From NCBI GenBank assembly GCA_903813345.2, contig CAIIXF020000001.1, positions 16,633,915 to 16,697,914 on the forward strand: a stretch of 64,000 nt of DNA. Reading direction: 5' to 3'. Below are positions 1 to 64,000 of this stretch, in pieces (position 1 is the first letter of the stretch; the number at the start of each line of letters is the position of its first letter). Below the pieces are notes generated by a model. It had not been told where the DNA came from, made no database searches, and saw only the letters and a program-made list of their open reading frames with translations. The position numbers and the translations under genes were made by a program. The DNA comes from Owenia fusiformis. Lineage: Eukaryota; Annelida; Polychaeta; Sabellida; Oweniidae.

Positions 1-260
1 CTAATTCTGTGCTTGTATTAAGCTCTTTTGATGATGTATCATATGAAATCCCAATTTCGATCAAATTCGGTCGTTAATCGCCACAATATAGCATCTTTGA
101 TATCATCAATGACAACAGAATCTGAATTTGAAATAATATTAACTGTACAATGAGTATAAAGACACTTGATTGTTGTTCCAAAAGAATTTAGTCTAAGTGC
201 TCTATTAAACATACAGTTCATGAAAATCTAATTGAAGCGACGATTATGTCCGCCATTTGT

Positions 261-288
261 GACAACGGTATCTGACTCTACCGTTGTC
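261..288. repeat. Perfect 10-bp inverted repeat, 8-nt loop
   Basis: GACAACGGTA at 261-270 is the reverse complement of TACCGTTGTC at 279-288. It could fold as a hairpin in DNA or RNA. No function is assigned. Confidence 0.6.
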
Positions 289-477
289 AGGCTATTCCGG
301 TGTGTATATACAAATGCACCTGAAATGCATACTGATGTCTGAGGGTAACAGTTTTGTGTTTGTACAATTTTTCAAAAACTATCTCTGAGATCTAAGGGGA
401 TAAAAGTGGGTTTTATGAGATGGAGGTTTAGTAATTTTTCAATGTTGCATTGTGTAAATTGTTGATTTTTTTTATAA

Positions 478-665
478 TTGGATATGCCGATAATAAATCT
501 GCCAGCAAAGAATGATTTGCATATAAGTATGTCCACGGGGGATAAGCAAAACGAGGGCGAAGCCACGGACTGCGACTCGCGTAACTTTACACCGCAGCCC
601 AGCGCCAAAATGGAGGGACATCCGGCAGTGCCTTCTGCTTCTTCCGACAAAATAGAGAAATCCAG
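478..665 (+). CDS. Possible small coding exon of unknown gene
   Basis: An open frame that is less AT-rich than its surroundings, with two in-frame Met codons (478 and 529) and sequence such as STGDKQNEGEATDCDSRNF. It runs to a possible donor CCAG/GTATTT at 665. It ends in phase 2, and joining it to BAZ2 exon 1 gives a stop at once, so it is not simply an upstream coding exon of BAZ2. Product unknown; it may be a fragment. Confidence 0.3.
534..584 (+). repeat. 51-bp repeat, forward copy
   Basis: This segment lies inside the open frame 478-665 and is found again, by eye identical, on the opposite strand at 2438-2488. Confidence 0.85.
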
Positions 666-1586
666 GTATTTTAAATGCTATCGTAGTGTCTAATCGGTGA
701 CCAAAATATTACTCTGTATCTACTGTTGGTCTGTAGATAAGAAAATAAGCAGTTGTCCAGATCAAGCTAAAACAGTAGCAAAGTTTTGATTTTACCTGTA
801 AAATATGTGCATATTATTTAATTTACTATACATTTGAAAGGAGTTTTAACACGTTTCTGATATCTAAAGGTTAGTTGAGGCTCCGAGTATAATTCGTGAA
901 AATGATTTGATAATAGAATGTGTTCATGAGGAGAAAATTAGATTCAAACTGCGCATTCATAGTGGACGCAGTCCAGTAAACAAAGCTATTTCAACAACGC
1001 AACACAGCCTCCATTGATATTCTAAGCAACGCAGTCCAGCCGCGAACACGAAATAAATAAGATAGTGTAAACTATATTCCTACGCTATTATTGTTTCAGG
1101 AAAAGAAAGTCAGCATCCAGATTATCATTCAAAGTTACGTTGATTAACATATATCTATTACCTGAATCAATGTCCCAAATTGCTATATTGTATCGTTTAA
1201 GACCTAGAAATATGGCAATTCAATAGCGTATTTGGCAGAACAGTCGAGCGCAAGATGACAACGTAATATGTTTATTACAAACCAATTTGTGAATAGGGTT
1301 AAATATATAGATAATTGGATAGTGGTGAGACTTTTTATAAGAAGTAGAAATGCGAAACAATTAACTTTTTGATGATGCCATAAAAGCTGTTGGGGAAGGG
1401 TACATTAACTAGTATTTAAGATATCAGGAAAATATCAAATAATTGGAGAGTTGGTGAGTAAATGTAATTTTGGATGATCTTTCCAGCAGTCCATCAATAT
1501 TGCTAGCTACCATAAATTCATGATTTCAGCTGTATTTGACAGCTTGTATATATTTGCAGAATGGATTGAGACACGATGTAGGTCTA

Positions 1587-1880
1587 TTAACCTCTTGAAT
1601 ACCCAGAGTGACGGATATATCCGTCACAAATGAAATAAGACTGGTGCCCAGAGGGACGAGAAAATCCGTCACAAAATTTTTCACAAAAATTGCTCTCATT
1701 TGAACAATTTTCATCCAATTTACACAAAAATTGTTTTAAAACGTGTAGAAATGATCTCCAATTTTACTAAGCTGAGCATCTAAAGTTGTATAGGTATGTA
1801 ATAAAATGTCAAAAGGTGGCAAAAAACGAAAAATTCTCTGGTTTCATGACAATTTTAGAGCCTGGGATTCAAGAGGTTAA
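1587..1880. mobile_element. piggyBac-like MITE with TTAA ends
   Basis: Both ends carry TTAA. The inner terminal repeat CCTCTTGAATaCCCAG on the left matches CCTGGGATTCAAGAGG on the right in inverted order. A perfect 20-bp palindrome (1608-1627) lies just inside the left end. TTAA target sites and short CC-starting inverted repeats are the hallmark of piggyBac elements. No transposase is present, so it is non-autonomous. Confidence 0.75.
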
Positions 1881-2240
1881 AATAGCCCGTTATATTCAAT
1901 TTTGTCCAATGTTGCTCCATTTTGGCCACACCTGTACACACATTGTGCTATCTACCTTTGGCTGTGATTGCGTTCAGCTTCAGATATAAAACAACACTGA
2001 GTCGCGGACTGCGTTGGGCAGATGGATGGACTGCGACTATTATAAATTCCAATTTTCTATGTAATTGTACGTTTTCCGCTTACCAAATATCACACGAAGA
2101 TGTAATTGTAACAACAGAACATGAATAATTATATTAATTCGATGACATTTCTGATTCCTTTGTTTAAATCGGTATATTAGGGACAAATATTGACAAAATT
2201 ACATTTTTTGTGGCAGATTTCGAATTCATTTGTGTTCAGG

Positions 2241-2348
2241 CTGAACTATTGGACAGCCGAGCACCAAGAATGCCATTGCAGGTGGAGTATGAATATGTTG
2301 ATCACCGACTGGAACATACTAGCTATTCTGTAGAATATCCAAACCAAT
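2241..2348 (+). CDS. Possible terminal coding exon of unknown gene
   Basis: After an acceptor-like tgtgttcag the phase-0 frame stays open for 35 codons to a TAA (AELLDSRAPRMPLQVEYEYV and on). It does not join 478-665 in phase. No family is recognised; it may be chance. Confidence 0.15.
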
Positions 2349-2437
2349 AATCTACCCCAAATCCTAACATGCCTTCCAAATTAAGTTTGCACTTACCGCC
2401 ATTGTTCAGCTATAATGCGTTGTAACCTCGTTTTGAA

Positions 2438-2488
2438 TTACGCGAGTCGCAGTCCGTGGCTTCGCCCTCGTTTTGCTTATCCCCCGTG
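2438..2488 (-). repeat. 51-bp repeat, inverted copy
   Basis: The reverse complement of 534-584, 1.85 kb away. It is GC-richer than its surroundings. The pair could pair over its full length or mark an inverted duplication of exon sequence. Confidence 0.85.
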
Positions 2489-2960
2489 ATGTCTTTAAAC
2501 GTATCAACGAGTTAGTGTATACGTCATTGAACATGGGATGAGTAAATCCTAGATTACTATTATTATTAATCTGTATTCTGGATATCTCAGAACAACCTCT
2601 GTCTTCAATGCCCCCACCCATTTTGCACCCTTCTATGTCATTCCTGATATTCCATTATACTCCTTGAACAATCATGTAATTCACTTGAGTTACAAGATAC
2701 AGGACAAATAAAATCCAAAATGGGGCTCCCGAAGGGTGAATTAAAATAGAAATATAACTTTTTCGATTTTTATGAAATATATCATGATGAATGGTATAAA
2801 CATTTTGGAGGATAAACTATAGAGAGGGAATGACTTTCCTTGAAAAAATAATCCAAAATTAATGTTCAATACTGAGATAACATTTTTTAAAAATACATAT
2901 ATGACTAAGTTAAAGGTTTTGTAATTCAGTTTTGGCTCATGAAAAGTGGCCTATAACTCA

Positions 2961-3560
2961 GTGTTACGCGGTATATGGCATACATTCATGGTTGCGCAGT
3001 ATTTGTGATACGGGTGAATATGCCATACTCCGCAGGTGAGTATGAGATATTCCGCAGTGAATATGCGATACTCACCTGCGGAATATGTCATACTCACTTG
3101 CGGAATATGCCATATACCGCAGGTGAATATGACATATACCGCAGGTGAAAATGTGATACAAAAAGCCTTGATTTGATTGGTTGCGAGAATCGACTCTAAA
3201 TGTAAAACTACGCTGGATAACCAATATAGTTAGTTCATCGAGTACTAATATATGAATCCTGGATTGGTTGAGTAAGTTTATTACTTGAGATTGGTGACTG
3301 ATACTTCTGCTAAGTTAATAAATTCGATAGACAGTTCTGTTGATTCAGTAATCATTATAATAACTTATATCGTTTTACATGTTCGTTCAATCTATGCAAT
3401 TGACAATTGCGTACTTCCGTATCACATTCTCATTGTGTATGCCATATACCGCAGGTGAATCTGTCATACACCGCAAGTGAATATGCCATATTCGTTGCGG
3501 AATATGACATATTCGTTGCGGAATATGACATATTTTTGTATCGTGTTTACCACGTAACAT
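2961..3560. mobile_element. Palindromic CGCAGGTG/CACCTGCG repeat cluster, possible MITE
   Basis: Two clusters (2961-3165 and 3430-3545) hold repeated units built on ATACCGCAGGTGAATATG, some in forward and some in inverted order. The outer edges read GTTACGCGGTA on the left and, inverted, GTTACGTGGTA on the right, which suggests degenerate terminal repeats of one foldback element. Confidence 0.5.
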
Positions 3561-3860
3561 AAATGACCATGAGAGATACTATGTCCAAAATTCCCTATGG
3601 GTGTTGGATTTTGCAAAAAACATTTATTAATGTGCCATATCAAGGTAGCTGTAACTTCATTTAACCTTATAGATAAATGAGACCAATTGTTGATAACTTT
3701 TATTGAAGTTTTCCATTGATGTATTGACTGAGTATATACTAGCATACTCTACTTTCGGCCACTATACATGTACCCCTCATGCCATTGATCATGTGACTGA
3801 TATGATACAGTACAGTAAACAGAGGGTCTTAAGACCAGTTGGGTTGAATAATCTGGCTTT

Positions 3861-3999
3861 TATGTCACCATGACAAATGGTGACTTTTTGCTACAGTGTT
3901 CCAACTTTTTTTTGTGGTGACACTTGGTGTTCGGTGGTTGGTGTTCGGCATCTGTAATATATGGCAGGTGGTGGCATTTTGCATGTTAATGCATTGTCT
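3861..3999 (+). mobile_element. GTCACCACC dispersed element, copy A
   Basis: A diverged member of a roughly 140-bp family: it starts ATGTCACCA with a small hairpin, has TGGTGTTCGG repeats in the middle, and ends GGTGGTGGCATTTTGCAT then TTAATGC. Confidence 0.7.
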
Positions 4000-4117
4000 A
4001 AAATTCCAATTCAGATATATACATGAAAAATATACTAAGACTACACCTTTATGCAAACAGCATCAACCAGACATAAACCCACTCTATACAATGTTCTGAT
4101 AAAGCAATGATGCGTAA

Positions 4118-4400
4118 TTGAAGTTGCACTTCTTCATTCTAGTCTCCAGGAGGGGAAGGCCTGGTGGTCTGCCCCCTTGGGTGGGCCCAGAAAAAAAATT
4201 GGGCTTTAAAAAAATTTTGGGTGAAAAAGGCCTTAAGGCCCCAAAAAGTGGGCATTTTTTGGTCATTACTGGGCCTTTTAAGCCCTTATTTTTTAATTTC
4301 AGGTCAAAATTTCAAAATATGGGCCCACTTTTGGGTGTTAAGGGCCCAACATTTTTTCTCCAACCTGAAATTTGCGCCCCCTCCCCCCTTGTTGGCTCCC
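4118..4400. mobile_element. GC-skewed repeat fragment with GGGCCC-type blocks
   Basis: An abrupt switch to runs such as GGCCTTAAGGCC, GGGCCC and CCCCTCCCCCC in otherwise AT-rich DNA, ending near AGATCCGCCTCTGCC. Several shadow frames are open across it. It looks like a transposon fragment; family not identified. Confidence 0.45.
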
Positions 4401-4439
4401 AGATCCGCCTCTGCCTTGGAATTTTGTAAGAAACTGGAT

Positions 4440-7400
4440 AAACTTCAATAAAACAAGGTACCAGTGAAGAATGCCTCTGAACGAAAGGCCTATGCGCAGA
4501 AAATATAAAAATAAAGAAATAAGCATGTCGTGTTTATCATTTGGGAGCCCCATCCTGCATTTTATAACATTCATCTAACTACTAACTACTATAAAGTAAC
4601 TACTATAATTTATTATCAGGCTACTAATCATACTATAGCCCCACTCAGCCCACCCCCTCTGACTAATTATCCCCAAAAAACTTAACATTGCCTATTATAT
4701 CAATATGAAATTGCATGCAGGTGTCTCTGCTGACTGCTCTTTGATCCTACTGTTTATGCAAATCAGGTGTTTAGGCTGACAATAGAGGGAGGTCTGAGTA
4801 AACAAATAGACCGAAGTTTCCTTATTGCATTTACATGATTTTCTACCACTAATATACCATATAAATCTATGCTGTAAAAAGCAGAATTAATGGCAGTATG
4901 TCATCTGTAATATGGTATAAGTTTTGTTGTTCTGGGATGATTGGAAGGGGGTGAATTTGAAAGAAAAACATTCGAGTACTTTGTTTGGTATCAGTGATGA
5001 CGTCACGAGATCGAGGAACCACATGCGACCTCGAAACCTCCATGAGAACTATCTTATAATTGTACTTCTCTCAAAGTTTAGATACGCTAGCTATTTTGTA
5101 GTGATCACTGTATAGGATTCATGATTTGGATATCCGAATAATAGCGTGGTTCAGCTGAGGAATCATTGTAAAAGGGTAAGTAGATTGACCGATGTTTTCA
5201 TGCCGATTCATTCAGAAATTATTGAATTTGTTTTATGTTGTTCGTTTTATACTTTGTCTAAATCCTATGAATTTTATATTTCCTGATATCTCCCTTCTTC
5301 GTAGACCAAATTCTTTCAAATTTCGTCAGGTTCATATTGATATCATATACCATCGAACGAAGGGAAGTTTTAGCAACATTATAGTGTAAAAATTGAGTTG
5401 TTTTGATTAGGTAAAGCCGTGATTTTATCGAGTTGAATTTGTCTAATTTCGCTGATGATCCTGCGTGAAAGGCAATATTATTGACCATAATTTTCTCTGA
5501 ACAACAGCCATGTTCACATCCGACATTTTACATGATACTAAGCTGGCGTTATAGCTTTCAAGACGGCTGCTCATCATCTAAAGAAGTTTGCACGATTTTA
5601 GAAGACATTTCATGTAACATTGGAGTTCTCACCTGAGACATTGAATTGTCATTTGTCAGGTATTTCAAAGGTGAATTTGGAATTGGAATCTTGGATGAAT
5701 ATTGGTTTATAACAAAGGAATCAGTTTCATTCTTGGCTTGTCTTTGGAGTAAGTATTAGTTTTTGGAATATTTCTATTGGGTTAGTGATGCATTATTTCA
5801 TGTTCTGTGAGTACATTTTGTTTATGTGCTAAATGTACTTGCTGTACAGCTACTGTACATGTACTTTGAAGATTTGAACATGTATCAAGGAAAATGAAAT
5901 AAAATGTTAATGCACTTTTGGTGTTTTGAAATATATCTAGGCCGTACTTTATAGAAATACGATAAGCATATATGATAATATATTATCTCTTATTATGTTT
6001 TCATTTTTAATTAATCAGAACATAATATGAATGTAAAGGACAGCAATTGTAAGGTTATATTGTTTTACCTCTCGATCTAAACACAAAGTAAATCTGTTTC
6101 TGCTTTCATATTTCGATACTCATGTTTTTATACAATTCATAATTTACAATGTAATGTTTTTATCCCGTTTTTATTGATTGTATATTATTATTTATTATAA
6201 ATTTCGAATTATATATGGTTCTATTGGCATTTTACTACTGCTTAGAAGTGTTATGCTTTGACTTCATATTACCTTATCCTTTGCAAGATATATTTAAATT
6301 AGATGATACATGTATACTAACATTTATAACGCATATGTAACTAGCACTTTATTTGTAACGTATGCATTATCAGTTTTCAGTAGCTCGTTAAATAATGGTT
6401 TTCTGTTATTGGAGTCACTTTGGTACGAACAGTATTCACTTCATATAGGGGCACTGTGTATCCCCAACTGCTTTTGTCTTTCTCAGTAATATACAGCAAA
6501 CATACTTTGTTTAAAAAACTGTTTGATTCAAATTTCAACTGCACATGTTTAGCCACACCTGCCGTAGTGTATCAATATGTATAAACACTGATGGCATATT
6601 ATGCAAATTAACATTTTCGCTTTTAATGTATTTGAAAATACAATGTCAGCTTGATTTTAATTTTAAATCAGTGGCGTCATTGTGAAATGAGCCGGAGATC
6701 AAGTTGAAAACAACTACTTATTGTATACCACTCACACATTTTGTATTCATGATTTTACAAGCATTGCAAAGAAATGGTAATAGATATATAATACACAACT
6801 CACTTACTGTCAATAGTCTTGCAACAGATAATGGCAAATGTAAACCAAACATGATTATTCGGAATTGAATTTGTTAATGAATATAAGTTATGTGACACTT
6901 TTATATAAATCAGTATTTATGCATCTTGCATAATGGAAAATGACAGCCATTATCATCGGCTATCCATATGGTCCTAGGGGCATCACATTCTCCAGCTTCA
7001 GTTTACAGAATCAATTCTTGTTTGCTTATGATATTCTTGCTGAGTTCTGAACATAGCATTATAGACACACTTGGGTATCATTAAGTCAGCGTTTATATAT
7101 ATGGAAACCTTGAAAGCTTATTAAATGGCTTGGCATAGTGCAGCATATTATAACTGTATCGTTTCACTTCTTCATGGTATGCTAAGAAATAACTCTTGTA
7201 ACTAAAGGAAATGTAAGACTCTTGTCTGTAATTATGCCAAAGTGGAGCTCATATTTTTAGTGTATGATATATTCGCCATGTTGCTTCTTATCATTCACAG
7301 GAGCGAAACACATGGCCTCTTACTCTTAAACTTCAATGAACTCTAAACCAGTTTCTCATTCTTGGAAACTTACATTTTTGGTTTTTGTAACTTATGTACT

Positions 7401-8223
7401 ACATGTACTACAGTACCATATTTCTAGTTCTATATTCAGACCCTTTATGAATGTCCCTTATGGCTCTATGATATTATTGGGCTAGATTGACTAGATCAGA
7501 TGGTCCTGTGAAATATCAGGTCAAAAGTTGACATAAAGGAAAGAAATAAAATTATTCTTTGTCACACTGTTCATTATAGCCAAATAAGGAATTGGTTAAT
7601 TGTCCAGGACATTTCAGCATTTCATAGGGCATTTATAGTCATTTGTGTTTGACTTTAACAATAGAAATTATAGGCAGATTTATTTTTGTTAAATCCCATT
7701 AAGCTCTTATTTCATTCATGTCTTGGTTTAACATTGGTAGATGCATTAAACTGGTTAAAGGGATAAATCTGTTCAGTTCGGGAGTAAATATCTAAGTAAG
7801 AGAACAGTATTGATATTTAACCCAAATGTATATGCACCTGTATACCTTACTGCTTGCAAGCTACTTCAGACACCTTACAAAAAGGTCACAAAAGATTTTG
7901 TTTAATATGGTAGACATTTCGTTTTGAAATAACTGTTTAACTGTCATGATTAAAAAAGTTTCAAAACTTGTTTTTAAAAAGTTGAGATTTGATATGCTAA
8001 CCTTAAACCCACTCTCCAATGTTTAGTAGCTTAAGATTTGCCTAGCACTGTGTCAAGATAAAAACTCTAGATGCATATTGTATTTATTTAGAATAAGTAA
8101 GTGAATTACAGGATATGATTATAAAATCTGTATGTTTTATACTGAACTGCTTGTATGCATTACAATAAACATTTTACATCATATCAAACCTTTTACATCA
8201 TATTAACATGAAATGGTAATAAA
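4440..8223. other. Upstream non-coding sequence
   Basis: AT-rich sequence with stops in all frames and no domain-like open frame. Apart from the possible leader exon near 5.5-5.75 kb I see no gene, RNA gene or defined repeat. Confidence 0.6.
5500..5748 (+). promoter_or_regulatory. Possible untranslated first exon or promoter-proximal region of BAZ2
   Basis: BAZ2 exon 1 begins with a splice acceptor, so an upstream leader exon is needed. The best donor by eye is GTAAGTAT at 5749. Other GT sites at about 5660, 5671 and 5176 are possible. The start is not defined: no TATA box or clear initiator was found, so this is a suggestion only. Confidence 0.2.
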
Positions 8224-8741
8224 TAGGGATGGGACGGTTCGTTTCGGTTCGGTTCGGTTCGGTTTTTCGGATCATCAGCCGTCGGTTCGGTTTTTTCGGT
8301 TCGGTTCATTCATTTTAAGGATTTGTATTGATTGACATGATTTGTATCAATTATGCCACGTTATAACAATATTTTATAGATGGAATTTTATGTTATAGTA
8401 TTTCATGAACAATACATATTATTTAGAATACACGACTAAAGAATATAGTACCAGCAGGGACCACATGATTGATTACCGAGGGATACGAATATGCGGATAC
8501 GAAACGAATCTAGTAAACGAGTGAGTTAGCAACAGACAAGACAGACAAGGTAGAGACTAGGAATATCAAAAATGTTGCTGTAAAACAGTGTTTTTAACTG
8601 TTTTATTGATACTTGACCAATGAAATATTAATCCGAAAACGATCCGAAAAGCTGATCCGAAAGTAGGGCTGTGATCCGAAAACCGATCCGAAGGCTATGA
8701 ACCGCGGTTTTTCGGTATTTCGGTTAACCGTCCCACCCCTA
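8224..8741. mobile_element. hAT-like MITE with 8-bp target duplication
   Basis: Bounded by GTAATAAA on both sides (8216-8223 and 8742-8749). Termini TAGGGATGGGACGGTT and, inverted, TAGGGGTGGGACGGTTAA match the TAGGGGTGGG-type ends of hAT transposons. Subterminal TTCGG repeats occur on both arms in inverted order. There is no transposase inside. Confidence 0.85.
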
Positions 8742-10045
8742 GTAATAAAACAGATTCCTCTCTGGGCTATGATAACACACTCTGTACTCAAAATCAGACC
8801 TGACCATATTTTCATTTATTTTTTATCAAATCAAAATCTAAGATGTCATACAGTATAGTAACACAATAACGATTTTGATGAAGATCTAGTTTGTTCTAAG
8901 AACATAGATTTATTTATTAATTATTACTTTTTAAGTTGATGGCATTTGATTTAAGGTCATAGGTCATTTTCTAAGCTAAATAATGTTTTGTTGTTTTGTT
9001 TGTAATGTTACCAGGGATTTTGATATTTTTTAAATGAGTAGTTGAAAGTGAAAAAGTTGATCAATGTTATATGATCGTGAAATTATTTGAATATAATGAT
9101 GATTTCAAATAGGTGGTGCTAATCTAAGCTAAGTGGTGCCAATTATATCAGAGTGGTAGTACAATAGTATCACCACTTAATATTGTCTCGTATTATGGAA
9201 AATACCATAACTTGCTATCTTATGATGATAATGTTATTTTTAACAATGACTGGATCAGAATGATCTTTGTATTGATTTGACTTTTAAACATGTTGATTCA
9301 ATATCTCGATACCAGTGGCAATTTAGGTTGAAGTTATACTTGCTAAATGATTCATTGCCAGCTTTTTTTGTTTTAAGGAAGCTATTAGTTCATCTGTTTT
9401 ATTTCTTATTCGTGGCATAATTCAGCTTATTTACAGCACAAATATTTTTGCTTTTCTCGTTTTAACTACATATTATGACTGACTATTCTTTGACTTATTA
9501 AGTCCTCCCACTCTGAATTGTAAAATTTAAACCATTCTTATAGATTTTTATACAATTGATAAACCTATTATAGAAAGAGAAGTAGAAGTAGGATAAATCA
9601 TGACACTTTAAAAGAGTATTTTTTAGAGTACATGTATGTTTGTTTTCCATCTTTAAAAAGAGCTTTTGTGGTAACATGCTGCAGTTAGGCTCTTGTTACC
9701 ATAAGTATCACAGTTTAATACATGTAGATGAATCTCTCTTTTAAGAAGCTTATTAAAGCAACTGAACTATATATATTGGAAGGGTGCTCATTGACTTCAT
9801 GCTATAGTAATATTGTTATATCTTTCATCTTCAGAGGTGGCCTAAAGCATTATACTATCATATTTCGAAACATCACAAAATTAAAGTATGTAAACATGTT
9901 TGTCAAATAATAAAATGGTACCATTGGAAAGAGAAATTCAAAAGTGAAGCAATTTAATCCAGAAGGGCCTTAAATAACAACACAGTATTATATGTATACT
10001 ATGTCATTTGTTTTTCAGCACTGGTTTGTAAAGTGACCGCCTAAC

Positions 10046-10121
10046 ATGGACAAGGGGGACCACCCCCCTACCAGCCCCACCCATGGTTCCCATGGTTACT
10101 TTGACCCTGCAAACCTTCTGG
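10046..10121 (+). CDS. BAZ2: BAZ2 exon 1, start codon (residues 1-25)
   Basis: The exon opens after a tttttcag acceptor at 10018, so at least one untranslated exon lies upstream. All three frames between 10019 and the ATG at 10046 contain a stop (TAA or TGA), so this ATG is the first usable start. It encodes a short Pro/His/Gly-rich N-terminus beginning MDKGDHPP and ends at a GTAAGT donor with one base left over. Confidence 0.8.
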
Positions 10122-13100
10122 GTAAGTGAATTTCTTCTTTCTTGTACATTTTCTTGATTATTGTTTCAATTATGGTGATTTATAATATACCTATTGAGCA
10201 GTGTGAGTAATGAATTCGCAAGTACTTAGACAAAGAATCACCTCAGCTAGTACTTAATGATCAGTTGCAAATGTTGTAAGATAATTGTCTGAAATAATAT
10301 ATGAATTGATATGCTATGATATTATGGCCAGATAGTAGTGTCATAAACATAAAATCAGTTTCCTACAACTTGAAGTAAATTACATTCTTAATATAATTCT
10401 GTCCAGGCCACTAAGATGAAAGATCATAACAGGCATCTTCAGATTTACATTGATTAAATCCCAGATCTCATGTGTTAAATCTCAGATCACATGAATTTAA
10501 TTTCAGTTCACATGAATCAAGTCCCAGATTACATGAATCAAATCTCAAATCACATATATCAAATCCCAGATCATACTGATCAATAAAATACATGATCATT
10601 GTAATATTAGGATATTCGAGATAAAATCTTCTGGTTTCAAATTCATTAGTCCAAATATTCAAATGAAATCATGAATTCTTCTTTATTGTCTAAGAATTGT
10701 AGCATTAGATTTTTAAAAGTATCTCTTTGATTTCAAAAGCTTATTCAGTTTTATTTTATATCAGTTTTTGCATGATGTTTGTCAGTTTCCTTTATATTAA
10801 TTTGAAATTGATTTTTACATCTGCTCATCTGCTGTCTCATTCTATTCCTCGTTGTAATATAGATCTTCATGTTAAACTACTGTTTGAAATCATAACCCAA
10901 GCATCACTATATATCTATTCAATACAAATTGTTTTCTTCAAGCATCACCATATATCTATTCAATACAAATTGTTTTCTTCAAGCATCACCATATATCTAT
11001 TCAATATAAATTGTTTTCTTCAAGCATCACCATATATCTATTCAATACATATTGTTTTCTTCAAGCATCACCATATATCTATTCAATACATATTGTTTTC
11101 TTCAAGCATCACCATATATCTATTCAATACAAATTGTTTTCTTCAAGCATCACCATATATCTATTCAATACAAATTGTTTTCTTCAAGCATCACCATATA
11201 TCTATTCAATACAAATTGTTTTCTTCAAGCATCACCATATATCTATTCAATACAAATTGTTTTCTTCAAGCATCACCATATATCTATTCAATCCAAATTG
11301 TTTTCTTCAAGCATCACCATATATCTATTCAATCCAAATTGTTTTCTTCAAGCATCACCATATATCTATTCAATACATATTGTTTTCTTCCTTATTATAG
11401 CACCACCACAAGTGGTGACATATTGTTATAGTCTCTTTTTGTGAACAGTTTTCGGCATTTGGTGTTTGGCAGTCACCGTTCAGCAATTGATGTTTGTAAC
11501 AAATATCAGGTGGGGTCATTTTGCATGTTAATGCCTTCTAATATATATTTTTATTGACTTATTGTATCAGTACATGATTATATCAATCACATATCCATTA
11601 TTGAGATTTATATATTTAAGTCATCAATCGCAATATTGGAATAAAAGGTCGGCCATCAGAAACATACTATGCATTAAAAATGAGTAAAATCCTTTATAAG
11701 ATACAACATTATAAAATTAGTGCCTTTGCCTTCATCAATCCGTATCATGCTATCTTGATTAAAGCGCAGAATGAGGTGCTTATAAATCATGGTATTATGA
11801 CGATTCACTTCTTATTGTTTATAGCTCTCAATACTTCAGTAAAAATCCTGGTTTATAAAGTGAATCAATATACACGAAGGGATACTCTATGTCTACTTCC
11901 TATTACCTCTCAGTTAAAGATATTCTCATTTCAACTAGGCTCTGCTTAACTATGGGTTCAATCATATTACAGATATATGCAGAGATAGAACATTTACAGG
12001 GACACAAGGAGGGTGATTAACAATGGGGTCTGAAAAGACTACACTGAAATCTTGGACTTTTTTTAATATTGTGCCTAATTTATGAAAATATGTGGATTTG
12101 AAAAGATAAGGCCTTCTTCCCATATTTTTTTTAAAATGAGGCCAAAATAGGACCCTAGGGCCAGATCGAGATCTTTTTTAGTGTTATAGTAAAGATAAAT
12201 GATAAATATGAATAATGTCAATAAGAATTGTTAACTTTTTAATTTTATCAAGAACTTCAATTATTTTTTTAATGTTTAATTAATAACTACCTAAAGTTAG
12301 AATGACATACAGATACTTAAAACTGCTGTTTTGCATTGTGTATATGTTATAACAGTTTACACATCATTATTAGGTTAACAGATACATAGCTCATAATTAG
12401 TAATGCAATCTGGAAGTAGCAGATAAAGTTTGAACACTTCCACTTATGTATATAGTGTATATTGAACGGATACAATCAAACTGTCGTCATATTGTTGAAA
12501 TAATAGTCATTTCTTAATAAGGAAGTGATTTGCAGTCTGTTTTAATTATATTTGATCCTGTAACAAGAAGAAATGCTGTCAAGCTACATGGCCGCAGGTA
12601 GAGAGTTTCGTTAAGTTTACAGGTTAACAATTTCCTATCCAGAGGTCGACAATTCCCCCAATCAACAGTCAGGAACATACAAGAGGTTAAGAAGTGCCAA
12701 ATGGGAATTGCATATGAGAAAAATATAAATTGTTAGCTATTGAACAATGATAAGTGGAAGAGTTCCATGGCATGTGTAGCTACTAGCTAGCTATTACAAG
12801 TTGCTCCCTGTAGGTAAAAATCCATGTTTCAAAGGCTGTAAGATTTACTGATAAAGATGGTTAATATATGCAGTAGGTTTTGCTGGAAGACCTTACTTGA
12901 ATGTATTAATAACACCAAGTTTATTTGATTGATTCCCCAGTTGTGCAGGGAAAGCTCTGGAAAAAGATATAGATTTTCTCTTGTGGTCTTTGTGATGGGA
13001 TATTAGCTAGAGTCTGTGTAGGTTTATCTTAGCAAGGAGAAATGTAGTTACTTCCTTACAGTTATAGTAATCTGCTAGATCCGCAATGCTTCACATGTTT

Positions 13101-16100
13101 CATTCCATGTTAATTAGCCAATTCTCTTTCGATCTTAAGGTTAATCTACATGGCGAAAATTTCATTGTAATTTTCATGATTATAATTACAAATGATGAAT
13201 GAAACAGGTGATATTTTTCGCATTTTTATGTGGAAAGTTACACACTGCTAGATTATATTGTTCAAAATCAAAATATTTCGATTAAAACGTTCAAATGGCA
13301 TTTCCTGAAAATATGTTATGAAAGTGCGAAACTACCTTAAAGTATTTGTATGTGGAGTAGGAATATTGTAATATCAATGTAAAGTGAATTCCAGCTCTCT
13401 TAGAAAACCAATATATGTCTTATACCAGCTTCCCATAACTCGATATGTCATATGACTGAAATGATTTCTTATAGCTAACGTGTCATTAAAAGTGTTTGTT
13501 GTATGGTTTAAACAACTGATGTTGAGATGTAATTGTTAGTACAGTTTACAATGTCTGGCATCACTTTTTATGTCCTATTTGTTCTTGTCATTTGTTATGA
13601 TCCCTAGTATTGACTTATTTAAGTAATAGATCAATTAAACAGTTATTTCACGTTACTGGAATATGCAGAATTTGTAACAAAAATAGAAAAAGATAATATT
13701 ATACATGTTTGAAGTCTGAACATATACTGTTTATTTTTTATTCCTTGTATAGTTGTTATTCTGGTATTAGATTCTTTTTAAAAAAAATAAAACATGTTTC
13801 AAAGTAGTTATTATTAATTGTTATATACATGCAATTAAGAAAACCTACTATGAGAACATTTTGATTAATTGGTAGTTGCAGCCTTATGAATTTGAAATAC
13901 TTGTACACGTACTTATTACCTCATCCATAATCTTTCTAAAGCATATTGCTATGCTTCTTTATTGTCATTCGGTTGAGGTCGAAGCTATTGTGGTGAATTT
14001 AGCAAGTATATGATCAATGAAAGTGTTCAGGAGGCTCTACGTCAGCAGTCAATTGGCTTCTAATTATGCACCACACCGCAAAAACATCTGTTCTTAACTG
14101 TTTGCTGTTTTCAGTATTTTCAACCAACTTGACATGAACATAATAATTAGCCAAGTCTTTGTTATAAAGTATAGCTGAGAATTGCATCAATATGAGCATG
14201 CACTATCAATAAGTTATCACATCTATATGAAGAAATTATTATTGGGGCAATATTGTTTCTGCCGCCAAGATCGAGGCTTCTGGATTCTTAGCCAGAGTAA
14301 AAGCAAATATCAATAGTACAGTATTCATTTGTTTGTGTTCATTGTCTCCAACTGGGAAACTTTGATATGTTTATCTGGATTATCAGCCCAATTAAATTCA
14401 CTCTGCACCTCGTACATATTTTAGTTTTACTCTCGATCCTGGAGGGAAACCAAAGTATGTGTCATATTCCTGTAATATTACAAGGACATATACCCGAGTG
14501 CTATGCTGAACTTTAATTATACATATTCCAGTAAGTAAGTATGTAATAACTAGAAATCGCTCGAATCACATTCTTCTTCCAATTAATTGTATAGGATTGC
14601 AATTCAAGGTATTGAAGGCAAGCGAGTTTGCTCTAAAGCGGAAAAATATTGACTGGTTTGATTAGAGTTATTACAGATGTAGATCTGAATCAGGGATGAG
14701 GGTTCCACCTGGAAATCTTGATATTACACGGTCAGATGCTGACCTAAATGTAACAAAAACTGGTGTTCCTTATATGTATTATATGTAAGGAGTAGGGATT
14801 TGAGGGATTAAAAAAAGAAATAATCACATGTTGATAACAGGAACATGTTTGTAGAACAAAATGAAGCTTTTGTCATTATTTATATATTTACATCTTAAAA
14901 ATCTTATTTTATACTGTTGTTCTTTTTCGTAGGATGTAGTGCTTTGATGTCTAATTTCAGCATGGTGGTTCTTATTGCAGCAGTTTCATATTGTGTAAAA
15001 AGCATTACACATTTTTATTATGCTAGTCTAGTATTTTGTATATGCATTGTTGGATAGATATTGTTCCCAAGACAGAAGACCCCAATTCAATTTTGTCTTT
15101 AACAATGGGTATTAGGTTCCCTGTTTAGCTACATCTTGTTCTATCAAGGTATTACACTGGAGGAATACGCTGGTTTAACAGTATTGTTAGCTATGCATTT
15201 CTGGAGAATTTCACTTTGAAATATGTTTATTTGATGAAGAAAATTTAAAATCTGAATTTGGTGTTTTCTAGTTCATGAGTTTAGGACAGAATTTCTAATT
15301 TGGTCTGTAATGTCTAGATGCATGTATACCATAGGATTTATTTTCATATCAATGTTGATTTTTTCAAGATGGTGCATTTTGGCTTAGTTTCATCTAATGT
15401 TTTTTGAAGATTCATCATTCTAAAAGAAATGAAACCTTGTTTCTGTGAAAATGCAAAAACAAGAAGGTGCCAGGCTCTGAGTTGAAACCAGAAATTCTAT
15501 CACCAAAACATTTCTGGCTGTTCTTATTAACACTTTATGAGATTTTTGTGAAAGCTGTTTTTAGATGTAACATACGGTACCATCAATGTTGATCATTTTT
15601 TCTCTAAGATTATGGTCTCGCTTCACGATTTCTATCTCTAGTGTTGGAGAGATAGAGATGAGAAAGAGAATATGCTATGCTATATTATCTCTAATCTCTA
15701 TGGTATATCAATACTGAGCTAGTTGTTTACAAGAAGTTCCACCATCATTTAGCAGTAGAGGAAATACTAAAATACTGTTTCCAAGCTTTCCAATGTTAAG
15801 ATGGTATTAATCTTTATTGTAGAACATAATCCAGGCTGACTCTATCTGGCTAGCTTAATCTCTGTGTTTGTGTGGTGGTAGCTTAGGAAATATCTTTATA
15901 CGGGGCTGGCTCATTAGATCCTCCAAGAAACTCTTCTTCGTTTTTTAGAAAAATTCATTCCCTGAAAAAGAAAAAATGGCATGTTTCATGTAGTTCTTCA
16001 ATTTTGGGATTTGGGAGTCATGTTGTTTCAGAATTTATTTTTTTATCTCTAATTGTCACTACAGGTCATTGCTCATAATATTTCCTTGTGCTTTGGGCAG

Positions 16101-19100
16101 GTGCATTGACTTTGAATCTATGTATTATGTATGTCATCAGGATGTATGTCTAAGTCAATTAATGAGCTAGATAATTTGTTCTATTTTAGCTACCTTTAAT
16201 GTCGCTGGAGCAAGTGCATTATGGGATAGGCATGTTTTTGCTGACTATAAAACGGAGATATATGATGTCTTATTTGAATTAATTTCACTGCACTTGGCCA
16301 GGGATGTGGGGGCATATCAGTCTTGATGCACAATTTAATTGAAATCGACTTAACATCAGACTCAAGTTTATACAGAATGTAACTAGCAGATTTGCCGTAA
16401 AGAATCCGTGTTAATCAAAATGTTGAAAAAAGATATAGCAAAATTAAGATTTGTTAGATCCCTGAATAAATTTTGAGTCAGTGTAACCATTCCTTTTCCC
16501 CTTATTTGAGACATCTGCACTTTTGGATGTTTAGATTTTGTTTTCATGGTTGAGTCTTGTATCACACTCCTTATTCCCTTTTAAATTAGGGAGACAAATA
16601 TATAGTTAGATGATGATTCCAGAGATTTGATGCAAGACTTTATTCCCAGTCATACATTTATCATGTTTTTTCTAGAGAGGGTATAATACATGACAACTAA
16701 AATGGCTTCTTTTCGTCACCATGACAACAGTCTTTTGATTTCAGCCAATAAAGACAACATGTCAGTTTTCCTGCCATGTCTTGTGATAAATCAAATGAAG
16801 AAAATTTGACCTAATCTTGTATGGCTCAATTTACAGAATATTATAAAGCAATCTGATAGACTAATTCTCAGAACCAGTCCCCTGAATATCCTGCAGTTCT
16901 AATCAATACACTGATGCTAACTAACTAACTTGTGCTATAGAACTAATCTATGCCAAATGAAATATGACAAGAAAGTAGAGGTCTATTTCTATATTGATAA
17001 TTTTTTAAGATACAACATTTTTCCAGTGTTACAAAAAACATATTTTATGTTGTTATTAGATAAAAACTTAAATGAAACTATATTTAGAACAGAAGTTAAA
17101 TAGTATACGTACATATTAATTATCTATCCTTCATGTGGTTGGGATGAATTATAAAAGTACTTTAAGACCTTCATAGTATAATATGATATCAAGTTTTGAG
17201 GTTATAAGACATGATAAAATGTTCTTGTTATATTCAAAAACAAGTCCATATACGCAGTTCAGTTTATGAAGGTTTTTGCACATATTTCTCTCTGTTGAGT
17301 CTGCTCTTTGACCCAAGCTGCCTAGATATAAAGTAGAAAGTAACTATTTAATACGAACTGCAAACTTGGTACAACTAGTTCATACTGATTCCGAGCAGAT
17401 ACAAATAAAACCATTCACAGCAGCATTGAGGGAAATTGATTCTTATAAATATCAGCTATCTTCTGCAGACCTTTGCACTCTGTGCCTACAAGAAACAATC
17501 ATTGTTTTTTAGGCGATAGCTAATACTGCATACTGACACTTCCGCTAATATCAGTTCATATAAAAGATGCAACGATTAAAGTGAGTCTCAGATACATGTA
17601 TATGCCATACAGTGAGGTAGAAGTACAAACATAGTAATTTGAGGACTATTACGAATATTAATATTATACTTCTCAGTTTGGCTGTGTCATATATAGCTAA
17701 AAGCTGCATTAGAATGACTTCAGCTTCCTAGTGATTTATGTGCTAAGAGAATAAAGATATAGATTATCAAACTTTAATATGAATCGTGAAATAGCGATCA
17801 CAGATGAAGTGTTTTCCCTGATGTAATGGTAATCAATGTAGCTCTCCAAGCATTGTGCACGATATGCTATGTTGTTGTATATTCACTTGTTATCTTATTG
17901 AAGAGGTTAACGCTAAACTATTTGTTAAACTGTAATATAGTAGCATAAAATACCTCTATTTAATATTTTCATATATCTGGAAATATTCAAGTTGAAAGTA
18001 AAAACAGTGAAATACCAGCTCACCCTAGTATAGGTTGATATCTGTCTATATAACTGTGTTATTTAATCCTAGGTTAGATCAGTACAAACAGAAGCTTTTT
18101 CAATAAAGATAAATCTGCTATTTGGGTTCTGTTTACAAAATATTCTAATCCAAAGCCCATATTTATATTAATTAAAAGAGACATGAGAATCAAGGAGTCT
18201 CAAACTAATGTCATGGCAACCTACTGTCACTTGACCTTCAGTTTTACTCAGATTTATTCATTTCGAAACTCTAAAAATATTAACTCATTTCAAATTTTGA
18301 TAGAAACATATAAACAAAAGGGTTTTAAAATGAAACAGTTGCCACTCTTGGTCAAGCAATTTATGAGTTTGACAGCAATAATATTAAATGGCACTCACAT
18401 TGGACACCTGTCTCTTATAGCATGAATGCTTGATGCATATACTGAAGTACACAGTATATTGTCAGTTATTTATCTGTGCATTAAAACTCATGTCAATGGG
18501 GGTTAATAGCTTTGAAATATAAAAGGCAAAAAGTCAGGAAATAGGCAAATAATATTGATAGTTTCGAATAGATTGCCCTGAATTTATAAAGATTCAAGAA
18601 AATCATGGGCTTCATCCTTTTAGACAAAATTGATGTGAAATCCTTAACAAGATAGTTCTATGTTTAACATACCTTTTGCTGAACAGAGATACATTTGTGT
18701 CTGGTGGTCCCAGAATATCTACCTCAAAAGTGAAATGAAAACACAGAAGGGACATAAAAGTAAGTCATGAAAAACAACAGTATGACCAGATGTAAGGAAT
18801 GTATGGGTCAAATCTCAAGTTAAATGAACTAAACCAGGTATTAGGCACAGAGTGTGAACTTGTCGTTTCTCGTGTTCGGGGAATTTAACTTCAAAGTGTT
18901 TGAATTAGAGGTGATCGCAGAAACAAATGTTTTGTATCTGTAGAGAGGATCTCATGTAGGATATCACCATGCTCTTTGATTTTGAAGTTTTGGCAGGTAA
19001 CACAAGGATAAGTGAGCAGACGAAAAATATATTTGAGTTAGCAAAGACTCAAATATGGTAGTTAATAGAGGGCTGATTAGTCATTATGATATGAGGGGGA

Positions 19101-22100
19101 GGTGTTAAACAAAGAGAAAGTAATAAAGCGAGATTTCAGTCTCCCAAGAACAAGAATAATATTAATAAATATAACATGTATATAAATAGATATTACCTGT
19201 TTTTATGTTTTAATACATGAGATATATTATAACAATTAAACGAGTATTCTATATGGGATAATACCATGAGTATGATGCTCAATCATTTCAATGCTTTGTC
19301 ATGAATATTACCACAAATTGCCTTCTCAGTGTGTGTGAGAAGAAAGTCTGGTAATATGGAGTTAATCTGTTCAGAGGTTTCTTTATTCAAGTAGCGATTA
19401 AACATCAGACTGATGTGTTACTGCATTCATTCTATTTGAGACAATCAATAAAGCAGACAGCCAGCTCTATACTGGGTAATGTAACAACATTAATATATCC
19501 ACATATCTCTGGCTTTTCTTCCATCTTGAATTCATGAAATCTCCTTTACTTAAGAGCAGGAAATGCTTTGAGTATTTTTTTATTCCTTGCAATATATTAT
19601 GACCATTATTTTTTATTGTTACACTTAGCTTATCATTGGATTGTTTATGATATTTCTGTTTTAATGAATGTATAATGTTAATAAATAAATTGTTATTTAT
19701 CATAATCAAATTGTTCATCGAATGTTATAATAAACTGAATTGTTATTTATCATAAACAAATTATTTGATAGATTATGTTATCAAGAATACCTGATTTTAA
19801 AAGTTACTTGAAATTAAAGGATTTTTTAAATATAGGAATCAAAAGTGAATAAAATAAAAGTGAAAAGTACAAGTAATATGCATTTCATTTAAGGCCTTTA
19901 AAGTAGCAGCCAAGACCTGTTTTCTGATAAGTAGTATGAAGCATTTAACAATGACTGTTACTTTAATAATAAAAAAAGTAATTGCGCATCTATGCTTCTG
20001 ATTATTCTCCTGGTTGCTATACCAATGAAACCATACGAAATGTGAGATGCTCAACATGAACATATATCTTTAGGATTCTTCACATGACTGTTTGACATAT
20101 TCTTTTAGCTGTGAGGTTAATCGTCTTTTCAGGTATTGGAGTTACACAATGCAATTCTGTAATATCAATATATGCTGAACATGGATCGCCTCCTATCAAT
20201 GATGCTCTCGCGATTTTCCTGTCTTTGGATTCTAGAAATTGACATACTATCTTATACAATGCACTTATTATATATAGCTGCATTGTTATTATATCTAAGA
20301 ATTTAATTATAAGGATATTTTATCTGATGTTAATTATCACAATATAACAAAACTGTCATAATCATGCTGTAGAGAGCATGTTTTGAGCTCAATTGTCTTG
20401 ATTGTTTGTACATGTCTATTCTGGTTCCTTACTTTATTGGAACATGTCATTAATATTTCATTTCTTGATTATGTACAATAGGCTCGGCTTTCTCTTTTTA
20501 TCTGACAACTCTCAGAACAACAAAAATCTAGATTACATTTATATCAATATAGGTGCCTGTGCTAAGATAATATATAAGTTTCAGTCCTATTTTAACAAGT
20601 TTAAAGTGTGACTTTTGCCTTTTTAGAGAAATGTTAGCTCAAATATTGATAACATTAAGGTTACAATAAACTATTGACAAGTATTTTAAGAAAGTCCCGA
20701 ACGTATATCTTGTGAACTTTATAGAGAAAACCTAAGAAGATATCACCGAATATAAACATGTACGTGTGTACAAGACTTACTTAGCTTAGAATAAAACTTA
20801 AGACTTAATGATTGAGACAGTTGTTCAGTAGATAGATAATATGTAATGGCTGACAATTCCCCAATAATTTATGTTTCTATGAGTTATCGCTATAGCTCTT
20901 ATAAGGTTTTACCGCTTTGGCTCACTGCTTTGAATAGCATACTAATATTGTCTAATATCCGTCGGAACCATCTCTCGTCTTGTCTTATATTTCAGATAAT
21001 ATTGGTGTACATCTTACTAGATGTTTTACATTTTTGACATGATTTTATAGTACAGGGTTAAATTTAACTTAGGCTAACCTGATTTCATTAACGTAAAACA
21101 ATAGCATTTTAGCAGTTAGTTGCTATGGTTATCATAAAGATGTGTCAAACTTGTAAAGTTGGTTTACAATTGCAGTTTGAATAAATTTAATTACAATCAT
21201 ACCATTTTAATTGTTAATTTGTAGGATAGTGATCACAGTTCTATTGAAACTGCTTATGATTTATGGCTTGTGTTTTCATTCTGTTAAATGTTTTAGAAAT
21301 GGCATGATACATTGTTGTAATGCAAATTTAAGTTAAAACAACATGTAGACTTCAAATACATATGTGTTAGTAGGTTTTGATTGATCTAACATTCAAGCAT
21401 ATTGGTGTGTTTAATTATAACAATAGAATGAATCCTTCGATATATTGTAGAGTCTGAATATAAATCTTTTGAGTCACAATGCAGTACATTAATCGTTAAT
21501 GATAGAAAGTAGATACTTTTGCAGTAATACACAAGGTCAAAATGTGACGAAGAAATTAACATGGCATATTCGGCCTCTCATTCCAGTGTATATGACATCA
21601 TAAATGATATATATATCCCATCTTTATTAATATATTGTATCATGAACAGATAGAAAATACATTAATTCCATAAGTGGTTTCAATATCCATAATTAAATTA
21701 ATGTACCGTTTGATTTGCCATGATCAGAAGAGCAAGCAGGTCACTGGGAAATGTTTTCCCTTCTCATATTAATGCAAACCTGTAATTTCTTGCCGTTTCA
21801 ACAGCTGGGTGAAATACTAAATAGAAAAGCCTCAAATTCATAGAAAGCGCAAATAAACTGGTATTTAAATGAAGTACAGTGGTTTACATATAGGTTATTA
21901 TTACACTATCACCACAAGGCAGTAGCGATATACATTGATTTTATCCAGAAAATACCGCAAATACATCAGCTATAAAATTGTAACAGAAGACAGGGTATAT
22001 TATTGAGCTAGGAATATATTAATGAGTATCTAGTTGAACTGAACATGCAAAGTTGATCAGAAAAACCATAGACAAATAAAGCTATAGAAGCGACTAAGAG

Positions 22101-25100
22101 GCAACCGATGCCATCCTTGTTGGCTATTGATTGCGAATAACAACTCTACAATAATTATCCCTTTAGCATTTGGATCAAACTGTTATTGCTTAGCTATCAA
22201 GTAACAAAGATCTAGTGAAACCAAGATGGCTTCCTCATCTCGATTATCTATTTTCTTGGTAGTTGACATTTTGTTGCAGTATGCGATGATATAAATAGAA
22301 GTTGGCTTCTATGAATCACATGCATGTACATGTTCAATTGACATTGATGTTTCATTTATTATGGTAAGAGACTGAAACTGAGATATTAAGCTGTTGTCTA
22401 GTTAAATCCGGATTTTATTCATGATAAATAGATAATACCTTGATGTCAGTAGGAGATGCTACATGAAATATATTCCATTTAACAATATCGATATGAGCCA
22501 ATGGCTTTGATACTATCAAAGTGTTACATCAAATCAAAGTTACTCTTGAAAATTCTCATTCTGAAAAATCAGATTATGAAAGCCCTCATGAATTTCTCTA
22601 TGCGTTGGAAATTGTGATGACAGACATTGTTCTGAGTCAAAGATATAAGCACTGACCTTTAATTACTGTGGTTGGGCTTTATGGTTTTCTTGTTCAGGTT
22701 TAGATGGTTTTGAAGTTTGAAAGTCAGCAGTAAGATTCTTGTTTGGTATTCTTAGATAGTTTGTGGAATTGAATCTATTGTAGACACAGTATAGTCTACA
22801 TATTATATTTACATATCATCTGTCTTAAATAATCATTATAGTGTGTTTATGAGTTGGGTCTCTTGGTGCATTTCTTCTGCTTGTGTTTGAGTCTCTCTTG
22901 ACATAAACATCACATTGTTTTTATATTGTTTTTTTAATGGGCCACATATAGAATAAATACAGCAATGAGAATATCAACAGTAGTAAGTTTTTTGTTAGCA
23001 TCATCTATACGTACAGTATATACGTACAGTATAAATAAGTGGTGTTTGAACTTAGATTTCATAATTCAACTCTCGGTCTCATTTTAAACCTTGTAACAGT
23101 ATTGTACATACACCATATTGTAATATTGTCAAGAGATGTTGTATCTATTGTTCTGTGACAAGTTAACCCTCGAAATTGAAACACAAGTGAAAGTTTTAAT
23201 CTTATTTGTTTCAGCTTTTCATACTGTTAAAGAAAAATAGATATATGGAATATTAAAGTTAAGAAGAAGTTGCCTAAACAGAGGGTGATTTTTTGCCTTA
23301 TTTACCTTATTTTTTAAACAGAACTTTGAAGTGACGACCATTTTCAATTTATGTATTGATATTTGGTTATAGTCCAAGTTCAAAGTAGTGCACTCCTGCA
23401 AAACTACTCTGTGTTTATTGAGCGAAAAGATAATATGGCATGTTTTATTGGTAGAACATTATTGACAATTTACAACATAAATTTTGAAATAGATCTGGCA
23501 AAAATAGTATCTGCCATCTTTCTGTGAATATTATATTAAAAATATGATTTTGATTGAATAGAATATTTCTGAATAATAATGTCCATTGTTAAGATAATTA
23601 TTATTAGGTTTTGAGTTCTTCTATCAACACATGCAGTTTTTAGGTCATTACTGTCAGTTGGAATACTATATTGTAGTAAATATGGTCCCAAATTGTATCA
23701 AAATTATGAAGATGACTAATTTTTCCATCTAGATCCATCAAGGTATGTAATGACTGAAGGAATACACTGGTTTAACAGTATTAATTTTTGACGGTTAAAG
23801 TGAAAGTCAGAATCTGTAAGCCCATTCAGCAATTTAGATTTAATTTGATATTGATAAATGCTGTTGTATATATGATAAACTGTATATAGCATTATCATAT
23901 GATGGGGAAAATAATTGTTTACTGTACTAAAAAGTGAAAGAAAACTTTTAATTATTATTAATCCTTCATAATAAAAGATAAGAAGGAGCTCTGAATCAAA
24001 AATAATGTTGTCTTTTGTCACCCAGAGTTATAATCATGTGCCATATTTGTATGTTTCAGCAGGTGCCTCCCCATTCACTGGAGCCAGCATACCACCCTTT
24101 CCTCCATTTGGACAGATCCCTGCGGGGTATTCGATGTTCGGCCATCATCCATTGTTCCCAGGGGCGCCACCTTTTGGTGGGTTAGGTTCTCTGGCAGATA
24201 TTGGAAGTCCATTGAGATCACCCCTCCAACCAAGCCTCAGTCCCACCACAAGTAAGTTGTGTATATTTCTGTAAAAAGAGCGTCATCCCCTTTGCTTTGA
24301 TTGCAAGGATCAGGGAATTAATTAACATCAGAAATGATGTCACCTGTTAACCCCTTTTATATATACAGTAAAACCTGTTTTAGTGAACACCTCTCACTAG
24401 TGGACACCTGTGTTTAGTGAACACCACTTCAAGACATAATTTACATTGACTCCCTGTATAGAATCCCCTCTCTGTAGTATACACCTAGCTACAGTAAACA
24501 CATTTTTGTGCTTCCATAGGTGTTCACTTTCTACAGGTTTTACTGTACTTTGTATAATTATGTTATTAAGGAATAAGTTGAATTGAATTTTAAAGAGAGA
24601 ATCAGATCTAGCAAGCAGGCCAACAAAAAAATGTTTCAATTTTAGAATATTTCTGGCTTATGTCATTCCTTGTCATGTCTATTTTCTAAAAATCCCCAAA
24701 GTGCACACTTTTTCTCAGGAAAACTCAAGATTTTTACAATTATGTATTATTTTTCTATAAGAATGGTTACCATTCTTATTATTTGGGAGAATTTAAACAT
24801 TTTCACCCATTTTTGAACATTGGATTCATAATTACTTCCCCAATTTAAAACACATCGTGAATCTTTTGGGAGATATTGTATTTGAGATTGTAAAGAATAG
24901 ATTAATAGGTCAATTGTACATGTTGGTTGCAATTTTTTCACCCCTGTATCTCTGATTCTGCCTTTAAAAAAACTATTTCTAGCAAGAAATATCATAATTG
25001 AGCATTAATTCACTTAACCAGATTAATCTGAAAAACTGTGTTTTGTTTCATTAACAATACAAAGTGATTAAATAACACTTGAAAATTTCCTACGGTTACT

Positions 25101-28100
25101 GTGATTCTTTAAACAATGTGCTGTGTTACAAATATTTAGACTGTTAGTCCAGATGTGTGAAGTGTTTTGGCTATGTAGAGTTTTTGATGGTCTCAACATT
25201 ATGATTTGTTTAACATTTCACTTAGTATGCCAATGTGACCACCTACATCATAGAACTGGAAAACATGATGTATTTTCATTGGCATCTTGAATTTGCTGAT
25301 GACATCTTTCAACATAGGATATATATGATTTTATGTTCATGTAGAGTATAGATATGGCCGTGAGAGTCGTACATGTAAAATTATTAATATAAAATTAATA
25401 TAAATAAATATTGAGCCAATTAACACAAAAGACAATACCTTTGAAAATAATGGCTAATTTAAGTTAATTAGCTACAAGAGTTTACAATTAGACATAACTG
25501 TTAATTAGCTCAATTGGATATATTATAATACCATCTCCAACTCATCTTCTTGGGCGAAAATAAGGCTCCAACTGGTGGTGTAAGCTGGGGAAGGAGGTGA
25601 GGGAAAAGAATCGAAATGTATAACTTACATTGATGTTAATGGATTTTGTACGCACCTAGGGAGAAAACCCTCCAACTACAATCCTATCGATATCTCGTCT
25701 AAAGTCTCATCTCGTACTCTCGAGATCTGAAGCTTGATGTTTCGTTCAGTGTAACTTACCAGAAACATTTACCTGGGATAACCGGGGTATGGTCTTCTTA
25801 GGGCTTGTTCATACCTAAACCTTAACCGACTCTCACATTGCCATAAATGAAATTATTGTCAATAATTTGAATTTATGTTCATGTAGAGTATAGATATGGC
25901 CGTGAGAGTCGTACATGTAAAATTATTAATATAAAATTAATATAAATAAATATTGAGCCAATTAACACAAAAGACAATACCTTTGAAAATAATGGCTAAT
26001 TTAAGTTAATTAGCTACAAGAGTTTACAATTAGACATAACTGTTAATTAGCTCAATTGGATATATTATAATACCATCTCCAACTCATCTTCTTGGGCGAA
26101 AATAAGGCCATGCGCGATCTCTCGCGAGAGCCCAAAAGAAAAGAAGATTAATTAGAAAGTAGTTAAATCATTTAATGATACACACAAATCAATACATGAA
26201 TACCAAATTATAAGAACATCATAGAAATGAACTAAAGTAAATCTGTAAATTCTGAAATATGGATGGACAAATTAATGTAATGTAATATGCTGTAAATCTC
26301 AGGTAAGATAAAGGAATTAGAATTGAATGAAAATTTTTGAATTCAGAAAGTGCGGGTTTATCTCAATTAAATTTCTAGTACATCATGAAGAAAAAAAAAA
26401 CAAAAACAGTAGCTACTTGAAATTTGCATGCTCGACACCTGTTTGAGCCGACTTTGGGGTTTACATGAAAATTGAATACTCGACACCTGTCTGAGCAACT
26501 TTGGGGCTTTAATGAAAATTGCATACTCGACACCAGTCTGAGTTTAAAAATGTCTACCTAATATATTTTTAATGAATGTATGTATGTCATCTCCCAATCT
26601 TATGATAGTATAGTCATCAAGTCCAAGATTTGAGGCCCATGTAGCTCCGCCTATCCGCAAACTGTGGCATTTATAGAAGGTAGGATCTACCTGACATTGA
26701 ACAAAGAGTTTGTGAAGAAAATTGTTAAATACAGAAGTATTCACTGGAGCATCTCTATAAATGAAAAGAGGACCTGATTTAAAGGACCTATGTTCAGGTA
26801 CAACTTCATATGTAATACTGGACAACAAGATGGTAATTGAGAATAAATTGATATCGTAGCAGGAGATGAGCTATGTTTAAAATGTGAAAAAGTAATAATG
26901 AAAAAGGCTTCATCGGGAGAGAATTTAATACTTCTAACTGTAAGTTGTGTCCTGCGGAAGTACTTGTCAACTCACTACTTCTTAGTAAGCCAAAAAGGCT
27001 GTAGATAACATAGCTCTGTACAAGACTTGAGCAAAAGGGTCAAAATCTACTTCAGAAGTTTTTAGAAACCATTTGTTCTAACAAGGGTGTGTTGATTGGC
27101 AATCTAGTGTCTATGCTAGGATTTTTTAACAAAAACCAGAAACTATTTGAGAGACTACATAAGAAGTAGTGGGATCCTTGAAATTGTTAATTATGAAAAT
27201 ATGATAAAAATGATATACCAGACAGAACTGACTTGAATGAATTAGGGGGATAATTCTTTAAACGAAGATGTGCTGCAAAAAGGCTAGCAGAGGCTGGGGT
27301 TAGAGGAAATTCACCTATACCTGTCTGGGAGTTGAACTGTACTAATAAATCATATGACTTTCTGGTAGACGGGGCTTGGGCAGCTTGAAGTGCTTCTAAA
27401 AAGATAAAAAGTAACAAAAATGTTTCTAGATAAAGCGTCAGCAGCAGAATTAAGAATACCAGCAATGTGTTCACTTTGAACATGATATTGTTAAAGAGAC
27501 ATTTTAATATATAGGAAGTAAGAGTTGCATGGACGTTTGATTGCTGGTAGAAAATTTATTTCGGTATGTTCACTACTGCTTCATTGTCAGAATGCAGGAT
27601 AACTGTGTGTCCAGACATAAGTTTTGCCTATGTAAGTATAGCAGTAACAATAGGATATAATTCAAGAATATTGATGTCCAATTCTTGCCATTCTGATGGC
27701 CATTCCCCTTTAAACCAAAGAATATTGCAAACGGCTCCATAGCCTATCGTAGTAGAAGCATCGGTAAAAGATGCAATTGTTCTCTTGTCTCTTGTTCTTC
27801 TGTAAGGAAAATAGATTTCCCAGTAAAGGGAATTAGAAACTATTTCCACAATAATAAATCCTGCATAGATGGAGTGTTGATTAAGATTTTATAATGTAGC
27901 TCCTTCATTTTTAGATAGATGAATAAATAATGAAATAAATGATCTACCGAAAGGAATCACACAACAACAGTAGCTAGGGAATCCTATAGCAGATAAAAGT
28001 TCTCTTTGAGACTTTCTTAGGTTTTGGCTTAATGGTAAAGGGGTTGATGTTACATAAAGTGTCAATGATTGTTTTGCCATTTCCATGAGCAAACAAGCTT

Positions 28101-31100
28101 CTAATGGTCTTACACAAGAAGCAACCTTTTCCTAAATGTTTTATAATATCTATGGCTTGTTGTACGGTTGCATATTTAACTGTAGAAGTTTCGTCTGGGA
28201 TAGTATCATTATGGATTGGCCTCTGGGATGTGATAAGTTGTGAATAACACAGAATTCACCTGGAGATTTTTAGGAACGAGAAATAAGGGTGAAATAATAT
28301 CAAATGGTGGCTGGTCAAAAGGTACAAGTATTCTACCAGCTTCAAGCTCTTTGTTTAATTTTTTGAGAGCTTCTGGGTTCTTAGATATGATGACAAATTA
28401 TCATGAGTAATGTTGTAATGTTCTGGCAAATCAGAGTGAGGAAATTTAAATCCGTACTAGAAACCATGAACTGTTTATTCTTGATGTTCATAGCCTTCAA
28501 GCCAATATCTGAGTCTTTCAGGTTTAACTGGAGTAACAACTTGTGTTGACATAAGTTCACTCGAAGGGTTTTTTGGAGTCTCCAGTACCTGAGCGCTTTT
28601 TGTTGGGGAATTGGGCTTGCCTGCCGTTGTTGCGGGAGTAACATTTTGCAAGTTGGGCAGGTGTGGTTAAAGGGACAAGGGGATATATATTTCAAGAGGT
28701 GAGGGGTTTGATCATGAAATCTTTGGGTATAGACAGCAATAAATATACTGAATGCTCGGACCCATTCTGGAAATGAAAGGATTTTTCCTTCTTTGAAAGG
28801 TTTAAATTCAAATGTTTTGATTCAAAAGAATTGTCAGATTACATCTCACAGAGGACATAATCATTGTTTTTGTCTTCTTCAATACAATCATGAATCAATA
28901 CATGAATACCAAAATATAAGAATATCATAGAAATGAATTAAAGTAAATGAAATATGGACAAATTAATGTAATGTAATATGTTGAAAACTGGGAATTGGAT
29001 TTATTGAAGCTACTGACACCTGTCCTTGTAGCATGGCATTTGTGTTGGGAATTAATCCATAAGCTGTAGAGACGGGTTGGGAATTATGAAAAGCTGAAAG
29101 GTTAGTAGAGACTGGAGGGATGAAAGGGTAGGGTTGGATATTAGCGCTTGATGCAAAAGATGGAATAGGGCGAGTAATAGATGCTGTGGGTCTATTTAGA
29201 GAGAATGAAATGTTGGGTTGGAATGGAAGATGTAGTGGAATAAGAAGGGAAAGGGGATAAGGGAAAAGTTGTTGTAAAGTTGCCCCTTATTAAAGTGGGC
29301 ATAGACTTGGTTGCAGTCAGGGTATAAGAAGTGTGATACTCTTCAATAGTAATACTTGGGTTAGGTCCTTCAGTTTCAGACATTGCAGTGAAATAATTAG
29401 TAGTTATATAGAGGGTAAGCAAATTCAAGACATAAAAACATTTAGATAAATATAAATAGAAGCACATGCTCCATGTTAGATGTATATAAATATGATGCCC
29501 ATAAGGCTAATCATAATAAATATGATTTAGAATACACTGCATAAATAAATGCATATGATATATAAAGATTATGAATTATCATAATATAAATATGATGCCC
29601 ATAAGGCTAATCATAATAAATATGATTTAGAATACACTGCATAAATAAATGCATATGATATATAAAGATTATGAATTATCATAATATAAATATGATGCCC
29701 ATAAGGCTAATCATAATAAATATGATTTAGAATACACTGCATAAATAAATGCATATGATAAATAAAAATTGAATTATCATAATATAAATATGATAACCTT
29801 TAAGAATAAAGGTAAAGTATACAATGCATGAATAAATGCATATGATATATAAAATAATATGAATTATCATAATATAAATATGATAACCTTTAAGAATAAA
29901 GGTAAAGCATACAATGCATGAATATGAAATATAAAATAATATGAATTTTATCATAATATAAATATGATAACATATCATGTCTAAAGGTATAGTATACACT
30001 GCATGAATAAATGCAGATGATATACAAAATAATATATATTTATCATAATATAAATATGATAAAATATAAGTAAACAGGAAACTAAATTTCCTAATATAAG
30101 TATAGTACTTATGAAGGAAAACTAAGTGAATAAACTAATGTGAAAAGTTAACGACTCTCTGGCTTATGTTTGGTTAGAGAAGAGTAGCCGTCTCTTCTAA
30201 TGTTAAGTCTAATTATTATTACCTAATAAATGTAATCAAGAAATATCAGGACTGCGCCTTCCCAGGACTTGACGAAACGCTTTTCCCCTTTGCATTGAGA
30301 TGTATGGGATCGTAGGAGTAATCTATCAAATTTGACCATTGATTCTATATTGGGTAGTATGTGGGTGATGTAGGAACAAAAGTCTATTGCCCTTATGATG
30401 ATGAATATCATTTTACAATTTGAAATTGGTAGATAAAATATTGAATTATATTGAATGCCTTCTGAAGCAGTATTGATCGAGGATTTGAAAGGATGCCATG
30501 AGCGTTGAAATAGTTCTCAATATAAAAGGCTTTTAATGAAGGATGTATATCTAAATATTGTTCAGCCAAAGTGATGAGATTTTTTGCAACAAAGGTAGAT
30601 GATCTATGAACCAGATCATTTTTTCCTAGCTGTAATATAGCCATATCTGGATAGGGATTTTTATATTTTACATCATCTGAAATTGTTTAATTGTATATAC
30701 AATGATGGTATTATAGTTAACTATGTCTTCCTTTAATTTAAAGTCAAAAAGGTTAGATTCTTCTATTTTCCGAACAAAACTGTCCTATAATGCTGACCCT
30801 AATAACATTAGGCATCTCTAATTGTCTTGTAAAATGGGAGAAGAAAGGTAAGGATATTATTGACTCCTGTCTTATCCTCAGAGTAAAGTTTATTATGTGC
30901 AATAAGGTGTCAGAAATATAGAAGAAAAGGAATAATTAGCTCTCTCAAGAGATAAATATATATCAAATAATAAAATGAAATCTGTACCTTAATGGTACTA
31001 TGAATAATCCCAATAACAACCAGAAATCTCTGGAATGGGATAATAAAATAGAATAGATATATTTATTTAATAGCCTACAAGGTTACTTACACTCGTAAAT

Positions 31101-34100
31101 AAATGAAATATCTATTATTAGATTGGAAGGAGTCTATTGAACGTAACTTGAGGACATGTATGTGACTTACTTAGGTCCAAACCTTCTCTATATTCCGGCT
31201 TTGAGTAGAAAGATTAGCTGCCTTGGTGTTGTAAATATTGTAAATCAATGTGTCACACACACAGGAAATACGGCATAATAATATGAAATATATCTTTATG
31301 TATAGATTTGAGAAACATCAGCACACATCTCCGTCTGAATCTATTGTTATATTTGATTTCTTTAAGCCAGAATAATTTCAAAGTTTCCTACATTATTGAC
31401 GTCTGGAACCGGAAGCCATTTTTAGCTACAGCGAGAAAATTTAACCATGTGTCAAACTCCGAAAAGAAATTTTGAAATATCTAAAACCAGACAAGCAACG
31501 CTTCATCCTAAATATAATTAAAATAAAATGAATTATCGGTGCGTGTATCAATTTTTACATACGAAATACGAGTACATACGAAATAAATGAAGTTACATCT
31601 AGCTGTAAGGTAGAGACTCGAGTAATATGTGACGTGTCCATATTCATCAATAAATTAATTCTTTTGTATAAATTCAAGTTGTAAACCATATGAACGAGAT
31701 ATCAATTGAATACTTCAAACATAAAACTACAAAGTCATAAAGACAAAAGATAAAACGTGTTTGAAATTTTTTTTTTTTTTTGAACTTTTTTAAACTGACG
31801 TTTTTAGTGTGAAATATTACGATAAAATTTTCACAAAACGATTCAGCGATAGATAAATGTATATACAAGAGATAAATGTCGATAAAAAGAATCGAAATGT
31901 ATAACTTACATTGATGTTAATGGATTTTGTACGCACCTAGGGAGAAAACCCTCCAACTACAATCCTATCGATATCTCGTCTAAAGTCTCATCTCGTACTC
32001 TCGAGATCTGAAGCTTGATGTTTCGTTCAGTGTAACTTACCAGAAACATTTACCTGGGATAACCGGGGTATGGTCTTCTTAGGGCTTGTTCATACCTAAA
32101 CCTTAACCGACTCTCACATTGCCATAAATGAAATTATTGTCAATAATTTGAATTTGCCATGTTGCTTAATTCGTTAATTAACATACATACATACAAGTGA
32201 TTTTTTAAAATATGATAACTGAAAGGAGTTTGAATATAAATGGTTGAGAATAGTATATATAGTTAAACCTGTAAATGAAGAACACCTCTCTGAAGTAAAC
32301 ACCACTTAATGAACACGTTTTGCATATTTTGTTAACACCTATAATGTACATATAAGAGTATCTGCATTGTAATTCCTTTTCTTAGACAGGGCCTTATATA
32401 AGCACCCACTTTAAGAACACATTAATGGCTTGATGCTTAATCCATCACCTATTTGCAAAAATGAAATGCTTTTTCTCGCTAATAGGTGGAGCTGAGTGGT
32501 GGCGTGCCGCATCTGAACATGCCCGTCATCTATCTGGGCACACTGGCTTAGACTATTTTGGGGCAGCAGGACTTGGGGCAAGCTGGCCTCCATATGGGGG
32601 GCTTAACACACTGGATGCGGCCAGCTTGGATCTGTTGCTAAGGCAATCAGCTGCACAGAAAAGTAAGCTTGGCTTCATGTTCCTGTTACCTGGGGGGAGG
32701 GCACCCCATTGGGCAACAAACAGGGTGAAAGGGTAAAAAAACAGGGTCAAAATAACTAAAGTGAATCTGCAACTTAATTACCTATGTCCGTTGAAATGAT
32801 AGAATAATTTTTGGTGCCTTAAATATATTTTTAGAATTGCAGGATGAGGGTATCTTCTTCAAAATTATTTGAGTTACAGTATCTTTTTGACTTGTCAACT
32901 ACTCATCAATATTGATTGGTTCATTAAATAATGGCTGATAATTCATCACCCTTCTATGATAGATTCTACCTTTAAATACCTTTAAATGTGACGATGGACA
33001 AAATAATGCCTAAGCTTGTATTCGTGAATACAAATTTTGGCTGTCAGGTACCAGATTAACCTACGATTTTATGACCAACTTATTTATATAATGAATGGAA
33101 TAGTGGCAGGTACTATTTGAATTTAAATGAGGTCCCCATAAAATAGTAGGTTAATCGGGTAGCCGGAAGCCGTTAGTTGCATTCACGAATATAAGCTTAG
33201 AATGTGCCAATGTACCAGAACTAGATTAAGCCTTCAATATGACAAAGAGGAGTTAACCCATTGGGAGCCTGGAATAAGACTCACTGGCAGTGAGATGCTT
33301 GTTAAATGCTTGAAAGTGATCCTTTTGTTAACTCCTGATTCATGTGTGAACCACATTGGTGTGTGGAAGAAATAGCACCATTACCCAGCAAATACCAATA
33401 CAATCCTTTTTTGTCAGAAAAGCACATCTTTGCACAAACTCAGTGTTCTATGTAAATACAAAGTGAACATATATGCTAACAATTCTTTGTGATTTGCCAC
33501 TCTTATTAACTACAATTGTATTTAACTATAACATGATGAAATAAAACAGATTCTACGAAATATTGAAATTGTATGATTTCCAGAATGTCCTTTTCCTGAT
33601 TTGTGGCATCACACAAATATACATGTTCAACCTCAGAAAACGTTGTCTTTCATCTGCTATTTATTTGAGCTTCTGACATCTGGGAAAACAGATGGCTGAA
33701 CAGGAAAAGAAAATAGCAAAATTGTAAATCATCTACTTGTTGCGAATCATCCATGATCAGAAAAAATGAGGGGGAATCTTATGTAAACAAAGAATTTTTA
33801 CTCCCACCAAAAATATTAATCCAACAACGGTAATAGGAGTCTGATAGATGATATTTTTTATTTCAGATTTAAATGGCGTGTTTGGGAATCCATTATTTAT
33901 GCCTCCTCATTTTCTGTCAGCCTCAACCGTTGCCACGACAACTACAGCCAGGAGCGGTAGTCGCAGCAGTACCCCAATTTCATCCCCTACCAAGTTAACA
34001 AGCAGCAGCTCTGTGGGGAAACCTAGCAGTGCAGCTAAACAATCATCAGTAATACACAACAGTGTTCAGAGTCCTAGTGCTTTAAGTCCCAATGGTCCCA

Positions 34101-37100
34101 TGAACCTAAGTGGTTCAAGTGGGGGTGACAAGCGGAGAAAGAGATCAAGTGAATCATGCAGTTCAACAGTAACAAGCACCCACTCCCCTGTCATATGTTC
34201 TGTTCCTAGGCCAGTTATCTCCCCTGCTGTATTATCTCCCAATAGACTAAAAGAAGCAACAAACCAGGTGAGAATAATCTCTATTCAGGCCCGTATCCAT
34301 TGGGGGGGGGGGGTTGTTTGGGTGGTTCCCCCATTAGCTACGTGAACCCCCTCCCCTGAAATTTTTTGAAAAGTGAACCTTCCTTAGCAAAAATTGGCCT
34401 GCAAAATAATTGGAAATACATCAGTCATTGAGCCCAAGTGGCTTAGTTGAATCATCATTGTTGTGTAGCTACCTATGACAAGAAATCAACCTTATCTACA
34501 CTATTATGATTTAAATGAAAGAGAACTTGAGCCCGTATCCAATCAGTAGTCAACAAATCATAACACTACATTTTATGTCCACAAGCAAGAGCTATCATTT
34601 TGTTCAAAAGTTACATGTAAAGATCTTACCAAAAATGTGGCTTAGCCATTATGGGAATTCAAGTGACAAAGATATTTTGATAGACTAATCAGTTATGACG
34701 ATATTGCATTGTACCAAAATTTCAGCTAAATTAGATGCATAACCAACCAACCGGCATATTGTAGAATAAAATATTATAATGTGATTCAATGTGCTTCAGA
34801 GCAAACAGGTTGAGAGTGACAGTTCCGGAGACACTGATAGTAGCGACAGTGATGACTCGGACAGCGAGGATGAGGACATAAAAGCAAAGCATAATGAACC
34901 AGAACAGAAGATGAACAATGAAGAAAAGGTTGGTTTTAAAGGCTATAATACTGAAATAGCAATATTACTTGATTCTAAAAATCTTGAGTTTTTTGAAAAA
35001 GCAGGGGATTATATGTAAATATTGGGATTTATCTCAAGTTTTGATTAAAAAATTGGGGTAAGCTCTAAAAAATCAGGATTCCTCTCAATTTAAACCGGGA
35101 TTTTACAGATGAACCTGATATGACTACTTCCACAAGGAACTATATTGTTAATCCTTTGTTAAATGTCTTTGTCTTGTAGCCTGCTGCCCCTAGCCTATCC
35201 AGCCCTAGCACCAAATTCAATATAGCAGAGCTTCTAAAGCAGCACCATCAGCAGAATCAAGAGCAGCGCAAGCAACATGAAGCAGCAGCTGCCACAGCCC
35301 AAGCAGCACAAATCGATAAAAAGAGGCAGCAGAAACGAAGCCGGAAAGACTCTGGAAATGAGTCAGAAATAGAACCACAGCATAAACGATTATTAATTGA
35401 ACATTTTAAACAGAAACCGCAACTCCCCTCGGATATCTCCCACTTGCCTCCATCTACAGGTAGCCCTGAGAAGAATGAGGACCCTAAGAAGGGGAGAGGG
35501 CGGGGAAGGGGTAAAGGGAGACCAAAAGAGCCAGTGCAACTGCAATCCAATGAAGAATTAGAGGTACGTATAATATGTTTATGAATATGAGTTCACAACA
35601 GATTTTCACAAAAATTTCATTTTTGAAGTTTTAAATTATTTATTAAAGCACATTTTATCTATGATTATTATAGCAACAGCGAGCGCGTAATGAACTCTTG
35701 AAGAAAACGTTTGAAAAGGAGCTAAAACAGCAACAGTTAGCTCTAAAACTGGCGCGCAAGGCTCAACAAATTCGAGAAAGAGATGCTGTTCTCAAGGTAC
35801 AAGAACTGGCAAAGCAGGAAAACGAGAAGTTAGCTGTGAATAAGTCCAAAGCAATGGTAAAGACCCAACAGGCATTATTCCCACATTTAACAAAGCAACT
35901 ACAGAAACAGGCGGCCAAGGAGAAACAAGACAAGCAAGGTTCGAAACAGGACAAGCAAGCATCAAAGTACAAGCCACGTCAATCAAAGCTCGCTCAGGTA
36001 AGTGCAACTGTATGCTACATGCTATGTTCTATCATCCTCCTCCATTTTTCATGGATGCATTTATTGTCTGCGAGATTGAATTAGGTTTTCTATGTTTCCT
36101 AAGTGACATCCATACATTCAAGTAGATTTCATGTTAAAGGATTGGGTGAAATACATATTTAAGTGAAACCCACCAGAATGTACAGCCTCAGGAAATGGGT
36201 TGGGTGGGAGGGTAACTTATTTTTCAATCATTTCCCAATTTCATGATATTTCATCCAAATTTCATGATATGTAAACTATTATCCATTCCATTCGCTAATG
36301 ACTACCTCCCTCGAATTCCCTATTTAGAATAAACATTCACTCTACTCAATAATATAGATGTCACTTAGGAAATCTATGTTTCCTAAGTGACATCCATACA
36401 TTCAAGTAGATTTCATGTTAAAGGATTGGGTGAAATACACATTTAATTTTACCCTTTACGGTGTATTTACATCCTGAAAAATGTGATTTGTTAATTTTAC
36501 TACTCCCAATCCTCAAATCTTTAATAAAAAATTAACAAAAAACTAACGTGGACATCGGATTTGAGAGCAATCTCTCCCAGTAGTTCTAGTAGATGGTTTT
36601 CCATGATGTAATCATGAAGCTAATAAAACCTAAAATTGACCTCATATCAATGTTTCATTCATGAATTACTGGTGGGGAAAAATCAGTCCCCTAACATGAG
36701 TAATCAACCTCAATTGCCAATTACCTCCTACTGTGGAGAGACAACTCTCACATCCGAAGTCCACGTGGTTAAAACCACTAAGAGATCAGTGCTCCCGGAC
36801 TTTAGATGTAAAGAGAAGCCAATTGTTTATCAGACTTCACTAGTTTCAAATGTTACAAACTCAAGTCATTTTCAAATTAGTTTACAAGAGGGTACATGGA
36901 AACCAATCACTTGCATAGGTTATCCAGTCATGTCAAAACAATTCAACCTACTTTCTATTGAGTAAACCCCAGTTTTCATTCAATTGCCAATTATCAGATT
37001 ATACCTGAATGTCATTATTTTTGTCACACTGTACTATAACGTACTGTATAATGACCTCTAATTTTACTGTGTTATTAACACATTGAATTTCCAGTGTTCA

Positions 37101-40100
37101 TTATAAAGGCCATGTTATCAAGATTTTTCATGTCATCAATGTTCTATTTTTCTTTGTTTCTGTCAAATATTTGCCTCTCAGAAAACTTCTCTTATATTGT
37201 CTCATAGTTATATTTAATAGCCCCTTGCTCTGGCGTATATCTCTGTATCTCTAGGCTCTCAAGGCCTTTTATTCATTACCCCTCATGATTCATATTTTTT
37301 TCCCCCTGCTTTTTTTATTTTATTTTAGCCCCTTGCTCGGGCATTTATATCTAGGCCCTCAAAGCCTTTTATTTTAGCCCCTTGCTCGGGCATTTATATC
37401 TAGGCCCTCAAAGCCTTTTATTTTTAGCCCCTTGCTCGGGCATTTATATCTCTAGGCCCTCAAAGCCTTTTAATCTCTAGGCCCTCAAAGCCTTTTATTT
37501 TAGCCCCTTGCTCGGGCATTATATCTCTAGGCCCTCAAAGCCTTTTATTTTAGCCCCTTGCTCGGGCGCCCCTTGCTCGGGCATGTAAATCAAAATATGC
37601 TTACCACTGCTGAATGTACGTCTGGCCACTTCGAATTCCCTATTTAGAATAAACATTCACTCTACTCAATAATATAGATGTCACTTAGGAAAGTGTTGTA
37701 TGAAATGTCAAGACCAGTCATGGAGATTGCTGATGCGTCTACATGCCATAAGGACTTACTAGTATTTGTCTTGAAGTTGTTGTTTCATGTTAAAGGATTG
37801 GGTGAAATACACATTTAATTTTACCCTTTACGGTGTATTTACATCCTGAAAAATGTGATTTGTTAATTTTACTACTCCCAATCCTCAAATCTTTAATAAA
37901 AAATTAACAAAAAACTAACGTGGACATCGGATTTGAGAGCAATCTCTCCCAGTAGTTCTAGTAGATGGTTTTCCATGATGTAATCATGAAGCTAATAAAA
38001 CCTAAAATTGACCTCATATCAATGTTTCATTCATGAATTACTGGTGGGGAAAAATCAGTCCCCTAACATGAGTAATCAACCTCAATTGCCAATTACCTCC
38101 TACTGTGGAGAGACAACTCTCACATCCGAAGTCCACGTGGTTAAAACCACTAAGAGATCAGTGCTCCCGGACTTTAGATGTAAAGAGAAGCCAATTGTTT
38201 ATCAGACTTCACTAGTTTCAAATGTTACAAACTCAAGTCATTTTCAAATTAGTTTACAAGAGGGTACATGGAAACCAATCACTTGCATAGGTTATCCAGT
38301 CATGTCAAAACAATTCAACCTACTTTCTATTGAGTAAACCCCAGTTTTCATTCAATTGCCAATTATCAGATTATACCTGAATGTCATTATTTTTGTCACA
38401 CTGTACTATAACGTACTGTATAATGACCTCTAATTTTACTGTGTTATTAACACATTGAATTTCCAGTGTTCATTATAAAGGCCATGTTATCAAGATTTTT
38501 CATGTCATCAATGTTCTATTTTTCTTTGTTTCTGTCAAATATTTGCCTCTCAGAAAACTTCTCTTATATTGTCTCATAGTTATATTTAATAGCCCCTTGC
38601 TGTGGCGTATATCTCTGTATCTCTAGGCTCTCAAGGCCTTTTATTCATTACCCCTCATGATTCATATTTTTTTCCCCCTGCTTTTTTTATTTTATTTTAG
38701 CCCCTTGCTCGGGCATTTATATCTAGGCCCTCAAAGCCTTTTATTTTAGCCCCTTGCTCGGGCATTTATATCTAGGCCCTCAAAGCCTTTTATTTTTAGC
38801 CCCTTGCTCGGGCATTTATATCTCTAGGCCCTCAAAGCCTTTTAATCTCTAGGCCCTCAAAGCCTTTTATTTTAGCCCCTTGCTCGGGCATTATATCTCT
38901 AGGCCCTCAAAGCCTTTTATTTTAGCCCCTTGCTCGGGCGCCCCTTGCTCGGGCGCCCCTTGCTCGGGCATGTAAATCAAAATATGCTTACCACTGCTGA
39001 ATGTACGTCTGGCCACTTCGAATTCCCTATTTAGAATAAACATTCACTCTACTCAATAATATAGATGTCACTTAGGAAAGTGTTGTATGAAATGTCAAGA
39101 CCAGTCATGGAGATTGCTGATGCGTCTACATGCCATAAGGACTTACTAGTATTTGTCTTGAAGTTGTTAATCATTCAATTTATGATAACATGGTTGTCCC
39201 TTTAACAGCTCAATTCCCAGAAACATTGAGCAGTAGGCTTGGAAATCAGTGACATTTTGAAATTTGCAATATTATTGCTGAAACAAAAAGTAAATATTGA
39301 CCAGTCCACTATGGAAGGTGATAACTGGGGACCACCCCACCCTTGAAAATAAACCTGACATTGAGACCATATTTTATAGGCATTGCTAGGAGTTCCCATA
39401 TCTGGTCAACCCGAGACTGAGGACTCTGAGGGTGCAACTGATCTGAGCACTTCTCAGCAGAAAGAGGCCAGATTCAAAGAATTCACTGACAGTCTGACTG
39501 AGACACCTGCTAGTGCAGGCAGTGAACAGTCTGATGGAGATGCTGATGATTCAGGTACTGCAGCTAAAAGATAAAGCATTGTCAAATGCAATAAAGGCAT
39601 AATTTGTAATTTGATGAACCAGAATGAATCTTAATACTATATCATTTTTTATCCCACCGAACGAAATTCGAGGGGGATATAGAGAAGCCGTCCGTCCGTT
39701 TGTCCGTCCGTGTGTCCGGGCGATAACTCCAATACCGGTTGACGGATTTGGTTCAAATTTTATAGGCTTATGCCTTATGAGTGTAGGACCTCTGCTCGAG
39801 AAGGAATTTTCAATATGGCTGCTCAATTCAAAATGGCCACCATTTTTCGTAAAAATGTAATTGTTGATAACTCAAATACAAGTTGACGGATTTGGTTCAA
39901 ATTTTATATGCTGATGCCTAGGGACAAAGGAGTTTCGCACAAAAAGTGATTTTCAAGATGGCTGCTTAATTTCAAAATGGCGGCCATTTTTCGTAAAAAT
40001 ATGTAATCTTTGATAAGGCCATAAGAAGTACATGTAGATTCTTTGGTGCGTCCCCTTGCTTGCATGATTTTGAGTAGATCAGAAAAAACAAACACATCAA

Positions 40101-43100
40101 AATAGCAATCACAAGGGTCTGAAAGTACCATTGCATTTCGTTCAATCAGAATCAGAAGAAATGGCGGATAATTTGATGTGCATCAAAATTAACAGTATTA
40201 TTGATTACTTTGGCATACATTGTGTATTTTCTTACTTTGAACCCTTGAATAATATAGTTTATATTATATAATTATAAACAATATAGATATGTCTTCGTTA
40301 TCACTGCAAACTGGTATGTCATCCCATTTTATTCTCATAAAATGTATACATTTCTCAGCAAACAAGTTTGTGTTTTTTCTTGAGTTTGTGTTTGTTTTCC
40401 TTGTACCCTTGCATGATTTGGATTTTGCCAGGACGCAAAACAAAGAATCTACTTCTTATGGCCTAACTCAAATACCAGTGAACGGATTTGGTCCAAATTT
40501 TATACGATGATGCTTAGGGACACAGTAGGTATGTTCGACAAAAAAATTTCAAGATGGCCGCTTAATTTCAAAATGGCGGCAATTTTTTGTAAAAAAACGC
40601 AATCTTTGATAACTCAAATACCAGTGAACAATTTTATACGATTATGCCTAGGGACACAGTAGCTCTGTTCAAGAAATAATTTTCAAGATGGCAGCTGAAT
40701 TTCAAGATGGCGGCCAATTTTTGTAAAAAACGTAATCTTTGATAACTCATATACCAGTGAACGGATTTGGTTCAAATTTTATATGATAATGCCTAGTTCA
40801 CAATGGTATAAACTAACTTTGTGCCAAATTTCATGCTTCTATCACAAAGTGCACAAACATTTCAACATTTACACTAGCTATAATAAGCATAATATGTTTT
40901 GTTCGGTGGGATTTGCTACTCCGTAGAGTTGCTGTTTTTCTAGTTATTCATAGAATTTATTCCACATTTAAAAAACATAAACATCATATTGGTTGCTTAT
41001 ATGTTTTAATTCTAATTTGAAGTCAAAGAAGTCTTCAATTCCAAGGAGAAAGTTGATGTCCAAATGTTTCTAGCAAATGACTATTGTATGAAGTGTGTAT
41101 TTCAGCAACTGGAAATTGGTTTTCATTTCCAATAATTCCCAGTAAACTGGTGATTTTTGTGTTACCATCTCCTAGTATGTTGTAGCTTTCCCCTGATTGA
41201 TTCTTGTATATTGGTCCTCAAACATTACATATTGGAAATTATACATTGCATTGTATCATATTGGAAATTATAAATTGCATTGTATCATATTGGAAATTAT
41301 ACATTGCATTGTATCATATTGGAAATTATACATTGCATTATATCATATTGGAAATTACACATTGCATTGTATCATATTGGAAATTATACATTGCATTGTA
41401 TCATATTGGAAATTACTTGTATACATTGCATTGTATCATATTGGAAATTATACATTGCATTGTATCATATTGGAAATTACTTGTATACATTGCATTGTAT
41501 CATATTGGAAATTACTTGTATACATTGCATTGTATCATATTGGAAATTACTTGTATACATTGCATTGTATCATATTGGAAATTACTTGTATACATTGCAT
41601 TGTATCATATTGGAAATTATACATTGCATTGTATCATATTGGAAATTATACATTGCATTGTATCATATTGGAAATTACTTGTATACATTGCATTGTATCA
41701 TATTGGAAATTATACATTGCATTGTATTGTGCTTCATTTACTTGACAGAAATTGTGTCTTTATATCCAGATTCTGATGGGGACAGTAGTAATAGTGGATC
41801 ATCTAGCAACTCTGATGATTCAGACTCGGACAACACTGGTTCCCATAGCAACCAGGACACACTGGGAGAGATGGGAAAAGAAGATAGAATGTCTGGCACT
41901 GATGGTAAGAGTCAGTATAAAGTTATGAAATAATTCATGCTAATTCCACAATATTTCTTCCTAAAAATTCGATGAACTATGTGACGTGATACTCTGGTGA
42001 TTTTACACAATTTTGAATACTGTTGAAGGCATGCCTGTTTACTTCATTTCTTGTTGGTTCCTCTATTTTCTACTCTATTCACACGATGAAAGGAAACATA
42101 ATGTTGTTTCCAAGAACACATAAAAAAAAAATTATAAGTTGACAGGATCACTTCCACCTTGTTGAAAACTATGACCATAATATCCATAGTTCTACCATTA
42201 AACTCTGATATTATTTTAAATGAACAGATTTTAGTAAAACAATATATTTTGGCATGCTATAATTATATAAAATTATTCAAGAGGATAACCAATCCCCTTA
42301 TGCAATATTGCTTTAATCGAATGGAATAAATATATTGCTTTAATCGAATGGAATAAACATATTGCTTTAATCGAATGGAATAAACATATTGCTTTCATCG
42401 AATGGAATAAATATATTGCTTTAATCAAATTGAATAAACATATTGCTTTAATCGAATGGAATAAACATATTGCTTTAATCAAATGGAATAAATATATTGC
42501 TTTAATCAAATGGAATAAATTAAAATAAATTTTTATTTGTAGCGTTGTTTCCTCCCTCCAAGAAGAGAAGAGTTATTGACGAGACTGAAGTTCGGATTCC
42601 TTTGGAATATGGGTAACTGAGTTTTTTAGTCGCTTATGTTTGATTTTAGTCACTTATGTTATATTGGTATTATTCCTTAAATTGTATTGCAACAAGCAAC
42701 AAGCATATCCTTTTTGAACCCCTCTCAGTATGTGGCTTATATACATAGAGGGTTGTATAAAAATTCATTACTTCTCTTTTATGTAATGAGGTAAGCTTCA
42801 GATGTAAACCCATATTTATTCTATTTCAGGTGGCGCAGAGAAACTCGAATCAGGAGCGTGTCACAGCGTGGTTTCAGTGGGGAAGTTCTCTACTTTGCTC
42901 CCTGTGGCAAGAAACTTCGCACGTATCAGGAAGTGGAGAAGGTAATTTTTTAAACTCTGTTGTACATTCCAAAAGTAGTTATACAACAAACTTTTTCTCA
43001 GTCAAAATCTATTCACTCTTCCACAAAACTTGTTCTGTGTCATATTGTGATTTACGTTTAGTAAGAAATTCTGCATGCCATAATAAATTTATATGCAATA

Positions 43101-46100
43101 TAATGTGAACAAAGTATAAAGTAGTCTTTAAGGTAATTAAACACTAATAAAGTATTGATAAATGGTATTTGTTTTCTTCTAAAATCATGTAAATGTAAAT
43201 AACCAATGGATTTAATGTTTTCTATGACCAAGACACACTGTAAGTTGCGGGTGCTCAAATGTGATTTTTAATGTTCATATGGTACATGATTCTCATTTTC
43301 ATTCCAGTATCTGGCAGCCAATGATATCACAGATCTCACCAGAGAAAACTTTGCATTCACACTCAAGGTGAAAGTCGGAACTTTTCTCGAGGCCAAACAT
43401 GGAGAAGGGGAAAATGTGAGTTTTAATGAAAAATTAGCATAATAATTTGTATTAAAAATTTGTCAAAGATTTTCGGCAGAAAAACATGCAACAAATAATA
43501 TAATATTATTATTAGCCCTTAGAACCAGTCCAGAAGTGAGTTTTATAAAATGAAAAACTCTGTGACAAATCATTCCAAACAGTGTTTTAAGCCAGAAATC
43601 CCAATAAAGAAGGACATACTAGTATCTGTCATAAGAGTAAGAGATACTACACTAGTAAAACATCTGGATATTACCAAGCAGTTTTTTAGAAAAGCCATGA
43701 ATAATAAACCATATGATTTAAATTTTATTTACCCCAGGGCTTTATTGAGTTGTCTGAAGATGACATGCTCGCCAAGTTTGCTGCAGTTCAACTGAAAAGA
43801 CAAAAAGCAGCCGATCGATTAAAGAAGAAACGACAGCGGAAGAAAGATGCCCAGGAAACTGCTCGCAAGGCGATAGAATTAAAGATGAAGCGAAGGGAAG
43901 AACAACAAGGTACAACTCAATTTCCAACTAATTTAGATCATACTTACTTATCTGAAATGCGTTCAAATCCATAGAGAACAAACCAAATTTTGGTCTTTCA
44001 TTGTAATCCAGTGTACAATGCACCATCTTGATTGCAAAATAAAAATTTATTTGTCACTAACTATCCAATAATGACATCACTTTTGTGCCCAGCGAATTAA
44101 AGTGCCCAGCGAATTATTTAATATTTCTGTCGTGCTTTATTTACAGAGTTGGCACGTAAAGTAACCGAAATGAAGGCAAAGAAGAGGGAGCAGAAACAAC
44201 GACAGATAGATGAACAGAGACGGCAGAGACACGAGAGAGGTAGGATCATTTCTAAAGAATGATATCTTGTTATGTCGTGCAACTTCTATGGGAAGAATGG
44301 GAACAAAGTGATATGTATGGGATCACTTCTAAAACATGGGGACAAGTTGATAGGTTGACTTCTAAATAAATTATGGGGACATCAGTATTGCTGACTACAA
44401 GGAATGGGGTGTTAAAATGGTACAGATACCACAGTGGCTAAACATTGTTTTTATATACATTGGCTTGATCTATCAGCTGTTGCAGAGAGACAACAAAAAG
44501 AGCAAATGAAACAATTGAAGATACAAGAAAAGCTGAAGAGGCAAGAGGCACTAAGGTTGGAGAGAGAAATGAGAGCTCATCAACTTTTAGAGGTATGTGA
44601 CTTTTATTAACAAGAGCATTTGTAACTAACATATCAGAACTTAGTTTTACTTTTGATTCCCATGAAGAGCATTGCCTTGTAGAGAGTGCAAATATTTTTA
44701 CCATTTTCAAAATCCGATTTAGTTTTGGTAAGAATTCAGTAACCTTGACCTATTACTTATAGTTAGTATTGTATAATTTTTTCATAAGCTTCCCCCATAT
44801 TAATCCAGTGGATAATGCTAGAAATGTTTTAAAATGTGTGCTTTATATGTAGAGGCTTGTAGTTAATATGACAATGTATCAAGAATGTATAATATACAAA
44901 CATGTAATGTGCTTTAAGTAGTGTGTAGAATATGGCCCTAGATCAGTCATTGCAACACTTCATCCCATCATTTGCTGATGTAGAATTTATTAAATCACAT
45001 AAAACTTTGGCCCATCGAGTTCATTTTGCAATATGCAAGAGCAGTAATATTTACAAGGCGAGAACAAACTTCAGATGATAAAATATACTCATTTTATCCT
45101 CATTTTTGCATTGATTACACAAGTGTAACTTAATGTATTTTAGATTCAGTCCCATCACTTATGGTACTCCCCTCGTATTAGACAAAATTATTACACAAAT
45201 GAGTTAAGTTGAAAATTAAAAGCTTTTCACTTTTACATGAATTTGGGGCTACCAAATGTTTAATCTTAAAAAACATTTTAGCCACGGTGTTGGGTTCTGT
45301 TTTAACATTGCTTTTTATATTGTACTTACATAGTCAACTAACAACTTAAATCTTTAAGGTTTTGTAGTTGGGGATATAAAAACAATGAGTAACATTTGCT
45401 TAATCGTTTATTATGATCATCTTTGAAGCTGAATTTTATGTACTGGTACATTCTTTGGTGTATGTCATCTCGAACACGGGCATCCATCCGTTACAATCAT
45501 CTGACAGTGGAAAAGGATAATTCTCAACTGAACCAAATGAAACATAATACAAGGGATTTTTGACTTTTGTTACAAGGGGGGGGGTCAGTGTTTGAATTTG
45601 TTAAACATACAGGCTTTTTGTATAGATTCAACTTCAAACCAAGGTGTATTGTAGGATGAAAATACCTCTTTTGTTTGCTTAATAGAGATCAACTTCTCTG
45701 AGACATTTCTCTAAACAGAGTGTAACCAATTGGATGGATGCGTTGTATTGTCCATTATAATCGTCCCCATTTTTTGTGCTGGAATTTTGCTTTGGATTTA
45801 TTTGGTTGTATTTTTCTTTGCTCTGTCCTCCTGCTTACGCTGCATGCTGCATGTGTAGAAGCGACGTCTCAAGAAAGAGTTGATAGAGAGAGCAAAAGAA
45901 GAGGATATGATGAAAAAAATGAAGGTGGGTATTTGTATTGTATTGCTGTACAGCCTGGCGATAGTGTTATTTATTCAATGTTGGAACCCTCGGGGAGGGG
46001 GGATAGTATAGGACACTGAAACATCAGTACATGAACAACATTTTTTCTATCACAATTTCTCTTGAATATATCATCAACATTAAAACTCCTTTCCAATCCA

Positions 46101-49100
46101 GTAGTCAGTCTGGTGCACAGATTCAGGAAAATATGGCCAAATACTTTATCGTTCCATGTAAATGCAAATAGAGGTGTCACCTGCTGAAGGGGCATTTTTA
46201 AGACTGTGAGACACTTCTACAATTCTATATAACAACAAAGTAGTTCTTTATTTAACTGATATTAATCTATGCACCATGTATATTTCACATGTACAAACTG
46301 TAACCTCTCATCTTATATTTTAAACCACTGTAGTTGCTTTGTAGAAAAAGGCTATGGAATAATACAACATTTTTGTAATTGTAGTGCTTATCATTTCTTC
46401 GACGTTATATGTGTTATACATTATGTTTACTTGTGCCAGCTATACACATTTGAACCACATATTATTCATCTGTGACACAAATGTGATATTAATGTGTTAC
46501 ATTGGACATTGATGTGTGACACATGTAATATTAAAGTGTAACATTTTTACTTACCTGTAACACACATAATATTAACACGAAACATACATGTGACACATGA
46601 AGTATTTATGTGTAACACATGATATTTACCTGGGACACATGTGACATTAAAGTGTAACGCATGATATTTACATGTGACACACATGATATTAAAGTGTAAC
46701 ACACGTAATATTTACCTGTGACTTGTGTATATGGCATGTTATGATCTGGTTTCAGGAGAGGGAAGTCAAGCGACAACAAGCAATGATGCTCAAAGAACAG
46801 GTATTACTATAATCAGTGTATGATTTTATTTTGCATTCGACTTGCTTAAAATATCACTTGTCATGCTTAATTGATGCAATTAGTGATTTTTATGTCACCA
46901 CCAGAAGTGGTGACATATTGTTATGGTCTCCAACTTTTGTAGACAGTGTTCGGTACTTGGTGTTCCGTGTTTGCCACTTGGCATTTAACATTTGTAACAA
47001 AGGGCAGGTGGTGACATTTTGCATTTTAATGCCTTGTCTCTTTTTATACAATAAAAATGCTGATTAGAACAATATTTGGTTCCTCTCTATTTCATCAATT
47101 TTCTGCAATTAAGTTCATGACCTTGTGATATTTTGGCCACAGTTTAAAGAACTATTCTTGCATGTGTATGTAAAAGTTAAACATCCATGATTGATTGATT
47201 GATTGATTATAAGATTTTCAATGATGGTGTTTTTGAGTTATTGACTAGTGACTCAACTATTTGCCACTGGAACTTACAGTATAAATACTATCTTCTGGCT
47301 AAGTACTGCACCTTTGATGCTTTGAAGCATGCTCACATTTGATGTCTGAGCTTTCTGCAAGAGAATCCAAGCATATTTTTAATCTGCTGAAAATTCTAAT
47401 GAGCTTTGTCATAACTCTTAACTTGATTGATGCGAGTTGACACAAAATAGAATAATTTAAATTCACGGGAACATTCATTGATCCAAGAAATTCAAGGGAT
47501 AAAGAGTTAAATATGTTAGAAAACGAAAACTTCGCATGTTTGAAAATATTGTTATATGTGCCCATGTTATTTTCAAAATAAAGCATGAAAACATGGGTGT
47601 GTTTCCTTCTTTTACTGGAAAGCATCATTGTAGCATCCAGTGTAAGGTAAATTGGAAATGAAGGTAGTCTAATGTTTTGAGATACTACACCCCCAAAATG
47701 CAATCTGACCAAATGGACTGACTAGTCCGGTGGCAAATTTTGGTGTCGAAAGGTTTCGGTGCCGGAACGGTGTCGAAATGGTGCCGGAACAGCGCCGAAT
47801 GTTTTCGATGCCAAACGGCGCCAAATTATATTGGCTGTGTAGGAGAACAAATATAGTTTGAATGTTTTTTCATAAAATATCATTCTTTTTTGAGTTGGCA
47901 TTGACCCCTTACCAGATTTACCAAAACAGGAGTGAAAGGATACTTTCCTGAAAAAGTGGGGAAATACAAACATGTCTTTATAGTTTATTTTGAAAATAAT
48001 GTGGGATAGTATAGCCATATGTCAGATTAAGAAAATAACTGGAAAACAAATCAACTTGAAGTAAGAAGGTCATGGGATGAAAGTGCTATTTAACTTGATT
48101 AAGATTCACCCAATGATAACAATTTTGTAAATGTGCCCTCCTTATATAAGACATGTGTGCTATAGCGTTGTTTTGTGATTTTCTTGCTGTATGCTGCTCA
48201 GGAACGCGAGCGGCGCAAGCACATGATGGTCATGGTAGGACTGGTAAGTTCTCGTATATATGGTAGTCTTCATTGCAGTTATAACAACATGTAGCACATG
48301 CAATATCATCATTTATCACACGCTAAATGAGAATTATGCCATCTGATTGGTCATATACTATATGTTGCATCAAAACCTCCCTTTAGCACCCTTGTACATG
48401 TAATAATATGAGATAAAAGAAATATGAGGGTCATGGGTTAATATAAGTCACTGATTTTCTGCAAGTTATATCTCCACTTGCCCTATTTAGGGGAATAGTT
48501 CAGAAATATTGAATAGTAAGTTTTTGTTCATGACTAATTAATTCACAAATGCTTGGACATGGGTAATTGAAATGGTTAAGAGCCTGATTAACTGTACCAC
48601 CTGAACATATGGGTTTTTAACTTTTTATCACCAACGAATTATTTTTGTGAAGTTCAAATAAGATATTTTCCTGATAATTTTTCTGTACACAAAACAAGCA
48701 AGAAATATTTTATGTTCATGATGATAATTCATGTTAAAGACTGATGCTTAATAATTGAGGATATCGAGGTTCAGTATTATTCAATTGGCACCAATTATTG
48801 AGCTGATATCTTTAATAATGTGACCTGCATGAATCCTTTGTAGGGTTAACCCTTGCATGTCTGGCTGAATCCTCTCGCCAGTGTTCAATGTTTCCTCACA
48901 TGGGCAGATTAGGAGGAGGTTAAGGGTTAAACTTTCTAAAGATGGACCAAAACAAATCTTAATACTATTACCAATTCTCAGATATGCCCTCCTCGTCCTT
49001 TATCTTAATCTATTATTAACTAATTGTCCTGATAATCCTTCATATCAGTTGGGGAATCACCTATTTTAACTATTTTCTTAATAACGTCCCTCGTCTGTTG

Positions 49101-52100
49101 GTGATTGGTCAATGAATAACATAGAAAAAACATTGAAAGTGAGGAATATCAATCGATACCAACTGGTTTTAAAATTGGTTCCAATAAACATGAAAAGGAC
49201 CACTGGTCATTCTAGAGAGGAAAAAATTTCAACTGGTCATCTGTGAGAAGATACAATTGTCTGACTAAGCAAAAATTCAGTTAACTGTCAAACTAAGCTT
49301 GTTCATAGTTGGACTAAGCTTACTGTTCAATCGGCAGACAACTAAGCTTGCTCATCGTTGGACTAAGCTTACTGTTCAACTGGCAAACAACCAAGCTTGC
49401 TCATCGTTGGACTAAGCTTACTGTTCAACTGGCAAACAACCAAGCTTGCTCATCATCGGACTAAGCTTACTGTTCAACTGGCAAACAACCAAGTTTGCTC
49501 ATCGTTGGACTTAGCTTACTGTTCAACTCACAGACAACCAAGCTTGCTCATCGTTGGACTAAGCTTACTGTTCAACTCGCAGACAACAAAGCTTGCTCAT
49601 CGTTGGACTAAGCTTACTGTTCAACTGGCAGACAACTAAGCTTGCTCATCGTTGGACTAAGCTTACTGTTCAACTGGCAGACAACCAAGCTTGCTCATCG
49701 TTGGACTAAGCTTACTGTTCAACTGGCAGACAACTAAGCTTGCTCATAGTTGGACTAAGCTTACTGTTCAACTGGCAGACAACTAAGCTTGCTCATCGTT
49801 GGACTACACTTACTGTTCAGCTGGCAGACAACTAAGCTTGCTCATCGTTGGACTAAGCTTACTGTTCAACTGGCAGACAACTAAGCTTGCTCATCGTTGG
49901 ACTAAGCTTACTGTTCAACTGGTAGACAACTAAGCTTGCTCATCGTTGGACTAAGCTTACTGTTCAACTGGCAGACAACTAAGCTTGCTCATCGTTGGTC
50001 CAAGCTTACTGTTCAACTGGCAGATAACTAAGCTTGCTCATCGTTGGACTAAGCTTACTGTTCAACTGGCAGACAACTAAGCTTGCTCATCGTTGGACTA
50101 AGCTTACTGTTCAACTGGCAGACAACTAAGCTTGCTCATCGTTGGACCAAGCTTACTGTTCAACTGGCAGACAACTAAGCTTGCTCATCGTTGGACTAAG
50201 CTTACTGTTCAACTGGCAGACAACTAAGCTTGCTCATCGTTGGACTAAGCTTACTGTTCAACTGGCAGACAACTAAGCTTGTTCATCGTAGGACTAAGCT
50301 TACTGTTCAACTGGCAGACAACTAAGCTTGCTCATCGTTGGACTACGCTTAGTGTTCAACTGGCAGACAACCAAGCTTGCTCATCATTGGACTAAGCTTA
50401 CTGTTCAACTGGCAGACAACTAAGCTTGCTCATCATTGGACTAAGCTTACTGTTCAACTGGCAGACAACTAAGCTTGCTCATCGTTGGACTAAGCTTGCT
50501 GTTCAACTGGCAGACAACTAAGCTTGCTCATCGTTGGACTAAGCTTACTGTTCAACTGGCAGACAACTAAGATTGCTCAACTGTCAGACTTTATATTATC
50601 AAGTTTATACCTCAAATGGATAACCAGTAATTGATACTTTTGGTTTTCCTTGTTATTACTTGTTTTTTCTCAACACCAGTAAATTGTGCAGGCTTCAACC
50701 AGGGCTCCTTCCCTATAACATGGTAAAGCCTTATCTAATCTGCTTTAGCATTCTCTTATAATCATCACCATTTACATGTTTTTTAATTGATTTAAAGTTA
50801 AGTATTGGTTCAAGTATTGGTTTAACCATTGTTAGGCTTGTCTAGATGTTTTTTATGTCACCACCAGAAATGGTGACATATTGTTTTAGTCTTCAACTTT
50901 TTTATGGACAGTGTTTAGTGTTTGACACATGGTAATCGGCATTTGGTGTCTGTAACAAATGGCAGGTGGTGATATTTTGCATTTTAATGCCTTGTTAGTG
51001 CTTAATGTTATTATAAATACTCATGAGGTAGTGCAGATGTTGTTTGCTTCTGTTATATCAGTGATCCTCATAACATTAAAGCAATCGGCATGGAAAAATT
51101 AAATATGATGTCACACCCAGTTTTGAATACCCATGTAATATGGAGTATAATGATACTTGGAAGGATTTTAGTCAAAATTGATGTTCTCAATATTTGACGT
51201 TTCTACCAGTAGAATTGTATTTCATGTAATATCTTGATGAAAATATAACACACTCTAATCATTCATCTCAGGAATTTTGGGAGAACATGATGAATATCAT
51301 TATATTACATGAAAAATGCTCTGCTCTTTGCTTAGAGCCAGCTTGGTTGTTCGAAGATCACCACTGTTCATCTGCTCAGCTTATTTGCTTACAGTCATTG
51401 TTGTGGCATCATCGTGTCTGTATGTATGGATGTCTTTTGATCAACTGATATGTGTCTATAAATTGTTACAGGAGCGGGAACGTAGAAGACAACATCTGTT
51501 GCTGGTGAAGGCTCTGGAGGCCAGGAAGAAACAAGAGGTTAGTGTGTTCATCTATATTGTACATAACATACTGTATTGAGAATTCTAAAGGGTAAAGGGT
51601 ATCAGGCAAATGCTGGATCCTTTCAAATTGGAATATGATGAGAATAAGTCCAATTTTCAGGATGTGTCTCATTTTTCTAAAAAAAAAATGATTTGATTGG
51701 AAAATTTATAGTTTCTTATAACTTATCTTTTACTTATATGTTTATAAATCATTTTATTTAGCCTACAATTTACCTCATTGTATTTTGTATACTCCCATTC
51801 CTCATCATATGATTCTGTAATGTAATGTAAATAATTGCCAGTCCATTATTTGTCCAAAATATTCTCAGACTAATCATTTCTTAGCAAGTAAACATTCAAA
51901 AAATCTCTTTCTTTAATCTTTGTCTCTCTTGCAAAAACTACATTAATGTTGTATACTTCATTCATCTTGTAGGATCGTGAGAAGCAGAAGGAGGAGAAGC
52001 GTATGGAAAAGCAGATCTGTAGGGAGAAAAAGATGGAGCAGAGACGTATGGAGATCCAAATGGCACATGAAATGAAGAAACCAATCGATGATCTCCAGCT

Positions 52101-55100
52101 TAAAGATCTTAAGGTATCTTGTATAACTATTTAATACACATATTGTGGCATATAAAAGAGTTCATCGAGGAATCATACATGTAAATGCAGCATTTGAAAA
52201 ACCTCGAAGCGAAACTCAGTTTGCATGGCCTAATCTGTTTTACATACAAAATATGAACAGATGGAATTTTCTGTGGATGTGGGATTGTCATTATGTAACG
52301 CACCTAATTGGTATAATTCATTCATTTAATCATCTTTTCCAAAACAGAATAACATGTGCTAAGGAACAGGATTCTCTGGTCGCATAGAAAATTAAAATCT
52401 AAAAATATTTAAGTTATCAGTCAAATTAATGAAAATGTAAGGACCCAGGCTTCATATGTTTCTTTTGATTTCAGCCATTGCCAAGTTTTGATCGTATCCC
52501 AGGAGTGAAGCTTGCTGGGAAGGCATTCTCCAATTGCCTCATGGTTGTTGAGTTCATGCACAATTTCTCTGCAGCCCTTGGATTATGTAAGTTCACACAT
52601 TTGTTATTATCGATGTCACCACCACAAATTGTTATGGTCTCCAATTTTTGTGTGGATGGTGTTTGGTGTTCAGTGATTGGTGTTCGGCGTTCAGCGTCTG
52701 TAAGAAATAGTAGATGGTGACATTTTGAATGTTAATGCCTGGTACACTATGCATTGATAATCCATAGGGAGTGGTGTGGATTGCCAAATATACAAGTGGG
52801 TTGCAATATTTCAAAACATTAAAGTGATTTTTGTCCATAATACTGGTCAATGATACATGAGTGAGATAAGTTCATGATTTTGTATTAGTTATGTACTCAT
52901 GTACAGCATCTTACCATAAGTAAATAATTCTTTCCATCCGCCGTGTCCTTTGACTTTCATTGTTCATTGCTTGTTTTGTAACATTCAATGAATAAGTTAT
53001 ACGGTATTCGACATAAACTAGAAAAAGGATGTAACAATAACAACATCACCATGCACTAAAATTTCAGCTGGACGCACCATTCCATCTCTCAACAGCCTCC
53101 AGCAAGGCTTGCTCGCTATCAATGATGATGATGTTGCGGAGGTTGTCTCCTTAGTAATGCATCTACTAGGTATAGCTATAGATGACCCAGGTGTTCCGAA
53201 TCCGAAAGAGGTGAGGGATTTGAATGTAAAGTAAAGTAAAAAGTACCACTTGGGGCCCTGCTTTGATACATGTTTATCAGAATTTGTATGAGAGATGTAA
53301 CCAATAAATAATATACTTTGACTTGCGTAACTATTTACTCGTAGATTATTATTTTCAAGTATGTATATTTATCATCACTATAAATCATAATCAACATAGC
53401 ATTTTGAATTGAGATTATTTTCTTATTTCATAGGGAATGACAGCTCTTGGTCAGAAAATTGGTGATGTCATATTAGATGAAGAAAATCTATCTGAAATTC
53501 TACGCATTTTCATAAAATGTCGCCTGGGAAAACTGGCTCCTTTAGCCGAGTTGTTGAAGACAACACCCTTTCAGGCATTGAGCCCAACCAGCCAATCAGA
53601 TATCTTAGGATTCCTATGTGATGAGTTGCTAAGCAACCAAAATGTTCAAGATGCTATTGAGAATTCTATCGAGGCTATGTCAACTATGAGGAAGGATAAA
53701 TGGATTGTGGAAGGAAAGCTTAGAAAGTATGTCAGCTTTATACTTAATGATAATATAGTATCATTACATGACGAGGAATCAAACATTTCAAAGTATCACC
53801 TTGAATTATTAAATACTATATTTTATAATTAATATATTAAATGCTTTGTCTAAATTCAATTACCATAATACTTTCTTGCATCAAACTTTGGATGGAAATT
53901 GAAAGTCTGAAATCTCTCAAGCAATGTTTATATCAATTGAAATAAAGATTATCTAGAATCCTCTAAATCTCTGATAGAAGCTTTGACCTGTATTATCATT
54001 TTCTGCAGATTGAAAACTGTGCAAGGTAGGCGGTTCAACAAGCCAGAGAACAAGGTCAGCGAAAGCTCCATTAATGAAGACAGTTCTCATGTGGCGACAC
54101 CTGGTGGGAGTAAACGTGGCAGCGATGATGAGGATGATCAGGAAAGTGGAAATGAGAGTGACATGGGAGGCAATGAGGGAGTCAACCAATCAGATGGAGA
54201 GGTATGTACGAGTATATATAAATAACAGGGAAGTTGCAATATATTTGAAATACATGTATTCAGGGTAATGTAAAATCTCTCCACCCTAAAAATAAGAGAT
54301 TTAAGGATGCTTCCCCTCCCATTAGAAAGGCAAAATCTGGTGCGATTCTACGTAAATCCTGAATGTAAAATTGTAAATCTTATTTTGGGATTTTTTTCAG
54401 GAGGATAACACAGCGACAGCTGAAGATCTTGAGACAAAATTAGAGAAACTGAACAAGCAGCACAGTCAGTTTAGAACCAAAGTCTTCAATGCCAGTCATA
54501 GGTTACGGGGTTTAACATTTGGACAGGATCGTTTTAAGCGCCATTATTGGGTATTGCCTCATTGTGGTGGTATATTTGTCGAGGGGGCAGAATCTGCAGA
54601 AGTGGGAAGTGATACTGATGAATCCAATAATGAATCTGTGAAAACAGACAATATTGTAAAATCGGAAATTAACAAGGAAATAGGTAATTCCATTAAACAG
54701 GAACCTGGGAATGATGTGAAAATAGACACAGCTATAAAGAAAGAGGTTGATAGTATAAAGGAAGAGAACCAGCCGATTATTCCAGCAAATTCAGACAATT
54801 TATTTAATCATTCGAGTAACTTGGCTAAACTACAGCATATGGTGAATGGTGATATTCCACACTTAAGTCCAAAAATGGAAAAGATTAAAGAAAATGGACC
54901 ATTAAATCTGGACAAAGCAGCAATTGACAAATCTCAGAACAATACAAATTCACATGCAGTGAATGGTTTCCCTGTAACTGAGAGTATATGTAAGGATGAG
55001 CAGTCGCCTTATCATATATCCAAAACAGATAAAGATCAGAGAAATCAGAAACTTTGCTCACTCAATAAATCCAAAGAAAATGATAGTGACAGTAAGGAAA

Positions 55101-58100
55101 TCCAGGGTGAAAATGGAAGTTCACAAAATGGCACTCCGCAGAAGTCTGAATCAAACTTTATGAACATTGATTCACTGATCCAGAAAGATTCTCAACAAAA
55201 CATTTTTGGCAGCAGTTTTATGTCCCCCGATCTCAAAGCTGACCAAACGACAGCTGGACAAATGTTGAAAAATCTAGCCACAAGTCAGTCAAATCAAAGC
55301 TCATGGTTTAGTATTTTACCCAGAATGCCCTGTGATGATAAATCCATAACAACAGGGTCTCTTGGTGTGAATAATACATCGACACCAAAAGACACCCCTG
55401 CAGATAAAACTGTAAAATCTGAACCTCTCATATCTCCATATTTACCTCCCACCCCATACAGTGCGTATCTCCCAAGTCCATCATTTGCTTCAATGCATAT
55501 GGCGCAATACAACTCAAATAGCAACTTCAGTATGGGAGAGAACAGTAATAACTCATCTTTCCCGTGTATGCCACTTGATCTCAGCATGCCATCCATTTCT
55601 GCCCCAGAGACCCCTGATAAAAACAATGTCAATAAAGAGACCCCTGAGAAGCAACAACAGCACAATGCTTCTAGTTTCTTAGATCAATCAGGTCTACAAG
55701 AGGAAAAGGCTAGACAGTCAGAAGATATGACATCTATCAGTGTACTACAACATGAAAAGCCACAGACTATTCCAATAGGTAGGGAACATCTTTAAATAAA
55801 ACATTCTGAGACATACAATATTAATGTAGGCCTTTACTAGAAAGCCCATAGGAATATGTGATATCCATTGTGCCTGAATCTCTTTATTTCTACAGGAATA
55901 GAGCTGATTGTGAATACCTTAAAATTGCAAGAATCTCTAATGTGAATTTTTTAGTTTATTTAAGACATAAGTTCACTCAAGAATTGTTTTAAAATGGAAG
56001 TGTTTGACATTCATGTGTATATACCGGACTATTGAGGTATCAGTCAATCCAAATGCAACGTTTGAATGAGGTGTATAACGGATATTATTATTCCAGAACA
56101 CCAGCATGGATGGTGGCGTATAGCAGACCCCAATCAGCTAAAGGCTGTTCAAAGGTGCATACATCCACGTGGAATACGAGAGAAAATTCTGCAGAAAAAT
56201 ATCCAGAAGTACCAAGAGTATGCATATAGTTCCTGTATTACTGCCTCCTCAGAAGGTATGTTGAAATAATCTATTTTGCTTTGATTATGTGTTCAATATT
56301 TAAAAATATTGGGGTTTTCTAACCAAGGATTTCAAGTCTGTTCTCAAGAGTCACACATGTTCAATGTCTGTGTTCGTACTATGACAAAAATGGAAAACTT
56401 GCATGTTATTTATATATTTACATAATAATATTTATAATCTTAATGTAACAATTACTTCTCATCATCATACTTCATTTATTTTTTATTTTATTTATTTTTT
56501 TATTTATATTTGTAAAATAATTTGTGTCATGCTTTTTGTAGCCAGTTAGTCATTTTGCAGTCAGATTTGAAGATCAAAAATGTATGATATACATGTATAT
56601 TGAAGGGCATGGCTTCTCATTTCATATTATTTTAACTTTATCAATACTCTTTTTAGTAACTGATCTTAAGATAACAGATATGGACCGTGAAATATCCCAG
56701 AGTGCAACACGTGCCCCTATGCCAGACGGGAAGGATGCAATACATCAGGACATAAAGTTTGACGCAGAGAAATCAGTATTTGAAGATATAGAAGATCTTG
56801 AAGAAAGAATTTTTACTGCCAGCCTACAAGTAAAAGTAAGTAAAGCAGTGTAATTGAGTATCACCCATCTGTGTACTTCAAGAAATTAGGAGGGTATTGG
56901 AATAATCATCTCTGAGTGAAAAATCTGTTGAATATTTCTTTTGAGGAGATTGTTAATTAAGAAATATAAACCGAAAAGCAAGGGTAATATTGTCGAATAC
57001 ACCCCGCAGGCCTAGGCACAAACGTTTTTTGTTCGAAAGCTTTTGTGCCTAGCCCTAAGGGGTGTATTCGACGATATTACCCCTACTCTGAGGTCTATAT
57101 TATGATTCGAACATGAAAACTCACCAAAATGTTCCGATGGTCCGCCATTACTACAACCCACCGTTATGACGTCACACATTACACGTATTACCAGGGGTAT
57201 TGATCGTGAATATACCCCGGGTGAAATGTTGACTGTTTACAGTTTATAGAAGGCGTGAATACAGTCATGTTCGAATTTCGAATCATACCTTCAGAAAAAT
57301 ATTTTCAGTGTTTATATATTCCCTTGGAATGATCCATCTACTGCTAATTGAAATGTTTTGCAATTCATGTGGATGTTTTTTCAGGGTTGGAAACTACCTC
57401 CAAGGGTCACAGATGAGGAGAAGCTGATACTGGTGCCAAGTGAGAAAGCTCTCAATAGTGAGATTGAACAACACCCACTTGATCATGGCAGGGAGCGCCT
57501 CTTGGGCCTGGAAGAGAACATAGAACGAAGATACCTCAAGCCACCATTTACTAAAGCGTATGTATCCTATTAATTTTAAAATATGTGCCTAATAGGATTT
57601 CTTCAGGTTACTCTAAGTGGGAATTATACTTCAGAAAAAACATTTTGCCTGTTTCTATACAATTAGAGTATCACTAACATTTACAGTACAATTGATCTCA
57701 CCTACATTTACCTTGTGTTACAGTACAACAATTGATCTCTTCTACTTTTACCCTCTTTTACATTAGAACAATTGACCTCATCTGCATTTGCCTTGTTTTG
57801 CAGTACAACAATTGACCTCATCTACATTTTACATTTACCTTGTTTTGCAGTACAACAATTGACCTCATCTACATTTTACATTTACCGTGTTTTACAGTAC
57901 AACAATTGACCTCATCTACATTTTACATTTACCTTGCTTTACAGTACAACAATTGACCTTATCTACATTTTACATTTACCTTGTTTTACAGTACAACAAT
58001 TGACCTCATCTACATTTTACATTTACCTTGCTTTACAGTACAACAATTGAGCTCATCTACATTTTATATTTACCTTGTTTTACAGTATAACAATTGACCT

Positions 58101-61100
58101 CAGCTACATTTTACATTTACCTTGTTTTACAGAACAACAATTGACCTCATCTACATTTTACATTTACCTTGTTTTACAGAACAACAATTGACCTCATCTA
58201 CATTTTACATTTACCTTGTTTTACAGTACAACAATTGACCTCATCTACATTTTACATTTACCTTGCTTTACAGTACAACAATTGACCTCATCTACATTTT
58301 ATATTTACCTTGTTTTACAGTACAACAATTGACCTCACAAACATGCAGACAAATCACAGAGCGGAGAAACGGTTAGAAAAGGAACGTGAACGTGAAGAGA
58401 ATCATGAAAATACTGAAAGCAATGATGGCAACCCTGAACAAAACAGTGCAAAACTCAAAGACATTCCAAATGCTCTGATTGGTTGGCGGAATTCTGTTGC
58501 CAAGGCTATGAATCCTTCCCAGTTATACATATGTTTCCAGCAACTAAATAAGTCAATAGCATGGGAGAAGTCCATTATGAAAGTGGTAAGTACATGTTAT
58601 TCTATGTAGCTATGGCCCTGCATTGGACATCTTGTACAGTTAGTTTCCATACCATTTTAACACTTAATCTTTTACACAGTGCACTAACAGAACTTTCAGC
58701 AATATCAGTATTACCAATAGATATATTACCGATTAAAGGAATCAATATTTTCTGAAATTCTTTGTTTTTTAGTTATGCCAGATCTGCTTACGTGACAACA
58801 ATGAGGCAGAGCTGCTGCTGTGTGACAACTGTGATAAAGGTTACCATACCTACTGTTTTAAGGTATGCACTGTTATGTAGTCTTGCTGCTAATCTCCCCT
58901 GTTGCCTGTTTCTGTACATAGAGTTTTTAAAAGAAGAGTGTGTGTATTTATGAACAAAGTCATGTCCAGTGTGACAAAAAATGAAAATTACATTTTAGTA
59001 TCTTTGAAAATAACTAACTTTTCAACCTCTATCATAGAGACATCAAGAGTAGTGAATTTAGTAATTAGAAAATCAAATGCAAAAGTTAATTTAACAAGTT
59101 TGAAGTCTTACATGGAATAACTTAAAATTATGCTGGAATCCAGTTATGGATTGAATGATCTTAAGAAGATGTAAGAAGATGTGTTCAATGTGTTCAAAGT
59201 TATGGTGTACTTATAACAACATAGAGGTTGAGAGATATTACATTTACTATCTAAGATACATGTAGGCTCTCTATAAAATCACTTAGTTGCACACTATACA
59301 CAGAAAAACTCAATAATATTCTATCAGGATTCAGAATCACACTACCCTACCACGTGACCACATTTTAAAATGATACAGGGTACGGTTAAGTTGCAAATGG
59401 AGCGGGAATTCTCTATCTTTGTCCATTGGGCTTTTCTGGTAATAATACGTTGCAAACTGCTCGATGAATCTATACAATGTATAGTAGAACACTTAGAATA
59501 TGTGTAAAATCTAGTATACATTCAGAACTATGGAAATAAACAAACGTCCTCCATTTGCAACTTCCCTGTAGCCTGTACTTCTTTTAAAGGAATACAGGAT
59601 ACAGTATGGGGGTATAGTAGTGTGAGAATGGGGATAGTTTTCCAAAATTAGCAGGTTGCATTTCTTTGTCACCATATACATTTTATGTCAACAGTATAGC
59701 TCAACTCATGGATTCATGACAATTTCTTAAAAAAAACATCTGTTGTTGAAGAGAAATTGCTGTGAAATCGAAAAAGTAAAAGACCGATATAATTTGGTTC
59801 CGATTTGAATTTAAATCAAATTGAATTATAAGTTGCGAATTTTTTACATAAGTAAATGAATATGTATCATATATATGTACAAGTATCATGTATTTCTACC
59901 TTGGACTTCATTTCCAGTTTCAGTTCAAAATTAAAAATAAATTTCCGTAAATTATTCCTCGCCTGTCTCATGGCTGACTTCGCCCATGATTAACCGTATA
60001 TCTGAATTTGTTATTTCAGCCTAAGATGTCCAGCATCCCTGACGGGGACTGGTACTGCTTTGAATGTATAACAACAGCCTCTGGTAGACCCCATTGTGTA
60101 GTTTGTGGAAAGACAGCTGGCCGCATGGCTGATTGTGATAACTGTCCACGTGCATTCCATATAGACTGCCTTGTTCCACCCCTTCCCAGGGTCCCCAGGA
60201 AGTGGTCCTGTGCTACGTGCGTCTCTGATAAGGTATGTCAGGGCCCATGCATTTTCAGAATTTATTCAAGGTTCCTTTTTGGAACAATTGTAATTTACAA
60301 TTCTTAAGAAGAACATTGTGTACTTATAAAAAAACATTGCCTACTCTCAAAGCAGACTTGCGACCAAATTGTAAATTATGAGAGTTTCAATAATGACCCC
60401 ATAATAACAAATTCAAGTAAATGTGCAGTCATTCATTCTGGTATACATTGCCATTGAGTTGATAAGTGTCCATTATTTGATTATACAGTGTAAACCTAGT
60501 GGGCGTCGTGGTCGCAAGCCTAAGGCACTGAAAGATCTAGAACGTTCCACAGATGACACAACAGATGATGCTGACAAATGCTCCACACCATCTAGTGCAA
60601 CAAGTAGCAAACAAAATGGAACTGATGACTTCACCAACTGCAGGTAACCTTTTGATTTTTTCATCACCATTTATGAAAAGAAATCAAACACTTTGTCATT
60701 TCTACTCAAAAGAAGTACAGAATAAATCGTTAGACCTTTTCATTTTTATGCATATTTTGCATTGTTAATGCCTTTTTGATAGAAGCGATTGATTATTGAA
60801 AATACAGTATTTACTTTTTTTGTTCCAAAACTATATAGTCCTACAACTTGAGTTCAAAGGTGTTTGTTGTAAGTCTCAAACTTGATTTTAAAAAATACAC
60901 ATATACCAAATGTCCTATGAAATATTCCAGGCTTATCCTATCTGAACTCGAAAGGCATGATGAAGCATGGCCATTCCTGCTCCCAGTGAACTTCAAGCAG
61001 TTTCCACAATATAAGAAGGTGATCAAACAGCCAATGGATTTCCAAACTATAAGGAATAAACTCAGGGACTCACAGTAAGTGATTTTTGTACATTGAATGT

Positions 61101-62094
61101 TTTGGTTTGGTCAAATTTTGTATTTGAGCACCTTGTCTCAGCTCTTTATAACATCTTCATGTGAACACTTAGAGCTCAGCAGTGTTCACTTTTGACATGC
61201 GAGTTTCAATGTGTATTCATTGTAAAATTATTAATTATTTTCTTATTATTTTCAATTATTATCCAATTACTCAGATGCGAGTAGGTAGTTACCAGTTTCG
61301 CCACCAGGTGGCTGATTCGGTGGAATTAACATGGCAGGGTATTACAAAATTCCCTTTAACTTGAATATGGATCAGTTTTAGGGGTTCACTTTTCATATTA
61401 CCTTTATGTATCTGATAGTTATACAAATTAAAATATGTCCAGTAAAAGAAAATATTATCTACCCAACACAAGAAAAGATATTTCACTTTTTGTGGTTTTA
61501 CAACATGGGGTCTATGGGGAATCTCCCCAACCTAGAAGTCACATTTTCAAAGAATATAAATTTTCAAAGTTGATAAACTCTTTTCAAAACCACATTTCTA
61601 AATGTAATTTTACATGTAGATTCCAAATATGACATCAGTTTGACTTGAATTTTTAATGACGTAAATCAAGATTATTTCTACTCACATCTGGGATATTATG
61701 TCAGTAAGAGACTATACAACTCACCTCTTATGGGATGTAGATATCACATAAAAATGTATGTACCTGTTCATACACAACAGGTTGGCACAAACCCTGAGGC
61801 CATCTATCTTTTAGGGCTTGTTCTCTCATCTGAAGTTTTTTTCCATTAGATCTTTTAAAATTGATACAAACTTATGGCCAACTCTGTACATGCATGATGT
61901 TCATGACCTATACTATATTGCAAGAATTGACTTCCAGGTATGACAGTGTTGAGGAATTTCATGATGACGTCTATCTAGTATTTGACAACTGTAAGACTTT
62001 CAACGAAGATGACTCCGAAGTGGGAGACGCTGGTCACATTATGAGAAGATATTTTACAAAACGTTGGAAGGACATCACTGAAGACAGCGATTAA
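10046..62094 (+). CDS. BAZ2: BAZ2-type chromatin remodelling subunit (BAZ2A/BAZ2B/toutatis family), 34 coding exons
   Basis: Nuclear non-catalytic subunit of ISWI-type remodelling complexes; family members partner SMARCA5/SMARCA1, and BAZ2A (TIP5) is in NoRC. The spliced model is 2225 residues, close to vertebrate BAZ2B. Domains by approximate residue: Ser-rich and acidic stretches 149-325; AT-hook-like [11 protein letters not shown] about 430-443; acidic Ser/Asp stretch 605-655; TAM/MBD 680-765 ([17 protein letters not shown]); charged coiled coil 770-1008; DDT about 1012-1075; WHIM1-like in exon 23; WHIM2-like 1265-1320 ([22 protein letters not shown]); disordered linker 1325-1714; WHIM3-like 1717-1760; ERRYLKPP 1876-1883; PHD1 1974-2021; PHD2 2029-2070; AT-hook GRRGRKP about 2079; bromodomain 2126-2220 with WPF shelf and Asn 2196. 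Every exon has a GT donor and AG acceptor, and all phases agree. The family is certain; vertebrate BAZ2A versus BAZ2B is not a meaningful choice for a probable single-copy invertebrate gene. Confidence 0.95.
10457..10583. repeat. Degenerate tandem repeat, about 21 bp, about six units
   Basis: Units resemble CCCAGATCACATGAATCAAAT with substitutions. On the minus strand it produces the repetitive open frame 10468-10662, which is not a gene. Confidence 0.65.
10895..11396 (+). repeat. 41-bp minisatellite, about 12 units
   Basis: Near-identical units of CATCACCATATATCTATTCA plus 21 further bases ending TTTTCTTCAAG. No unit contains a plus-strand stop in any frame, so all three frames are open through it. 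It ends directly against copy B of the dispersed element. Confidence 0.95.
11400..11537 (+). mobile_element. GTCACCACC dispersed element, copy B
   Basis: CACCACCACAAGTGGTGACA at its start, TTTGGTGTTTGG in the middle, and AGGTGGGGTCATTTTGCATG at its end. Same strand as the other four copies. Confidence 0.8.
24060..24251 (+). CDS. BAZ2: BAZ2 exon 2 (residues 26-89), Pro/Gly/Phe-rich
   Basis: The acceptor is a tandem CAGCAG, so the exon may start at 24060 or 24063; both keep frame and differ by one residue. It encodes a low-complexity Gly/Pro/Phe segment ([23 protein letters not shown]) like the extreme N-terminus of vertebrate BAZ2B. The donor is GTAAGT, leaving one base. Confidence 0.85.
24366..24545. 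mobile_element. TA-flanked MITE with CAGTAAAACCTG ends (Tc1/mariner- or pogo-like)
   Basis: CAGTAAAACCTGTTTTAGTG at the left is matched in inverted order at the right, where the element ends ACAGGTTTTACTG. TA dinucleotides flank both ends (24364-24365, 24546-24547). Length 180 bp, no coding capacity. A diverged relative lies at about 32262-32420. Confidence 0.75.
24546..25329. other. Intron 2 sequence before the retrotransposon
   Basis: AT-rich, no feature seen apart from short open frames without protein character. Confidence 0.55.
25330..25566 (-). repeat. Split direct repeat B2
   Basis: 237 bp, matching 25872-26108 at a constant offset of 542 bases. It is the outer 3' end of the retrotransposon; a 37-bp spacer follows before A2. 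Confidence 0.9.
25604..25874 (-). repeat. Split direct repeat A2
   Basis: 271 bp, matching 31885-32155. It includes CTCTCGAGATC and CCTGGGATAACCGGGGTATG. Its inner end overlaps B1 by about 3 bp. Confidence 0.9.
25872..26108 (-). repeat. Split direct repeat B1
   Basis: Second copy of the 237-bp repeat, joined directly to A2. A CpG-rich palindrome CTCTCGCGAGAG follows at 26119-26130. Confidence 0.9.
26183..26300. repeat. Internal direct repeat of the retrotransposon, copy 1
   Basis: Shares CAATACATGAATACCAAA and GACAAATTAATGTAATGTAA with 28886-28984, with small gaps. The two copies bracket the pol region. Confidence 0.75.
26405..26545. repeat. Three direct repeats of about 50 bp (CTCGACACCTGT)
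   Basis: ATACTCGACACC recurs with GTCTGAG and TTTGGGG, directly downstream of the recombinase remnant on the minus strand. Confidence 0.7.
26544..27483 (-). pseudogene. Tyrosine recombinase remnant (retrotransposon integrase)
   Basis: Two open pieces: 27187-27483 resembles the N-terminal core-binding domain ([20 protein letters not shown]), and 26544-26828 holds the catalytic box with [19 protein letters not shown], a classic H-x-x-R motif. The C-terminal catalytic Tyr is not in frame with this box, and the pieces are separated by frameshifts or stops. Such recombinases integrate circular cDNA of DIRS-order elements. Confidence 0.85.
27628..27849 (-). pseudogene. RNase H domain remnant
   Basis: [13 protein letters not shown] carries the first catalytic Asp, and [12 protein letters not shown] carries a Glu in the position usual for DIRS-order RNase H. 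It lies between RT and the recombinase, as expected. Broken at both ends. Confidence 0.8.
27889..28385 (-). pseudogene. Reverse transcriptase remnant, palm deleted
   Basis: Upstream part: [15 protein letters not shown] and SPLFLVPK, then in another frame [12 protein letters not shown], typical of DIRS-order RT. A later part, [20 protein letters not shown] then PFGRSFI, matches the connection region. The central palm with the catalytic Asp pair appears missing after GKGCFL, so it is deleted, not merely frameshifted. Confidence 0.8.
28600..29383 (-). pseudogene. Gag-like protein remnant with zinc-knuckle-like end
   Basis: From a Met at 29383 ([16 protein letters not shown]) the minus strand encodes Pro/Ser/Thr-rich sequence through at least one frameshift, then [12 protein letters not shown] near 28690-28650, a short Cys/His cluster like the end of DIRS-order Gag. 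Function inferred from position and composition only. Confidence 0.55.
28886..28984. repeat. Internal direct repeat of the retrotransposon, copy 2
   Basis: Shorter partner of 26183-26300; same orientation, 2.7 kb away. Confidence 0.75.
29481..30068. repeat. 100-bp tandem array inside the retrotransposon
   Basis: Three nearly identical 100-bp units (TATGATGCCC recurs at 29491, 29591 and 29691), then four shorter, diverged units with TATGATAACCTTTAAG. It lies between the hydrolase remnant and gag, so it may be a leader or promoter-associated array. Confidence 0.85.
30223..30815 (-). pseudogene. SGNH/GDSL hydrolase-like remnant carried by the retrotransposon
   Basis: In broken frames the minus strand encodes a VSIIG/DSFVRK start (block I, GDS, with a frameshift inside) and then [15 protein letters not shown] (block II, G-x-N-D), followed by [15 protein letters not shown]. 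These are the landmarks of the SGNH hydrolase fold found in some retrotransposons. A C-terminal D-x-x-H pair was not clearly found. Confidence 0.6.
31885..32155 (-). repeat. Split direct repeat A1 (5' end of the element)
   Basis: 271-bp match to 25604-25874. It forms the far end of the element; flanking sequence GCCATGTTGC starts right after 32155. Confidence 0.9.
32262..32420. mobile_element. Diverged relative of the 24366 MITE
   Basis: AGTTAAACCTGTAAATGAAG, AACACCTCTC and AGTAAACACC resemble the left half of 24366-24545. The right end is not clear. Confidence 0.45.
32486..32662 (+). CDS. BAZ2: BAZ2 exon 3 (residues 90-148), contains AEWWR motif
   Basis: Acceptor gctaatag, donor GTAAGC. 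It encodes [13 protein letters not shown], matching the GAEWWR.TDAH motif of the BAZ2B N-terminus, then a Gly/Ala/Leu-rich stretch. This is the first strongly family-specific motif, and it anchors exons 1-3 to the same gene as the downstream domains. Confidence 0.88.
32663..33866 (+). other. BAZ2 intron 3
   Basis: 1.2 kb of AT-rich sequence between exons 3 and 4. No repeat or second gene seen. Confidence 0.6.
33867..34267 (+). CDS. BAZ2: BAZ2 exon 4 (residues 149-282), Ser/Thr-rich with basic NLS-like cluster
   Basis: Acceptor tatttcag, donor GTGAGA. It encodes a disordered Ser/Thr/Pro-rich region with PMNLS and a basic cluster DKRRKRSS that could act as a nuclear localisation signal. It ends in phase 0 after the residues ATNQ. 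Confidence 0.88.
34286..34378. mobile_element. Short repeat fragment with poly-G run
   Basis: GCCCGTATCCATTGG then a run of G, TTCCCCCATTAGCTACGTG and AACCCCCTCCCCTG. GC-rich and unlike the intron around it. It begins 19 nt after the exon 4 donor. Family not identified. Confidence 0.4.
34800..34928 (+). CDS. BAZ2: BAZ2 exon 5 (residues 283-325), acidic Ser/Asp/Glu tract
   Basis: Acceptor gtgcttcag. It encodes [19 protein letters not shown] followed by a Lys/Glu stretch. The donor GTTGGT is weak, but the exon is exactly 43 codons and joins phase-0 neighbours on both sides. BAZ2B has comparable acidic tracts here. Confidence 0.82.
35180..35563 (+). CDS. BAZ2: BAZ2 exon 6 (residues 326-453), Gln-rich with AT-hook
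   Basis: Acceptor gtcttgtag, donor GTACGT, 128 codons open throughout with no internal Met. It encodes a Gln/Ala/Lys-rich helix-forming stretch, then a Gly/Arg block ([19 protein letters not shown] about 35485-35530) that fits an extended AT-hook able to bind AT-rich minor groove. Confidence 0.88.
35674..35997 (+). CDS. BAZ2: BAZ2 exon 7 (residues 454-561), Lys/Gln-rich coiled coil
   Basis: Acceptor ttattatag, donor GTAAGT, 108 codons. Highly charged ([19 protein letters not shown]), a predicted long helix followed by Lys/Gln repeats ([15 protein letters not shown]). Confidence 0.88.
36357..36394. repeat. Perfect 16-bp inverted repeat with 6-nt loop at the duplication edge
   Basis: GATGTCACTTAGGAAA (36357-36372) is the reverse complement of TTTCCTAAGTGACATC (36379-36394). 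The same arms recur at the ends of the 1.37-kb units, so they may be the terminal repeats of the element that duplicated. Confidence 0.85.
37205..37592. repeat. 49-bp array CCCCTTGCTCGGGC / CTAGGCCCTCAAAGCC, first copy
   Basis: Alternating CCCCTTGCTCGGGCATTTAT and CTAGGCCCTCAAAGCCTTTT blocks with varied spacers; copied again at 38577-38970 with an extra GCGCCCCTTGCTCGG unit. Confidence 0.85.
38577..38970. repeat. 49-bp array, second copy
   Basis: Near-identical copy of 37205-37592 within the second duplicated unit, one 15-bp subunit longer. Confidence 0.85.
39380..39554 (+). CDS. BAZ2: BAZ2 exon 8 (residues 562-619), acidic Ser/Glu/Asp
   Basis: Acceptor attttatag, donor GTACTG. It encodes an acidic disordered segment ([27 protein letters not shown]). 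It follows the 3.4-kb intron holding the 1.37-kb tandem duplication. Confidence 0.85.
39651..40912. mobile_element. ATCCCACCGAAC-ended repeat element, about 1.26 kb
   Basis: ATCCCACCGAAC at the left end is matched by GTTCGGTGGGAT at the right end. Inside are about four diverged modules of roughly 150 bp, each with GATAACTCAAATACCAGT, GGATTTGGTTCAAATTTTAT and AAGATGGC..CTTAATTTC phrases, plus a GTCCGTCC run near the left end. Short open frames occur but show no conserved domain. It lies in BAZ2 intron 8. Confidence 0.7.
41222..41735 (+). repeat. 29/35-bp minisatellite directly upstream of exon 9
   Basis: About 15 units of TATTGGAAATTATACATTGC plus ATTGTATCA, with a longer form containing TTACTTGTATACA. 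It contains no AG dinucleotide and no plus-strand stop in any frame. It ends about 35 bp before the exon 9 acceptor. Confidence 0.95.
41770..41904 (+). CDS. BAZ2: BAZ2 exon 9 (residues 620-664), Ser/Asp/Asn-rich acidic tract
   Basis: Acceptor tatatccag, donor GTAAGA. It encodes [19 protein letters not shown], an acidic Ser tract like that before the BAZ2B TAM domain. Another AG at 41747-41748 (cttgacag) would add 21 nt, seven residues, in frame. The reading frame is open upstream through the whole minisatellite. Confidence 0.85.
42298..42525 (+). repeat. 27-bp minisatellite directly upstream of exon 10
   Basis: About eight units of ATTGCTTTAATCGAATGG plus AATAAACAT. Also free of AG dinucleotides (42284-42540). 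It ends 16 bp before the acceptor AG. Confidence 0.95.
42543..42612 (+). CDS. BAZ2: BAZ2 exon 10 (residues 665-687), start of TAM/MBD domain
   Basis: Acceptor atttgtag, donor GTAACT. It encodes [20 protein letters not shown], closely matching the BAZ2B entry into its TAM (MBD-like) domain. The acceptor directly follows a 27-bp minisatellite. Confidence 0.92.
42830..42941 (+). CDS. BAZ2: BAZ2 exon 11 (residues 688-725), TAM/MBD core
   Basis: Acceptor ctatttcag, donor GTAATT. It encodes [19 protein letters not shown] and then [18 protein letters not shown], the core beta-sheet and helix of the MBD-like TAM domain. BAZ2 TAM domains bind nucleic acid without classical methyl-CpG preference. Confidence 0.93.
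43308..43415 (+). CDS. BAZ2: BAZ2 exon 12 (residues 726-761), end of TAM/MBD
   Basis: Acceptor cattccag, donor GTGAGT, 36 codons. [20 protein letters not shown] continues the family pattern (YLSRNGI.D..R.NF.F). It completes the TAM fold. Confidence 0.92.
43738..43909 (+). CDS. BAZ2: BAZ2 exon 13 (residues 762-818), TAM end and coiled-coil start
   Basis: Acceptor accccag, donor GTACAA. It begins [20 protein letters not shown], then enters a basic helix with many Lys/Arg/Gln residues. Vertebrate BAZ2B has the corresponding long helix before DDT. Confidence 0.9.
44147..44239 (+). CDS. BAZ2: BAZ2 exon 14 (residues 819-849), coiled coil
   Basis: Acceptor tttacag, donor GTAGGA. A continuous charged helix ([19 protein letters not shown]). 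Phase 1 on both sides. Confidence 0.88.
44477..44592 (+). CDS. BAZ2: BAZ2 exon 15 (residues 850-888), coiled coil
   Basis: The acceptor is either tctatcag (44476) or gttgcag (44485). Both keep frame and differ by three residues. It encodes [20 protein letters not shown], followed by [10 protein letters not shown], aligned with the BAZ2B helix that ends LRAQQILE. Confidence 0.88.
44593..45858 (+). other. BAZ2 intron 15
   Basis: 1.27 kb, AT-rich; a run of nine G at about 45578-45587 is the only notable feature. Confidence 0.55.
45859..45924 (+). CDS. BAZ2: BAZ2 exon 16 (residues 889-910), coiled coil
   Basis: Acceptor catgtgtag with little pyrimidine tract, donor GTGGGT, 22 codons, phase 0 both sides. 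It encodes [20 protein letters not shown]. Confidence 0.82.
46465..46728. repeat. Degenerate TGTGACACA/ATGATATTAAAGTGTAACA repeat upstream of exon 17
   Basis: Irregular units of roughly 30-45 bp alternating TGTGACACATG and TTAAAGTGTAACA. It ends about 28 bp before the exon 17 acceptor. Confidence 0.75.
46756..46800 (+). CDS. BAZ2: BAZ2 exon 17 (residues 911-925), coiled-coil microexon
   Basis: Acceptor ggtttcag, donor GTATTA, 15 codons. [15 protein letters not shown] aligns with the BAZ2B stretch ending RRQQAVLLKHQ, which supports this small exon. A degenerate TGTGACACA repeat ends just upstream. Confidence 0.85.
46891..47038 (+). mobile_element. GTCACCACC dispersed element, copy C
   Basis: The clearest member: ATGTCACCACCAGAAGTGG then TGACATATTG at the start and GGTGGTGACATTTTGCAT at the end. 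The outer ATGTCACCACC is the reverse complement of GGTGGTGACAT, so it has short terminal inverted repeats plus an internal start hairpin. Confidence 0.85.
47740..47826. repeat. Short GC-rich repeat GGTGCCGGAAC / GGTGTCGAAA
   Basis: Several near-copies of an 11-bp motif in otherwise AT-rich intron 17. Origin unknown. Confidence 0.5.
48202..48243 (+). CDS. BAZ2: BAZ2 exon 18 (residues 926-939), 14-codon exon resembling exon 19
   Basis: Acceptor tgctgctcag, donor GTAAGT, phase 0 both sides. It encodes [14 protein letters not shown], clearly similar to the first half of exon 19 ([15 protein letters not shown]). Fourteen residues are two heptads, so inclusion or skipping would not disturb coiled-coil register. 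It may be a cassette exon or an alternative to exon 19. Confidence 0.7.
48845..48930. repeat. TTAACCCTT inverted ends, possible transposon relic
   Basis: GGTTAACCCTTGCATG on the left and AAGGGTTAA on the right are inverted and TTAA-flanked, resembling piggyBac ends, but the unit is only about 85 bp. Confidence 0.25.
49280..50590 (+). repeat. 49-bp minisatellite, about 26 units, in intron 18
   Basis: Units read AAGCTTGCTCATCGTTGG, ACTAAGCTTACTGTTCAACT, then GGCAGACAACT. Each has two HindIII sites (AAGCTT). Units are nearly uniform in the middle and more varied at the left edge. It separates the similar exons 18 and 19. Confidence 0.97.
50854..50995 (+). mobile_element. GTCACCACC dispersed element, copy D
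   Basis: ATGTCACCACCAGAAATGG start and GGCAGGTGGTGATATTTTGC end; TTTGGTGTCTGTAACAAA in the body as in copy C. Confidence 0.85.
51472..51537 (+). CDS. BAZ2: BAZ2 exon 19 (residues 940-961), coiled coil
   Basis: Acceptor ttgttacag, donor GTTAGT, 22 codons. [20 protein letters not shown] is nearly the BAZ2B sequence [20 protein letters not shown], so this is the orthologous constitutive exon. Confidence 0.92.
51973..52113 (+). CDS. BAZ2: BAZ2 exon 20 (residues 962-1008), end of coiled coil
   Basis: Acceptor cttgtag, donor GTATCT, 47 codons. It encodes [15 protein letters not shown] and [19 protein letters not shown], matching the BAZ2B stretch LEMAKELKKPNEDM that leads into the DDT domain. Confidence 0.92.
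52475..52586 (+). CDS. BAZ2: BAZ2 exon 21 (residues 1009-1045), DDT domain start
   Basis: Acceptor gatttcag, donor [26 protein letters not shown] precedes [11 protein letters not shown]. The DDT module of BAZ proteins contacts the ISWI ATPase. A GTCACCACC dispersed element lies 26 nt inside the following intron. Confidence 0.93.
52612..52740 (+). mobile_element. GTCACCACC dispersed element, copy E
   Basis: ATGTCACCACCACAAATTG start, TTTGGTGTTCAGTGATTGG body and GATGGTGACATTTTGAATG end. It begins 26 nt after the exon 21 donor. Confidence 0.8.
53068..53210 (+). CDS. BAZ2: BAZ2 exon 22 (residues 1046-1093), DDT domain
   Basis: Acceptor atttcag, donor [26 protein letters not shown] matches the BAZ2B DDT core (LQEGLLN). 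It ends phase 0 after PNPKE. Confidence 0.93.
53434..53726 (+). CDS. BAZ2: BAZ2 exon 23 (residues 1094-1190), post-DDT/WHIM1-like helix region
   Basis: Acceptor tttcatag, donor [26 protein letters not shown], then [20 protein letters not shown] and RRDKW-like [13 protein letters not shown] follow BAZ2B closely. These helices belong to the DDT-WHIM fold. Confidence 0.93.
54009..54201 (+). CDS. BAZ2: BAZ2 exon 24 (residues 1191-1255), acidic linker
   Basis: Acceptor ttctgcag, donor GTATGT. It continues [14 protein letters not shown] and then a Gly/Ser/acidic linker ([19 protein letters not shown]) similar to the BAZ2B linker before WHIM2. Confidence 0.9.
54401..55778 (+). CDS. BAZ2: BAZ2 exon 25 (residues 1256-1714), WHIM2 plus long disordered linker
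   Basis: The largest exon, 1378 nt. It starts with helix [15 protein letters not shown] and [19 protein letters not shown] then HCGGIFVEG, the WHIM2/WSTF-type core. The rest is disordered Ser/Asn/Lys sequence with two short motifs: [16 protein letters not shown] (about 1557-1572, DNA 55304 on) and PLDLS (1646-1650, DNA 55571-55585). Acceptor tttttttcag, donor GTAGGG. Confidence 0.94.
56097..56255 (+). CDS. BAZ2: BAZ2 exon 26 (residues 1715-1767), WHIM3-like motif
   Basis: Acceptor attattccag, donor [26 protein letters not shown] then [15 protein letters not shown] matches BAZ2B GWWRI.DPEDLKALL..LH.RGIREKALQK.I.K. In ISWI complexes WHIM segments are proposed to position linker DNA. Confidence 0.94.
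56657..56835 (+). CDS. BAZ2: BAZ2 exon 27 (residues 1768-1827)
   Basis: Acceptor ctttttag, donor GTAAGT. It ends [18 protein letters not shown], matching BAZ2B VEDLERRVASASLQVKGW across the next junction. Confidence 0.92.
56982..57290. mobile_element. Foldback element in intron 27
   Basis: The left hairpin has arms GGGTAATATTGTCGAATAC.. (56982-57005) and ..GTATTCGACGATATTACCC (57059-57082), nearly perfect over 24 bp, with further pairing of CTAGGCACAAA and TTTGTGCCTAG inside. A second inverted pair, ATTCGAACATG near 57103 and CATGTTCGAATTTCGAATCA near 57266, follows. Confidence 0.75.
57385..57557 (+). CDS. BAZ2: BAZ2 exon 28 (residues 1828-1884)
   Basis: Acceptor ttttttcag, donor GTATGT, phase 2. 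It begins GWKLPP and ends [14 protein letters not shown], the conserved [12 protein letters not shown] block before the PHD region. The following intron holds the repeated acceptor array. Confidence 0.92.
57675..58337 (+). repeat. 47-bp tandem array that repeats the intron 28/exon 29 acceptor boundary
   Basis: AG acceptors fall at 57803, 57850, 57897, 57944, 57991, 58038, 58085, 58132, 58179, 58226, 58273 and 58320 (last base), exactly 47 bp apart; three degenerate ones lie upstream (about 57686, 57723, 57766). Each unit is about 30 bp of intron tail (CATTTACCTTGTTTTACAG) plus 17 bp identical or nearly identical to the first exon 29 bases (TACAACAATTGACCTCA). Only the last acceptor gives the right frame. 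Confidence 0.97.
58321..58585 (+). CDS. BAZ2: BAZ2 exon 29 (residues 1885-1973), preceded by repeated acceptors
   Basis: The acceptor gttttacag at 58320 is the last of an array of near-identical acceptors spaced 47 bp apart. It is chosen because it joins exon 28 in phase and reads [10 protein letters not shown]; the first 17 exon bases are themselves the repeated sequence. It ends [16 protein letters not shown], nearly the BAZ2B sequence. Donor GTAAGT. Confidence 0.9.
58773..58862 (+). CDS. BAZ2: BAZ2 exon 30 (residues 1974-2003), PHD finger 1, first half
   Basis: Acceptor ttttttag, donor GTATGC, 30 codons. It encodes [19 protein letters not shown]: the first two Cys pairs and the His/Cys pair of a C4HC3 PHD finger. 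Family PHD fingers read the unmodified histone H3 tail. Confidence 0.95.
58863..60019 (+). other. BAZ2 intron 30
   Basis: Carries the foldback pair at 59330-59640. No second gene seen. Confidence 0.6.
59330..59640. mobile_element. Inverted-repeat element (MITE relic) in intron 30
   Basis: The left arm has AATCACACTAC, TACAGGGTACGG and AGTTGCAAATGGAG; the right arm has these in inverted order as CTCCATTTGCAACTTCCCTG and TAGTAGTGTGAGAAT. The arms are about 75 bp with gaps. No target duplication was recognised. Confidence 0.6.
60020..60232 (+). CDS. BAZ2: BAZ2 exon 31 (residues 2004-2074), PHD1 end and complete PHD finger 2
   Basis: Acceptor tatttcag, donor GTATGT. The first part, [12 protein letters not shown], closes PHD1. 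Then a second full zinc pattern follows: CVVC, nine residues, CDNC, four residues, HIDC, and CATC (residues 2029-2070). Vertebrate BAZ2A and BAZ2B as I know them have one PHD finger here. Confidence 0.92.
60489..60643 (+). CDS. BAZ2: BAZ2 exon 32 (residues 2075-2125), AT-hook and linker
   Basis: Acceptor attatacag, donor [17 protein letters not shown] has the Gly-Arg-x-Arg/Lys-Pro shape of an AT-hook. It is followed by a Thr/Asp/Ser linker to the bromodomain. Confidence 0.9.
60931..61074 (+). CDS. BAZ2: BAZ2 exon 33 (residues 2126-2173), bromodomain N-terminal half
   Basis: Acceptor atattccag, donor [25 protein letters not shown] carries the WPF shelf, and [18 protein letters not shown] covers the ZA loop end and helix A. 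Nearly identical in order to the BAZ2B bromodomain. Confidence 0.95.
61938..62094 (+). CDS. BAZ2: BAZ2 exon 34 (residues 2174-2225), bromodomain C-terminal half and stop
   Basis: Acceptor acttccag. [20 protein letters not shown] includes Asn 2196, the position that holds acetyl-lysine in BAZ2 bromodomains. The protein ends shortly after the last helix, as in vertebrates. Stop TAA 62092-62094. Confidence 0.95.
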
Positions 62095-64000
62095 TACAAT
62101 ATTGGCCAGCAGTTCACATTATATGGATTCAACAAGAGAATATGTAACAAAACAAATTTTTAATGTAAAGTAATATTGGGTTGTCTCTAGAAAGCCCAAG
62201 GTAACATTTACGAGTATTGTGCCTGTGGAGTTCATTCTTTGGACAGAATTTGTATTTCCATAAACAATTTTTCGCATCGGGTAATGATGCCCTCAAAAAG
62301 CAGGGCTATTTAGGATAAACTGAGGACTGAAGAAAGGTATTTATATTATGGAGGATCCATGTTTAAAGTTATTTATGAATGGTGATCTTGTTGATCATCA
62401 TACAGTAGACAGTGATATGCTCTCTACCTGTTATTTATGCTAACCTTTGCCAAATTCTTAGATTTTCATTCAACCACACATGGGGATGGAAGCCCCACTA
62501 TCTCTTGTATTTTATATTTTTATTTTCCGGGAGTTTTCATGATAATTAATTCTAAAATATGTGAGAAATGTACTCGTTTATCCAATGAAAGTATTTTTAC
62601 CTGTCGTGTACAACTTATTGATGCAAAAAGTACAATATTTTATCTTGCTCAAATGAATTTTGTTTAATACTGAGTCGTGTATACAATGTATGTCAAATCA
62701 TGAAATCATATGAGTTACCTAACATAGAAATGAAGGTAAAGAAAATAGGTGTTCACACATTTTGATCTCATTTGTCACGTTGCGCAATGCAATGACAATA
62801 TGTTACATAGATCAAGAAAAAACGATTTAATCAATGCCTCAGCATTACATATTGTTGTACGTTTGCTGATAGATTTTCAGTTGAATTTTTAAACTCTTAT
62901 TCATGTTTTAGAATTTTTGTGTATAGGAATCAATGATGGTCAGTTGGACATAATTTGACTTGAATCATTTGATATGATCTTTATATTATACTTTATATAT
63001 ATATATATTTATATGTCATTAACAAAGTAGCTCAGATAAAGCTTGTTGAAATGTACATTAGATAGATTTTAATTTATTGTTATTTAACTGTATACAGTGT
63101 TTTGAAAGCCAATTGGATTGGAGGAGTTGATTGTTGAAATCATCTCAAAAAGAGATATACAGTATAGCTGTTTAGAAAACTTTTAAACTAACTTTAGTAT
63201 TAGGTAAAGTCTGTAATTGCACTGTAGTTTTACTCAGTATTTCCAGTCAGTTTGACAAAGATTAACATTTCCTGTAGTCTCCACAGTTGCTTCTTATGTG
63301 TTTATATGAAGTCAATGATTGCATAATGAAGTCTATTCTACAGCCCTTAGATTTTACAACTAGTTGGGTTATCCATCCAATTTAAAGGAATAAGAAATTA
63401 GAAATTAATTTGAATGTTATCTAGAGGCTGTCAGTGTCTAGGTGTACTCCCCATTTTATTTAACAAATTTTTATTGGGTAAAAATAACTATTCACATTCG
63501 TTAGATTATACTTTTCACTAATTCTCTGAGATAATTCGTCGCATGAGAATAACTTTGTACTATCTCACATTTTTACGGAACTGAGAAATCAAGGTTTGAA
63601 AGTTTAGAGGTCTGTATCTTACTTAGTATTGCTATGTGAAACTTGATTTTTTGTATGTCACCTGGTCTCACCCTAGAGATATCTTATATGAAATATCATA
63701 CCTTGAAACAATTTACAAGATCCTTTTTTAAAACTATGGAAATGGAGTTGATACAATTTCCCGCCGGAATAACAGCTTATTTCTAATTTCAAATTGTCAT
63801 ATCTGATATCAACTGTTTCAACCAATCAACTCTCTAAGAATTGGTCATGTGACTTGCAAAACTTATAACAAAAATTATATATATAAAATTAAATATTAAA
63901 ACAAAGTATGCCAATATGCATGTTATTGTATCTAGAATGAAAAATAATGTTTTGCTTTGTAAAAAGGTCTTCAAAAACCAAAGAATATTATTTAATAAAA
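62095..64000 (+). other. BAZ2: BAZ2 3' untranslated region
   Basis: No open coding sequence of note follows the stop. The stretch is AT-rich, with a short (TA)n run at about 62994-63010 and no AATAAA until the last bases of the window, so the UTR probably runs about 1.9 kb. The cleavage site would lie just past the window. Confidence 0.6.
63994..63999 (+). terminator. Candidate polyadenylation signal AATAAA
   Basis: The only AATAAA I see downstream of the BAZ2 stop. An ATTAAA variant lies at 63895-63900. Which one is used cannot be told without the sequence beyond the window. Confidence 0.45.

Follow-up and report, generated by a model that had tools for sequence, protein, structure and literature searches.

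A minisatellite spanning a 3′ splice boundary in a BAZ2-type gene of the annelid Owenia fusiformis

The host gene

The window, a 64,000-nucleotide stretch of Owenia fusiformis DNA, contains a predicted BAZ2-type gene on the forward strand (33867-62093), with 30 located exons encoding 2030 codons without a stop. The exons were placed by splice motifs. Exons further left lie outside the model, and one specified near 34.8 kb was omitted as its motif was not found. Two neighbouring exons, numbered 28 and 29 in the original prediction, are central here. The upstream exon (57385-57557, forward strand) ends at a GTATGT donor at 57558. The downstream exon (58321-58585, forward strand), the 25th of the 30 located exons in the present model, is 265 nt long, encodes a peptide beginning TTIDLTNMQ and is followed by a GTAAGT donor at 58586.

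The Pfam scan covered the first 1129 and the last 458 amino acids of the predicted protein and matched the MBD (76 bits), DDT (31 bits), PHD (73 bits) and bromodomain (87 bits) families in that order. The PHD match fell in two stretches and a WSD match was sub-threshold. Among the best 60 of 494 matches of the last 458 residues to solved chains, the nearest were BAZ2B bromodomains; matches to BAZ2A and to PHD fingers of the two proteins ranked lower. The domain order is that of the BAZ2 (TIP5-like) class, to which the gene belongs by its predicted protein. The domain matches also bear out the expectation that the repeat array described below lies just before the PHD and bromodomain part of the gene.

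Anatomy of the array

Most of the 763-nt intron between exons 28 and 29 is occupied by a minisatellite that runs across the exon boundary (57675-58337, forward strand). Tandem Repeats Finder (TRF) reported 57785-58337 with a period of 47, 11.8 copies and 95% matches, and anchoring extended this to 15 acceptor-bearing copies. The AG acceptors end at 57686, 57723, 57766 and 57803, and thereafter in 47-bp steps up to 58320; 14 are decoys and one, at 58320, is the presumed genuine site. The original prediction of at least 11 copies, 47 bp apart and built from the exon boundary itself, is thereby confirmed.

Twelve of the acceptors stand at the 47-bp spacing. Each consists of a copy of the intron tail followed by the first 17 bases of exon 29, which read TACAACAATTGACCTCA, variants aside, and are common to these units and the exon. 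Eleven are decoys (57803-58273, forward strand), and the last unit before the exon (58274-58320, forward strand) ends in the AG of the presumed genuine 3′ splice site. The three copies of the left edge (57686-57802, forward strand; AGs at 57686, 57723 and 57766) are shorter, and the exon-derived part is truncated in those at 57686 and 57766. The CAATTGA anchors are spaced at 40 bp for the four left-most and at 47 bp for the rest. On direct reading, the 47-bp unit is the 40-bp unit with a short internal duplication, CTACATTTACC having become CTACATTTTACATTTACC.

Among the 11 full 47-bp units, 13 of 517 positions are off consensus; the exon-derived 17 bases have five variant positions among these units. 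Some variants are private to single units, which disfavours a simple duplication by the assembly. None of the 15 copies has lost its AG and the variants show no concentration in the splice signals; together these give no sign of selection silencing the decoys. Intact, unsilenced decoys fit a young neutral array, and also a useful one.

Reading frame and splice signals

When the upstream exon was joined by script to each of the 15 acceptors, the frame stayed open at 58320 only, which is why this acceptor is presumed to be genuine. With each of the 14 decoys a stop was met within the extended exon, even with the four that lengthen it by a multiple of 3, in keeping with the prediction that use of an upstream copy would shift the frame or meet a stop. 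The reading frame thus points to 58320 as the acceptor in use.

Acceptor strength was scored with a matrix built from the other 29 acceptors of the gene, which were themselves scored leave-one-out. With this small matrix the site at 58320 scored 10.0 and the 14 decoys 0.9-11.5, with seven at 10.0 or above and 11 at 8.6 or above. The other acceptors of the gene reached 10.0 in four of 29 cases. As half of the decoys match or exceed the genuine site, signal strength has no power to pick it, and the description of the acceptors as near-equal holds, within the limits of a small matrix. The surroundings of the sites are not equal. The 100 nt past the AG contain 20 GAA, AGA, GAG or AAG triplets at 58320 and 0-6 at the decoys, so that purine-rich, enhancer-like sequence lies downstream of 58320 and of none of the 14 decoys. 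It had been proposed that the splicing machinery must choose the last of a dozen near-equal sites; the near-equality stands, and position as the sole cue is weakened by the purine-rich sequence.

The array has no competitive donor. Of the 25 GT sites between 57660 and 58320, one at the left edge reaches 1.3 and the remaining ones are negative, whereas the gene's 29 donors score 1.5-12.3. A candidate branch point of the genuine acceptor, the TTGAC at 58282-58286 (forward strand), fits the yUnAy pattern, is a copy of exon sequence and lies about 36 nt upstream of the next AG. CTCAT, about 31 nt before the AG, and TTTAT/TTTAC, about 20 nt before it, also fit the pattern. It is therefore only plausible that the copied TTGAC serves as the branch point of the genuine acceptor; its presence and distance are as originally described, and its rank as the best candidate is reduced to plausibility by the other fits.

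Arrays and splice boundaries

Several other arrays of the BAZ2-type gene end just upstream of an acceptor. These include 42305-42519 (exon at 42543), 46585-46722 (exon at 46756) and 41228-41727 (exon at 41770, or else an alternative AG at about 41748). An attraction of arrays to acceptors was examined by rotation of ten TRF arrays, with the rows 39690-39718 and 47758-47799 left out and the boundary-spanning array taken from 57703. The ten arrays make up 16.8% of the intronic bases of the gene. Acceptors lay inside arrays in one of 29 cases against a rotation mean of 4.9, and in four of 29 against 4.9 when the position 60 nt upstream (-60) was taken. For donors the count was 0 of 29 against 4.9. 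With both ends combined, one of 58 boundaries was inside an array, fewer than under rotation (P 0.0066), which would hint, if at anything, at avoidance of splice sites. The acceptors covered are not above rotation, and attraction was rejected.

Boundaries were also sampled from 82 loci around kinase (30), myosin (30) and ABC (22) matches in the genome, some of which overlap. They were inferred automatically with consensus matrices and include some errors; duplicates that arose from overlap between loci were dropped (155 to 136 and 79 to 67), and the figures for array coverage count overlaps twice. In the first sample, four of 136 boundaries (at loci L019, L042, L048 and L052) were within 3 bases of an array, at a coverage of 8.2% (binomial P for four or fewer, 0.011). 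The second gave one of 67 (L066) at a coverage of 7.7%. The array at the L052 boundary is weak (17 bp x 2.2). Over both samples, 5 of 203 boundaries are in arrays, compared with about 8% of non-coding bases. Splice boundaries are thus found in arrays less often than random non-coding bases, as would be the case when such events mostly do harm and are tolerated in a minority of cases. If the rate of 5 in 203 held, a genome would contain thousands of array-embedded boundaries.

Similar arrays at other genes

Six further arrays that contain exon sequence were found among the 82 sampled loci, at both 5′ and 3′ splice sites. Four are in myosin genes. The array at L048 (61 bp x 4.5) is at a 3′ site, with the exon piece ATYARDALCKAIYSRLF last. 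The others are at 5′ sites: L042 (34 bp x 4) at CAG/GTAGGG with four exon bases, L055 (41 bp x 4) at VLIRPLTMHQ/GTATGT, and L062 (121 bp x 2.8) with TPLSIDQALDA. The remaining two are in ABC genes. L064 (114 bp x 5.2) is at a 3′ site with GRTVLVIAHRLSTIQNADLIA, its genuine exon lying beyond the fetched stretch, and L066 has three AGs with AATGTGTCA after each. The arrays at L055, L062 and L064 were spotted by eye in the array lists, and their boundaries are outside the denominators of 136 and 67. At L019, a 35-copy GTAAGTAATGATTAGTGTGATTT array begins at the donor of a kinase exon; as it covers only the intron side of the donor, it is not counted among the six. The duplicated exon pieces at the myosin and ABC loci, such as ATYARDALCKAIYSRLF and GRTVLVIAHRLSTIQNADLIA, are presumably family-typical protein, which makes the exon the probable source of the copying in these cases and the array its recipient.

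Several further observations concern the genome in general. A muscle myosin piece was closest to database entries which we take to be from scallop (510 bits) and squid (494), followed by vertebrate (493) and a presumed fly entry (about 430). The Eryth_link_C family (PF16915), which we assume to be an annelid family, gave three matches over the cut-off, all within 15 kb. Together these matches suggest a spiralian, and probably an annelid. The GFP family profile and mollusc haemocyanin were not found in the genome, in searches without a positive control, and COX1 yielded no match either.

Relation to known systems

Tandem repeats of intron/exon boundaries are not new. They are referred to as ‘mirages’ in the account given for the lancelet genes Adh3 and the globins BflGb6 and BflGb9, with units of 10-72 bp in Adh3, 150-160 bp in BflGb6 (3 or 6 units) and 157 bp in BflGb9 (PMC3087553). 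The passages of that report on splicing state that the data suggest regular splicing to be unaffected; they also note that the copies could be cryptic splice sites, and propose a model of intron gain (PMC3087553). A lancelet PGBD5 gene is described as having 60- and 108-bp repeats over its splice sites, compared there with mirages (PMC3902484). Any claim of the BAZ2 array as something new fails, since boundary-spanning repeats are already described in those passages as lancelet mirages (PMC3087553, PMC3902484). The array belongs, by its sequence, to a known kind.

The likeness is close. Lancelet mirages and the BAZ2 array are both composed of minisatellite-like units joining an intron end to an exon start (in lancelet also the other boundary), keep AG/GT signals in many copies and have the authentic copy beside its duplicates. 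As read here, the BAZ2 unit spans the boundary, the presumed genuine boundary is itself a member of the array, and the splice signals are kept in many copies. The differences are an annelid lineage, another gene, a 47-bp unit and 15 copies, and the BAZ2 array is known from the sequence of one assembly. The PGBD5 duplications, in contrast, are imperfect, with the 108-bp repeat triplicated. No annelid mirage appeared among the papers listed from the open-licence literature; for earthworm metallothionein, passages describe repetitive introns and make no mention of a mirage.

Two other systems share some of these features. In the Rogers model, as outlined in PMC3087553, introns are gained through tandem duplication of splice-competent sequence, and the potato RdRp gene is presented in PMC4974935 as a case of intron gain by this route. 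There, as in the BAZ2 array, tandem duplication brings new splice signals into a gene; no new intron is evident in BAZ2, however, and the copies would stay intronic under the inferred gene model. A further system shares the competition of several acceptors for one donor. In NAGNAG tandem acceptors the AGs are 3 nt apart and the products mostly in frame, whereas the BAZ2 copies have a spacing of 37-47 nt and lead to stops, which sets them outside the NAGNAG type.

Origin and tolerance of the array

The array is probably a mirage minisatellite that arose by local tandem duplication and is tolerated owing to self-definition of the exon. An intron tail with the first exon bases, from the original 3′ splice region, would have been duplicated in tandem, probably in the 40-bp register first. 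A 7-bp internal duplication would then have produced the 47-bp unit, the spread of which would make even the genuine acceptor a member of the array. The array would then be one by-product of a genome in which minisatellites are dense. The purine-rich, enhancer-like start of exon 29 and its consensus GTAAGT donor may steer the spliceosome to the closest acceptor, which is the last copy, and exon definition by the purine-rich start, the exon's own donor and the shortest exon would keep this acceptor in use. The array sequence after the decoys has few enhancer-like triplets and no usable donors. Any transcript spliced to a decoy would meet a stop, and nonsense-mediated decay would be expected to clear it as a backstop. 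We infer this order of duplication, the selecting role of exon definition, the decay and a lack of benefit.

A regulatory role of the array is possible. Under one such proposal, decoys would take a share of the transcripts, the stops would lead to decay, and copy number would set the level of BAZ2 protein, differing between individuals. Decoy acceptors as strong as the genuine site, a stop after every decoy and an AG retained in 15 of 15 copies would all suit such a device. However, the enhancer-like sequence follows the genuine site only, and the units are young enough (13 of 517 positions variant) for the AGs to be intact without selection. The accounts of the lancelet mirages also report them without disturbance of regular splicing (PMC3087553, PMC3902484), and a role of this kind in BAZ2 is considered unlikely. 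Repetition could instead act by avidity, the repeated polypyrimidine tracts and branch points gathering U2AF and SF1 and boosting the last acceptor. In the two array copies inspected, a tract is accompanied by several yUnAy matches at the usual distances. As only four of the 29 other acceptors reach its score, the genuine acceptor ranks with the gene's stronger ones and needs no such help, which makes this reading distinctly improbable.

The origin of the array has also been sought outside the gene. The same contig carries a second array, L001, at a distance of 30.8 Mb; its 48-bp units have CAGTACAACAAT(A/T)GAC and more in common with the BAZ2 units (66-73% identity). For one pair of units from the two arrays, the observed score was reached by none of 3000 mononucleotide and one of 3000 near-dinucleotide shuffles. 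This likeness would suit an insertion at the acceptor by a repeat family, dispersed or mobile, from which the exon acquired its first 17 bases. Yet a DNA search of the genome (498.3 Mb, 525 contigs) yielded one such array only. The pattern CAGTACAACAATWGAC occurs at 17 sites, of which eight are in the BAZ2 array, eight in L001 and one, L002, stands single (control 0). This third site of the 16-mer is coding-like by eye. On the exon side the L001 match reaches no further than the array, the left flank being hardly in the query, and other mirages appear to originate from conserved exons. Chance likeness is to be expected among many unrelated arrays, and with very many arrays in the genome chance can explain that of L001. 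The dispersed repeat was rejected as very unlikely, and the likeness is taken, with reserve, as chance. That the array was created by the assembly is the least probable reading of all, and highly improbable. Assemblers often mis-size tandem arrays, so the exact copy number is uncertain, but the units have private variants and stand in two registers, and the edge copies have diverged. These features speak against an artefact, as do boundary arrays at seven other sampled places, L019 included.

Significance

Local duplication at a self-defining exon, the preferred reading, leaves room for a bolder one at the scale of the genome. Mirages could form a genome-wide class in this annelid, with about 2-3% of splice boundaries inside minisatellites and with copy numbers setting the loss to decoys per gene and per individual. 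This is unlikely; if true, mirages would act as a hypervariable rheostat of splicing and would steadily supply new introns.

The BAZ2 array presents a natural experiment in which the spliceosome has to choose among many near-identical 3′ splice sites. The presence of similar arrays in several annelid genes suggests that mirages are an outcome of high minisatellite density and not an oddity of lancelets. These genes may serve as test cases on three points: exon definition, how decoys are tolerated, and the path by which mirages are proposed to become new introns.

Repeats and domains of the BAZ2-type gene

The introns of the BAZ2-type gene contain further minisatellites. Three stretches (window 41228-41727, 42305-42519 and 46464-46722) end approximately 20-45 nt upstream of an acceptor AG, as if they had been trimmed at the splice signal. 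A 49-bp minisatellite of 26 copies with 95% matches occupies 49291-50579, within a 3.2-kb intron. By eye, a stretch of approximately 1.37 kb is present as two tandem copies at window ~36.3-39.1 kb, which share one 49-bp minisatellite (at 37318-37582 and 38690-38969). The region at 58773-60232 encodes two PHD-like fingers in tandem (Pfam, two stretches), ahead of the bromodomain; the human BAZ2 proteins have one PHD finger.

Arrays and a possible exon cluster at other loci

L001, a locus 30.8 Mb from the BAZ2 array on the same contig, contains 16 copies of a 48-bp unit (L001:3474-4243). This unit and that of the BAZ2 array have CAGTACAACAAT(A/T)GAC in common at nearly equal spacing, a likeness that may reflect either chance or distant kinship.

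Upstream of the muscle myosin exons, at G000:C9:37986009-37994334 (minus strand), there are 12 separate matches to myosin head positions 18-84, each covering approximately the same 55 positions. The pattern suggests that alternative exons for this part of the myosin head, used in a mutually exclusive way, form a large cluster here.

At the kinase-gene locus L019, 35 copies of a 23-bp unit starting with GTAAGTAAT (1979-2784, gene-strand orientation) begin directly at the donor of a kinase exon. They form an array of putative decoy 5′ splice sites.
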